Shown here one piece after another: positions 1 to 64,000 of a DNA stretch of 64,000 nt. The stretch's first letter is position 1, and every line of letters starts with the position of its first letter. This DNA comes from Patiria pectinifera (taxonomy: Eukaryota > Echinodermata > Asteroidea > Valvatida > Asterinidae): NCBI GenBank assembly GCA_029964075.1, contig CM057130.1:4898001-4962000 (forward strand), given 5' to 3'. Below the pieces are notes generated by a model, which was given only the letters and a program-made list of their open reading frames with translations, was not told the DNA's origin and made no database searches. The position numbers and the translations under genes are program-made.

Positions 1-1515
1 GTCGGTCTCTGACCCCCGTAACAGCCATCTCACGGAGTTCGATAGCTAGCTCTAGTATAGGTACGGGCGTACGTGAGGTCCACGTGTACCTCGGAGAGTT
101 GTTCAAAAAAAAATACCCGTCCAAAGAAGGCGTGTCCTAGGACAATCACGTGATTCGATGGCGTGATATTTTTGGCCTTGCACGCGCACGGCACGGCAGC
201 GTGCTACTTGTTTGTGTGAATGGCCAGGACAGGTGTCCTTCAAGTTACATAATTCCTTTATTCCAGACATATCGGAGCGGTAAATCTATGTTTGGCTATG
301 TCGGCCGGACGTGTGGGCCTGGCGGTACAGAGTGTGTGTTTTGGATTACATTAGACCTCAGAATATCCCACTTTCATGAGGCCAGGGTAAGTTGCGGTTT
401 ACACCGACATTATTTAGGCCCTATAGGCCTGCCTTAAACCGTTATAATCAATTAGAAATTTCGCTTGCCATTACGATAGAAGTACAGGTTAGTTTAGTCA
501 TGGAGGAATAAGAATTCCTCCATGGTTCAGTCAGGACATGGAGCTATAATGTACAGACAACAGCACTGGGCACTGGGACTATAAGAGTTACACAACCGCA
601 CCCAACTTCCTTTTTGAAATAAAACTTGCTTCGGAAAGAAATATCCATACGCCACTTCTTTAATTGGTTGTGTACAAACTCTATGGATTGCATTTTTAAA
701 GTATTTTCTTTAACAAAATTGGAAATAATTCTCGGTCCTAGGTTCATGTCTTTTCAGCATTTTTGCTTCATTGAGATAATTAATACGCTTAGCCTATATG
801 ATAAAAAAGTGGCGTCAGGATGCGACATTCTTTCCCCCTGTCTAGAAAAATCCTTTTGCTAAACTAAGCAATAATGGTCTGAATTTAAAGTTAAAATGTG
901 CCAAACTGCCAAGCATTCGAGCAAGTCAGGGTACCAGATGTAACTTGAGTTTAATTCGCAAATGTCTTATTGGATTCAAATTCATCCAGCACTTTTGCCT
1001 CAAAATTGAAGGGATTAAAATCCAGGAAGAAAATTATGAGACAATATTTTCACTAGGCCATTTTTATAATTAAACACTCTAAAACCAAACCAAACCAAAA
1101 CAAACAAACTGATGTGCAGCTTCTGCAGAGAGGAATGTAAAGACCAGAAATTTTGAATATTTTGGGTCTATCGATTAAAGATGCGTTCCTCATGCTATTT
1201 GTGAGTTTCACCTCGAAAAGTAGATTTGTTTGTTTTCAATTGCTCCTTTCTTAGAAATATAAAAGTTATTCACTTGTGAATGAGACATTATTGGCTGTCG
1301 GACAATAATTCTGCTCTCTGAGAGCAGTTTCATTTGTGTGTAAATGAACTTCTTTTTCAGTGAGTTGCAGATGCCCAATAATATTGTTTTCGTTAAAACA
1401 AAACATACAAATTGAAAATTTGTTACGAGAATTTTTTTTTTTGAAGCGCACGGAGTGTCATTTTAAATATAATTTGAATTGACTTTCTCCTGTCCTACAG
1501 TAACCCCACGGCATT
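1..1515. other. 5' flank of the first desaturase gene; no gene seen
   Basis: No protein-coding exon can be supported here. A good 3' splice site (pyrimidine-rich, ending ctacag at 1500) stands 15 bases before the start codon at 1516, so the 5' UTR is probably interrupted by an intron and the real first exon lies upstream. A candidate donor (gccagg/gtaagt) sits at 386/387 and could close a non-coding first exon in the GC-richer stretch 1-386. That pairing is a guess. The rest is AT-rich unique-looking DNA. Confidence 0.5.
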
Positions 1516-4500
1516 ATGGGTAAAGGTCAACAAGGTGAAAGTTCAGCTGGGGTCAGCAAGCAAGGTACCTACACCTGGGAGGAGGTCAGACAGCACAGCA
1601 CTAGGACAGACAAATGGGTGGTGATTGAGGACGGGGTGTACGATGTCAGCCAGTGGGTGAACAGACACCCAGGGGGGTTCAAGGTGCTGTCTCACTACGC
1701 TGGCGAAGATGCTACGGTAAGCTTCACAGTTTTAAACTAAGAAACTTGATGACAAGATTTGAACGGGTCTGCTAACAATCTCTGGTTTACTGTGCTGTGC
1801 CGCACTGTCAGACAAATTGTGTCGGGGTTGTAACAGCAAAATTCTTGACAAACAACAATTGGAAGTAAGTTGCTGAAAAACGTATAGCCTGAAATTTTCC
1901 CCAGGCATAACAAACCTTTCCTTTAATTGTAATCCTTTCTTTTGTTTGATCAGTCAAAAATTCAATACACTTCTCCTGCCATGCCTTTTACACAGGCTGG
2001 TCACTAGCCTTTCGCCAAGGCCATCAGGCGGAGCTGGGTGGCTGCGGAGGCGATGCACGCACAGAGAAGCAGAAGAAGAGCAAGTGCACGCCCAGTGGTC
2101 TCCCCGCCCGCTCCAATCATTTGTTTTAGCGCTGAGAAAAGGCTAGTTGTCAACAGCTAGTCAGATCATATTCCTTGTAGGCACTGTGACTAGTCAAATT
2201 CCATCAACAGACAAAAGCAGGTGACAGGTAGGCACAGCTGGCTTATCAATCACCTACAGTCAAAGCATAGCTGTATCAGGTTTCAGGACAGTCAAAGCCA
2301 GTCAATCCGGCTTTATGAAGGCAGGGAGCACTCAACTGTTTAAAATGTCACTTGATTTATTTTGACTGCTGGGCTGGCCTCGTTGAATTTGCCAGCCAGA
2401 GAGGGAGGGTTTTCCCAACCAGTACCTTACCCAAATTGCACAAAATCTAAGTATTAAAATTTAAAATGGCTTGAAATTATGATTTTATTTCCCACTGTGG
2501 CCCTGCTTGCATTTTTCTCAACAAATAACTTGAGTTTTAGCACTAATCTGATGATAAGCAAATACTGTAAAAAATTTTTTAAAATACTATAAGAAATTTA
2601 ACTGTGAATAGATTAATTTTTTGTTTGTTTAAAAATCAAGTGACCCTATTTAGTGAAATCTTATATGATTATTTCTTGACAGGATGCGTTTGTTGCATTT
2701 CATCCAGACAAGAGCATAGTCAGGAAATACATGAAGCCATTGTACATCGGCTCGCTAGACAAGGACGGTCAACCCAAGGTAGAGACTCAACTTTTGCTTT
2801 TGTCCTCTTTGTGATGAACAATTCTTTCATGGATTTTTGTGGTGAATTAAGAAATTTCACTACTTTTTTAATATAAAGAACCAACATTTTCCAAACTCCT
2901 TTAAAATTAATTATTAATAATTTTAGTCCCTCCCATCATTTTTTACAGCTTTTGATTTCACCCTTATGGGCTTAAGCTTTCAATTTAAAATATTTTTATG
3001 AACCCTTGGTGTTTCTAACAAATTTGTCGACGTTGTGCTTTTTTCACTGTGTTGTAGAATCAACACTTGACGTTTTATTTTTACAGCAGTCTTTAGGGTA
3101 GTTGGGTATTTTCTTTTCTATTTGGCCATTTATGTTTCAATTTTTATCTAACCATGATTTTTGAACTTTGCGTGACTCAATGTGAAGACATACATGTATG
3201 TTTTTAAACTCTAATTGCCTTCGCTGTGCTTATCAAGAACTCTTGGACTTTGTTGTGTCACAAGTTGTTGAACGAACAACAAAGTTTGCAGAAGTCATGG
3301 ATTAAAGGACCATGTAACTTTTAAGTTAAAAAAACCCTGATACCCATAAAGAGAATCACAGTTTCACTTCTAAAACCGTTATTAAACTTTTTGTATAACT
3401 GTTCCCTGTGGTATAGAAATGATATGATATATTCTTTGATGATTTAATTTTTTTTTTCAAGTTTGTATTATACGTGAATACCATAATATGTGTCATTATA
3501 AGTCATTACACAAAAATTGTCTACCTCCAGTATTCAGTTTTCAGTAAAATCCCGGTCCCTTCTCCACTTCCAATAAATAAACAAATAAACAAAAATATTA
3601 ACGAAGTATAATCAAAAATAAACTTTGAACAGAGTAAGGCCCGTGATTTTAATGCTCCGTGAACCTTATTGGCTAAAAAGCAGACCTCAAAATCAAAAAT
3701 TAAAATTAACTTGATTCAGAGTTGTAACGAGTCACTGATTTTTGTGACTCGAGTCGAGTCATGTCATTTTAAAGAAGTGACTCGAGTCGAGTTGAGTCAT
3801 TAGGTCAAGAAGGTCGAGTCGAGTCGACAGTGTAGTCGAGTCGAGTCGAGTCGAGTCGAGTCGAGTCAAGTATGTAGCTAGAGTCAATTCGAGTCACAAA
3901 TATTTGAACACTATACAATAAATAATCACAAGAGAGAAAGTCATTTTTTGGCCTTTATATTTTCGTTCGGGCTACATCATGTACATGTGGTGACACCACA
4001 TTTGACTCATAAAGGGGGTGCCAGCTGATCGCCTTTCAACTATAAATAGGACTGATCAAACCACTTATAAACATTATTCGCGACCATGCGTAAGTCATTG
4101 CAAATGTTTTTTCGCAAAGTTTTGCTTTTATTTTTGGGACTTGAGTCTTATTAGCCTTCCTTGAGTCGAGTCGAGTCATTCTGATGAGGGACTCGAGTTG
4201 AGTCAAGTCATTTGCCCTTAGGGACTCGACTCAAGTCGAGTCACCAAAAATTGTGACTCGAGTCGGACTCGAGTCGAGTCATTACAACTCTGACTTGATT
4301 GCATGTCATCTGACAAAAAAAATAAACTGCATGAGGCTCTAGCTGTTCCCTGACTTTGTCCTGAGACAAAAGAAGAGAACTGACCAAAAAATGAGCAAAA
4401 ACTACTTCAAAAAGGAATTGGAAATAAATTGAGTAAAACTTTTAATGTGATCAAACATTGATGATTTATTCTCAACCCTCTCCTTTCGCAGAAGTCCCTC

Positions 4501-7500
4501 ATCAGTGACATGCGAGACCTCCGTCTCCAGGTGGAGCAGAGAGGCCTCCTGAAACCCAACCTGTGGTTCTATGCGGCTGTGCTGGCCCACATCTTAGCCT
4601 TTGAAGTGCTGGGCTGGTTTGTCTTGTGGCGCTATGGAACGGGCTGGGTGCCATACCTGACAACTTCAATACTCTTGCTTCTAGAACAGGTAAAACAAAG
4701 TTCCCCCGACTGCAGGGGGAGTGTGGCCTAGTGACTAGGGTTTGTGACTCACGATCAGAGGGTAAGGGGTCGAATCCAGCTACTGGCCATATCACAAGTT
4801 GTGACATTGGGAAAGGCACTTCACCCCCACTCGCCTCTCTCCACCCAGGAGTATAAATGGGTACCAGCATTAGCTGGGGAGTAACCTGCGATGGACCGGC
4901 ATCCCATTCAGGGGGAATAGAAATATTCTCAATCGTTTCCTGCCAAGGAATCCGGAGATGATGGGCTATATTGGTTCATAACAGACTTTACTTTACACAA
5001 TATACAAATGAACTCATCTGAAATGCATTCATCTGGAAATTGCCCCGTTTCCATACTTTTCTCTTTCGAAGAGAGAAAACTTTTTTATTTTTGGATGCAA
5101 AAAAGTTGATCATTTGCAAAGTGTTGTCATTTTAACACTGCATTCAAATTTCAAAAAACTATTCAATCTTGTTAAGGTTTCCAAAACATTTTTCAAGTTA
5201 ACCAATCCAAGACGCATGCGCAGAAAAGGTGGAATTCCCTTTGAAGTGTTCTAAGTGATTCATTTTTTGAAACCCTTACCATAAAGTTAAGCTTTGCCTT
5301 TGTTGGAGTGCAACAGCACACATTTCGTGTTGACTTGAAAACGGGTAACGGAGGTATTAGTATACGAATAGTTCTGACATTTAAAGGAAAGTCTCAAATT
5401 AAAACAAAATGTAAAAAGTTGTTAACGTTTATTTCCTTTTCTTGAATCTAAGGGGCAGGCTGGATGGTTTCAACATGACCTGGGTCATCTGTCCGTCTTC
5501 AAAAAGTCTAGTTGGAATCATTTTCTTCACGGCTTTATCCTTGGTGGATTGAAGGTAAATAGCTTTCAATCTTTTAGCATCGTATGGAGACCATAGTCCG
5601 AGTATCATTGGTTATATTCACCAGAGCCCAGCTCCATATTCAACGTACGACATGTGTGAGCATGCACATTTTATGTGACCCCTCACGCCAGCCAATTGGA
5701 GTCGACTTTAACAAATCAGTTTGATCAGAAATGTAGACTAAGCAGTTGATTGGCCAATTTGGCTGCCATGTTTTTGTAATACATTGTACTACAACGGGTT
5801 ACCTAAGACCCGGCGCCTGCAGAATGGTCAGAATCTGGAGACCATGACACGGTGTTGATTTGCATAATTGATTGCAGAATCTGCGCGAATATCATTAGGC
5901 GTACAACTTTTCCTCGGATCAGCTGATTTCCACGTTATCCACTTCACACTTTTGCCGTTTAAAATGAAAAAAAACGTACAGAGTCGTTTAAAAATTGGAA
6001 ACTCCTGGTTTTTACTTCCAAGTTGCATGCCTGTGTCATAGACGCTTGTGTACAAGCGGCTGTCCCAAAGAATAGACCACAGGGGTGTCCATTAATAAAA
6101 AAAATTGCTTAGGATTAGACATCTTTAGATTAACTCTTCCTCCCTATATGCATTTGTTCTGAAGATTTGTAATGGTTTTCAACTTTTCCTCATGATCAGG
6201 GGTCCTCAGCCCACTGGTGGAACTACCGTCACTTCCAGCACCACGCCAAGCCCAACATTGTCAGCAAGGATCCTGACATTAGGATGGAGTATCTATTTAT
6301 GTTGGGAGACAAGATGCCGGTCCAGTGGGCCAATAGGAAGAAGGGTGTCATGCCGTACAACCACCAGCAGAGCTACTTTTTCTTCAGTGAGTACTTGGAC
6401 TGTGGTCCAATGGTTACAGTGTTATGACTGATGTGCCATATGGTACGTGGGTTCAAACTCTGATGGGGAACATGGGGCTTGTGTTCTTGGGCAAGACACT
6501 TTACTACAATTGCCTCTCTCCACCCAGGAGTGTAATTACCTGTGAAGGTGGAGACTAGACTGTGCTTATCTCGAGCTGCTGTAGAAAATTGGTCTCATAG
6601 CCTGATGAACAGGGGTGATAATTGTGAAGCTCTTTGAGACCCTTAGTATAAAGGTTATTAATTATAAATATTATAATAACCTTATTACCATAATAGGGCA
6701 AAATGCGTACTATTAAACATTCTTGTTTCTTTTGGAATGAACTTTTTGTGAAATGACCCATTAGCAGCGGGACCTATTCTGAACACGACTTAATCATTTT
6801 CACTCGCATAGAGAGTCTGAGAGTAGAGAAGGAAGTAACTTTCCTTATGATCCGTGATGCAGGATAAACTAATTGAAAGATGTACTGTCTGTGCAATTTT
6901 CAAGTTTGTATTTTTATGTAATGGCTAAATCTATTTCTACAAATACAAAAGTTATCCATTTTCTAATGAGGCAATGAGCGGGGGAAAAAACACCTTTAGT
7001 TATGGAATAATTATTTTACCAGAAAAAAGGCCAGCTATAGATGCTGTGCTACTGCCATGCCAAACTTAAATGAGTACTGCAATAGCTTGTCTACAGCAGG
7101 TTAGTTGCTCTAAACACCGAACGTGATAGTCAAAACTTAATGCATCTAGAACTTTCAGTGAACTTTCAGTGCGATCAAAATATTGGCACCAATTTCACTC
7201 CCCGTGATGCGGACGCGATCGAGGGTATTGTGAGCATGCACATTCCCACGGTAAAATGTTTGCTCCAACTTCGATTTGAATGAGTTTGGCACGGCAATGG
7301 CACAGCGTTTAGAACAGTGCCATGCCACTGCCATTCGGCATGACGATAGCACAGCAGCCCTGTCGCCCTAAAGGATGGTGCCATGCCGAACTAAATTTGC
7401 CGAGCGAAATAGTTCGTAATGTCGTGCTATCGCTGTGCCATCACCGTGCAAAATTCAAAAAAGTCACATTAATTGAGTTAAGCACGGCAGTAGCACGGCG

Positions 7501-10500
7501 TCTAGAACGAGCCTAATTCAGTTTTGCAGGCTTGTGAATCATGATTTTTTTAATTTTTTTTATTGTATCATAGAGCTTTTCCTTGCTCTATGATTGTGTT
7601 GTTACAGGCAAAGCCACAGAACTGTTATTGTACAGCAAATATCCCACACAATGCAATCAGGCTCACAGTGTTTACCCAATGGATTATCAGATTATCAGCT
7701 GGCTGCTTTCATAATTAGCATATAACTGACAATGCCAGACAGTCTGAAGGCTGGATTAGGGATCAGCCTAACTGCAACCTGCTGCAAGTAAATTCAAATC
7801 ATTTGTTGTAAATTTATACTCCAACTAAATCCTATTCAAACGACAATGAGTTTGTTTTTTTATCTGTTTCAGTGATTTGTGTACATCGTACAATAAAATA
7901 ACACAGGAATAAAAGGGAATAGCACTAAGCCAACCAAATGTGTAATTATAGGCCTTCTACTGTATGACCATGAAACAGTAATTTTTTTCCCTGTTTACAA
8001 ACTTCTTCACAGTTTTGCCGCCGCTATTGTTGCCTGTATACTTTCACTACGAGTATTTTGCCCACGTCATCAAGAAGAAAGTGTGGATCGTAAGTTCATG
8101 ATGTAACCTTTATACAAGTATTATAGATCCCCTTAAATATACACAGTTTCAAAAGTGTGATAGGACCCTTAATTGTGTGCCACGAGTGCTCTTAAAATCA
8201 AGATGCATGTGCATTTTTTTAACAGCCTATTGGTCCAAGATAGATTGCGTCCGCGCGTAAAAATAGGGGCGTGAGCATGGTACTACCTCAGTATTTAAGG
8301 TGCATGCTGGAGGACACGGTTCTTATATTGAATATTATGCCGTTTAATTGTCATTAGCACTATACTGGACTGATTTTACGACGATAATTTTGTAGAAAGA
8401 TAAATTCCTGCTCACTTCACTGCACCATTTGTTTCTTTTTCTCATTTTTTTTCCCCAACAGGATCTAGCCTGGATGGTGTTCTTCTTCAGCAAGCTCTTT
8501 TTGACCTACGGACCTCTGCTAGGCTTGTCTGGTGCATTTTGGCTCTACATGTTTGTCAGGTATTAATATTTTATTTCAATTTGTTGTGCTTGCATCACTG
8601 TTTTTCACTAAATTTTTATAGCACAATAGAGGCAATGTTTTTTATGTGGAATGTGGTCCTTGTTTAGAAGTGGCCACGGTTTTGTGTACTGACATCACAG
8701 GTACCAACAAAATCCAAGTAACACTGCCACATAAGATAATTGATTCTTGCAATGACTGGTAAATGCACTGCGTGATCAAGCCTACAAACTTGAAGTGTAT
8801 TCTTTTGAGAGAAATTTGATTGAATAGAAGCTGCCAATGGGGAGGCTTTTTTTTGGGGGGGGGAACCTTTAAGGTTGGAGCATGCCTTTGCCACAGACTT
8901 TTTATGGATAGCTGGCAGACTGATAATTGATGCGATGTGAGTCAAGCCTACAAACTTAAAACCTTATTGACGGAGAGAAATGAGATTGAATTAAAACTCC
9001 CAATGGGGTAAGCACTTTTGGGGGGTTCTTATTGTTTTTTTTTAAAGGGGGGGTTGAGACCTTTACCAAAGACCTATTACGGATAGCTGCCAGACGGCAA
9101 TGTGCAGGGAAATTGCATGTTGTGTTACACTATGAGACAGTTTTACAAAATCGCTATTCATTTGCACAAACTGGCCCACAAATACATTGCAACATATAAC
9201 TGTACTGAACACCTCAGTTGACATAAGTTTGTAATTTAGTGTTTTAAGTGAGTCCACTCAAGTCCATCACGAGTCTATCAGTCTCAAGTTAATTATAAAG
9301 GCACAAGTTATTCCAAAGAACTGCGACAAATGAATCATCCTTTGTTATTGTTCATCCCCAGTTACTTTCGAGTGGACTTGTGAACTGACTTGGGAAATTT
9401 CCTTTAACTCAGCGGGACTTTTGTGATGCAGTACTGACTCTGCATGTTTTGTTCATTCTTTGGACCGTCCTTAGGTTTATGGAGAGCCATTGGTTTGTCT
9501 GGGTGACCCAGATGAATCACATCCCCATGGAGATAGAAAAGGACCAACAGAAGGAGTGGTTACCGATGCAGCTGCAGGCTACCTGCAACGTGGAACCCAC
9601 GTTCTTCAACAGCTGGTTCTCGGGCCACCTCAACTACCAGATTGAACACCAGTAAGATCTACCCGTCCTACTCGTGAAATGAAACAAGATGGCAATTTGT
9701 TCTTGAATCTTCGTCACTCAAATTGAATTGACAGTATCTGCTCTCCATGCAAGGGTTCTATAGGTCATGAACTAGTAAATTGTGGTTAAGTCGGGATATT
9801 CCATAGTCTTACATTAAGCAAATTTTCTTGTTTAACACATTTCTGTGCATCTCCGTGAAATGGGCCAGAAAGCTCACACTAAAAGATTTGAGCAAGATAA
9901 GTTATGCTGCATATTTGAGGTTTTTTTTCTTCTGAAATACGTCCTTGTTGTAAATCATTTCAGCCTGTTTCCGACGATGCCGAGGCACAACTTCTACAAG
10001 GTGGTGCCTGACGTGAAGGCGCTATGCAAGAAACACGACATCCCCTATCAAACTAAATCTCTGTTAACTGCCTTTGCCGACATTGTTCGGTAAGTTTTCC
10101 AACTTTCCTTATTTTCATCTAATAACTTTACTTACAATATATTTAACCCTCCATTCGAGACCAGGTGGAAATTCAGATAAACAATTAAGCCATTAGGAAA
10201 AGTTGTGAAATAATAGCCCTCAACGCTATTCGTGCACTGAACACCAAGCAATTGGTGCACAGAAGATTGTTCATAGGATCAGTTTGAAGTACTGAAACAG
10301 CTTTTTCTCTTCTGATATCGAACTTACTAAAGTCAGCTTAGTTGTGAGTATGATGCCATTCACACACACATGGGAGGATCCTGAGAAGTTAATCCGAGGT
10401 GGGGGAGGGGATAGGGGTCTCGCAAGTGGGAAAATTTTCTGACAGCACTTGTTCTTTTTGTGTCTTGCAGCTCTCTGAAGCGGTCAGGAAAGATTTGGCA

Positions 10501-10522
10501 CGATGCCTACTACCACCGATAA
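1516..10522 (+). CDS. FADS: Front-end fatty acid desaturase with cytochrome b5 domain (FADS-like), complete, 10 coding exons
   Basis: Coding exons: 1516-1716, 2683-2778, 4492-4689, 5453-5554, 6200-6386, 8013-8089, 8462-8559, 9475-9651, 9964-10089, 10471-10522. They total 1314 nt and give 437 aa, close to the usual 440-450. All introns are GT-AG and the reading phase is kept throughout. Residues about 18-98 are a cytochrome b5 domain with the haem motif HPGG at 51-54 and a second likely ligand H74. Hydrophobic spans follow from about 124. The three histidine boxes of membrane desaturases are HDLGH (173-177), HFQHH (210-214) and QIEHH (375-379). The Q that opens the last box marks front-end (delta-5/6/8-type) enzymes. 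Known role of the family: insertion of a double bond between an existing one and the carboxyl end of a fatty acyl-CoA, in the ER membrane, using electrons from the fused cytochrome b5. Regiospecificity cannot be read from sequence. The start is the first ATG after a splice acceptor. A related gene lies at 50211-61526. Confidence 0.96.
3717..4292. mobile_element. hAT-like miniature inverted-repeat element rich in gagtc repeats
   Basis: A 576-bp element in intron 2 of the desaturase gene. It begins cagagttgtaacgagtca and ends with the inverted counterpart tgattacaactctg-like sequence (attacaactctg at 4281-4292). It is flanked on both sides by the exact 8-bp repeat acttgatt (3709-3716 and 4293-4300), the target-site length of hAT transposons. 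The subterminal parts are made of near-tandem gtcga/gagtc units (about 3740-3865 and 4165-4285). No transposase is encoded. Confidence 0.85.
4712..4999 (+). mobile_element. tRNA-derived SINE
   Basis: It starts 22 bases after the donor of exon 3. The head has a box-A-like stretch (gtggcctagtgactaggg) and a box B (gggtcgaatcc at about 4768). The body contains a block (gggaaaggcacttcaccc ... ctctccacccaggagtataa) that is shared with the SINE at 6390-6690. It ends in a short ctttactttac tail. Ends are approximate. Confidence 0.75.
6390..6690 (+). mobile_element. tRNA-derived SINE, second copy of the shared-core type
   Basis: It begins within a few bases of the donor of exon 5. Box-A-like (gtggtccaatggttacag) and box B (gggttcaaactc) are followed by the same core as the element at 4712 (ttgggcaagacacttta ... 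cctctctccacccaggagtg). The tail differs and resembles a LINE 3' end (gctctttgagaccc ... ataaaggttatt). Ends are approximate. Confidence 0.7.
8777..9105. repeat. Diverged tandem duplication, unit about 166 bp
   Basis: The stretch starting caagcctacaaactt at 8777 is repeated from 8943, in each case followed by gagagaaat, ttgaat, a run of g and then gatagctg(g/c)cagac. The two copies differ at many sites, so the duplication is old. It lies in intron 7 of the desaturase gene. Confidence 0.7.
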
Positions 10523-10621
10523 AACAATAGACAGAAGAGAAGTACTGAGATTGACCAAACCTAATATGTTGGTTGAACATTCAAAGTAAATTTTATTTTC
10601 TATGGTTTAAGTCTGATTTTG

Positions 10622-10627
10622 AATAAA
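10622..10627 (+). promoter_or_regulatory. Polyadenylation signal AATAAA of the first desaturase gene
   Basis: A canonical AATAAA lies 100 bases after the TAA stop (10520-10522). T-rich and GT-containing sequence follows, which fits a short 3' UTR ending near 10645. Confidence 0.7.
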
Positions 10628-12953
10628 TGTTTCGGTGGAAAAAATATCTTGTGATAGAGTTTATGTTCTATAAAAAATGTTTGTAGTTATAGAACTATGT
10701 AGGCATAGCCAAACAGCGTAATGTTTGGTATCCAAAATTACGTCCCAAGTACATAATTTGCATTGAGAATGTCATTTCATAAATTTTGGGTACATTTTTT
10801 TCCTGTTCCTGTTACGTGTACATGTGACATCTATGATTATATAATTCTGATGCATTCCTTAATGAAGTTGTCATTAAACAGTTGTGATTAATAGCAAATG
10901 ACCTACCCATAAAATAAAAAAAATCATTGAAATCATTCTTAATAATACAAATGAAAGGCAAAGAGAACAGAGACAGGAAAAATGTCCTAAATTTATAGAA
11001 TGACTCGTAAACCACCTAGGCAGCTTTCGTTTTCTTTGTCTTTCCAAATTTCAAATTTCTTACTAGAAATTTATCCAAATGGTATAAAATACTGTGTGTG
11101 TGCAAGTTATATGCAATGGTTTTGAGATAATGTGTCGTGAACACAGTACGTGTGTGTTGCCTTCTGATGATTAACTACCTTGAGTATCGTGACTTGGAGA
11201 AAAATAATTAGGTAATTACTGAGCGGGGGGCATGGTTGTACTAATCGACGTTAATTTTTTTTAAAGTGGTTTCAGATGTTTTTAAAGCTTCTAAACTAGT
11301 CTTTGTGAAGGTTTTTTTTGCATTAAATTGCTACAACTTTTTTTTCGGGGGGAGGAGGGTTGCTAGATAATGTGAAAAAAATTATGGTGTTTATTGTATA
11401 TGTACAAATGTTCATTTTTGTTTTGCGCTTAAAACTTGAAAAAAGTTAAAACATTTCAAAATGTTAAAAACGACATTACAATTTTGAAACAATTCTGGAT
11501 GATAAAGCATGTAAAATCCAAATATGACCCTGCAAGTCTAATGCAGCTGAATACTTTTTCAGACTTAAGAAGAAAAAAATCCCAGGAAAAAAAAAAATTG
11601 GCTTTGAATTACATTATTCTAGCTCATTTGGCACTCAAAACACAAAATCCTGGATTCCCAGATACATTTAGACAAATCTCCGAAAAATATCAAAATCCAT
11701 CAAACAAAGCCAAGCATTCATTAGTATCGAAGAAATCATTTTATTCGGTAATTTCAAAGGAGTAAGAGTTACAAAAAACATTCAAGAATAAAAGCAAGGC
11801 ACATCTTGAGACAACAAACAGCAAGAATGTAGCATCTGTCAACCATTTTCTAAGCATCCATACGGCTGATAACAATCAGTCCTTTTGAATTTGTCAACAA
11901 AAATTAAGTAAATGGAAAGTTGAAACAGAAACAATTGATAGTCTTGATTAAATCAAAATACTGATCACAACCCATCGACTTTGTACACAACCAACAAAGT
12001 GGCATCTCATATACAAGTGACATATTTCCTGGTGAAACTTCCTGTAATATTTTTATGGCACGTGGAGCCATATTGGTTTATAGAAGGAAATGATTTATAA
12101 ATTGGAGGCCCGGTTGGCACCACGCTAGACTTGAAATCAAGTCTGTAATTGGCCAGATTTATTGGCCAGCTGCGCAGCGCACCCCAGTTTTGTTCCTTAG
12201 TAAGTGAAGTGTGCAGTATGGTACTCGCATAAAGACAGTGTTTGCATCCTCAGCACCAAGACATGCCAAACCCAGCATATGATAATATACATGATACACT
12301 GTGCTGACAGACAAAACACGACTGTCTAGTGACTTGTTCTCAAGTCTAGCACCACGCTTGTGCACTTGTCGTACAGTGCCTCTTAGGCTAGCCTCGGGTT
12401 GACCTGCAATCTGAAGTAGCCTTGCTCAAGGTGTTTGTTGATATTGCTTCGTATAGTGCATTCCCAAAAGTCAGCTGCAGTACAATTAAAAAAAACTGCA
12501 TAATGATTCTCTAAATTTGGACAGTTGTTCTACACACACTATCATAGTTCAAAATTTTACTGGACATTTTTTGAGTTTAATGACAAAAGTGTAATTAATT
12601 TTGGTTAAGAAAGTAATAATGTTACAGCCATTTTGGTCATGTTCCCTGCAAGCATGTATCGGATCTTTACAGTTTGGATCACTGTTAAGTTGGCACCAGA
12701 CTATTGTAGATCACAAGCCTCAGTGTGCACATCATGAACTTGTGTCTTTCAAAGCAGAATGCCTGCTTTCCGATACATTGAATGTATACATTACAACAGT
12801 ATTGAATCCATTTACAGTATTAACAACTTTGTCTTGATTGCATCATTTTAAAATTTCAAAGTCTTTTGAAGCCGATAACTATTACTGAATAGCTTGATTT
12901 TATCATGTGATTGTTGCATAATTAATTTAGACAATAAATACTGAGCACCATGA

Positions 12954-13180
12954 TTGCTTTTGATTGGCTGTGTGATCTTTAATGTAGTGAAGCTTGTCCA
13001 ATGAGGAAACCGGTTACTGATACTACCTTGAGTCTCTGGATTTGCGATTGGTCAGTCTGATCACGGTTGCTTTTGATAGGCTGTGTGATCTTTAAAGTAG
13101 TCAAGCTGTCCAATGAGAAACGGGTTACCGATACTAGCTTCAGTCTCTGGCTTTGCGATTGGTCAGTATGGTGCAGATAC
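12954..13180. repeat. Tandem duplication, unit about 113 bp
   Basis: Two head-to-tail copies start ttgcttttgat(t/a)ggctgtg. Both contain gtgatcttta, a gtccaatgag block, a cgggttac/cggttac block, and end gcgattggtcagt. Repeated CCAAT/ATTGG motifs occur in each unit. Confidence 0.75.
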
Positions 13181-13392
13181 TACCTTTCTCGAGCCTTTGG
13201 TTGAGAATACTTTGTACCTGAAAACAATTACATTTGTTGCTTGTCTGACACATTAACACAATATTTTGAACCAACTTTGCAGTCAAAAATAATTAATTTG
13301 CAAACACAAATTTGTAAACGTGCATGCAAATTATGAAACATTAGAATTATATAGCATGCAACCATTTAAAAATACGGGGCCCTACTATATTA

Positions 13393-13745
13393 GGCCCCCC
13401 CCCCCAAAAAAGTCTCCGGTTTCTGGTATGGAGCTTGCCCAAAAAGTGGTGCGGTGACGCAGATTTTTTTGCTTCAAAATGTCGGCTGATGACTGCAAAT
13501 GGTGCCCGACTAAACTTAGTGCAAATATATGGGAGTCCAGAGAGGCCACATAAAGCTTATTCTCTACCATAACCCAATCTAAAAACACGTTAAAATTGTG
13601 CAGCAGCAGGATTCCAGTCAAACCAGTGAGTTTGGCGGTTTTGAGACATCATATTTCATTGAAAAAAAAACTTTTTCATTTTGCCGACGCGCATGGCTAC
13701 GGCGACGCGCGCGCATACCAGAAACCGGAGCCCTTTTTTTTTATA
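13393..13745. mobile_element. Short inverted-repeat (MITE-like) element
   Basis: The left end reads ggccc then a C run, an A run, and ctccggtttctggtatg (to about 13430). The right end carries the complement cataccagaaaccggag followed by cccttttttt (about 13715-13745). The element is about 350 bp and has no coding content. I could not define a target-site duplication. Confidence 0.6.
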
Positions 13746-13988
13746 AAGAGGTATTTGAATGAAGTCAAATTGCATTGTTTATATGTTAAAACAATTTGTG
13801 TTTACGTTGTAAAAGGAGTCAAGTACAAAATTAATATCTTTAATTACAAAAGTCGGTTAAAAAACATGATTTTATGAAGTCTTCTGAAGAATGACATTTA
13901 CAGTTCAACCATTAGTACTTCCACCAATTTCCCAAACCTTGAATAAGGGAATTATGTGCTTGGCCGATTTTAAGCAAGTACGTTTAAA

Positions 13989-14039
13989 ACTGGCTCAGGG
14001 GCCTGGACACTTGAGCCATTACAAGGCCCCTGAGCCAGT
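13989..14039. repeat. 15-bp perfect inverted repeat (hairpin)
   Basis: actggctcaggggcc at 13989-14003 and its exact complement at 14025-14039 are separated by 21 bases. Confidence 0.8.
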
Positions 14040-14937
14040 AATATCGGCAAGGCGCACATTTATTCCCATTCATAAATACCTTTGAGTGCAAAAGTCCAAA
14101 CAATTTGTTCACACAATTTAACTTGGTGTTTTTTGCGACGCCCCTCTAGCTATGTTATGGTATGTGCCTCTCGTGAGTTGTCATAAACATCTCCTTATAT
14201 GGTGCTTGGCACGCGTGTGGCGCTTACTGCGCAATGTGGCAAAGAACATGGCAGTGCCTATGAAGTGTGAATTTAGGACTCGAAATACAAACTCATTAGG
14301 TGTACTGTGCACATATAAGTGAAGACTGTGAACGTTCAACCGAAAAAGGGTAAATAAAACGAGATTTCATAGGAGTTAAAGTTTCACGTGACACCGGAAA
14401 AGTGTTTAAAACCGGCCAGCCGGTGTTTTATCAACCGTTTAAAACCACCCACGTGACGGGCTCACACCCAATAGGAACGGGTAAACTGTCTCAGGTATTA
14501 AAGACTCTTAAATTATATCATTACTGCAAGTACCAGCTTGATTTGTGTTGTTTTACCACCAATCCCCATCATACTTAATAGTTGCACCACACCTTCAACA
14601 TCTCTACTGCCAGATTTTATATTATAAAAAGGTTTTGTAGAAAAGTTACCTCAAGGTTGCAATGTGAAACTCCTTATTACATGTTTTAAATAGTTTACAT
14701 TGAAAAAAAGCACCTTTTATCAGTAAATTTAAGGGTTTTCTGATAGGAATTAACTGCGTTCAAAATTCAATTTTGACGAGTAGGCACTTTATCTAGAGCA
14801 CTGTGTAATTAGACTTAGAAAAAAAAATATGAAGCTGAATAAACCTTTCCCCTGATATATTTTTTTTTAATGATTTACTCCTCTTAAACATGTCCACATA
14901 TTTAAAAGGAAATGGTCAAGATGTGATGAGCCACATA

Positions 14938-15255
14938 GGCCAAGTTCGGGCAAGGACCATTAGTCGACTAGTGGTTGATTTGTGACGTACCTAACGCCTG
15001 CGCACTAATAGCAACGTGCGAACGTCTCTAGTCAAACGCTGGTCAAAATGTCATCGCAAAACTTCTGGATCCTGGCTCTCTGCTAGCGTTATGAATGCGC
15101 GCGGCTATTGGTTACCAGCGAAGCAACCAACCCCAGTAGGTTGGTTCCAAATAGTCGACTAGAGTAGTCAACCATCGTCGACTAGACAGAGTTCGGGCAA
15201 GCGTTAGTCGACCAATGGTTAACTATAGTCCTTGCGCGAACTTGCCCTTTGTCGG
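14938..15255. mobile_element. Inverted-repeat element with gttcgggcaaggac ends
   Basis: The left end gccaagttcgggcaaggac and the right end gtccttgcgcgaacttgccc are inverted copies. The arms also contain repeated gtcgactag motifs, and an internal third copy (gagttcgggcaagcgttag) lies near 15188. No open reading frame is of interest and target-site repeats were not clear. Confidence 0.6.
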
Positions 15256-15436
15256 CCATCAATGGACTCCGGGCACAAGTACCCCCTCAACGGTAAGAAA
15301 GGGAGAGTTGGGGGAGACCACTGGGAGAGATGTTTGTGCATTGCAGACTGAGTTCACACTGCCAGACAATTATATCAGGCTTTTGAACATACAGACTGTT
15401 TCTTAACAAAACAGCCAGCAAAAGCATTCTTTGAGC

Positions 15437-18400
15437 CTAGTACCACCCTGTGAACAAAGTTCCGATTTCCAGTGCCTTGTCAAGATAAATGGCCCAGTTG
15501 CCCTCCCCATAGCAACGGACTATTCCACTTTTCAGTTTGAGGGTCAGGATGTCTTCTTTCTTTGCCACGGCTTCTAGTTCTCTCTGGATGATCGCGTTCA
15601 GATCGGAACCAGTCTGAACGGCCTCTACGTCCTTCCCAGTGCCTAGAGTCAGATGAGCCCGACTCCCCCGCCCGCACGTGGGTGAGAATTCCGTCGGGCG
15701 CCAACCCTTTGGACAGGGAACCTCGTCTCTTATAGGGTCAAAGGTTGATATCTCCTGACCTGGCATCTGTGATTGGTCCAGGTGTTGGTGATGTTTCTGT
15801 TGCATTGTTTTGTCTACATTGCTACCTGCTCCAACTGGGGTGAAATCGCTCAATGCGCTACTGTTCGTCTCCCACAGAAGTAACTCCTGATCATTGAGTC
15901 TGATTCGAGCTCCTAAGGTTCGTGGCGTGATTAGGAATCCTATAACCGTCAGGTTGAAGGCACGTCCAGTGGCCTGTCTGACCGCAGGGGAAGTCGCGTA
16001 CTGCTGGGAACCGGCTCTCTCGCTGTAGTTGCTGAAGAATGACGTACAGTGGAGCAGCGTAGTACCAGTGATGAAACCCTCCAAGGAAAAGTAACGATCA
16101 AAGTCCAGGCCGCCTGTGGAAAGTTTAACAAAAGTGGAAAGTTGTCTTTCACTGTGAAAGATAATTGAAAGTGCCCTCCATCTACATTATTCCTCTTCAA
16201 TATAGATCACTTGGTTTTGCTTGTTTTGCTTGAAGTAAGCCAATAAAAAATGAGAAAATTCCAGAAATAGAATGAAAGTACGTGAACTATCCTGAAACAC
16301 GCTTGTCTGAAAAGCTCCGACAACGATTAAAAAAAAGTTGTGAATATTTCACCACCTGATGAATTTTGTAACACCTAACAAACTGGTAATTGTTTTTCTC
16401 AATTTGATTAAAAGTAGAACATCTTCCAGTCACCTGACAAACAGGTTGACTGGTTACAAAGAATCAATAAGAATATCAAGTGCAGTAAGTGCTACTGTTT
16501 TAAGAAGTTTGCAGGAACTTCGCATTCAATGTAAATTGTTCCCTTTGTGCCAGCAACCAAGTGTGGAACTTTACAGTCTCTCCATAGTCAACTGTAACAA
16601 GGAATTTACCCATCAGCACCTGAACATTGTACTACATTGTAATACATGTCCTTTCTCTATGGTATTACACTGTACTACATTATATTACATTGTATTACAT
16701 TGTACTACATTGTATTACATTGTATTACATTGTGCTACATTGTAATACATTGTATTACATTGTACTACATTGTATTACACTGTATTACACTGTACTACAT
16801 TGTATTACACTGTACTACATTGTATTACTCTGTACTACATTGTATTACATTGTGCTACATTGTATTACATTGTACATGTACTACATTGTATTACATTGTA
16901 CTGTATTTATTCACTGATGAATCCATAAAATCAAAGGGAGCAACAGTCAAGGTGATTCCTGATGGTACAGGAACTCATGAGTTAAATCCACCTTTCCATG
17001 CACAGATGTGCATCAAACAGGATGCATATTTAATTTATTGGATAGCAATTTCTTTCTTTCTTTTTCCAAATTCCCGTTTCAACTTGTAAATGCACTACAG
17101 GGTGGTGCAAAAAGAAGGAAACCCACTTTTGACAGCAATTTTCACCTACTTGTTGAGCATATTTCAAAAATTCAATTTAATGGTATTAAAATATTGATCT
17201 TTAAACATAAGTGACGAAAAAATGATTGCAAATGCATATTTTGTCTCTGAGATATGGTAGTTTAAAAATTTCATGTGCCAAACCTGTTTGTCCACGGACG
17301 GCTTTATTCCATCCGCTTGACTGAGCTCCGGGGCTTGGTTTGAAGACAAAAAACACTACACTAGACTTACATGCGGACAACAGTGATTTTGCTGACTTGT
17401 ATTCAAATTAATATAATAAGACTATTCTTGCGATATTTTTAAAGATTTTTTTCACCACGTATGGTTGAAGAGCTATACTTCACTACATTATAAAAAAATA
17501 CTGCTCAAATATATAAGTAGGTTGCAATTCCTGTCAAATGTGGGCTTCCTTCTTTTTGCACCACCCTATATTGCCATGCAGGACACACATCAAAGAGATC
17601 AGCTCCCAACCAAAAATCATATTTGAAATGCCCGTCTAGTTTGACGATAGAAAAACCTACCAGATGCATTTCGCGGTGAGCCAGGAATGGCGTACTTTGT
17701 AAATATCTCCACAAACTTGGGCTGCTGTAGACACTCCTTGAAAATGGTCTTCCCGAATCCTAGGGTGTCCACGGAGAGGTTGAACCCAAGAAACCATCCG
17801 TAGAAGAAAGGGTACAAGATCGTTGGAAGCTTTGGCTTTGCGTTGGCCGTTTTCAAAGTCTCTTGCATGAGCTCCGAGTGCGAGCCGTGTGCAGCCGCTG
17901 GGTGACCTGAGGTGGCGTTCGGTTGTATGACAAGAGTTGTGTAGTTGTAACGATGCGCCAAAGTGAAGCAGGTTTGTAAATCAGACGGGATATTCTCTGT
18001 GCCATTCACGACGATGACTTGCACCCCTTTTTTACAGCTGTCTTCAATCTGTCATGCAAAAGTAACATTTTGGAAAAAAAATTGGCACATACTAAACATA
18101 ATGTAACTCAAAAAGTTTCAGACTCTTATAAGGCAAATATGAAAACCCCTAATGAAACTTATTGATCGTACTTTTTCATAAGCATGCTTTGATAAAATTT
18201 GACAATATGCTACACTCTGAGCTAAACCTGGCCCTTCACACGCTGATTCGCATGCTGATGTCTTCACACACTTAAGCTATGCAACATTGTGAACCGGAAT
18301 ACGCAGCACACTTCGGTACTCTAAAGCCAAGAATTTGCATTTATGAAAGAACAATCTGTCACTCACGTTCCCTATAGTCAGGTATGTTGGTCAGAAGAGG

Positions 18401-19721
18401 ACTAAACTTCAATAATGTTAAGTTTGGTCATCATGTTCTTCTCAAAATTTCTTTTTCAATAACAGCATACGAGACGGGATTATAGTTTTTACCATACTCG
18501 TAGCCGAGCGGTTAGAGCGTGGAGCTACGGAGTGGAAGGTTGGCGGTTCGAATCCCATTCGGACCAAAAACCGGAAAAACTCTCTCTGACGACCCAACAG
18601 TAAAATGGGTACCTGATTCGTTCAGGGAAGGTAAGACGGCGAGAGGAAAGGACTGGGCACTGCCACTGATATGCCGCGCCCAAGACACAGTGGACCTCTA
18701 ACATCCCACTGCCGCTACAGCCAGTAATGGCTGTGGGACCTTTACCTTTACCTTAGGTACGTTTTTTACCAAAAATTTCATAACACCTCTTTTCGACAAA
18801 TGTGCGAAAGCATCTATTGACATGTCTTCTCCCTGTTTTGTTTTTTAAACTTCAAAGTTTACCTGGTCCTGGCATCCTTGGTACCGGTATCTGATTCCCC
18901 CGGAGGGTTTTACTTCAGAACCTCTGGAAGTCTTCAAGCAGCAAGACGCCGAGTCCCTGTAGGTGCTGGTGATGGCTTGGGCTAATGCTGACATCTCTTT
19001 GTCTGATGCAACATGTAGAAAAATCATCACCTGACGAAAAGGAAATATCGACGTGCAAATACATTAATGGCCTGAAAAGAGAAATTGGAATTTTATATTG
19101 GGCTTTGCCCATTGCCGACTTGCCTTTCATTGTTTTGAATTTCTTTTATTGTTTTCTTCAAAATGACAGCATGCCAGAAGGAATGATTTAACAGGGACTT
19201 TAGTGCCATAAATAATTTGATCGGTTACTTATTGGATTGCTGCAAATGATCTACTCTACCTTTCAAATTACAGCAGTAAAGAGCAAATCCCAATAAACAT
19301 TTTGCATAGTAATAGTAGCCATCTTAAGAGGGCGTTTTCTGTTATTTTATTTCAGTGACAATGAATGCACAAAAGGTTCACTCATGCATATCCCAACAAA
19401 ACAAAGGCACTGCCCTCTATCTCAGATGGCTGGCAGGCATAAGGTCTATACTGAACTTACATCTCTCCAACACAAAATTCAACCAAACACAATGGGAAAT
19501 ATTACCTTTATTTGAGTGGAAATGTACTTGACGGTTTGAGGATCTTTCAGGAATGGGTAATTTGCCGAGCCTGGATCTAGTGTCGCTGCCTTTGTTGCCA
19601 TCTCCTGAGATTCGGTCTGCTCCTTAGTGTCCGACATCATGAAGATTAACGTTTGCAGGAGAACCATGAGAAATATGGTGGCCAGGACTACTAATCTGGA
19701 GGGGAGACTAGGGAGCATCAT
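15437..19721 (-). CDS. CNP: 2',3'-cyclic-nucleotide 3'-phosphodiesterase (CNP) homologue, signal-anchored, with a degenerate kinase-like domain
   Basis: Exons in gene order: 19721-19506, 19030-18863, 18048-17661, 16113-15437. They total 1449 nt and give 482 aa; mammalian CNP is about 420. Residues 10-29 are one hydrophobic helix preceded by an arginine and followed by acidic residues, a type II signal anchor. The segment PFLKDPQTV (about 55-63) and the next 30 residues align without gaps to the start of the CNP P-loop kinase domain, as I recall the human protein. Where mammals have GLPGSGKS this protein reads VASDKEMS (79-86), so the Walker A glycines and lysine are gone. The C-terminal 2H phosphodiesterase is intact to the eye: H279-C-T281 and H411-L-T413, then DVEAVQTG (419-426) and a terminal FTGWY. 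About 50 extra residues lie before the second HxT. There is no CaaX box. NxS/T sequons occur at N143, 163, 172, 218, 255, 286, 311 and 341. The start is the first ATG after an acceptor at 19731. Family reaction: 2',3'-cyclic nucleotides to 2'-nucleotides. Confidence 0.9.
16624..16905. repeat. 10-bp tandem repeat (attgtattac / attgtactac)n
   Basis: About 27 units of a 10-base motif that alternates attgtattac and attgtactac, with scattered attgtgctac and actgtattac variants. It lies in the last intron of the CNP gene. Frames through it translate as YYIVLHC-type repeats and are not genes. Confidence 0.95.
17098..17568. mobile_element. Tc1/mariner-like MITE with long terminal inverted repeats
   Basis: The left terminus cagggtggtgcaaaaagaag and its inverted counterpart ending ccaccct(a) define a 471-bp element. 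The inverted match continues for roughly 55 bases with a few differences. TA flanks both sides (17096-17097 and 17569-17570). No transposase is present. It lies in the last intron of CNP, 92 bases from the exon 3 donor. Confidence 0.8.
18495..18757 (+). mobile_element. tRNA-derived SINE with acctttacctta tail
   Basis: The head contains box A (gtagccgagcggttagagc) and box B (ggttcgaatccc), followed by a unique body. It ends in a (ctttac) repeat tail. It is inserted antisense in intron 2 of CNP. The box A resembles serine/leucine tRNA D-arms, but no complete cloverleaf is kept. Confidence 0.8.
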
Positions 19722-20477
19722 TCTGGGCGGCTGCAGAATGAACAATTGAAAGGGAAGAAGTTTAAGGGCAGAAGGCACAGTATGAAGAAAAGCTGGGGAA
19801 TAAACCTGAAAGTTTCAGATCTGTCTTCAGTTTCAACATTTCCACATGAACCATTTACCAGGGTCGCAGTCGTACTTGAGTTAGTTTCCCAAGTTCCCAA
19901 GAATAATGTGATATATATGTATAGGGAACATGAAGCCTAAACTGATGAATCTGAATGAGTACATGAGCAGGCAGATTGGGACCTAGATAGCCCCATAAAT
20001 GTGGCCAAGTTACTGGACTACCTCCATAAATAAAGGCCGAACTGGGAACATGTACCCGAAAATGTAGAACTTCTAAGTAATAGACCAGAAATCAGTTTGT
20101 TTTGGTATTCCAATCCATCAGGTTGATGTAGAAAACACATGGTTAAATAATATTGCATAGGCCTCTTTAGGCTTTTAGCCACCCCCCCCCCCTGCAGTAC
20201 AACTACCCTCACACTAAAAGTCACAGCTCACCCCGGTTGTTTATTTATTTAGGCCTACTCAGCCATATGGTTGCGAAGGGCGATTTCTTAAGGTCACGTA
20301 ACACTTTATTTTGAATAAAACTACACGTACACAGACATGGTCACGTTGGCGGGTGAAATCTTTGAAAACTAACTTCTCCAGTTTGGAAGACCGTATCACC
20401 ATCCTTCATGCAACTTTCAGGATTTATTTTCTGGAAATAACAACTGGGATAAATTCCTAGAAATTGGGCTAAATACA

Positions 20478-20526
20478 TACTCCTAGAACTATGAGGCTCA
20501 CGTGGAGCCTCATAGTTCTAGGAGTA
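20478..20526. repeat. Perfect 22-bp hairpin with a 5-base loop
   Basis: The arms begin tactcctagaactatgaggc and are exactly complementary over 22 bases around the loop acgtg. The sequence aaatacatac precedes the left arm and recurs just after the right arm. Confidence 0.9.
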
Positions 20527-20775
20527 CTAAATACATACATTTGGGGAAGTTTTCAAACGATTTCTTCCAGACTTGAAGGTCAGCTTTGACAGTTACCAGT
20601 ATTGAGGTTTCGGCATCGATGACGGCAATTTTTTCACTGACATATGACGTTTAGAATTTCTTCTTCAGTTAGAATGTAACATTTCAATCATACCGAGCAT
20701 ATTTTCTGAGAAACACAACGTTCAAAATGCCATGTTTTTGGGGTGCATGAATTTCACTGCTCCGTTATAGCGTCT

Positions 20776-20807
20776 AACTTGGACCCAACATAAGTTGGGT
20801 CCAAGTT
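20776..20807. repeat. Perfect 14-bp hairpin with a 4-base loop
   Basis: aacttggacccaac and its exact complement flank the loop ataa. The sequence agcgtctaa lies directly before it and again shortly after it. Confidence 0.9.
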
Positions 20808-21712
20808 ACTCGGACTAGCGTCTAAGTACGTATCGGATTAGCTTTACCAAACAATGGCGATGCCTGCGGTTAGCAACCATATGGAGCAAGGAACAGATGG
20901 CAAGGAACACAATGATTCATTGATTGATTTAGCATGTTTACTGACGAGAAATCTCTACCAAATACGATGATGAAAAAAACATTTCCTACCTCCATGGACA
21001 AATGATGGAAACACAACGCCCTAGCACCTAGGCCTAGTCAGTAACATTTCTGATGTGATAATCAAACAAGGGTTTTACAAACATGAGCAAGTTCATGAGT
21101 TGATTCAATTGTTGGAGAATATTATATTTCCGCAAAAGGGGACTGTCCCCCTGTATATGACCCTTGACCTCGTCACGGTCGAATGATTTCAGCCAATCAT
21201 GTCGACTCAAGCGCACACTGACATGACCCCTCGCTAAAGTGCGTCTGTCTGGTTCGTGACTCTCACCCACGTCTATGGCCTGCGGTTAAAAAACAGCAAC
21301 CAGTCTCTCACATGCAATCTGCAGTAAAATCGTGCAAGGAAGAAAATGTTGTGATTTTAGTTCAATAGTCAGATAGTTGTGGGTAATTCTTTGTTTTTGT
21401 GTCGAAATGTCCAAAGACAGAGGATATCAAATGCTAGAAATAGTAATACAAAAGAGGAAGACTGTGATCAGATCTTAAGGTTAGTGAACTATTTCCTCTA
21501 TGAATATTGTGATACTTTTGACTAAACCATTTTGTAAACCCGAGCTGTCATGACTGTAAAACCGTAAACGTCACTCGTCAGTTGTCACCACAATATATAT
21601 TAATAGCCAACGACATCATTCATGGTCGTCATCCCATTCACAACGACAACTAACTACACAAGTATTGGCGATCGCGTAGTTACGGGCCACTCTTTAGTTT
21701 CCGTCAAATTAG

Positions 21713-21857
21713 AGTCAAGGGTGCTTGTTCATGTTGTTATTCCAAAATGACCTTTTCAACCTAAAGCAGACTTCTCTCATTTTATTTTTAGTCTAAAATG
21801 AGAGAAGTCTGCTTTAGGTTGAAAAGGTCATTTTTGAATAACAAGCACCCTTGACAT
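21713..21857. repeat. Foldback element, arms about 65 bp
   Basis: The left arm (gtcaagggtgcttgtt ... gagaagtctg-complement) and right arm (ending aacaagcacccttgac) are near-perfect inverted copies around an approximately 10-base T-rich centre. Only a few mismatches are visible, so the hairpin is young or was recently homogenised. Confidence 0.85.
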
Positions 21858-22031
21858 TTTTTGTAATTTTGATCAGACCTGTTTCTTAGGGTAGAATTTT
21901 TACGATTTTTGTACGCAGCTTAAATTATAGTACTACTACTACTACTACTAGTAAAAGTAGTTGTGTTGTGCGAACCTTATTCCTGAGGAAGCCATTTTTG
22001 ATCGTGTTCCCTGAATTTGATTTACACATAA

Positions 22032-22375
22032 TAATAATAAAGAACATTTGTAAAGCGCCGGTGTCCGCCTTAAAAAAGGCGCTCATGGCGCTTGAGGAGA
22101 AAGTCAAGTTAAGACTGTGTGTTGTGAGAGTAAGCTTGTTTGTACAGGTGAGATTTTATGTTTGTCTTAAATGTTGTGATGGATGGAGATGATTTGATAG
22201 CCAGAGGGAGTTGGTTCCACACTCGGGCTGACGCTGCAGTAAAGGATCTGTCACCACAAAGAGTGGAGGTCCTGGGCTCGTGAAGCATCATGCAGCTCAC
22301 TGGAGCAGAGTCCGGTGCGTGCTGTTGAGTACGGGTGGATGAGGTTGATGAGATTCTCTGGGGCATTGTTGTGGA
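22032..22375 (-). mobile_element. 3' end of a CR1/L2-type LINE, 5'-truncated
   Basis: The minus-strand frame ends with GDRSFTAASARVWNQLP, a following IKSSPSITTFK and a terminal SHLYKQAY. This is the conserved C-terminus of non-LTR reverse transcriptase polyproteins. The stop is followed by a gcgctttacaaatg-type 3' end and a (tta)n tail at about 22032. Only the last 85 or so codons remain. Confidence 0.85.
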
Positions 22376-22713
22376 GGATTTTGTAATAGGCGATAGGCAT
22401 TAGAGCTGGAGTTACTCAAGCTAGGTAAACCTTAATTTGTAATAAACTTTATTTCATTACTTTCATTTCTATTCGCAAGCTCCAACATTGGAGATTTTAG
22501 AAATCTTTGAGAAATTTAGCCAGGAATAGTTCATCTACATATTGTTTCGGCTGTAAACATTTTACGTGTAATTACCCTTCCCACAAATGTATGTTTTAAC
22601 TCTGCAGATCCTAACCAAAAAATTGGGGAGTGTTATTTTTAACCGAGTCCCGACGTTGCCACGTGATCCACACAGTCGGCTAGTGACCAGTGAGGAACGT
22701 AAACCGGAGCACG

Positions 22714-25700
22714 ATGGGGAACTGCATGGAGTGCAAGTCCCATGAGGGGGCGGAGAAAAAGACCAGGCGGACCAACAACGTCCAGCGGCCTGCTGCACAG
22801 CACAATGACACCAGCTACAAGGCCGTCAACAAAAAGGATAGCCTCAAGCTGGAGGACAACGAATCCTTTCCAAATCTGCAGCACATCAGCGACAGGGAGC
22901 AGTTAGGTGAAGGTGAGTCAACAAGATAGCCAGATTGTCTCTCACACTGTTGGACTTAGTTTCTGGAGGTATGCCAACCCCAGTGTAAAAGACCATCAGT
23001 TTAGGGGTACTGTACCTATCCCAACAGATTTAAACACTAACCTACTGTTGGAGTTTGATTGGTTATGGGCTGTTAGGGTTAAATAAGATTTGAGGCTTTG
23101 CATGGTGGAGATACAAAATAAGGAAAGGTTTGCGGAAACACCATGTGCGAATAATTTCTCAACTATGAGAATGGTTCTGAAAAGAACCAGAGGTATAAAC
23201 TCGACGTTCCGGTCAGTATGCTCTGACCGTCTTCAGGAGAGAGACGGTCCTGAAGACGGTCAGAGCATACTGACCGGAACGTTGAGTTTATACCTCTGGT
23301 TCTTTTCAGAACCATTCTCTTAGTTGAGAAATTATTCGCACATGGTGTTTCCGCAAACCATTCATTATTTCAGATTGTCCCTTGTCATCCGTAGTGAAGT
23401 TTAGAGCTGTGACTGTGGGTACTGTGTGGGAGCAGTAGATGACATTGTGCGACTCTCACTGGCAGATTTGTAATCGAGTCAGTCACAAGTCACCACAAGT
23501 TATCACAAGTCATCCAGTCTCAAGTCAAGCTGCAAGCTATTCTGTAACTGTGACAAGGACATTCCTATGTCATTCCATAGAGCAAGGGAACAATGTCATT
23601 GTTTATCCTCTGTATGTTGTTACTTGTGACCTGACCACTTGTGATTAATGTTGACCAGGCCAAACCGACCGAGACATTATAGATATGTACCGAATCCGAA
23701 CCGAAACTGATATAAACTCCCCAAATCCGACCCGACCTGACAAAAATCAAGCAAAAACTGACCCGAACTGAACCGTTCCGAAAAAATAACTTCTAACTGG
23801 CTTGGGCAACTGTGTACGCTTTTTGTGCCCGAACATTCCCGCCTGGCGTGAAAATGTCATCTCTCAGTAAAGAATCATACGCTATGGTACGGTGAAGACT
23901 CATAACTTTTCCTACTGGTGGGCCTACACGTTATAGACTGTGCGTGATAGACCACAAACCACATGCACATTCGCGCGGTGGTTTGACATTGGTTGTACCA
24001 AGCACAGTAACTCTGCAATAATATTGCACTGCGTGAATTAACGTGAAAGGGGCTCTTGAAATCTCCTTGTTGTGCCAGGGTCCAACACAGAGATTTTGGA
24101 TTGAGTGAAAGGCCTGTAGACTAATCTCATGACCACAGTTACAAGCTGTTCCAGCGGTAGCCCCATAAATGTGGCCTATTTACTGGACTGCCTCCGTAAA
24201 CATAGGCCACACATCCACATGTACAAAAACGTGTCACACTTTGCCAAATTTTGATTTTCACATTTTCTTTAGTTTTGGTTTTTTTTTTTAGAGCTTTACT
24301 ACCTCTCCTTCTTTATAGGAGTGCTCTTTTTTCAGATGTGTTCTTTTTTGTAATTTCATGTAATTTTGATATGAAATCGAATAAAAAAAAATCTGGATAT
24401 TTCTGATGGAAAAATATACTGAAAAAATCTCACTTTCTGATTAGCCTATAAAGAAAGATAATATAAAAAACCTAGAAACTAAGCCTAAAAAAAAAATGTA
24501 AAAATCAAAATTTGGCAAAGCGCTTTGTCGTGGTTGTGTGTGGTTTATGGTTGTGGAGGCAATGTAGTAAATAAGCACAGTAACAAGCATGATTCCAGCA
24601 GTAGTACGTTACTTGCAGGTCGTGTGGATACATCGAATGTTCCATTGGCCAATTGTGTGTTTTCAACTTTCTAAATCACACACCTCAAAATTTAAGAATA
24701 TGAGCGACATGCATGCTACTATGCTGGCACCCCATAAATGTCTTCCAACATTGGTCAACAGATATGTCTGTAGACAAAGCTAGGTGTGGAAATTGTTGTG
24801 TTGTCACAAAAAAGAGGTATTGACTGATAAAAATGGTGTTACACCCCCCCCCTTTAAAAAAATCAGTGATTTAATTTTGTACACCAAAATTGCTTATTTA
24901 ATTACCTCATACCTCATACCCGGTACCTCATACCCAGGAAACCTTACCTCATCATCGTTTGTCATTATTACTTCATGAGTATCGATGAATAGACCAATCC
25001 ACTAAGCTCCGCCCCAAGACGCTTTGACCAATCACAGCCTAGATTTATGTCCGACCAGTGTGCACAAAAGTCTGACATGCGTGATGCGTGCGGCTGAATA
25101 TGCAGTATGGCATTAGACAGGTGCGTAGTAGGTGGGGCTTAACCCTAACCCCCAAGGCCCTTTACCCTAGCCCCCTAGGCCCCAATCCTCCAAAACCCGC
25201 CATAATTTTGCACTTAAGTTCAAATGATGGATACTCACTGCCTCAATCCTTCAAAATCCTCCAACAGCCCTGCCTCTCCAAATGCATTCAGCCTCAATCC
25301 TCCAAAATCCTCCTGTTCTTCAAACACCATTCAGCCTCAATCCTCCAAAATCAAACGATACTGAATGTCCATGTACCCTCATTCCTCCACAATCGCCCAT
25401 AATTGTATGTTGCATTCAGCCTCAATCCTCCCAAATCCTTTAAAACTGCCTGGAGGACGTTGGAGGATTGAGGAAGGCTAGGGTTTAATGGATCAATTGA
25501 AAGTGTACAAAGCCTGCCACATGCTAATGTTCTCCTAGCAATGACCACGGTAATAGCACTTCCATGTGTCTTCAATTGACAGTGAAACTTTCATTTTCAA
25601 TACCTGCAGTTGTGATCCTGTGTGCTTCATGTATTTCGATTTTGGACATCCACGTTTGTTGTTTCCTTGGTTTCATGAGAGATATTCACCCAAAGCAGCT

Positions 25701-28700
25701 GTTATTAGGCCCAGATGCAAAAACTGAATTTCGTTTTTGTACATTTAGTTTGTCAAATAATGGGAGTAATTTCCGTTACTTCTGTGTTGGTAGATTTTCT
25801 GATTCGTGGTCTGAAAAAAATATTCCTCAGTAAATACTTCACTTGGGCACTGTGCAAAATGTGATTTTGAATAAAAACAGGAATTATGTCCTCCAATTTT
25901 TGTAGAGTTAACGTGAATCAAAAGAATTGCATCCTTACATGTAGATCTCACCTTGAGAATAAGCAAACTGGGTAAATATGCTCAATTGCCTATGAAGGGA
26001 TGCACATACATGTACAAACATAAAAATGTGCAGACCGACATGTACAAATGTATGCAATGTACAGTGTAGGCATATGCCATGAAAATGTTTCAGTGCATTC
26101 AAACGTGCAGTGCATGTAGTTCCTCATGAACGAAGATCTGTCATGTATTATTCCACAGCCTGCAACGCTAACTGCACGGTGGCTGGAATTCTAAGGATGT
26201 TAGGCAACCCTGACCCGGTTATTAACGTCCTGTTGTGATCCAGAAATCAAATTACACTCGGACATAAGAAGGAATTAAAAACATTGCAAAGTTGACAGTG
26301 TCGGTTTGAATTAGCAATTTAGCGTTGCAGTCATTGGCCAATTTTACGTGGAGCTTGTTTTGTCCCTTGCATTGCTGACATTTGTGCCATTATGTCAATT
26401 GAGATCACCTAAGATGGGGTGTACCCCTCATCCTGTTTTCATATTCACGCATTGATTTAGTAGAATGAGCTAGGGCTGTGCCAAATATACCGAATATTCA
26501 AATATTCGGTCGTCAATCAAATATTTGGTCGTCCACCGAATATTCAGTCATCGTCCCAATATTCAAATTGTTTTCTAATCAACTATTTGAAAAATGTGAG
26601 CATCTCATTTGGTTGCCAACCGAATATTTGGTCATTTTCCCAATATTCAAATTTTTTTTCTTTGAATCAACTATTTGAAAAATGTGAGCATCTTGAGGAG
26701 ATAATGAAAAACGTCATACAATTTGTGTGGTTTTAGTTTTTTGTTAAATGCCACACTTTTGTCGAAATGCACTTTTGTGCAAGATTTGAAGGCTTTCATG
26801 AGAGTATTCATGGTATTAGCACAAAGTTGTCTTTTAAATCGGTCAAATATCGGCCATTCCGCTGATTGTTCTTTAAATTATTTTAATTAGCTCTCTGTCG
26901 ATTATTTGACAAGCGTAGGCGCAAGCAAATCGAGATCAGCGACCACTTTAGGATGACACATGTTTAACTCAGATCAGTGCATTTTTAATATTGAATATTT
27001 GAATATTCAATCAACTCCAAGTTGGAATTTTAATTGAATACTAAATTATTCCAAAAATGCATAGCCCTAGAATGAGGAGATTGGAAATCAGTGCATTCTG
27101 CAGCTAAGACTCAGATTTCCCAAAAAAACCTAATTGCATTGTATCTCTTAGTTGCGGCTGTGTGCTTAGAGCCTCGTTAGCATGGGTCGTTAAGAATCGT
27201 TAAGTTGTTGTCAGCATTTAAACACCTGCCCCAAAGTCTGCTCCTTTATAGAGATAATTACGAATTCCAACCTCGTGTCTTCATCATGTGTATTTTTTAT
27301 TTTAACGAGAGTCGTTAACAGCAATCATTACAAATTTGCCTCAGCAAATGAAACCAGAAAACAAGAATCAAAAATATGTTCCTCTTTAGAATTGCAAGTA
27401 ATGAGGCTACCCCATCATCAGTTGCCTTGAAAAGAATCACAAAATCGTGCGAGTTACATTTTCCCTGATTGCTACGTAATAAATATTAACGTGCAGCAGT
27501 TGTGTGCAAATATCGTTTGACAAAATTGCTCACAGATTCACATTTTTAACATTGTGATATTTTTTTGGTTTGTGAAGGATTTACATGTAAAGTACGATGA
27601 CCCAATCATTAGGGAGGTGGTTGGCCTCTGTGAAATTTATGGAGCTGGAGAGGGAGACATGGAGGGGGTGGAGGGGGGGAAGGGGTATCCAACTGACAGT
27701 GATCACAGGGTGTTGAGGACTGGTAAAGTTCACTGGCCAAACTGAGGAATCTAAAATATTTACGCATTTACACGTACAAGTTTATGTATGCGACCGTGCA
27801 ATCCTATCTTTCTGTTAGTGAACATGTGCATTAATCCTTAGAAATGTATCCAACATTCCCTGTAAATATATCCAATGAGGAATTGCCGATGATATCCAGA
27901 AGCATGTGCGGATGATGTCTAGTATAATCTAGGCATACTTTATGCATGGCTAAGCATAAACAACATGGTACAGCTTCAGACGTTGACACAATGCATCCTG
28001 CCAAAAATGACTGGCACAAAAATGGCACAAGGCCTCAATCCTTCAAAATCCTCCAAAAACTGCCTGGTTGATTTTGGAGGATTGAGGAGGGTCAAGGATA
28101 ATGATCACAATTCAACACACATGAATCGCGTGCATGTTGTGATGGATCTGATTGTACCTAATCATGTATCGCTGCTATGCAGCTACATGTACATGTATGT
28201 ACACACTCTATCCTATTGATCTGTACCTAATCCTTGTGTCTGGCCATTTCATTACCGTACATGTATGTCCATTGGGTTGCAGTCTTAGGGGATTCAAATC
28301 TCTTATCCATGCTCGTGACACTATGACACAATTCGAGCGATTCACGATGCAGTGCGCCACCAAGAGTTTGCCACGAAGAGTCAATTTTTCAAGTTTACGG
28401 TCGACAAAACATGGCCCATTTGAATGAGTGTCAGTAGACAAATTGAGCTAATATGTTAATGATTGGGGCATAGCGTTCTGCCGCCTTACAAAAAACATCG
28501 TATTGATTTATAAGGAAAAGAAAAGGGCAAAGAGATCCTCGAATCATATGCTTATGAAACTACTGACTGGAAAAAAGAAACAATTTCAAATGTCCCGCGC
28601 GGCAAATTTGTCGACCATCTCCCACAATGCACTGAGAAAAATGAACTCTCCATGGCAAACTCTTGGTGGCGCACTGCATTGTGAATCGCCCGAATTGAAC

Positions 28701-31700
28701 ATACACTCACACTATAACCATCTATTTTACATGTACATGTACAAATGTACAAGTACCATCTTGAACGATGAACTAGTGTTATATTGTTTATAAAAAGTTA
28801 TCTCTGTTTTTTAAATACTGTCTTTTTAAACTGTGCCCGTTTTGTGAGTCATTTTCAAGTTGGTGTGTTGTATTTTACTTTTGGTTAATTATTTCTTTTG
28901 TAACTTTAATAATCATTTTGTGAGTCAATTTTTATTTTATTTTTTTCAATCTCGTTTCCCCTGGTTTGGATTATAACTGTTTGCATTATATGGATACAAT
29001 GAAGACACTTCTCAGAATTCTGAGGTATTTTACATTTTGTAACTTGTACTAATTATTTGGCTTTTTTGGGTGTCTTTCAGAGGACACAGAGGATCCTTCC
29101 CTACACCCAAGACCAATTACTCTATTCATGACCAAGTCCCAAACATTAGGTGAGTTTAATTGGAACACTGACGGTACTTAAATTTATATTTATGTAGTTA
29201 TTTATTTATTACATTTTTTTTTATTCAGGGTACGCTGTATGCCCAAACAGTTTAAAACCGGTGTTCCCTTGGGGCCCTGCATACATGACATATTATTGAA
29301 TAAAGTTTAAGTGAAGTAAAACTTACAAGGAAAAAGTACATTGGTGAAAGAGACAAAGGGCATTAATGCTTACAAATACTTTATACAAAAAAAGAAAGAT
29401 ACACAAGTTTTTAATTTAGCTTTGAAGTACAGGGCAAGAATTGCTGATTACGGGATGGGCGTAAGCCTTGCAAAAACCGTTTGGGGAAAAAAACATGAGG
29501 AAATTCCGGATCGGGCTCCAAATTACAAGTTTTTGAATGGAAAGTTGTAAGTGAGCCATTTATGAGGCATTTCAAAGTCTGACTTTCTTTTTCTAATGCA
29601 ATTTGCGATACCCATTTGTTTACTGGTATATGAATTTCTCTATTATTTTGCAATTTTTTTGTTCATCTCAAAATGCATGATTTTTTTTTGGGGGGGGTGG
29701 GGGTCGGATATTTTTATTCTTGTAGGATTGGCTATTTATTCATGCATTTTTTTTCAGTGGCCTTAGTAATGACTTTAATCACTTTTTCGTTTTCGAAATA
29801 TTCATTGCTATTGGGCCACACAGATATATGTTAGCATGATTAAACGGCTCGTGAATTGAGGTAGAACAAAAAAGTAGTTGTATTTTGACACAAGTGGCAA
29901 AAATGACTTCCTTGGGGTGATCAGGTTTATCAATAAGATACAAGCGAAGAGAGAAATATGTCGGTAGACGTCATACAAATAAAAATATCTCCATTTTCAT
30001 GTCACTTGTAATTAGCGGAAATGTGACTAATTTTGAATGAAACCAAAAAAAATCAACTTTCAAATGATTTCTGAAAAGCAATTTGTAGTTAATTTAATAG
30101 AAACATGCATTGTCAAGGTATTTTTTTTTCCCTCCAAATTTGATAAAACAGAAGTAGTTCGGGAAAGACGGAAGCAGAACCAACTGCAGTTTCTGAATGA
30201 GCAGGCGGCTCATCACAGACGCAGCAGGCTACTGACCAAGTCTAGCTCCTGCTCAACGATATACATCAATGATAGCACCGTCACGCAACCTAACCTCAAA
30301 GCCACCATTAAATAGTGAGTATAAGGTGCAGGATTTTTGTTTGTTAGGGAGTTCAGCTCTGTGAGAAGTTCTTATGAAAGTCACACGTCTACTTATTAAC
30401 ATTTATGGGTAAACCCGACCAATTAACCCTAACCTTCCAAAATCCTCCAAAATCCTCTTTGCAAAATTTTGTAAGATTGAGGCTATATGGTTTGTTATGT
30501 GGCTGATTTCGGAAGATGCACTGTTTCAAGGTCTTGGGCAGGACCTTGTGTTGTTTATGCTCAGCCGTGCATAGATCTAGGCCTAGATTATACTTAAAAT
30601 CCTCCGCACTGCTCCAGGATGTCACTGGCTCTGCCTCAACGTATCAACAGTGATTGCTGGAGGATTTTGCAGGATTGAGGCAGTGGTCACCCCTCCTAGG
30701 ACCACATTCAAGAAATAACGGATGATTTTGGAGGATTGAGGCTGTATGCAATTGTTACATGGAGGCAGTTGGAGGATTTTGCACGGTTGAGGTTGCATCC
30801 TAGCAAAAATCATAGGGTTAATGAAGATTTCTATACTGAAGAGAAAACACTGGACAGCAGATTTGCCAGCCCTATTTGATTCTGTAGTGCTTCATTGTGT
30901 GTGTTTTCATACAAGTGGGGTGTTACATACATGTACATCATGGCTACATACAAGGAACATGTGTATGTGTGTCGTATGGTCGTCAGTTTGTGGAACTTTG
31001 ACTTGCACAATAATATTAGATTTTATACTTGGACAGAGCTGTAAAGCAACAGGAAGTCATTGTATTTTTTTAAGGAGGACCAACAATTTCACAGTGAAAA
31101 GGGACATACAGTGTACATGTATGTGCCGGAAAGACAATGGATTATAAATCTTGAATGGAAATCCCCATTTACTACAGGAAATGTTGGGGGTTTATTTTTC
31201 GGGATGACACTACATTTTTTACAAACTTATGTTTCCTTTGTAGAAACTGATGGGCCGCATATGTAGAAAAAGGAAGTTAGTATATTAATATGTGTTGAGG
31301 AAGAGACATGTAATTGTTATGCCTCAATGTATCCTGAAATTGAATTCCTCTTTCTTCCGAAATAGTTATGAGAAATGTAGAACATACATTAGAAAAGCTG
31401 TAAATGTAAGCACACAACTTTTTATAAGATGTGCATTTGTGTCTTGAACAGTGCCCTCTGTTTGTGTCCCCCCCCCTCCTTTTGAATTTATGGCTGGGTA
31501 ATTTTAGGATTTTTGGTCATGCTCCCCACTCTACTGGATTGGATTGGGTTTGGACAAATACATACACGATACCAGGCTGTAATATTTAACATTTGTATAT
31601 AATTTTGTATGTGTATAATTTGATGTTCTCTTAAATATTAAAAAAAAAATTGACTGAAGCGGGATTTAAACCTATGACCCTCAAAAAACTGTTCTGGTGC

Positions 31701-34700
31701 TTTGCTAAGGAGTTTCTCGTTAATTTTATATCCGGGATTTGTTTCGGCCAAGTTTATCTGCAGTCGGATAATTGATTCGGATATTAGTTGCAGGATTCTG
31801 AACAACTTCCAGAAAATTGTCCAACAAAGAGGTCGTCAACATTGTTTACAACCCGATAGCTCCATTGGGGGAAGATTCTGAGGAAGTTGTTGAGAATCCT
31901 TCAACTGATACATGTACCTGATACATTGGTCCCATTGTGGATAATTAAACCACTCCGCAGGTTAGCCTGGATATTTCATGCAACAACTCCTCACTGAGCC
32001 ATCCTGCCAAGTTTATTCGTGTCTGTTTTTGGGATGCTACCGTAGTCTTGAGCCATAAGAGCTTGTGGCTTGGGATCGTGGCAAAAGTCACGATGCTAGC
32101 GACATTCTAAAGCAATGCTGCAGACCCAGGCAGTCAGGGGATCACTGGTGTCAACACAACAACCGTACTATTCTTAAAAGTACACTGGGGAAACCCCTTC
32201 GGTTTCCATCATCTTTGGTTTCAGGGCTGATCATTTGAATGCCAATTAATTATTATTCATGCGTAATTGATATTGTCAGAAGGAGGATTTTGGTCAACAA
32301 AGCATTTACAATTAACGTTTTGCATAAAATGCAAATTCTAAATAGATAGTATCTCACTTTTTATGTACAACCACTGCGTCAGAGTAGTTTCAGTGCAAAA
32401 GAAACGAGAAATTAATTATTCTCTTAGCAATTTTTCATGATAGACATGCAGTGCTAGTAGAAGTGCTGTCATTGGACACTTTTGGACACGTATACATGTG
32501 TACATGTACATGTGCATGTACATATCTATATACTCTTGAGTGACCTTTCAACGTATGTACAACTAGAGTTGAACTCTGGCCTCCAAAGATTGGTTCTGTC
32601 TTTTCCTTTTGGTTCTGTTTTAAAACTGCATTTCCCCCCGTTATTCAATCTAGGTTTAAAAAAAAAAACTTCTGTGATAGACTGTTGAGTCAGGGAATTG
32701 TAAAATTTCACATTGGGTTGGGCCAAATCACCGATATACATTAATATCCAGCAATATCTAGAGGGACGGCGAGGTTACAAGATTAAAAAATCCAAGTGCT
32801 GTTGAAAAAAAGTTAGTTTAATATTCATATGTCATTATATTTGGCATGTTTGGCATTTGCCCAATAACCTTATTATCGACTGCAATATCGAAACTCAACT
32901 ATGAATTGGATATCTATGATCCGTTCTGATTCCATGACTCCTACAGTTATACTGGTTTCAGCTGTCAGTGAAATGCACAGTTGCCTGAATGAATTCTGCA
33001 GGAAACAGATTAGAGAACCCCCATCCAGCGTATAGGTCGTAATGTCACCTTTTCACAGTGTAATTAGATTGAGTCCAGTATGTTGAACGTTCCGGCTTCA
33101 CCTGGTGATTGCAGAGTGGAGGAATGAACAGTTCAAATGACATGTAGACATATGTGGGTTATTAATGGTTGTACACATAACTGGGTAAATATATTACTAG
33201 TAGTTTTGCTTGTCAATGACTTAAGTTTTGTAATAGCTCTCTTTAGATACACGGTAGTGATGTCTGAGAGCTTGGTGGATTGGAACCAGAGACCTCCTGC
33301 TTACTAGTGCAGACGTCTTTAACCACTGGACCACCGAGCTCACTATGGTCAGCTTGCCAGTTTGAATCTTGCAGTTGGTTATGCAAAAGGGAAAAGCCGA
33401 TAATATAACATTAATGTTAAAATTTACATCTCCACAGTGCAACTCATGATAAGGCCAACTAAAAAATAAACCAGTTTATCATTTGCAATTTTTTTGCACG
33501 CATATTGTCAATATATATTCTATTGTCTTTTTATTTATTTCCAACAAAATTGTATCTATGTACAATGCAATACACAATTTTGTATCACAAAAAGAGTTGA
33601 GAAAGTGGAAGCCATCTTGGAAAATCTGCCATCTTTGGGGGAAAACAAGAAAAGAAAAGACCCGCCTCTTTAATTTTATATAAAAATGAGACGAGAAACT
33701 GTTTACTTGTTTTTTACTTGGCCTAAGTAAATTTATTTTTAATGCAGTATCTTAAACATTAACGTACATATATGCAAACACACATGTGTGTCTGTACATG
33801 TTTATGTACAAAATCAATTTGTGTTGCCAACACTGCGTGTACGTGCACATCATGTATGTGATGAGTCAATTAAAATTGTGTGTGGTCATTGGCCGTTACT
33901 CTGATGGATCAATTTTTAATTTAGTACAAGTACATTGCACCATTCATGTAATGATGAATGCATGTATCGGTTCACACATTTGTGTGAATTCTGTTGTGTA
34001 CAGTAGATTGCATAATAAGATGGAATCGCTATCAGTCAGTATAGGAATCATCTTGCATCTTTTTTGTATAATTTAATGTACGCAGAGCTGCTACACAAAT
34101 TTGCCACATGTTTGCAAGTACATGTATGTTCTCATAGGATTACAGCAAATTAATATACTTCGCATAAACCAACACTACGCATAAACTCAAATTCTCCGGT
34201 ATTAGAGCATTTTATGGGCCATGAACATGAGGGTTTGTAAAAAAAGAAGGGTGGAAGCTGTGAAGAGGACTGCGAACTCGTATTTCTGTGAAATTCAGAT
34301 GGAATTAGGCTCTAAAATTGTTCTATTTTGCAATAGAGTGTAGGCATCCTTTGTGGAAAAGGCGATGGGCTTCAGGACTTCTTTTAGGGGTGATCATTTT
34401 GGGATGGAATTTTCTCCCAAAAGTCATAGGTTAACCCCAAGAATTGAACGGACAATGAAAGATGGTGAAATTAGCTTTAATTTGATGTGTGTCTCAGACA
34501 CCTTGGAGAGTTGCGAGTATTTTTCATAATGTTTGGAAGTGGGTGTAATTATCACTAAGGTCCATGCCAGTTTATTTACTGGTCTGCAACCTGAGGGATT
34601 GTTGCAAGGAACCTTTCCTGAATCCTCTAAAATCCTCCACTCGGCAGGAAACCAAATGGCACATTTATTTCTTCTCTAACTCTCCAGAGGCATCATGCCT

Positions 34701-37700
34701 TGACCCTACAAAATCCTTGGAAAAAACCTCCTGATTGATTCAGAAGGATCCAGGGAGGGTTTAAAGGTCTTTCATATGAAGGCAATCATCCTACAGGACG
34801 TGTCACAGAAGGTTGTTGATAGTTCCTGTTTTTGCCAAGCCCCTGTGGTTAACCGGACATTTAAGAAAAACAGTTAACATTTCAGACTTCACACAGGATT
34901 ATGGACCTGGTTTTATAGACATACGGTGTACAAATGTTTTGTTTTGCATGTGACATTGGTGACATCATCTCTTGTAAGAGTTCCCTCTAGTGGCAAGTTG
35001 GAGAGTGACTCTCAATTTTTCATCATGTGGAAAAAAATATCTCATTGGATTTGATATACGAATGTACCAGTTGGCAAAATTTCATTGTCCCTTTCCCCTC
35101 CTCCCTGACCCCTCCTCTCTGACCCCTCCCCTTTGACCCCTCCCCTCTGACCCCTCCCCTATGGCTCCTCCCCTCTGGCCCCTCCCTTTATGACCCTTCC
35201 CCTGCAATCATGATATAATGAGTTGGTAAAATGGTAATGACGACATGTTTCATTTTGTTTCTCCCCTCTCAGTGTCGCGCTTGCAATCTACTACCACATC
35301 AAGAACAGGGAATCAGACAGACAGATGGATATATTTGATGAGAAGATGCATCAGCTTACGGTACAAAAAAACTGTTCCGAATTTACTGTGTGTCAAGTTT
35401 GCTTGTAGATAAATTCCTTATCCCAATCATGCTCCTGGAACAGGAAATATGTAGTGCGTCTGTGTCCCACATACATGTACATGTACCACTTGGCATTCGG
35501 CCTCGTGGCACATGGGACACAGATGCATTGCATTATTCCATAATCCACTCGCGCTTGTGGGATAACTAGTATTACGTAACCCCAAACCTCGCCTACATTT
35601 CTTGGAAAAAGTTGGAAAAAATCACTCGGGTGGGACTCGAACCCACGACCTCCTGCTTTTTAGTGCAGATGTCTTACCACTCGACCACCGAGCTAACGGG
35701 ATCGGTTGGCTGGTTCGAATCTGATGTACATAGCAGCGGGTACCGCATAAACTATTATAAGATGGAATTTTTGCGTCGGGGTGATAAATCAAATTATAGG
35801 TTTTGCCCTTCACCGACGTTTAAACACTGTATACTCAGTGTGTTGCCTCCCGAGTGAAAGTTGGAAAAAAAACATCGGAGTGTCAATAATTGGCAAATTG
35901 CAAAATTGAGTGACTCACATACGGTATTGATTGTAGTAGCATTTCAGGCTACGGTTGCATGACAGGACGTGTAATTTATTTAGCCCATGTTATGAAAGGC
36001 CTTACCAGGTGACCACAATGTGTTATATCTGTGATTCTCTCTAATCTATAGAAAGATCCCGTGCCAGACGACTACTTCAAAACCAACCCAGAACACAAGC
36101 ACATCTACAGATTTATCCGCATGCTGTTCAACGCGGCACAGCTGACTGCAGAGTGTGCTATTGTCACATTAGTAAGAGCTTTTTATTTAAACATTTGCAA
36201 ATTTTAATGTTGACTTTTGCCCTTTTGCAATGCAATTTTATGCATACTGTATTGTGGGTAAAAAAATTTACCGAACTTGCTCGGCAGAAATCAAACTCAC
36301 AACCCCCTGCTTACAAGCTACTACAACTAATGGTTCCTGACATACTTAAAAGGTGTAGGACATTGTCCCTAGACTCCATTGCAGACACAGATAGGGGTGG
36401 GCATTTACGGGTAGTACGGGAACCGGATACCCGATTGAAAAAAACCCATGGGTATCCGTTAATGAAACCCAACCCCAAAATTCAAATTTGGGAAGTTCCT
36501 GTTCAGATTGTTCATAAAGGTCAGCACAACAATACTACCGAGTCGGTGTGTCGATGCAGCAAGATACGAGTGAGTACATTAAGCAGACTGCAACGTTCGC
36601 AAGCATCATAAACGAGAAACATTGTTGTTTTCCCACGTGGCCTGGTTTATATTTTGAAAATTCCTCACAAATGACAATCAAAACCTTTCTTTTTTCATCT
36701 TCTGAGCAGTTACTAAGTAATTTGTAAAGTTGGTTTCGGGTACCCGATCCCATAATCTGGAACCGGTTTCTAGCATCATCGGTCGGATACTCGGGTACCC
36801 TGTTCCAATGCACAACCCTAGACGCAGACAATCTCAACTATTGAAGGCAATATTATTGTACTTCCAAAGAAAAAAAGTTTTTATCAAATAAAAACCACTA
36901 CAATTTGTTTCCTTTATACATCATGGTTGATTGTATTTACTCTTGACATGCAGGTCTATCTAGAGAGATTATTAACTTACGCTGAGATTGACATCACCCC
37001 AGCCAACTGGAAGCGAATGGTCCTAGGTGCCATACTCCTAGCGTCCAAGGTGTGGGACGACCAGGCCGTCTGGAATGTAGATTACTGCCAGATCATGAAA
37101 GACCTCACTGTTGATGATATGTGAGTGGCTATCAGCAATGTATTCCTACCAGTGTTGCAATTCAGTTCTTTTTTGAGTTCTCCGAGTTACTGAAAAAAAA
37201 AAGATTTAATCTGAGACGGTAGACCATATGCTCTGAGAACCTGTTCCTCTCTGGTTAGGATTCTGTGAATTCGGACAAAAGGCTTTTGCTGAAAATTCAA
37301 GGAATTTGCGAAAACTGACCGAAAACCTGATCTGAAACGGGATTTGAATATCGGCAACCTCTGTTAATACCGTAACACTGCTCCTCTGAGCTATTGACGG
37401 TGTTGTAGTAGAGTCCATCACAAGTCCGTCACAAGCCCATCATAAACCCATCACATATCCATCACAAGCTCATCACAAGCCCATCACAAGTCCATCACAA
37501 ATCCATCACAAGCCCATCACAAGCCTACCACAAGTCCATTACAAGCCCACCACAAGCCCATCACAAGCCCATCACAAGCCCATCACAAGCCCATTACAAG
37601 CCTATCACAAGCCCATCATAAGTCCATCACTTATCCATCACAAGCTCATCACAAGCCCATCATAAGTCCATCACAAGCCCATCACAAGCCCATCACAAGC

Positions 37701-40166
37701 CCATCACTAGCCCACCACAAGCCCATCACAAGTCCTCACCAGTCCATCACAAGTCCATCACAAGTCCCTCACAAGTCCATCACAACCCCATCACAAGCCC
37801 ACCACAAGTCCATCACAAGTCCATCACAAGCCCATCACAAGCCCATCACAACCCCATTACAAGTCCTCCAGTCTCAAGTCAAGTAACAAGCTATTCAAAG
37901 TAGCTGCATTCCTTTGTTATTGTTCATCCCCTGTTACTTACGACAGGACTTGTGATAAGACTTTACTTTTGACCAGACTTGTGATGGACTCATAGAGCTA
38001 TATTAAATTACTAGAACGCTAACTCGATGTGCCTGATGGGTGCATCCATGTTTGTGCACAAACCTATGGAGAACTAGAAATTTTCTACGGCTTTTGTACG
38101 GCTATTTGCATATCTACGTTTGTATTCCATACCGGTGCGTCATCGAAGCTGATACGCCAAAAACCGAAAGGCACGATCAGCAAATGAGCGTTTCTTTTTG
38201 CTCTACGCAAACAGCGCAACGTGTGCGCGTCCCTCCGCTGCAGATGCTTTTCGCCGTGAAGTTTTTTTAACCGTCATGACACGCTTAAGTTGTTTGCGTA
38301 TCTTCTACTTGCGTGTTGCATTTAAGGTACACTTTTAAAATTCAATCCATCTATTTTGATTGTGTTCCACAAATACGCACATGAATTCAAAATGTCTGCG
38401 CCCAGGACGGCTTCAAAGCGTCTCCGCGCGCAAGAATGAGGAGTTAGCGCTCTAGTAATTCAATATAGCTCTATGGATGGACTGGACTACAGCACTGCCT
38501 ATTAATGCCTGCATCTGCATCCTCGCAATGTCTCAGTGTCTGCTCAAGATCCTCTTTTGAATTTCTCTTTGATAGGAATGAGCTTGAGAGACAGTTCTTG
38601 GAGATGTTGCAGTTCAACATCAACGTTCCCTCCAGCGTCTACGCTAAGTACTATTTTGACCTCCGTGCCCTGGCTGATGCCTATGAAATCTCCTTCCCTT
38701 CCTCACCGCTCAGCAGAGAAAGAGCCCAAACATTGGAGGTACTACAAACATTCATTTGTCCAATATTTTCGTATTCTTTTTTTGGTGGGGGGGGGGGGGG
38801 CAAATATCATTTGGAGGAAAATGGGACAGTGATCAAACTGATTGTAATAACAGCAACTGTGAGGAAACCATCGCTGATTTTTGGGAACATTTGCTGTTTT
38901 GTTTTACTCTTTTAAAGGGTCCATGAAGCAAATTTTTCTTTAGGAGCATATTTTGTGCAACTTTCTACTACTCGTACATGTATGAAGACTACATGTATTT
39001 GACTTGTCTTTGCTTTACTGCTATGTACTGACACAACAACGAATCACCAAGAAAAGAACGACGGCGAAATATCCAAAATTCTGGCACATTTTGTTGCTAA
39101 AATAGCTGTAACATTGAGGTTTCTGCCTCAAAAACATGTATGTATAATCAACCTTTTCATAATTTTGAAATGTCAATTACCTGCTTTGAACATTTTGATT
39201 CAAGGTTTTCCTTTTCTCTTAAAATCGATAAGTTTAGAAAACAATACATGTTGTTTATACTTGTGGATTCCCCCCCCCATTATGTCCCCATTATGAAAAC
39301 TACAACAGAATATGCACTCATCTTTCCCATAGAACTACAACTAATGCATATTTCCCTAGATGGGGCAATTCGTTCACTGAGAGTTCATACAATACAATGT
39401 TAGGAGAAAACAGGAAAAAAAACCCACAATACCCTGCGATTTACCTGCCGTAATCGGCCTCTTTCTCCCAAGCAGCATTTAAAGTAAAAACTTGATGTTT
39501 TACACTGGTTTTTCCAGTGACATATATCCTGCTTTGCAGCAGTTATGTTAAGATTATTGAGTTATGATGAAGGCTTACAAAATCTTGGCTTAATTTCAAG
39601 GTGTGGGATGATGGGTTCAGCTTCAAGATTTTAGTCTCCTTCGGTCACAGTTTCAGACCAGTTGTATCACTCTAGGGTGGCATGGGTGGCTAGTGCATTA
39701 AGCGCTTGCCTCTCACCAATGTGGCCCGGGTCCCATTCCCGGCTCGGACCATATGTGAGTAGAGTTGTTCATTGATTCTCACCTGTGCCAGAAGGTTCTT
39801 CTCTGGGCTCTGCGGTTTTCCCCCCTCCGCAAAAAAAAAATCAACATTTTCGGTCTCTGGCTGTGCTCCGTTGTCAGGCATGGGTCGTATGACGGCTGCC
39901 TAAGGCGCCTTACATGCCTTCGGCTCGACCACGTTGTAATCGCGCCCTGTGCAAAATTAATCTGGTCTCTGAAAATGACACAACATTTAACTAGGAATGT
40001 GCATTATCTAACATTTCCTGTTTGTTATTTTCATCCCTCACTCCAGGCCATCACAAGGCTTTGCGAGGAGAAGACGCGAGACCAAACCTACCAGGAGCTG
40101 AAGCGCTCCTCCAGCGTGGACGGCATTCACTTAGGCCCCAAATTCACGGCGGCTATCATCTCATGA
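22714..40166 (+). CDS. CCNY: Cyclin Y, complete, 8 coding exons
   Basis: Coding exons: 22714-22912, 29081-29149, 30152-30314, 35273-35360, 36052-36171, 36954-37120, 38576-38738, 40047-40166. They total 1089 nt and give 362 aa; human cyclin Y is 341. The protein starts MGNC, a glycine-2 N-myristoylation signal with a cysteine next to it, as in known cyclin Y, which tethers it to the plasma membrane. NLQHISDRE (54-62), [20 protein letters not shown] (120-139), the cyclin box (about 174-300, with [14 protein letters not shown] and [18 protein letters not shown]) and the C-terminal AAIIS are all characteristic. Family role: binding and activation of CDK14 and CDK16, for example in Wnt co-receptor phosphorylation. 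The serines around 121-122 and 344-346 match positions that are 14-3-3 related phosphosites in the human protein (from memory). The N-terminal 50 residues are poorly conserved and lysine-rich. Residue 144 is Y where human has C. Introns hold many mobile elements. Intron 1 is 6.2 kb. Confidence 0.97.
23091..23359. mobile_element. Foldback element with hammerhead-like hinge (copy 1)
   Basis: Arms of about 110 bp (23127-23239 and 23248-23359) are near-perfect inverted copies. They run from ggtttgcggaaacaccatgtg inward to a hinge at about 23243. Outside the left arm is gaggctttgcatggtgg, also present in the second copy at 56500. Read outward from the hinge, each arm starts cctgaagacggtcag, makes a 7-bp stem and continues ggaacgt. 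This resembles a hammerhead core (CTGANGA, stem II, GAA...). It lies in cyclin Y intron 1. Confidence 0.75.
24168..24575. mobile_element. Inverted-repeat element with ttgccaaattttgatttt arms
   Basis: The left arm (about 24168-24262) and right arm (about 24490-24575) match in inverse orientation in blocks: the ggcctatttactggactgcctcc side outside and the tttgccaaattttgatttt side inside. The identity is moderate, so this looks older than the other foldbacks. A similar left end occurs at 19986-20043. Confidence 0.6.
25143..25484. mobile_element. piggyBac-like miniature element (copy 1)
   Basis: It begins ccctaacccc after TTAA (25139-25142) and ends ctagggt before TTAA (25485-25488). The interior has at least six copies of a cctcaatcctccaaaatcc motif, in the reverse orientation near the right end. 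The family is better bounded at 30427-30817. Confidence 0.65.
26471..27069. mobile_element. hAT-like miniature element, gaatattcaaatattcgg family (copy 1)
   Basis: A 599-bp element with ends tagggctgtgcc and gcatagcccta. It is flanked by gaatgagc (26463-26470) and gaatgagg (27070-27077), an 8-bp target duplication with one difference. It is rich in aatattcgg/ccgaatatt motifs. A relative lies at 50642-51071. Confidence 0.8.
28033..28088. repeat. Hairpin made of the cctcaatcctccaaaatcc motif
   Basis: An 18-bp arm (cctcaatccttcaaaatc) and its inverted partner (gattttggaggattgagg) flank about 18 bases. This is the same subterminal motif as in the piggyBac-like elements at 25143 and 30427, here without TTAA ends. 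Confidence 0.75.
30427..30817. mobile_element. piggyBac-like miniature element (copy 2)
   Basis: A 391-bp element that begins ccctaacc and ends cataggg. It is flanked on both sides by TTAA (30423-30426 and 30818-30821), the piggyBac target site and typical CCCT terminus. Copies of ccaaaatcctcc lie near the left end, with three reversed copies (ggaggattttg..ggattgagg) in the right half. It lies in cyclin Y intron 3. Confidence 0.8.
33271..33340 (-). repeat. tRNA-derived SINE fragment
   Basis: On the minus strand it reads gagctcggtggtccagtgg (box A), a ctgcactagtaagcag anticodon-arm-like hairpin and ctggttccaatcc (box B). It is a clear relative of the element at 35623-35694. It is degenerate and is not a functional tRNA. 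Confidence 0.7.
35092..35202. repeat. Imperfect (cccctcccctctga)n minisatellite
   Basis: About eight units of a 13-14-base pyrimidine-rich motif (tgacccctcccctc) with substitutions. It lies about 70 bases before exon 4 of cyclin Y. Confidence 0.9.
35623..35694 (-). repeat. tRNA-like element, 72 nt, probably SINE head or tRNA pseudogene
   Basis: The minus strand folds close to a tRNA. The acceptor arm agctcgg pairs with ccgagtg (one mismatch, one wobble). Box A is tggtcgagtgg, the anticodon stem is tctgc/gcagg, and the T arm gtggg-ttcgagt-cccac is perfect. The anticodon loop has 8 bases (actaaaaa), so it is unlikely to be a working tRNA. A T run follows (minus strand), as in a Pol III terminator. 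A related fragment at 33271 supports a dispersed SINE. A further 130 bases on its 5' side (to about 35830) belong to the same repeat. Confidence 0.7.
36392..36820. mobile_element. hAT-like miniature element with gggtacccg motifs
   Basis: A 429-bp element with ends taggggtgggcat and atgcacaaccc(ta). It is flanked by gacacaga (36384-36391) and gacgcaga (36821-36828), an 8-bp duplication with one difference. Inside are cggatacccg and cgggtacccgatcc motifs in both orientations. It lies in cyclin Y intron 5. Confidence 0.8.
37405..37870. repeat. 11-bp satellite (ccatcacaagc)n
   Basis: About 40 units of an 11-base motif (catcacaagcc / catcacaagtc) with common variants. The block lies inside a larger inverted-repeat unit: gagtccatcacaagtc stands at its left and gacttgtgatggactc at about 37976-37991. 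The sequence after the array (tccagtctcaagtcaa ... ctttgttattgttcatcccc) recurs without the array at 9258-9395 and partly at 23505-23545. Confidence 0.9.
37991..38475. mobile_element. hAT-like miniature element with 35-bp terminal inverted repeats
   Basis: A 485-bp element starting catagagctatattaaatta and ending with its inverted partner (taattcaatatagctctatg). It is flanked by the exact 8-bp repeat gatggact (37983-37990 and 38476-38483). It landed at the very edge of the 11-bp satellite unit. It has no coding content. A solo end of the same type (aatatagctctatgagct) is seen near 43966. Confidence 0.85.
39672..39965 (+). mobile_element. tRNA-derived SINE
   Basis: Box A (gggtggctagtgcattaagc) and box B (gggtcccattcccg) are followed by catatgtgagtagagttgtt, an aaggttcttctctgggctctgcggttttccc body and a distal end near ctctgaaaatgacac. 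It lies in the last intron of cyclin Y, just before the final exon. Confidence 0.75.
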
Positions 40167-40774
40167 CACCTGCCTCCTAGAATCTCACCCGTCTGGGTTC
40201 GAACCAGGGACATATCAAAGTGCAAGTATCTGAACAAAAACATCAAGTGTTGTTTTTGTTTAACCAGTTAAAAAGTGTTGCGGAGCCCTTTTGCTGTTGA
40301 AGGCAGCGAGGGAAGTATAAACACGTCGATGTAATATTTATCTTGCCAGGTCGATGTGGAATCGAACCGGGGACAAATGTATGCAAGTTAAGATGCTTGC
40401 GGCGGATTTGAAGATTTGGAGCCACTCTGCTTCTGAATCCAACTATTTTCTTGCCAGTAAACCCTTAATGTGTTTACACATTCTCGCTTTCCTTGTATAC
40501 GTCAAGGACGTCAAATCATGTCAAGTGGAGCACTGTTCCATCATGGATGACCGAGTCCCAGGCCGATGTCATAAAACTGCTAAGGATGCCAGTTCAATGT
40601 TCTAGGTGGTTGTACTTTAGCTGCTTCCAGCTGGGCAGGAGCTTCTGCTTAAATAGCACAGGCATATTGGGGATCATCTCCTGTTAGTGCCCCATTTAAG
40701 GTCTGGTCACAAGTCCTTTGTAGATACCAAGTTTCATGTTAGTCAGCTGTTCGGTGGGACAACCTGTGAATGGA

Positions 40775-41060
40775 GTCGTCATTATTATTATTACTTTCTG
40801 GTACTGAAACCAAGGATTCCTCAAAAGCGCCCTTGGCGCTGTCGCTCATAAGCCTTAAGAAACCTGTAGAGAGAAGACAATGAGGAGAAATGACAGTTTT
40901 ATAGAGGTGGGAGGAAAAGCCCAGAAGAATATTCTGGGGGAAACCCACGGAGTCAGGTAGGGACTGAAAACCTAATCCACATATTGGCCCAGGCGGGATT
41001 CGAACCGAGGTCATAGCGGTGGAAGGCGAGGAAAGTACTGCTACACCAACCTGACTCCCT
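40775..41060 (-). mobile_element. tRNA-derived SINE with (taa)n tail, followed by extra partial heads
   Basis: On the minus strand a head with ggttggtgtagcagtac (box-A-like) and ggttcgaatcccgcc (box B) ends at about 41057. The body runs to a gcgcttttgaggaa region, and the tail is (taa)n at about 40782. The head is repeated further right: cgggattcgaaccgaggtcatagcggt recurs at about 41130 and again from about 41160 to 41228, which indicates local tandem duplication of the 5' part. Confidence 0.75.
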
Positions 41061-43103
41061 TAGTCAGGTAGGAGTCAGGTAGGGAGTCAGGTAGGGACTG
41101 AAAACCCAAGTACACATATTGATCCAGACGGGATTCGAACCGAGGTCATAGCGGTGCCAGGCGGGATTTGAACCGAGGTCATAGCGGTGGAAGGCGAGGA
41201 AAGTACTGCTACACCAACCTGACTCCCCTAGTAGATTCCATAGATCTTCTCAGCAACATGGTCCATTTCAGCCACCTGACATTTTTCAGAGCAATTATAG
41301 GCCCTGATCGTATGATGCCAAAGTACCATGTGACCATCCGGTTCCCCCTTGATTGGCTACCATTGCAGTAGGCAAGTGTTTGGTAATAGCAACCTTGTCC
41401 TGCGTTGTTAACTAGACAGTGGGGCTTTTTTTTGCATAAAATAACTACAAATTCTTTAGCAAGTGGCATAATTGTCTCTACAAGTACAGTGTATGGTTGT
41501 CCTAATCGTGCCAACCCAGCACCGGATGTTGGCTATTTTTCTCACAGTTTTTGTAATCCATCACAGCTTTGCAGACTTGCCTACCTACTGTGCGCGGAGC
41601 TATACATGTACAATCTTAGCCTGCTACAAAAGTGAAGATGACTTTTCATAACCCAGATGTTGGCTGGGTCATGGGGTTCAGAGAGAGCCAGTGATGGTAA
41701 CTGTCAGTTCTGTCAACTTGCCCACTGCAGTCTCCTGTCAAGAGAATGAAATAATATACCCCCCCCCAAAAAAAAAAAAAATTGCTCAGAAAAAAAATGA
41801 CCTAGCAAAGTCAATTAAGAGTTGTCATACAAGTGTTGAGAATGCACTGACAGTCCAAACGGTACATGGTAAAAGCTTGGCAAATGTCCGAGGTTCGACT
41901 GCAGTTTCCCCTTGTGCCTGTGTACTGTGGTCATCTCTTCTGCTGTCTGTTTTGTCCACCTGTGTGCAGAGTCCAGCTGTCTATTGTGGCAACCTGTCAA
42001 TTGCAGTCAGCTTTTTGTAAACCTTACGATTACATCTGCTTTGTCTTGTCCCCAACTGCTTATGTCCAAAATATCATCCCCTCGTGTGTTCACATATTAA
42101 GACTGTAAAGTATGTGTATTGTGTAAAATATATCCATAATCCCAAATCAATGCTTTATGTCCTGCTGGATGTCAGCAATCACTGAAAAATATCAATAAAT
42201 CAGTGAGAACTATTACGTCATTACCACTGTCTTTTCTGGACAAAGGGAAACGTGAAATTTGTGTTTGTGAGGTGCAAGTAATGTTAAAGTCACAGAGAAC
42301 AATGGAAGCATTATGAATTAAAAAAAAAAGTGTAATCAATTTTTTATGTGCTCTATGTTTAAGTGTACAACTTCACACAATTTCAACCCTGTGTAATCTG
42401 TGGAGTTTTGTAGGACGTTGGATCCTGTATTTTTGTGCTCTGATATACATATACAGCAAGTGCAGATTTATTTTTTGATGTTTTAATGATTTTACATTTT
42501 TTTTTAAAAAGGTTATTTATATTTGCAGTCAATTAATGTCTTCAGTGTACAGTGTCCTCGTAGCCCAATAACCCTCGATAACAGAAATCAAAATATGGAG
42601 ACTTTATAAGTCCTCATCAAAGTTGCTGAGTGAGGTCCAAGGTCAAAGGTCATGGAGCTGCTGAGTACCAGTCACAAGCAATATAAATTGCATACCATTT
42701 TGACTGGTAACCTACAGCGTGTCTCAAAAATAATGTAGCAGTCAAACAACATTTTTTTTTCTGAGGAAACTAAATCGTTGAGTATTTCTTTACCCTTGAC
42801 ACTTAACAACCTCTCAAGTTTTGCAAAACAACATTTGTCACCAAAGTAAGCACCTACACTTCCAATTTCTTTGAGGTAATCTTCTGCAGAGTATTGATAA
42901 CACTTCAAATCCCTGCACCGTTCGTTTGAGTGGTTAATTAAGCTGAGGGCAAGCAGGCAGAAAGTGTCACACTTTTCACTTTTCAGTAGTCTTAGTCCAA
43001 GAATACATTCAGAATTTGTTTCCCAAGTGAACCCTCAAGCACTGTCAAGTCACAACGGTGACAGGGGCGATAGGAGGCACTGTCAAGATTAATCAGTCGA
43101 ATC

Positions 43104-43236
43104 GTATCTTGGGAATGTAGGCACTCGGACCGGAGAAATTCCGAGCATATCTCACAGGCACGCATCAGCTTGAGTGTAGCATTTGTGAGGTATGCTCAGC
43201 ATTTCTCGGGGTCTGAGTGCCAAAATTCCCAAGATT
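43104..43236. repeat. Long imperfect hairpin downstream of cyclin Y
   Basis: Arms of about 52 bases (starting atcttgggaat, ggcactcgga and gagcatatctcac) pair with the right side (gtgaggtatgctc ... ctgagtgcc ... attcccaagat) with scattered mismatches and a loop of about 25 bases. It may be a small foldback transposon or a structured RNA in the 3' UTR. Confidence 0.75.
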
Positions 43237-44892
43237 GGTTTCCGCTTGTCCATAATGAGTATGAACTTGGCTTGATGGAATATTATTTTATGACCCTGAA
43301 TAATCATGTTTTAATAAGAAACTTAAAAGAAATGACAATTTTACTTTGTTTTTTAGCTCAGTGTTTTGTAAGTGCAATTTGTTTCACTGATCGTAAATTT
43401 GCAAATCATGGCCTGATATATTTTTGTGATCTCATCAATAATTGTCACATTTTCATCTGAAAGTACCACCCAGACTGTCTTTTATTAATCATTATGTGTA
43501 AACCACGGTGGTGTCCACCCTTTGATAAAGTATGTGCATTTCTGGTTTTACTGGAATTTATATTTATGTTTGTGATTGGTTTTGTCAGCTGTTAGTTTTG
43601 CTAAAGAAATATCCCCACATGACACATTGTGATTGTAATGTGCACAAAACAAGTGCACAAATATTATCTGATATTAGAGATGTAGCGGACACAATAGGAT
43701 GCAATGTGGAAATACAACTGTACTCCAAATAGCGCCCTCGTATGGTGTCTGCCATTAATTGTGGGGACCATTTACATTTTACGACAGGCTTTGTTGGACC
43801 ATAAATGTTGCAGGGACAGTTGAAAGCAGCCACAACACGGTCCAGATTTTCCTAATAGAAAATTTCACTGTAAAGGCAATGTCATACTTCACGCGAATGC
43901 AAAGCAAATTTGACGTCAGAAAACATCCGCTTTGAAATTTGCCGAGTTGATGTGTTCAACTTTTAATATAGCTCTATGAGCTGAGCTGAGGTACCCCGAC
44001 TCTTTTTTTTATGAACGTGTCAAGTGTTTTTGCTCATGCAGACTGGAAACAAAATAATGATTGTAACTATGACTGTGTGTCTGTTTCATTGTGATCATTT
44101 TTGAACGGCTTGTATGTGGAGAGGTGGTACCAGTAGTTTTCTTACCCCCTGTATCTCTGTCATTATGTTCTGCTATAGGAAGCAGGGATTTTCCGCTAAT
44201 TGTGAGCAGAGCCTTTTCCACAAAAGTGGGATTTTGTATTAATTTCCATTGAAAAAAAACCCTGACTGTTTTGTTGATACTGCCCCCAATTTACCAAATT
44301 TAGTTCGTCCACATTGGGTTTGCAATGGTTACACATCCGTGAACAGGTGCTGGGCTTCTAGTCTGGTTCCCAGACCTGACATTTCCCCAGCGTCTATCAA
44401 CTGCTCCGTTTCATCTGAAGTAGGGTCAGGGAATCTTGGTTTTCCCAGCATTTATGAACACATAACTGTGAACAAGTCAGTGTATCAACATTTGTTGTTA
44501 AATTCTACCAAAATTCATCCGTTTCTGGAATATTACAGCAAAAGAAAATGCTGTTGTTTTTTTTTAATGAGACTTATCAGATCAGCCTAATGACAAATCC
44601 GTTTCCAATTTCCTTTCATTCATCCTGTAGAGTAATGTACACAAATAATGTAAGCTATCCGCCTTGTTCTTGTAAGTGAACAGAAGTGTGGGGAAGTTTT
44701 GTATTTATGTAATTGTAGCTCAAAAATGAGATCCCCTATTTGTTAACCATCTTTTTTAAGTGGCAGTGGTAAAATTAAAAACAAGTGAAAATGTGCGCAC
44801 TGAGACATTGTATTGAATGTAATTTTTTAAAATGTATTTCCCCATAAAATTATTATTTATGTAAAACTGTACAACTGTGAATAATGGAGAGT

Positions 44893-44898
44893 AATAAA
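44893..44898 (+). promoter_or_regulatory. Candidate distal polyadenylation signal of cyclin Y
   Basis: AATAAA followed within 30 bases by a T/G-rich stretch (ttctttggtt ... ctgtctttttctgttttgtg). It would give a 3' UTR of about 4.7 kb. Confidence 0.4.
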
Positions 44899-45849
44899 TT
44901 AATTCTTTGGTTAAAAAAGATTAATACTGTCTTTTTCTGTTTTGTGCGTTCGGATTCCGTTAAACTAGATTTTTAAAATCAAAGATGAATATCTTTATTA
45001 TTAAAAGTAAATTACTTGTAGTCAAATTGATCAAATTCAGATGACAAATATTCTGAAATTCACCAGAAATTTGTTTTTTGATTTGGTAGATATTTTGGGG
45101 CCAACATTGAAAGCAAAGAAATTGGAAGGTGTAACGATACCTCTTTAATCTATCAATGAGGCCTTATTAACCATCGAACGGGCTAATAATGGTTTTGAGA
45201 ATTCTCTGTTGAAATTGTTCTACTTTAAATATCATTTTAGATAAACTTCGACATTTAAAAAACATCGAAAAAAGAGGGGAAAATTTAGAAATTGCATTGA
45301 ATTTTTTGTAACTGACAAAATTGAAAATGAATACAAAAACACAAGATTACCCCTTGTTGCTTTCTTCTCTCAAAAAATGCCCTGAAATTTCAGTTACGCA
45401 GATAATGGTTCGAAAAAAGTCAAAATCATGTTTTGGGGTAGGTTTTTCTTACTAAAAGTCTTAAGAAAACAAAATTAATATTCACCTTTACAATTTGAGT
45501 GTTGTTAGTTGAAAAGCAATCAGTTAAATTAAAACAAAACACAAAAAGCTCGCTATTTTCTCTTGTTAATACAGTTAGCTTTAATGGCTTTACTCATAAT
45601 CTGCAATTCACAGCATCAACAGTGCATTTTTTTCCCTAAAAAAGTAGACCTCCAATCACAAAATGATTGCTCTGTTCGAACGCGGAACAAGACAAAGATA
45701 CAATTTTACAAGTAGTAGTCAAATGTCTTTAGCTGCCAAAAAATATTGGAGGGACTAAAAACGAAAATATCTACCGTTTTACTGAGTTCATCAGACCGCA
45801 ATAGGAAAATGACTTGGTTCACTAACAATCCATATTGAAGAATGAAAAT

Positions 45850-45921
45850 GAGTGGAACAGGGTTCGAACCTGCAACCTCAGGATTACTGTTCCGGCCCAC
45901 CACCAACTGAGCTATCCAGCC
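45850..45921 (-). repeat. tRNA-like sequence, 72 nt, degenerate
   Basis: The minus strand has an acceptor arm ggctgga / tccactc with a mismatch, box A tagctcagttgg, and a perfect T arm gcagg-ttcgaac-cctgt. The anticodon loop lacks the universal T33, so this is a tRNA-derived SINE head or pseudogene rather than a working tRNA. Confidence 0.65.
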
Positions 45922-46220
45922 CTGGCCATGTTGGCAGTCTCAATAATTTCTCAATCTCTTTGTTCAAGGGATGGAAGTGACACAAGCAACAAACCCTTCT
46001 GCCAAAAGTCATGATACTATAAACAAAATTAGAAATACTACAAGCGGAAATTGGGATCATTCGAAAGGATGTGGCTTCTTTTAATACATCAAAAAGGTGA
46101 ACCGACAAAGTTCAAACATTCGAGTGATTTGACATGCATGGCAGATATCTCAGGTATCTCTTTGTTATTTCAATTTAGTAACAATTAATGCACAAAAGGT
46201 GTACTTCTGCCTATCCAAGC

Positions 46221-46616
46221 TTAGCCTTGACCAAGGCTATCAGCTTGTTCCCATACGAGCTTGTTCCCGCTACTGCACACAGTGCGCGCCGTGACACACT
46301 AGTTGTACTATATACCGTTAGCCTCAACGACCCTTGCATGTGCTTTGTGTGCATGTACGTACACCACACACACACTTCCGCAAACAGCCGTACAGTAAGT
46401 CGAGCCGGAGGATATCCTCCGCTTCGACTCACTGTGTACGGCTGTTTGCGGAAGTGTGTGTAGGGTGTACGTACATGTACATGTACACAAAGCACATGCA
46501 AGGGTCGTTGAGGCTAACGGTATATAGTACAAATAGTGTGTCGCGGCGCGTGCTGTAGCAAATGTAGCAGGAACAAGCTCGTATGGGAACAAGCTGATAG
46601 CCTTGGTCAAGGCTAA
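46221..46616. mobile_element. Near-perfect 396-bp foldback transposon with target-site duplication
   Basis: The whole element is an inverted repeat centred on ggaggatatcctcc (46407-46420). The outer ends are ttagccttgaccaaggctat and its exact complement. The arms are about 195 bp with only scattered differences and a few small indels. It is flanked by the exact 7-bp repeat tccaagc (46214-46220 and 46617-46623), or 8 bp if the next t is counted. The host sequence around it resembles 19350-19453, which lacks the insertion. No protein is encoded. The superfamily is not certain; the 7-8-bp duplication would suit hAT or a foldback family. Confidence 0.9.
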
Positions 46617-49600
46617 TCCAAGCTATACAATACCACAGCCCCCTAACTCCGCCTTAACGCATAAGGTCTATACACATGTTCTAACAATTCAAAATAGGGT
46701 TATACCGATACTCACATACTACTAAAGTCCCACTTTCCCTAATTATTCAATTAAATATACCATTCTCAAGTCTTCATTAATGTACCTTTCCAAAGAGACC
46801 GTTTGCACACAACAGCCAAACTTGAATGCATGCAAGAAGCAGGTCGTCATGGACACTCCTGTGGAACACAAGCACTGCACCTCCAAGATGGCCGCCATGC
46901 AAAGAGTCTATGGTTCGTAACACATTCAGACATCAACTAATTCTTTTCCATCTCTTGTTGCCCATTACATGTTTTTTTTTTACAGAAGATAAGGGAAGCC
47001 TGAACATAGGGAAGTTACGGATTTTATTTTTTTCTAGATCTAAAATATTCTAGGGAGATTCTTTTCTACAGAAATGAAGGGTAGGTTTGCAGGGATCAGA
47101 ATTTTACCTCATTTTCTTGCATACAAAATATATCAATTCCTGAAATTTCAATGTTCTTCAAAAGAATTACACATTCAAAAAAACCCATTGTTCTAAGGCT
47201 TGAAGCAGAGATTTCAATTCAAAGATACATGAAAGAAAAACTATATAAGATTTTTTTTTTTTTATCGATTAAATCTTCCAATTCAGGCAACATTATCTAA
47301 AATACTGAAGTACATGAATCTCATCTTTACGAGGCATAACTAAGATAACGGTTTATTTAGGGATATAACAAAGTTTGCCAATTAAACACCAAGCAATGAG
47401 TCATTTGGCACTTCTCATCAGTTTGTCGTATTCGCATAGCAATGGTCATATCACCATACTATCACTACATCACTAATTTCCATACACAACATCTGAGAAT
47501 GTCCAATGATTCGTACATGGAAGTTTACCAAATCAAGGTTTGTCTCCAACTTCGACTTCATCTCTGGTTCCTGAAAAAATTTCAACAACCACTTTTACAC
47601 ACCAGATGGAAATTCTCTAAACTTTTAACTGATTAAGTGCTCCCAAAGTCGGAGGCCTGCAATCACGAAGCCAGAGCCTGAAGGCGAATCTGGAGAGAAA
47701 AACGAGGTTTCGTAAACCCCAAATGATAATACTGAATGGTCCACACGGCACACCTTTTTATTCTGTTTAAAATGTTAACCAAAATGCTACTATGTTTTTA
47801 TATTATTTTTTTTTGACACACAATAATAAGGTAAAGCAATTTAGTCTGGTATAAAAAGTATTTAAGGCGGTAATTGAATAGCAACAATTTTGATAAGCTA
47901 GACTCAATGTATGTCCAACTCTAAACATTTTAAATGCTTCATGATATTTGTAAGAATTATATTCTGAATCAGCACATATTTTTTGGGGTGGTATTCAGTG
48001 GTATTGCAGGTTTTAACCATGGAGCCATGCAAACAACTAAACAAATTAACTCCAAACGAGGGCTCCCTTCAGATCCAAGATAAACACTGACAAGACAGAA
48101 CCTTTAAACAAATTGTTTTACACTGGACAGAAGTGGGACAATCAAGCAAGGCTTGCATGGGACAATTTTAATGCTATGGCTACATCAGTTAGTACAAGAC
48201 ATATTCAGCAAAATTAGTTCACAATATTTTTCTTATCAAAAACTGATTTCCAATGTCTCATTATGAGAGCAAAGGAACAGACATATTACCCGGTACTTTT
48301 AGTAACTTTGATTATCTACACTACACTAATTTACTAACATTATTTTCAAGAAATTGAAATCATTAAACGTCCTTCAAAAAATAAAACATTTTAGCCCTCA
48401 AGAATACACTTATAATTTGGAGGTTTTTACACACACATCTTAAAACAAATTTAAGGTAGCATTATATGCTTAATTCTAATCAATATTTGATTGTAAAAAA
48501 AACACAATATGCACCAAATTTTCAAACAACAACAAATCGTTGGGACTATCTTGACTTGAATTTGTCCATGTAATTTTGATATTGTTAGTATTATGTTCTG
48601 TCCCCTTTTGCTTGCCCACAGGGTTATCAAAATTGGAAATCAACATAAGATTTTTTTTAGTTTAGTTACACATTAGAGTTAAACAAACTAAAAAGAATTT
48701 AAAAATAATCACTGCAAAATGGACCAATATATTAATATATGAATATATTAATAATTAACACTGCTGAAGTAAAGAAGAAAGGTTTTAGGAATGATGGTTA
48801 ATCCCGCGGATTTGGTGCCTAATAATGTCCTACTATGGATTACCGAAGTGAATACGTCATGCGCTCAAAATGTGCGTGAAAGACATTAGTGCACGATTCA
48901 GCCCCTGAACCATTACGCGCGCGTACTCCATTCGTTTGCACTACACTTTCTGGTTCTAAATGACATCACACTTCGGTACTCCGGAGAGTACTATTTAAAA
49001 GGCTGCATTAGTGTTTTTGAATGCACATTTTGGTCCCAATCCGTTTTGGAAAAAACGGCACTTTTTATGGTCATTTTCAAAATGACATTTTGGCGTAATT
49101 GTGACGTTAGGCAACAATATAAGTGTATATATACCACTATAATTATAACCAACATTACTACACAATGAACTGGAATTAAAACATATATATCATGGGTTAC
49201 TTTTCCACTATAAAGTAAAGGGAAGTTGTACTTCGAGAAATTTAAAGGTTTGTTAAGACACAAATCTTCAAAGAAATTATAAAAGAAAATGTCTATATTT
49301 GAATCAATATATCTGTGTATTTTTATTCCTTGTCTTGTTTACTGTAGAAATGAAAAATTTAAAGTAATGTTTTGTCACTACATTCAAACAGCAAACCGTA
49401 TGACTCAATCCATAAAAATCCATAAAAAAGTTCCTGTCAACCTGTTTTAACTTCTTTTTTTTTTAATTGCATAAATACAATCTGATTTATCCTTAGCCAA
49501 ATGCATCTTATATTGCATCATATTCAGCACATAGGAGTGAAACTCTTGTAATGAAGGATATTCTAAACGGGATCTTAATACTGTTCTAAAATTCCTATCA

Positions 49601-49708
49601 TACCATATCATGCTACATTCTTTGAAATCTACAAGTAATACTAACGGCTACCAAGCTTTCAAGCAGACCCAGGTGAAAAAGTAAGAGAACAAAAGAATCA
49701 AATTTCCA

Positions 49709-49710
<2 letters not shown>

Positions 49711-49739
<29 letters not shown>
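49711..49739. repeat. (aaaac)n microsatellite
   Basis: Six units of aaaac in a row. Confidence 0.95.
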
Positions 49740-50210
49740 GTAGGACTTTGGAGGACAAAATCAGGATAAAAGTAGGACTTTTGTGGGCTTTCAGGAGTAG
49801 TTTTCGTTGATACTCGCCCAAGCCCACAGCATCATAAGCCTCGTTTGGCATGTTCTGTACTCACAACACTTGTGCTCCATCCTCAACTAAGCTCTTGGAA
49901 GCACAGTTGCAGTACATGACAGTGTGTAACACCCTTATGAACAATATTCAATGAGATTTCATTTTGTTCGGAATTGTGGGACACAAAAGTAGGAAAATGG
50001 GACAAAAAAGTAGGAAAATGCTGGAATAGCAACAAAAAAAGTAGAAACAAGTTGGAAAAAAGTAGAAAAAGTAGGACTACTTGAAAGCCTGGGCTATGTG
50101 TTTTTGTATGGACTGATCGTGCCAGCTGCATTTTAAATGAAACACCTGCTCATTAACATATACAACATGCAATCAATCATATGACTTTTGACCTTCGTGA
50201 CCTGTGACTT

Positions 50211-53200
50211 CTAGAGTTCATGTCGCAGGCTGTAGTAGGCATCAAACCAGATCTTGCCGGACTTTTCCAGAGACCTTGAGGAAAGGTAGAAAGAATGAAA
50301 AAAAAGACTAGTTTGCTAAATTAAAAATTAAAAAAAGCAATATTTTTGATTTAGTTTATACTTGCTGCGAGGAAATAATTACCAGACGGGCTACTGTACT
50401 TCACCTTGTAAAACTCACAGCATCAAGAAAATTTCTATAACAAAGCAACGAAAGATTTGAATGATCGTTGTCATCTTTTCATTTTGCTACTGTCGATTCT
50501 TGTTGAAGTTTTTTACCCCTCATACTGCGAAAACTGCAGCAGAAATTAAGAAATTTGACTAAAATATCCATGCTCTCTCGCAATACCAAAGCACTATTTG
50601 TGTTTTTTTTGGCTCAGTTGCTTGCTTCTCAACTTAATAAGTAGGGCTGTCCCGAAAATATACCGAGTATATATTTGAATTTTCGATCATCAATCAGATA
50701 TTCGACTAGGTTTTTTGCTGGTTTGAGTATTTAAAAAAATTGGAATAAAAATATGCAAGTCCACACACGATTGCATGTTATTGTTAAGTTGCGGTTCTTT
50801 ATTGTCAGGTGCCACTTTCTTGTGGACGGTAACTTTTTCCGACGGCCGTTCATTGTTCTCATCCTTTTAGCGGGTTAAGCCTTTGACAGTGATAAAGTAC
50901 TTACTGCAAAACACTCCAGTGACCCATATTGATCGCCGCATGCAAATTTTAACTGGCGCATTTTGACCAGCGCGGCATGCAGTTGCAGCTGGCAGTTTCA
51001 ATATCCGAATGTTAGGTCAAACGCAGCTTCAAAAAATCGAATACTAAATTATTCCAAGATGGACAGACCTAGTAATAAGGTCATGAGTTTTTATAAACAA
51101 GCAGCAACCATTATATTTTGTTGCAACTTCTTTGGGACTTGATAAAACTTACTTTGAGAGCTGAAGTTTAAATGCTTTTAATTTGTCGAAGAGAAAGGCC
51201 CGGGGGCTACTCTTGAAATTCGAGTTCTGGGACTTAACTCTCACTCTGTGAGCACAGGAAAAATAGTTTTGTTGTAAGTTCACTTAGATTGGCTTCAGAA
51301 CTGTAAAGTTATAAAAATGACAAAGTTGTGACTCACGTTACAATGTCTACGAAGGCTGAGCCCAGAGTCTTCAGCTGGTAATCAATGCCATGTTTCTTAC
51401 AGAGGGATTTGGCCATCGGGGCGATGCGGTAAAGGTTGTGACGTGGCATGGTAGGAAATAGGCTGTTAGGGCGAGAAATAAAAACAATAGAAAGTTTCTG
51501 CTTTAAGTTCGTTAACTTCACATCAATTGCACATTTTAAAATCTCGGTAATACAAACCTCTCTGTAAGTGCATTTAAATCTTTTTTATGTATATTTCACA
51601 TTGAGCCCAATGATTTATATAAATAGGCTCTGTTCGTGGTGAACTAAAACAGCAAGAAAATGGCAATATACAGGGTGAGTAAAAAAAAAAGAAACCTAAA
51701 CCCAAACATATTATTTTATATAAAAAAAAAAAAAAGCAAAAAATGATGATGACTGGAGAAGGCCAATCAAAAAACTTTTAGATGAAAAAAAAAGTTAAAT
51801 TGCTCAATTCTTTCAAAGAATATCACCATTTAAACGCAGTAACCCTAAAACTGTCTCAAAAAAAAAAAAAAATTTTTTGTGTGTTTTGACTGTTTCAACA
51901 ACTGTCATCAACTGTAGTACACAATATTTTAATTAACAACCCTGGTTAGGCCAACAATATGATGTATAAAATCTACTCTTTGAAAAGACGGGCCTTCAAA
52001 AGGACTTTGTTGCATATTGTTAATGTTTAAACTAAGATTTCACCGCTGGTAATGTTTGAAGACAATTGTGATGATGATTGTTGAAATGGCATTATAGAAA
52101 GGTGGATTTATTCTTATTGTCACCTTATTTTCTGAAACAGTAACATTTCTAATGAAGAAGACTCTTGTATTCCTATACTTACTGGTGCTCAATCTGGAAA
52201 TTCAGATGCCCAGTGAACCAGTCGTTGAACCAGGACTGTTGGATGTTGCAAGTAGCACTCAGCTGCGAGAAAAATGCACAGGCAATCAAATGATTATAAT
52301 TACCAGAAAATTGAAAAGTGCGATTTCCAAAGAATGACACTTAGATAGGAACATTTACATTCCTGCTCCCCAATCCCTTTGCACTCCATGCTGTAAAGCA
52401 ATTGCCATATGCCAGTTTGGTATTTCAACTGCGCATGCGCACAATATTAAAGGGAATATAAACAGAGCAGTTTACGTACATTGGGGAATTGTAAGGTCAG
52501 GAACCAGTCTAGCCAGTATTTGAAAAAAAAGCCAGTTGTTTCCAATGCTGATCGGCTGATCAGCGTTGGAAATTGATACAAAAATACCACTTTTCTTGAA
52601 AATGACAGTATACCAGGTGCCATGATTTTACAGGATGCTTTACACTGTCATTCACTAACAGTCCAGCAAGGTATTTCCAAATGATTTGGTAGTTTTATTT
52701 TTTGATGTTTGCAAATGTTGTATTTTCCCTTTAAGGGTCACAGGTCTTTTGAGATAAACAAACACTCATCGAAGGCGCAAGAACCTTGCAAGGAGACGGT
52801 TGCACGATGCTCGCGTGTTATTTACGAGCAGAATGAGTGTTCGCATGTAACATCGCGGTTACAAAAGACCCTTCCATTTCATCCTCGATGACCTGGACTA
52901 CTTCATGGAGATACCGAACCGGCTTTATTCCAGCATGATGTGATTCATTCAATTATCTCCAAAATCCGATTACAGTTTTCTATATGGAGTGTGTGTGGGA
53001 ACAGTTAAAGAGGTTGTGGAATGCTCGAAGACACTTCCGTCATTTTTCGGGTATACATAGCCTAAGGTGTGATGAAATAAAAATGACTATTGTGTCTGTC
53101 ATGAAGTGGGTACAAAAGGTACTTTTGAGAGCTGTTTTTCAGGTCCTGTTTCGACCCGAACGTGCAATTCGTGTAAAAGTTGTCGTTGGGGGCAGCAAAC

Positions 53201-56200
53201 AAAACATAGTAAATCGAGACGTAATAAGCAGGACTCGTTTATACTACGCTGCAACAGGACCTGAAAAACAGCTCTCAAAAGTACTTTTTATACTCATTTC
53301 ATGACAGACACAATAGTCGTTTTTATTTCATCACACCTTAGGCTACATATACCCGAAAAATGACAGAAATGTCTTCGAGCATTCCACAACCTCTTTAATA
53401 GTGCCGTCAGGCCATTCATGAGAGCTCCACAGTGTGGTACACTACTTTATTTGTTATGAATAAAAATACACACTTGGAGAGTGCATCATCCTTATCATCC
53501 AAGCCACAATATTGCAATTTCCTTGCGCAGAATAGCTGCATAAACCCTGGGCCTGCTTCCTGGCTCTGCTAACTAAAGGTTAGCATAGTCCACGGGTTAG
53601 CAGGAAACTTTGTTTTGTGCCACGGCGCATGTCTGTAACTAGGGGTTCTGTGCTTAGAGGGTAAACAACAAGTTTTTATGTGAGCACTGTAAGCAGAGAA
53701 ACAGAATTGCACAGAATTCCGTTGTTAGCTGAAGCGAAGTTAGCTTTACCTGTAATGCTAACCAAGGCTTCCCCTGATCCTCCTCGATATTCATGGGTAT
53801 GTGGTTAGACTGGGCCACCCAGGTGAACCACATGCTCTCCAACACCCTGCAACAACAACCAAACGATAGGAATGAAAGATTAACATCCGTTAAAGGGCCA
53901 TGCAATGACATTTTTTATGCAATCCTTATTAATGCACCTTTGTGCCTTTTTCGTTTTTACGTTAATGCCAATTTCCATATGCATGAGCAAATGTGTAATG
54001 TCATTTCAGGCAGAAACCTCAATGTTACAGCTATTTCAACACCAACAAGTTTATAACTTTTGCAAGACCAGAAACTGATTTTTGCAAGATCGCCGAGTCC
54101 GGATGAACTTGCCGGGGTTGACATTTTACTCTACGGGGAAAGGAAATGAGAAGCATGCTTGGGCGGCTGCTTTGCCTGTGGGCAACCAACAGGCATGATG
54201 TCATACAGGGTGAGTCAAAAAAATCGGAACCCAAACCCCAAAAATATATTTCATATTTTAAAAAATATGTAACACCAAAAATAATAATGACTTGGAAAGC
54301 CAATTTCATAAGCTACTTTTGGATGAAAAAAATACTGAAATTGGTCAATCCCTTCAAACAATATCACCATTTAAACACAATGACCCTAAAACCCGTCTTG
54401 TCCAAAAACCTGCGATTTCAAGTATCGTCGTCACAATTGTCTTCAAACATCACCAGCGATAAAATCTCGGCTTAAACGTTAAAATCATTCAACAAAGTCC
54501 TTTTAAAGGCCCGTCTTTCAAAAAAAGTAGATTTTATAAATCATATTGTTTGCCTAACCAGAATTCTTAATAAAGATATTGTGTACTACAGTTGGTGACA
54601 GTTGTTGAAACAAGTATTCTTTGTCATTTTCATTTTGAAACAAGTATTCTTTGTCATTGTTTGTTCTAAACAGTCAAAACACACAATAATTTTTTTTGTT
54701 TTTGGACGAGACAAGTTTTAGGGTCATTGCGTTTAAATAGTGATTTTCTTTGAACAGATTGAGCAATTTCAGTATTTTTTTCATCTAAAGCAGCTTATGA
54801 AATTGGCTTTTCAGTGATTATTAATTTTGGTGCTAAATATTTTTTTTAAATATGAAATATATTTTTTGAGGTTTGGGTTTCGCTTTTTTTTTTACTCACC
54901 CTGTAGATTACTTTGTCTATTGAGAGTTGGTTCAACTGATTGTAATAACATTATCATACATCAGTCTAACAAGAAAGCGTTAGGAAAATCAGAGCAGTTG
55001 CTTTAGAAATGTCCTCTATTGCATAGCTACAGAGAACATGCAGTCATGCGACTGTCAAGTGATTTTGTTTACAGCAAACAAACAAAAATTGTACGAGTAT
55101 TGCCTTCTGACACATTGTTCAAATGCTTCAGTGACTTCATCTGCATATTCTTTATACAAGTCTCTCAAGCACCCCCCTTCATTTCTTCTTTAGCCCCACC
55201 CCCTTTACCTCATGCACTCAAACAGTACGAGTGTCTTCCAGAAACCGAGTAGTGGTATGTAGAACAGAGCAAAGCGGACGTAGTAGGTCGCACTTAGAAA
55301 TAGATCCTGCATGTACAGAACAAGAGCAAACAGAGTTTGTTAAACTTTAGGGGGAAAAAAATAGCAGGCAAGTGTCGTGACTTCATGTTCACTTTATATG
55401 TGAACCCCCTGGTTCCGAACACCGACTAGTCTAGTTACAGACTCAAGTGTTTGTCTGTTATCCAATAGCAATTTGCAGAATTGATTGACCGGAAATTTAC
55501 GTCATTTTTTCTCCCATTTTATTTGAGCAGCATTTTCAAACTGTTGTAAATTGTAACGCTTTGGTTTGTTTCACAAAACTAATTTATTGACCTAAACTAA
55601 ATAAACCCAGATGGGAAAACATGTCGCACACATTGTAACACCTAAAAGATGTTCCCGAAAGTAAAATATTCCTGCAAAATCTTGCTAGTTTTTTTTAAGG
55701 TCAACTTGCACACACTCTATTCTGGAAAATATTGAAAGTTTCAAGTACAAGTTACGTGATCGTGTCAACGAAATTCACAAATCAATCAGTACCATCCATT
55801 CCTTGCGGGTAACACAGTAGTAAAAGGTCATGAACTGGAAGTAGACGGGGAACAGAAGAGGTGGCCCAACTGCAGAGAGAAATAAAAGAGCAGATTCCCA
55901 AATGCTTTAATACTAAATATATTGCCTCAGCGCTATCTGAAAATTTGGGCAGAACTTCAAACTCAGCAGCAAAACATAGCAAAATCTAAATAAACTGCTA
56001 GGAAAACCATTATTTTACAAAATGAATATTAGTCTAGATGTTGATTTTATTTGAAATCTGAGCCAAGAGTGCTTGCCAGAAATTGATGGACTGCTCTGAT
56101 GACCTTTTAGCACTGACCTGGCATTATTTTCTCTGTAACGCGTCATGCACCATAAATATTCTGACAAATATGGACAGCTTTGTGAAGAGACCTGATGCTT

Positions 56201-59200
56201 TTTCAAACAACAAATTTCGAGATTATGGCAGGACTGTATAAACTTCCCATGAATGCATTAATGTAGAGTGAACATTTAACCGTAGTATTCTAGTGCCTAT
56301 GGAAAGATAGCTGATCTTCATCTCTATGCACCAATAGATGTCAAAAACTTTCTTAAAAAACAACCCAGTTGGAAATAGTTTCTGCCACGACCAGATAAAA
56401 AAAATAGAATTTTAGTTTTTTACGTTTACTAAAATAGAATTTGAGAGATGTCTTATTTCCTTCACATTTCCATCAACATGAAATATGAATATAAGCTTTG
56501 AGGCTTTGCATGGTGGGGTATCGGTATCGTTTCGGTTTGCGGTAACACCATGTGGTAATAACTACTGCTTAGAAGATATTAGTTCTGAAAATAACTTGTC
56601 CTGCTTATTATCAACTTTGCTAAGTAGTTTTTTGTTCTGATAAGAACAGTCCTGCTGTAAGTTCTAAACGAACTTGTCTTTGGTCTCAACGTTTCGACTA
56701 GCCTGCTCTAGTCATCGTCAGGTTCTTATCAGAACAAAAAACTACTTAGCAAAGTTGATAATAAGCAGGACAAGTTCTTTTCAGAACTAATAACTTTTAA
56801 GCAGTAGTTATTACCACATGGTGTTACCGCAAACTGAAAGGATAATGAAATATGAACCGGCTTTGATGCTGTAAATCCGTGCCACTTGATCCCCATCTGA
56901 AACAAGTGAGAAGTTTTACTCACCACTTCATTTTCGTGGGGAAAAAAATGTTGGGCAAATTATCACAAATTGGAAATTAACATGAAGAAGGGCAACTTAC
57001 TTATAAAGAAGTACCTATGCTGATAGTTGTAGGGCATGGTGGACTTTCCTTTGGCCGCATTTTTCTCAGCTATTTTCTTGGGCATGTTCTCCCCAACGAC
57101 AAAGAGGGCTTCAAGCCTCACGTCGGGATCCTTGTACATCTGGGGACATGGATGCAATCATGAGTGAGTCACGCAATTTTTAAATTTAAAAAAAAACTTT
57201 TTTTAAAAATGTTTTCTGGATGCAGGGTTTGGGGCCGGGTGGATGAATTTAGGCATTGTTTGGCATAATACCCCACTTTGAAGATATTTTAATATCGTAC
57301 GCCTATCTAAATAGCATTGGATATAAGCTAACAATCTAAATAACGCCAAGTATAATTAACCTATCACAGTTTGCAAGTTAGCCACGCCCCTTAGACAACC
57401 CCATGGAATTTTGTACACTAAGTTTTGTTCGTCTCTGATTTTGCGCGTTCCGCGTCCATTTGTATATCATGTAATTGGACAATATTTCACAAGCTGCGTT
57501 GACGCGATTCTACCGCGATAGGTCAATACCTGTGTTTTCGGTTCCCCCATCCAAATCATGCAGACCCTAAATATTTTTATTGGGAACAAAAATGTATGGT
57601 GTCGCCCACCACCCTCGTTTTAGCGTACCTCGTACTGCATTTGTTTGAAATTTGTATTTCATTTTGTGTAAGTTGATCGTCAGTGCAGTCTTTGCCGCAC
57701 TGTGCAGCGAAGCCTACAAATGTATGCAACCAAAAAAATTACCTTTAACAGATTCTGTTCAATTAAGCTGTTCAATTGACCTATAACACACTAAAATACT
57801 TTTTTATTGATAAAAAATATTTTATTCCAAATTTTTGGACAAGCGTGGCATAAAAGGTTTGAGGTCGGCGATTTGGCTGTAAAAAAATCCTGGTAGGTCG
57901 GGTGACTGTAAACACACAATATTTCATTGGCTTTTAATGGATATCTCATGGCGGTACCGAACAGGATCGAGAAAAACACAGGTTCAAGGCTTTTTCTTTT
58001 TTTCAACAGTGGATTACAGATTTTCCATTTGGTCAAGTTACATTTAATTAACAGAAATACGAAGTTACTAATACAAAGCTACTTACTACGTTTGGCTTAG
58101 CGTGATGCTGGTAGTGCATGTGGTTCCACCAATTGCCAGAGGCACCCTGTACATTTTTTGGAGAAAAAAAAAGACACTTAATAATGTTAAAGATTTGGAT
58201 TTATCTACCATCCAGGACAGGACAGACATTGGCACTGGACACATCTAGCTGAATATAATTTTGAACATTTTAAACAAAGAAAACGTTTTGCACATTTTTT
58301 CTAGTTGCATTTTTTGGTTGGGTACATTTTGTCCAACTGATGATACCATTTAATGAATTTGTACAAATATTCAAATTATCATATTTCTATTTCAATTTTC
58401 ATTTCAATAAATTATATTTTTCTTTGGATTCCTCCCTCCCCTTCAAAATTTGCTAACAAATGTTAATTCACGTCTTTTTTTCTTAATTGAAAAAAAAGAA
58501 AGAAAAAAGTTGACTCTACTTTTTGAATTTTTAAGTCACTGGAGTCAAAATAAACTGGACAGAGGTCTTATTAGTTTTATCATTTTTGTGTCTGGAAAAG
58601 AGTGTACAAGGCTATTATACCCTTCACAAAAAGTCTATTGAATAATTCAACAGACTTTTTCAATTCTATTCCATCTTATGAATACATTTCAATAGACTTT
58701 TGTGAAGGACATAATTTCAATTGACTTTTGTGAAGGACATAATATTCTCTTTGTCCCTCCCCTAGGCAACCAGTCTGGATCACTGAGGTCCAGCTGGGAT
58801 TGTTCTGTCTGCCCCTTTTGTCAGAGTCTAGCCTCTGGGTCGTCCATTGTACTGATCTCTCCAGACACATTATTAACACATAACTGAGCGTGTTACTGTT
58901 ACATGCCTAGTTTTACACTATGCTGGAGTTTTGACATGAGTGGACACGGTCATGAACTGGTCAGGCGAAGTTCTACCTCAGGAGTGGGGTGAAAATAATC
59001 CAAAATATTTCTACAAGGAAGGGAACAGGTGGGGGGGGGGGTTACTGAAGCCAGGGCTAGTGAGAAACACAGCTGAAAGTAGGCAACAGGGGCGGTAGAT
59101 TGGGGCAAATAAAAAACTCATGAACAAAATATTTTAAAAAGCCTCAGAGCAACACAGGGTCTACTTGTGGTATGGGTGTGTATTTGCATAAAAGGGCACT

Positions 59201-61526
59201 CCTAAAAACTGCCCATTGCAATTGTTTCAAATAAAACTTTCACCCCCAAAAGAAAAAAAGTAGACGAAAACTTCTTACTTAGGCTTTTCTAATAGCCACA
59301 AATCTAAAAAAAACAACTGGACAAATCTAAACCAGGGCAGTATAAAGCTGGGCGTCATGGTAAAACTTTGCATACGTGTATGCATTTTAAACTCAATTTA
59401 CCAGAAACTTGCACGGAAAGATTAGCGGGCTGGATTACTGTGACGACTACACCGTGATGTAAGGTCTATTTATACACAGGGATTTGTGGGGTTATCTCTG
59501 GGGTATCTGTTGACTCTTCTTCATTCTGTTCTAATTGTTACATGGACTGAACATTGGACTGAACAATGGTCTGCTGTTGATATAACCTTGTCACTTGCCA
59601 GACAGCCCACTCCCAAAAAGTAATCATGTCATGGCTTCATATGAATTGATTCTTGACAAGATTAACATGCTAAAAAATACAATCATTTTGGAAGACATGC
59701 TACTGGCAGTATCACTCTCTAACAACTGGACACATGAATATGGAATAGCCTACCCACCCCAATCAGAAATTCAAGCAGCGTCTTGTCCTTCAAAAAGGCT
59801 TTCAAGACCCATCTTTTCCCCAAATCTTAACTGGCTGTCCTCTTTCTTTGTCTTCTTTCCCTTTTTCATTTCTTGGTTCTAGCGCATTGTATCTTTGGGC
59901 AATTTAGCGCTCTATAAATCCAGTTATTATTATTCTTCTTATGTGACTATAATTTTTCTTTAATTAGCGGAGGAACTTTTGATCACTTCAATGCAATCCT
60001 TAAAATTTCTTGAAATGTTTCAGCAATTGATACTGTTTATCATGTCTGACAATCTTGACAGATATCTGTTAACTGTAACACCCTAGGGTGTGTGGAAATT
60101 ACATTACAATTGGAGGATTCGGAGCTGCTTGGATGAGTGTTTTCTTTCGGTTGGTATTTTGTTTGCAGTTTAAAATACGGAAAATTGGAAAGGATTAAGC
60201 AAAACAAAATTTGTCAAAGACACAAATTTTTCAAAAGAGAAGTAACTTCCCACAGTGCTTTCATCCTTTTTCCTTGCAAATTGCACTAGTGCCCAGGACA
60301 CAAAAGGTTAAATACAAGGGTCCCTTCTGTCCCAGCAGGTGGGGGAAAAAAATCAATACGTAACAGAACTGTTTTATAATCAGTTCCGTCACCTTGTACT
60401 CTTATATAACACATCCAGATGGATGCAGCCTATAACGACCATTGGTATGGGTTTGTCCTTGCATAGGCACATTATATCACTCAGCTGCTCTAGTGTTCCA
60501 CTCAGATCACCCTTGCAAACTGTTCTGTCCACAATTTTCTGTCTGTAGCCTCCAGCCAAGGCCTAATCTCTTTGTTCTTTATTCCTCCCCCCCCTCCAAA
60601 AAAGCCTTCCTTTTTCTGCACAGAAAGGAACTTTATAGTGTACCTTGATAATTCAGCGAGCAATTACCTTGATTCGTATGGGAAAATGTGAGAGAATTTC
60701 AGCATTTTTTTTGCCATACAAAATTTCAAAGTTTGCCTCACAAAACTAATTTTAGTTTTTGCTATTTGAAATTGAAAATGCATTTTATATGAGAATCTAA
60801 CATAATCGATCAACTAGGATTTATGTGTGACTTGTTGTTGTGCATAGTACACAGCAGATAAGACAAACTTTGAAATCAGACCAAATCATGATCAAGTGCT
60901 TCATAATCCTATTTTTGTTTGTCCAAACAAATAAGTCAAAGTTTAATCGCAGAAAATGAGATACAACTCTAGAAAAGCTTCATAGATTGATTGGAACACA
61001 TTTACTTTGTCTGGAAAAAATTATGGGGGGGGGGGAGGGGAGGTGGGTGGTTATTCTGATAAGTGAATGGAACCAGATCCACATATCTTTAAAATTGAAA
61101 CAAAAGAACGTTTCCCTTAATCTGCGGCTTCTTGTATAATGTGTTTTTGTTCCAAATTTGAATGATATTACTGAAGGTCACCGAAGGCAACAATCTGCAT
61201 ATAGGCCCAACATTCTTTCATTCAAGATATCTGTTCATACCAATGAATGAAAACCAATTGCAAAATGTGAAAGGTTGTTTTGCTCACATAAAATGGTCGT
61301 TTTAACAATTTCTATGTTTTTAGTTATCTCATTCAGCCATTCATATTCTTTATTTTATGGTCTACCTAAAGAATCATTCGTATAGATTTTAAAGAGCTCT
61401 CGGCTTTCAGAAGCATGATCATACCTTGGTAATTCCCATCACCAACGCATGGAGAGCACGGTTCACTGTACGACTCTTGGAGACTGACAGATGGCCCAAG
61501 TCATGTTGAAACCAACCGGACTGAAC
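50211..61526 (-). CDS. FADS: Second front-end fatty acid desaturase (FADS-like), 5' part beyond the window
   Basis: Exons in gene order: 61526-61425, 58146-58087, 57139-57001, 55869-55793, 55306-55209, 53846-53750, 52262-52183, 51462-51337, 50274-50211. They total 843 nt, 280 codons plus stop, all with GT-AG introns in consistent phase. The first exon present starts at [12 protein letters not shown], the fourth coding exon by comparison with the gene at 1516-10522. Cytochrome b5 and the first membrane spans should be encoded to the right of 64000 or in the last 2.5 kb, where I did not find them. Histidine boxes are HDLGH, HYQHH and QIEHH. The C-terminus is [10 protein letters not shown]. Exon sizes match the first gene except at two places. 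The 187-nt exon is replaced by 60 + 139, and the 177-nt exon is split into 97 + 80. Expected role: ER membrane front-end desaturation of polyunsaturated acyl chains. Substrate preference is unknown. Confidence 0.94.
50642..51071. mobile_element. hAT-like miniature element, atattcg family (copy 2)
   Basis: A 430-bp element with ends tagggctgtcccg and ggacagaccta. It is flanked by ttaataag (50634-50641) and gtaataag (51072-51079), 7 of 8 matching. The interior shares gaatactaaattattcca and atattcg motifs with 26471-27069. It lies in the last intron of the second desaturase. Confidence 0.75.
51671..52060. mobile_element. Tc1/mariner-like MITE, truncated copy
   Basis: It starts cagggtgagtaaaa after TA (51669-51670) and matches 54206-54903 along much of its length. 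Shared motifs include caatatcaccatttaaa, aaaatctactctttgaaaagacgggcc and gtttgaagacaattgtgatga. The order in the right half is rearranged and the right terminus is not recognisable. Confidence 0.65.
53004..53399. mobile_element. Foldback element, arms about 150 bp, central spacer about 95 bp
   Basis: The left arm (ttaaagaggttgtggaatgc ... agctgtttttcaggtcctgtt) and right arm (aacaggacctgaaaaacagc ... gcattccacaacctctttaa) are inverted copies with few differences. The centre (about 53156-53250) is unrelated to the arms and GC-richer. No clear target duplication was found. It is in the intron between the split halves of the exon that encodes the third histidine box. Confidence 0.85.
54206..54903. 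mobile_element. Tc1/mariner-like MITE, 698 bp, full length
   Basis: Termini are cagggtgagtcaaaaaaat and its inverted partner (tttttactcaccctg), flanked by TA on both sides (54204-54205 and 54904-54905). The two halves are inverted copies over several hundred bases with gaps, so the element is a large foldback. The right half has a short internal duplication (gaaacaagtattctttgtcat, twice). It has no transposase frame. Family relatives are at 51671 and, by its terminal sequence, at 17098. Confidence 0.85.
56500..56834. mobile_element. Foldback element with hammerhead-like hinge (copy 2)
   Basis: It shares the left end gaggctttgcatggtggg and the arm ends ggtttgcgg(t)aacaccatgtg with the element at 23091-23359. 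The arms then diverge in sequence but again fold back: gttctgataagaac, ctacttagcaaagttgata and ataagcaggacaagtt pair with inverted copies. Between them the minus strand reads ctgacgatgactagagcagg then ctagtcgaaacgttgag. That has the order CTGACGA, stem II and GAAACG expected for a hammerhead core, with one extra base before stem II. Confidence 0.75.
58613..58745. repeat. Inverted plus tandem repeat of a cttcacaaaagtctattga motif
   Basis: ttatacccttcacaaaaagt at the left is inverted at 58685-58715 (ttcaatagacttttgtgaagg). The right arm is then duplicated in tandem (tttcaattgacttttgtgaagg). It lies in an intron of the second desaturase. Confidence 0.75.
59741..59937 (+). mobile_element. 3' end of a CR1/L2-type LINE
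   Basis: One frame reads [20 protein letters not shown] then FKTHLFPKS and a stop. This is the conserved C-terminal end of non-LTR polyproteins, followed by a tagcgctctataaatccag 3' end and a (tta)n tail. Upstream 59595-59740 may belong to the same copy but is eroded. Confidence 0.85.
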
Positions 61527-63130
61527 CTGTGGAACAGAATGAACGCAAACATACATTACTAAAATCATCATTTTTTTTACATTAATAAATTTCATACATC
61601 TGTGTGTGTGTTCATCGATTGCTCATGGCTTTTCTTCTAAACATGGTATGCACATGGGTTAAATTTGAAACTTGTAACAAACATCGACCCTGTATCGAAG
61701 ATGCGCATATTACTGTTGACACCTGGTAAATCAGATATTGAATTTCGAATAATTTTATGAAAATATTGCACCAAATTTATTCATTTATAATTAATGAATC
61801 ACTTTCATAGTTTGTACTCTGGTAAACCATATCTCGAGAAAACTTTTTTTTTTGTAGTTGTTTGAGCACAATCACCTGATCATTACTTCTGGAGATACTG
61901 GATAAAATCAATGTTAAATAAAATTCAAACAAAAACTTAATGATAGCTCTGTTTCGCACTTTACAGAAATATAAAGTATGTTGGTTAAGGGGAAAAGTAA
62001 AAGTCAATGGTATTTAAGCCTGTTCGATATCCATTTATTTTTAAATCGGCATATCGTGAAAAAAATATCGGATATCGCGATATTATCGTGATGACGTCAT
62101 TTTTCCATTCATGGAACAATGGAATAACAAAAAAAACAAAAAACAAAAAAAAAACACGACCGAAGTCACGATCCACCATGTCCACTGCCGCGAAAAAGAC
62201 CCAATATGTCCTGAACAAAATCGTCAAGTTTATTTGACTAGAGTCTCATTTTCTTTGCCAATTTAGGTAGAAAACAAATTCCACATTCAAACATCGAAAA
62301 CAAAATTACCTTGAAATGTTGGATAAAAATGTGCAATTTATTAGAAATCCATATCGAGGAAAGAACGAAGCACAAGCACGCAATTGCACGCCGCATTGAC
62401 ATGATCTACACGTGCGCGCACGCATAGTACAGCCCACACCATTGCGGCAAGGGTGTGCTTCACTGAAAACAATTTACCAGTATTTCCATCTTTTCAGAAT
62501 TACAAATAATATTTTTTTTAATGGAGTCCGAAATATTTCCTGGTTCAGAAAAAGTTCTTCATCGTTACAAACTAACAAAATATTTTTTTTTCTAAAGATT
62601 TTGTTCGAAAAACGATGTTAACTCAAAAAATGAGGGTGAAACACCCCTTTACAAAAAATGAATGGATCAGTCCAATTTCTTGTGACGCATTTTTTGTTCT
62701 GTGAACGAAATAAAAGCCGCGACTGAACAGTTGGTTTTCGACGTTTTTTGTTGCTGAAAATATGAACAGATTTCATAAGTTTGGGACAGCTTTGGCACTA
62801 AGCAAGTGTAAGTGCCCAGGCACAACCACGGAAGAGAAGCTCGTTCCGAGTCAGGAAAAATACGTGCAGGAAAATTTGATTCTAGTTCGCCTGCGCGGAG
62901 CTCCGTGTGCGGAGTCGGCCTAGCCTGTGGCGATTTTTTTTTTCTCTCCGGCTCCCAAACGCGTACGACATCCGCAATACGCTATGACGTTTTGGACTTT
63001 ATACTTTTCTAAAAACATGGAAAGAAAATCAAAAATATAAATATATGAAATTCGGGCTTTATTTCCCTTTTTAATAAAATCCTCCCAAGCCTCAGGTTAG
63101 AAAATAATAATAATAAAAAAATCATGTGCA

Positions 63131-63197
63131 ACACCGTGATTCGAACCCGCAACCTCGCGGTAAAAAAAAACAATGAATTATCGACTGAGCTGTCACA
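63131..63197 (-). repeat. tRNA-derived fragment
   Basis: On the minus strand box A (cagctcagtcgataattca) and box B (ggttcgaatcac) have tRNA-like spacing, with a T arm of gcggg / ttcgaat type. The middle is a T run and the anticodon arm is lost, so it is a pseudogene or SINE remnant. Confidence 0.55.
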
Positions 63198-63245
63198 TTA
63201 CTCGCTTCAAAAGTGGAAAACTAATCAATATGTGGGCAATTCTTT

Positions 63246-63651
63246 GGTAACGGAATTACGGAATTTTGTCACTTTGTCAAGGATTATTCTTTCCCAAGAA
63301 AATATGTTCTATGCTAGGCAACTAATCTAAACATGGAAAGGGAGCCAAGACCTAATAGAATTGATTGACCGCTAAAAAAAAAAAAATCCCACAAGATTTC
63401 CCTTTAAGGGGCGGAGCTTAATATCGGTAACGGAATTACGGACAGAGGACAAGCATATTTGAGTTTTCGCATAAATTAATAAAACTCTCTGAAGTTTTGC
63501 AATTTTAAAATTGGACACTACCTGTTATTTGTAGAGTTCAGGGGTGTTGTTAACTACAATGCAGAACAAAGTTGAAAAAATAATCACTCTTTTCATAATT
63601 TGCATTTTAATCACGGTAACGGAATTACGCCTGGGCGGTAACGGAATTACG
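63246..63651 (+). repeat. Four copies of ggtaacggaattacg
   Basis: Exact 15-base copies stand at 63246-63260, 63426-63440, 63615-63629 and 63637-63651, all in the same orientation. Three of them also have a c just before. The sequence between them is unrelated and AT-rich. Confidence 0.9.
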
Positions 63652-64000
63652 CCATAGGTTTACATGTAATAGGTAAATGCAATACATTAACATTGAATTC
63701 AACATAAGCTCATCACAATACAAATTTTAGAAGTTTATAAAATGACACAAGGGGAAAGCTCAGTGAAAATAAGCAGCTCAAAATGTAAATGTAGGCCTAA
63801 ACATGTCTGGGCTTCATTTTTTAGGTCAAAGGTCAAGGTCAAATGAAAGCAGTCTGGTGATGGCTGCATTGCCTGTTAGCAAGGTATATTTTTTTTACCG
63901 AAAATCGAATTTTACTATGAACATTTGTATTATCGTATTTCACTAGTTTATCGTGGAAAATACAATAAAACTGCACTGGTTGGCATCTCTGAGCAAGGGA

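Follow-up and report, generated by a model that had tools for sequence, protein, structure and literature searches.

The window, a 64,000-nucleotide stretch of Patiria pectinifera DNA, carries on its minus strand, at positions 15437-19721, a gene of four exons whose joined frame is uninterrupted and encodes a CNPase-like protein of 482 residues (all features given below are likewise on the minus strand). Exon 1 (19506..19721) encodes residues 1-72, comprising a short tail, a predicted membrane helix, a stalk and the start of the kinase-like domain, and ends at a GTAATA donor. Exon 2 (18863..19030) encodes residues 73-128 and exon 3 (17661..18048) residues 129-257 plus one base, both with AG/GT borders, while exon 4 (15437..16113) encodes residues 258-482 and the stop codon, including most of the 2H phosphodiesterase domain. 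The introns between all four exons have GT..AG borders. On the joined frame the protein lacks a CaaX box and has the C-terminal end FTGWY, as originally predicted.

Among the matches listed, a public Patiria miniata protein is 96% identical to the window protein, and orthologues are present in Acanthaster and Asterias. A pseudogene is ruled out by the open frame, the canonical splice sites and the retained catalytic residues, and a misassembled frame by the identity to the P. miniata model. Patiria belongs to the Valvatida and Asterias to the Forcipulatida, and the three named orthologues thus span two sea-star lineages. The first ATG of the gene has A at -3. The genome has a TGA in the same frame 96 nt upstream of it, and three more ATGs, 118-133 nt upstream, each head a short frame. 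An extra upstream exon may be spliced into the 96-nt stretch, which is conceivable because the Acanthaster model has nine additional residues ahead of the helix. Of the public models among the matches listed, P0001 and P0002 bear the label isoform X2 and P0003 that of isoform X1, and given these names there may be further isoforms of sea-star CNPase.

Catalytic domain and kinase-like half

CNPase is plentiful in myelin, yet the abstract of PMC3290555 describes its physiological substrate as unknown. The whole window protein matches PF05881 with 136.5 bits against a curated cut-off of 25, the match starting within exon 3, at residue 208. An alignment with solved CNPase domains places the first catalytic motif of the window protein at H279-C-T281 (16043..16051) and the second at H411-L-T413 (15647..15655). 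By alignment and counting from the HxT motifs, the equivalents of mouse Phe235, Val321 and Arg307, whose substrate-binding roles are taken from passages of PMC4643303, are present as F284, V423 and R409. The equivalent of mouse Tyr168 is F210, and Phe also stands there in a sturgeon and in the sea cucumber. Judged by a profile score above cut-off and two HxT motifs, the window protein is a member of PF05881 and the 2H phosphoesterases.

The kinase-like half, by contrast, lacks the Walker A, SAD and DDT motifs while both HxT motifs are intact. In the alignment, residues 78-86 (18989..19015), HVASDKEMS, replace RGLPGSGKS as the remnant of the Walker A loop, a motif given the form G-x-G-K-T/S in an excerpt of PMC5434554. 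The place of the SAD motif is taken by Cys102-Cys103 (18938..18943), a pair shared by all four sea-star proteins in alignment A4, crustaceans having just Cys102. The DDT/DNT position of other CNPases holds the sequon N143-GT (17998..18006), which is found in Patiria and Acanthaster, the Asp being kept in Asterias. No Pfam P-loop domain was found in the window protein at E up to 1. Read from these motifs, the kinase-like half is dead, a point absent from the original prediction, and loss of the ATP-binding motif would fit an ATP-poor compartment. As sole proof of a luminal location, however, kinase-motif loss was dropped, since it is shared by a helix-less protein from a sea cucumber, described below.

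Conservation of the helix, sequons and cysteines

The most hydrophobic 19-residue stretch of the window protein is residues 10-28 (19638..19694; Kyte-Doolittle mean 2.67), a predicted signal-anchor helix. The N-terminal helix of the original prediction, with a positive residue before it and acidic residues after, is thereby recovered, flanked by R9 on one side and by D31, E34, E37 and E40 on the other, with K33 among the acidic residues. It is identical at 19/19 positions in P. miniata, 15/19 in Acanthaster and 12/19 in Asterias, and is more conserved than the stalk that follows, where identity falls to 10/25 in Acanthaster and 6/25 in Asterias. Its length of 19-20 residues is sufficient to span a membrane, as expected of a type II secretory glycoprotein. 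The helix occurs in 5/5 sea-star sequences (including the fragment P0015) against 0/12 other CNPases examined. Topology was judged by hydropathy scores; on a membrane-insertion scale after Hessa 2005, the summed score of the helix is -1.8 to -2.9 in the sea-star sequences (window -2.86), whereas the values for the best stretch of each of the 12 other CNPases run from +6.2 to +10.6. A predicted structure also shows a helix at 8-29, but the model is poor (mean pLDDT 48.2, pTM 0.36).

Eight NxS/T sequons were found in the window protein (N143, 163, 172, 218, 255, 286, 311 and 341), all C-terminal to the helix, in agreement with the original prediction; 5000 residue shuffles gave an expectation of 2.39 (p 0.0006) and a repeat of the test gave 2.41 (p 0.0008). 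This rules out chance sequons in the window protein. The same test gave p values of 0.002 for P. miniata and 0.009 for both Acanthaster and the fragment P0015, while for Asterias, whose protein is Asn-rich, the excess is not significant (p 0.06). Among the 11 non-echinoderm CNPases scored, all of them helix-less, sequons are absent from the 8 vertebrate-type proteins and number 1-3 in the three crustaceans.

The eight sequon columns are kept to different extents among the orthologues (8 in P. miniata, 7 in Acanthaster and 5 in Asterias), and several of them persist although the middle residue differs or S and T are exchanged. Four columns are common to the window protein and all three named orthologues, namely N163-YT (17938..17946), N172-AT (17911..17919), N218-LS (17773..17781) and N255-AS (17662..17670). 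Besides N143-GT, N286-YS (16022..16030) and N341-SS (15857..15865) are found in Patiria and Acanthaster, Asterias having a sequon three residues after the former, and N311-LT (15947..15955) is found in Patiria and Asterias. In Asterias, the sequon Asn residues (6/8 kept) are conserved no better than other Asn (5/7).

Ten cysteines lie past the helix (102, 103, 125, 133, 155, 234, 280, 391, 404 and 458), 9/10 of them in common among the three named orthologues. Cys103, 234 and 404 are conserved in sea stars and occur in no other CNPase of A4, but these are only 3/8 of the conserved non-catalytic cysteines. The other 5/8 occur in helix-less CNPases: Cys102, 125 and 391 in 3/3 crustaceans, Cys133 in 4/4 vertebrate-type sequences of A4, and Cys458 in the sea cucumber and a frog. 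A CaaX box, present in 7/8 vertebrate-type proteins and absent from 1/8, is missing in 4/4 other invertebrate relatives (3/3 crustaceans and the sea cucumber). The original prediction had drawn on both features; its count of about ten cysteines and its missing CaaX box were correct, but their weight is low, because most of the conserved non-catalytic cysteines (5/8) are shared with helix-less CNPases and none of the four other invertebrate relatives has the box either. Conserved cysteines are thus weak evidence for the lumen. With these features shared wholly or partly by helix-less relatives, we dropped cysteine number or CaaX absence as sole proof of a luminal location, and together they slightly lower the luminal reading and slightly raise each of its rivals.

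In the tree, the four full-length sequences from sea stars cluster together with support 100/99, and this cluster is joined (96/94) by the Apostichopus japonicus protein P0016, named CNPase-like isoform X2, on a long branch that makes the placement unsure. This protein shares with the sea stars the catalytic motifs, the lost kinase motifs and the lack of a CaaX box but, unlike them, has no helix and only 4 cysteines; its 3 sequons fall elsewhere, and it begins MGIFSSS, which resembles an N-myristoylation signal. Orthologues lacking both helix and sequons but otherwise intact had been named beforehand as the observation that would refute a luminal protein. The three named sea-star orthologues keep both; the sea-cucumber protein fits the wording, but it lies outside the sea stars, so that its lack of a helix limits the range in which the topology occurs and does not overturn the sea-star reading. 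From the sequences compared, the re-routing looks asteroid-specific, on a thin sampling with one sea-cucumber relative. The window gene may be a paralogue rather than an orthologue, with a second, cytosolic CNPase in the same genome; three protein searches by name, two of them covering 8000 candidates each, gave one named CNPase per sea-star species among the matches listed, and one of the three gave no sea-star CNPase beyond the three already known.

Predicted topology and its alternatives

The best explanation of these observations, and in our judgement a probable one, is that a sea-star CNPase orthologue has been re-targeted to become a type II secretory glycoprotein that opens 2',3'-cyclic phosphates outside the cytosol. 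The original proposal of a re-routing to a type II membrane protein is supported, as a prediction, by a helix and sequon columns kept in sea stars. We infer that the uncleaved N-terminal helix would act as a signal-anchor in the N-in/C-out orientation, so that the whole folded part would face the ER/Golgi lumen or the cell exterior, with its Asn sequons glycosylated and some of its cysteines possibly joined in disulfides. There, the intact 2H site would hydrolyse 2',3'-cyclic nucleotides or RNA 2',3'-cyclic phosphate ends to 2'-phosphates; such substrates would probably come from RNA that secretory or lysosomal ribonucleases had cleaved, or from exported 2',3'-cNMPs. The kinase-like half, having lost its nucleotide-binding and catalytic motifs, would serve as a scaffold only.

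Another way to account for the helix is as part of one of two isoforms, with a membrane form made from the first ATG and the main enzyme, cytosolic, made from codons 28/29 or from another first exon. ATGs do lie at codons 28 and 29, just past the helix, a Met pair is found likewise in Acanthaster, codon 29 has A at -3, and the X1/X2 numbers in public records mean that other transcripts may exist. We nevertheless regard this as unlikely, given the A at -3 of the first ATG and the T at -3 of codon 28, the position of the Asterias Met, which is inside the helix with none just past it, and the sequons kept across the body, which imply that the body meets the lumen.

A mitochondrial role for the helix, as a signal-anchor or targeting segment equivalent to the mammalian CNPase isoform 2 extension, with the protein on or in mitochondria, is unlikely. 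The residues past the sea-star helix align near the second Met of protein P0004, presumably the isoform 1 start. Mammalian isoform 2 has 20 additional N-terminal residues with a mitochondrial import signal (passages of PMC7246452 and PMC4643303). However, P0004 and P0013 begin with basic, non-hydrophobic stretches, in contrast to the strongly hydrophobic sea-star helix and the single basic residue that precedes it, and the sequon excess would have no reason in mitochondria.

Finally, it is very unlikely that the helix is a real membrane anchor in the N-out orientation, in which case the CNPase would be cytosolic, held at the membrane by a different anchor, with its sequons unused. In favour of this reading, the flanks of the Acanthaster helix are equal in net charge (+2/+2), 5/8 of the conserved non-catalytic cysteines occur in helix-less CNPases, and anchors may change within the family, as the MGIFSSS start in the sea cucumber and the membrane-anchored, isoprenylated C-terminal tail of vertebrate CNPase (an excerpt of PMC4643303) would suggest. 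Against it, the short N-terminal tail with its basic residue and the acidic residues past the helix point to N-in for the window protein, P. miniata and Asterias (as do the flank charges of P0015), and the sequon excess stands against it as well.

Returning to the luminal or extracellular CNPase, the wider proposal is that a 2',3'-cyclic phosphodiesterase derived from CNPase serves sea stars as a dedicated luminal or ecto-enzyme, a glycosylated type II protein that has dropped kinase chemistry and acts on extracellular or lysosomal RNA products, and for this we consider the case evenly balanced. If true, it would provide a genetically defined enzyme for the extracellular step from 2',3'-cAMP to 2'-AMP and, with the same catalytic domain across the membrane, would separate catalysis from cytosolic roles in scaffolding and tRNA healing. 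A luminal or extracellular 2',3'-cyclic nucleotide pathway would also become open to genetics in a laboratory echinoderm, Patiria.

Comparison with known systems

The original prediction knew of no described CNP with this topology, and in the open-licence literature we likewise found no description of one, nor any phrase for an ecto-, extracellular, secreted, transmembrane or glycosylated CNPase. In that literature, only PMC13025143 and PMC11115438 mention CNPase alongside sea urchin, echinoderm or starfish, and the relevant excerpt of the former has it as an oligodendrocyte marker, not tied to echinoderms. PMC6214176 mentions CNPase and amphioxus, its CNPase passage being a coral domain table. 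The term 2H phosphoesterase appears once each in two of the best 20 of 12,908 matches, and the word CNPase is absent from the best 20 of another set of 1278 papers.

Vertebrate CNPase, a cytosolic enzyme (catalytic domain structures PDB 2xmi, 2ilx and 1woj), shares with the window protein PF05881, both HxT motifs, the R307/F235/V321 equivalents and the two-part layout, and the domain ends alike, in FTGWY in the window protein and FTGYY in 1woj. The 8 vertebrate-type proteins, with a P-loop domain and mostly a CaaX box but neither helix nor sequons, are the reverse of the window protein on each count. Lancelet PNK/CPDase, compared by its description in passages of PMC5434554, has a homologous layout of kinase-like and cyclic phosphodiesterase parts and acts in tRNA healing; it has Walker A and kinase activity, whereas the window protein combines a predicted membrane helix with the loss of the Walker A, SAD and DDT motifs. 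ENPP-type ecto-nucleotide phosphodiesterases are type II, extracellular enzymes that hydrolyse nucleotide phosphodiesters, with a metal-dependent fold unrelated to CNPase, and thus are a functional parallel only to the predicted sea-star CNPase.

Gene structure, catalytic domain and kinase-like half

Rebuilding the minus-strand gene at 15437-19721 gave four exons with GT..AG borders (exon 1, 19506-19721; exon 2, 18863-19030; exon 3, 17661-18048; exon 4, 15437-16113), joined in phases 0, 0 and 1 into a 1449-nt frame for a 482-aa protein ending in FTGWY. The first ATG has an A at -3 and is preceded, at a distance of 96 nt, by an in-frame TGA stop codon. The original prediction, that this CNPase was re-routed into the secretory pathway as a type II membrane protein, rested on counts that proved correct: a helix at residues 10-28, eight sequons, ten cysteines and no CaaX box.

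Judged by its catalytic domain, the protein is a CNPase: it matches the PF05881 profile at 136.5 bits (cut-off 25), and its PDB matches comprise 23 distinct sequences, 22 named CNPase and one G-RICH. Among the matches listed, the closest is Patiria miniata (96% identity), followed by Acanthaster planci (68%) and Asterias rubens (50%), with one vertebrate-like, five sturgeon or paddlefish and one crayfish CNPase at 25-28%. These identities place the window in a sea star closely related to Patiria miniata. Those listed from an alignment-based search added a 246-aa fragment (P0015), 79% identical to half of the Asterias protein, as well as sea-cucumber, two more crustacean, lizard and frog proteins. 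Since both HxT motifs are intact (H279/T281 and H411/T413) and equivalents, by counting, of mouse F235, R307 and V321 are present (roles described in PMC4643303), phosphodiesterase activity would be expected. The position of mouse Y168 holds Phe, which one sturgeon and the sea-cucumber protein have too.

The kinase-like half has fared differently. All seven non-echinoderm CNPases in our protein alignment carry GxPGSGK[S/T], SAD and D[DN]T, whereas the Patiria pectinifera protein reads HVASDKEMS, CCLK and NGT at these sites; Asterias has a degraded GVPPGRGRS at the Walker A site and lacks the SAD and D[DN]T motifs. The Asp of D[DN]T has become a sequon Asn in Patiria and Acanthaster and is retained in Asterias. 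With these motifs gone, this half has very probably lost any kinase function. Vertebrate CNPase is without kinase activity, unlike the lancelet and yeast enzymes (PMC5434554). The motifs are also gone from the helix-less sea-cucumber protein, so their loss is by itself no sign of a lumenal location.

Intron 3 also holds a ~480-bp element (17092-17574) with 60-nt inverted termini, 87% complementary, which resembles a non-autonomous DNA transposon of small size, and a tandem array of GTATTACATT (16662-16900; 24.3 copies, 82% matches). By eye, intron 2 contains a tRNA-headed SINE-like piece (18497-18760) with a TTTACC-rich tail, whose motif occurs once in the window at up to three mismatches. Upstream of the gene lies a perfect 22-base inverted repeat with a 5-base loop (20478-20526). 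Elsewhere, a plus-strand frame with a cyclin-Y exon (38469-38915) matches PDB 9r2i chain D (residues 33-94, E 1.4e-23), some 41 copies of the 11-base unit CCATCACAAGC occupy 37415-37863 within a 2-kb block of GC skew -0.21, and tRNA-like matches lie on the minus strand at 35621-35695 (Rfam 50.5 bits; ARAGORN gave no resolved anticodon) and, more weakly, 45849-45921 (31.5 bits).

Evidence bearing on topology

On a membrane-insertion scale, the N-terminal segment sums to -1.8 to -2.9 in all five sea-star sequences (this protein, its three named orthologues and P0015), against +6.2 to +10.6 for the best segment anywhere in the 12 other CNPases. Orthologue comparison thus bears out the predicted helix. 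Between Patiria pectinifera and Asterias, identity is 12/19 in the helix and 6/25 in the stalk behind it, and the helix therefore appears to be under constraint. R9 precedes it, and D31, E34, E37 and E40 follow, with K33 in between. Counting the N-terminal amine, the flanks carry +2 on the N-side and -2 or -3 on the C-side in both Patiria species, Asterias and P0015, a bias that favours an N-in orientation for these; the Acanthaster flanks are neutral (+2/+2).

Sequons exceed expectation from residue shuffling (8 observed, 2.39 expected, p 0.0006), as they do in P. miniata (p 0.002), Acanthaster and the fragment (each p 0.009); in Asterias the excess falls short of significance (p 0.06). None occurs in the eight helix-less vertebrate-type CNPases counted; three crustacean proteins have 1, 3 and 2, at or under chance level, and the sea cucumber 3 (1.25 by chance, p 0.12). 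P. miniata, Acanthaster and Asterias share 8, 7 and 5 of the eight columns, and sequons 163, 172, 218 and 255 are present in all four proteins. Acanthaster keeps sequon Asn at 8/8 against 3/7 for other Asn (p 0.026); Asterias retains them no better (6/8 against 5/7). In Acanthaster, S/T at +2 is retained at 7/8 sequons, compared with 45/69 at other sites; for Asterias the figures are 6/8 and 36/69.

Cysteines and the missing CaaX box had also been cited; their counts stand, but as lumenal evidence they are weak, being partly common to helix-less relatives. Nine of the ten cysteines are retained in the three named sea stars, eight of them non-catalytic, C280 belonging to the HCT motif. In the alignment, C102, C125 and C391 recur in all three crustaceans, C133 in four of four sequences of vertebrate type, and C458 in one frog protein as well as the sea-cucumber one, leaving C103, C234 and C404 restricted to sea stars. 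Because these helix-less relatives are presumably cytosolic, cysteine conservation argues only weakly for disulfides. The CaaX box, present in 7/8 vertebrate-type proteins, is missing from the sea-cucumber protein and from all three crustacean ones. The case for a secretory topology therefore rests mainly on the helix and sequons.

Origin of the helix and anchoring in relatives

In a midpoint-rooted tree of 13 rows, the full-length sea-star proteins, four in all, cluster together (support 100/99), joined by the sea cucumber (96/94) on a long branch flagged by the program, which makes its placement unsure. As the sea-cucumber protein lacks the helix, the helix would, on present sampling, have been gained on the sea-star line before the Asterias/Patiria split. 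It may instead be older and have been lost in sea cucumbers: among the matches listed, word-limited protein searches recovered no CNPase from sea urchins, brittle stars or crinoids, which leaves room for such a history.

The sea-cucumber protein (P0016, Apostichopus japonicus) begins MGIFSSS, which resembles an N-myristoylation signal; if real, this would be a third anchoring mode in the CNPase family. The crayfish and lobster proteins (P0009, P0011, P0012) start MEWLW or MAWLW followed by clustered cysteines, and this start is possibly palmitoylated.

A proposed lumenal CNPase

Among the papers listed from an open-licence collection, most subscription journals lying outside it, we found no description of a lumenal, secreted or glycosylated CNPase, or of an echinoderm CNPase. 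The gene itself is already known, public records calling the proteins CNPase-like, and the topology appears to have gone unremarked. In the working we consider most likely, the helix would act as a signal-anchor that brings the body into the lumen on insertion, where it would receive glycans and its 2H site would convert 2',3'-cyclic phosphates to 2'-phosphates. Such cyclic phosphate groups are generated there by T2-type ribonucleases, whether secretory or lysosomal. Golgi enzymes are built with a short tail, a helix of roughly 20 residues, a stalk and a lumenal catalytic domain. The sea-star CNPase shares this layout, its catalytic domain being predicted to be lumenal, and by this analogy Golgi residence would be as likely as the cell surface.
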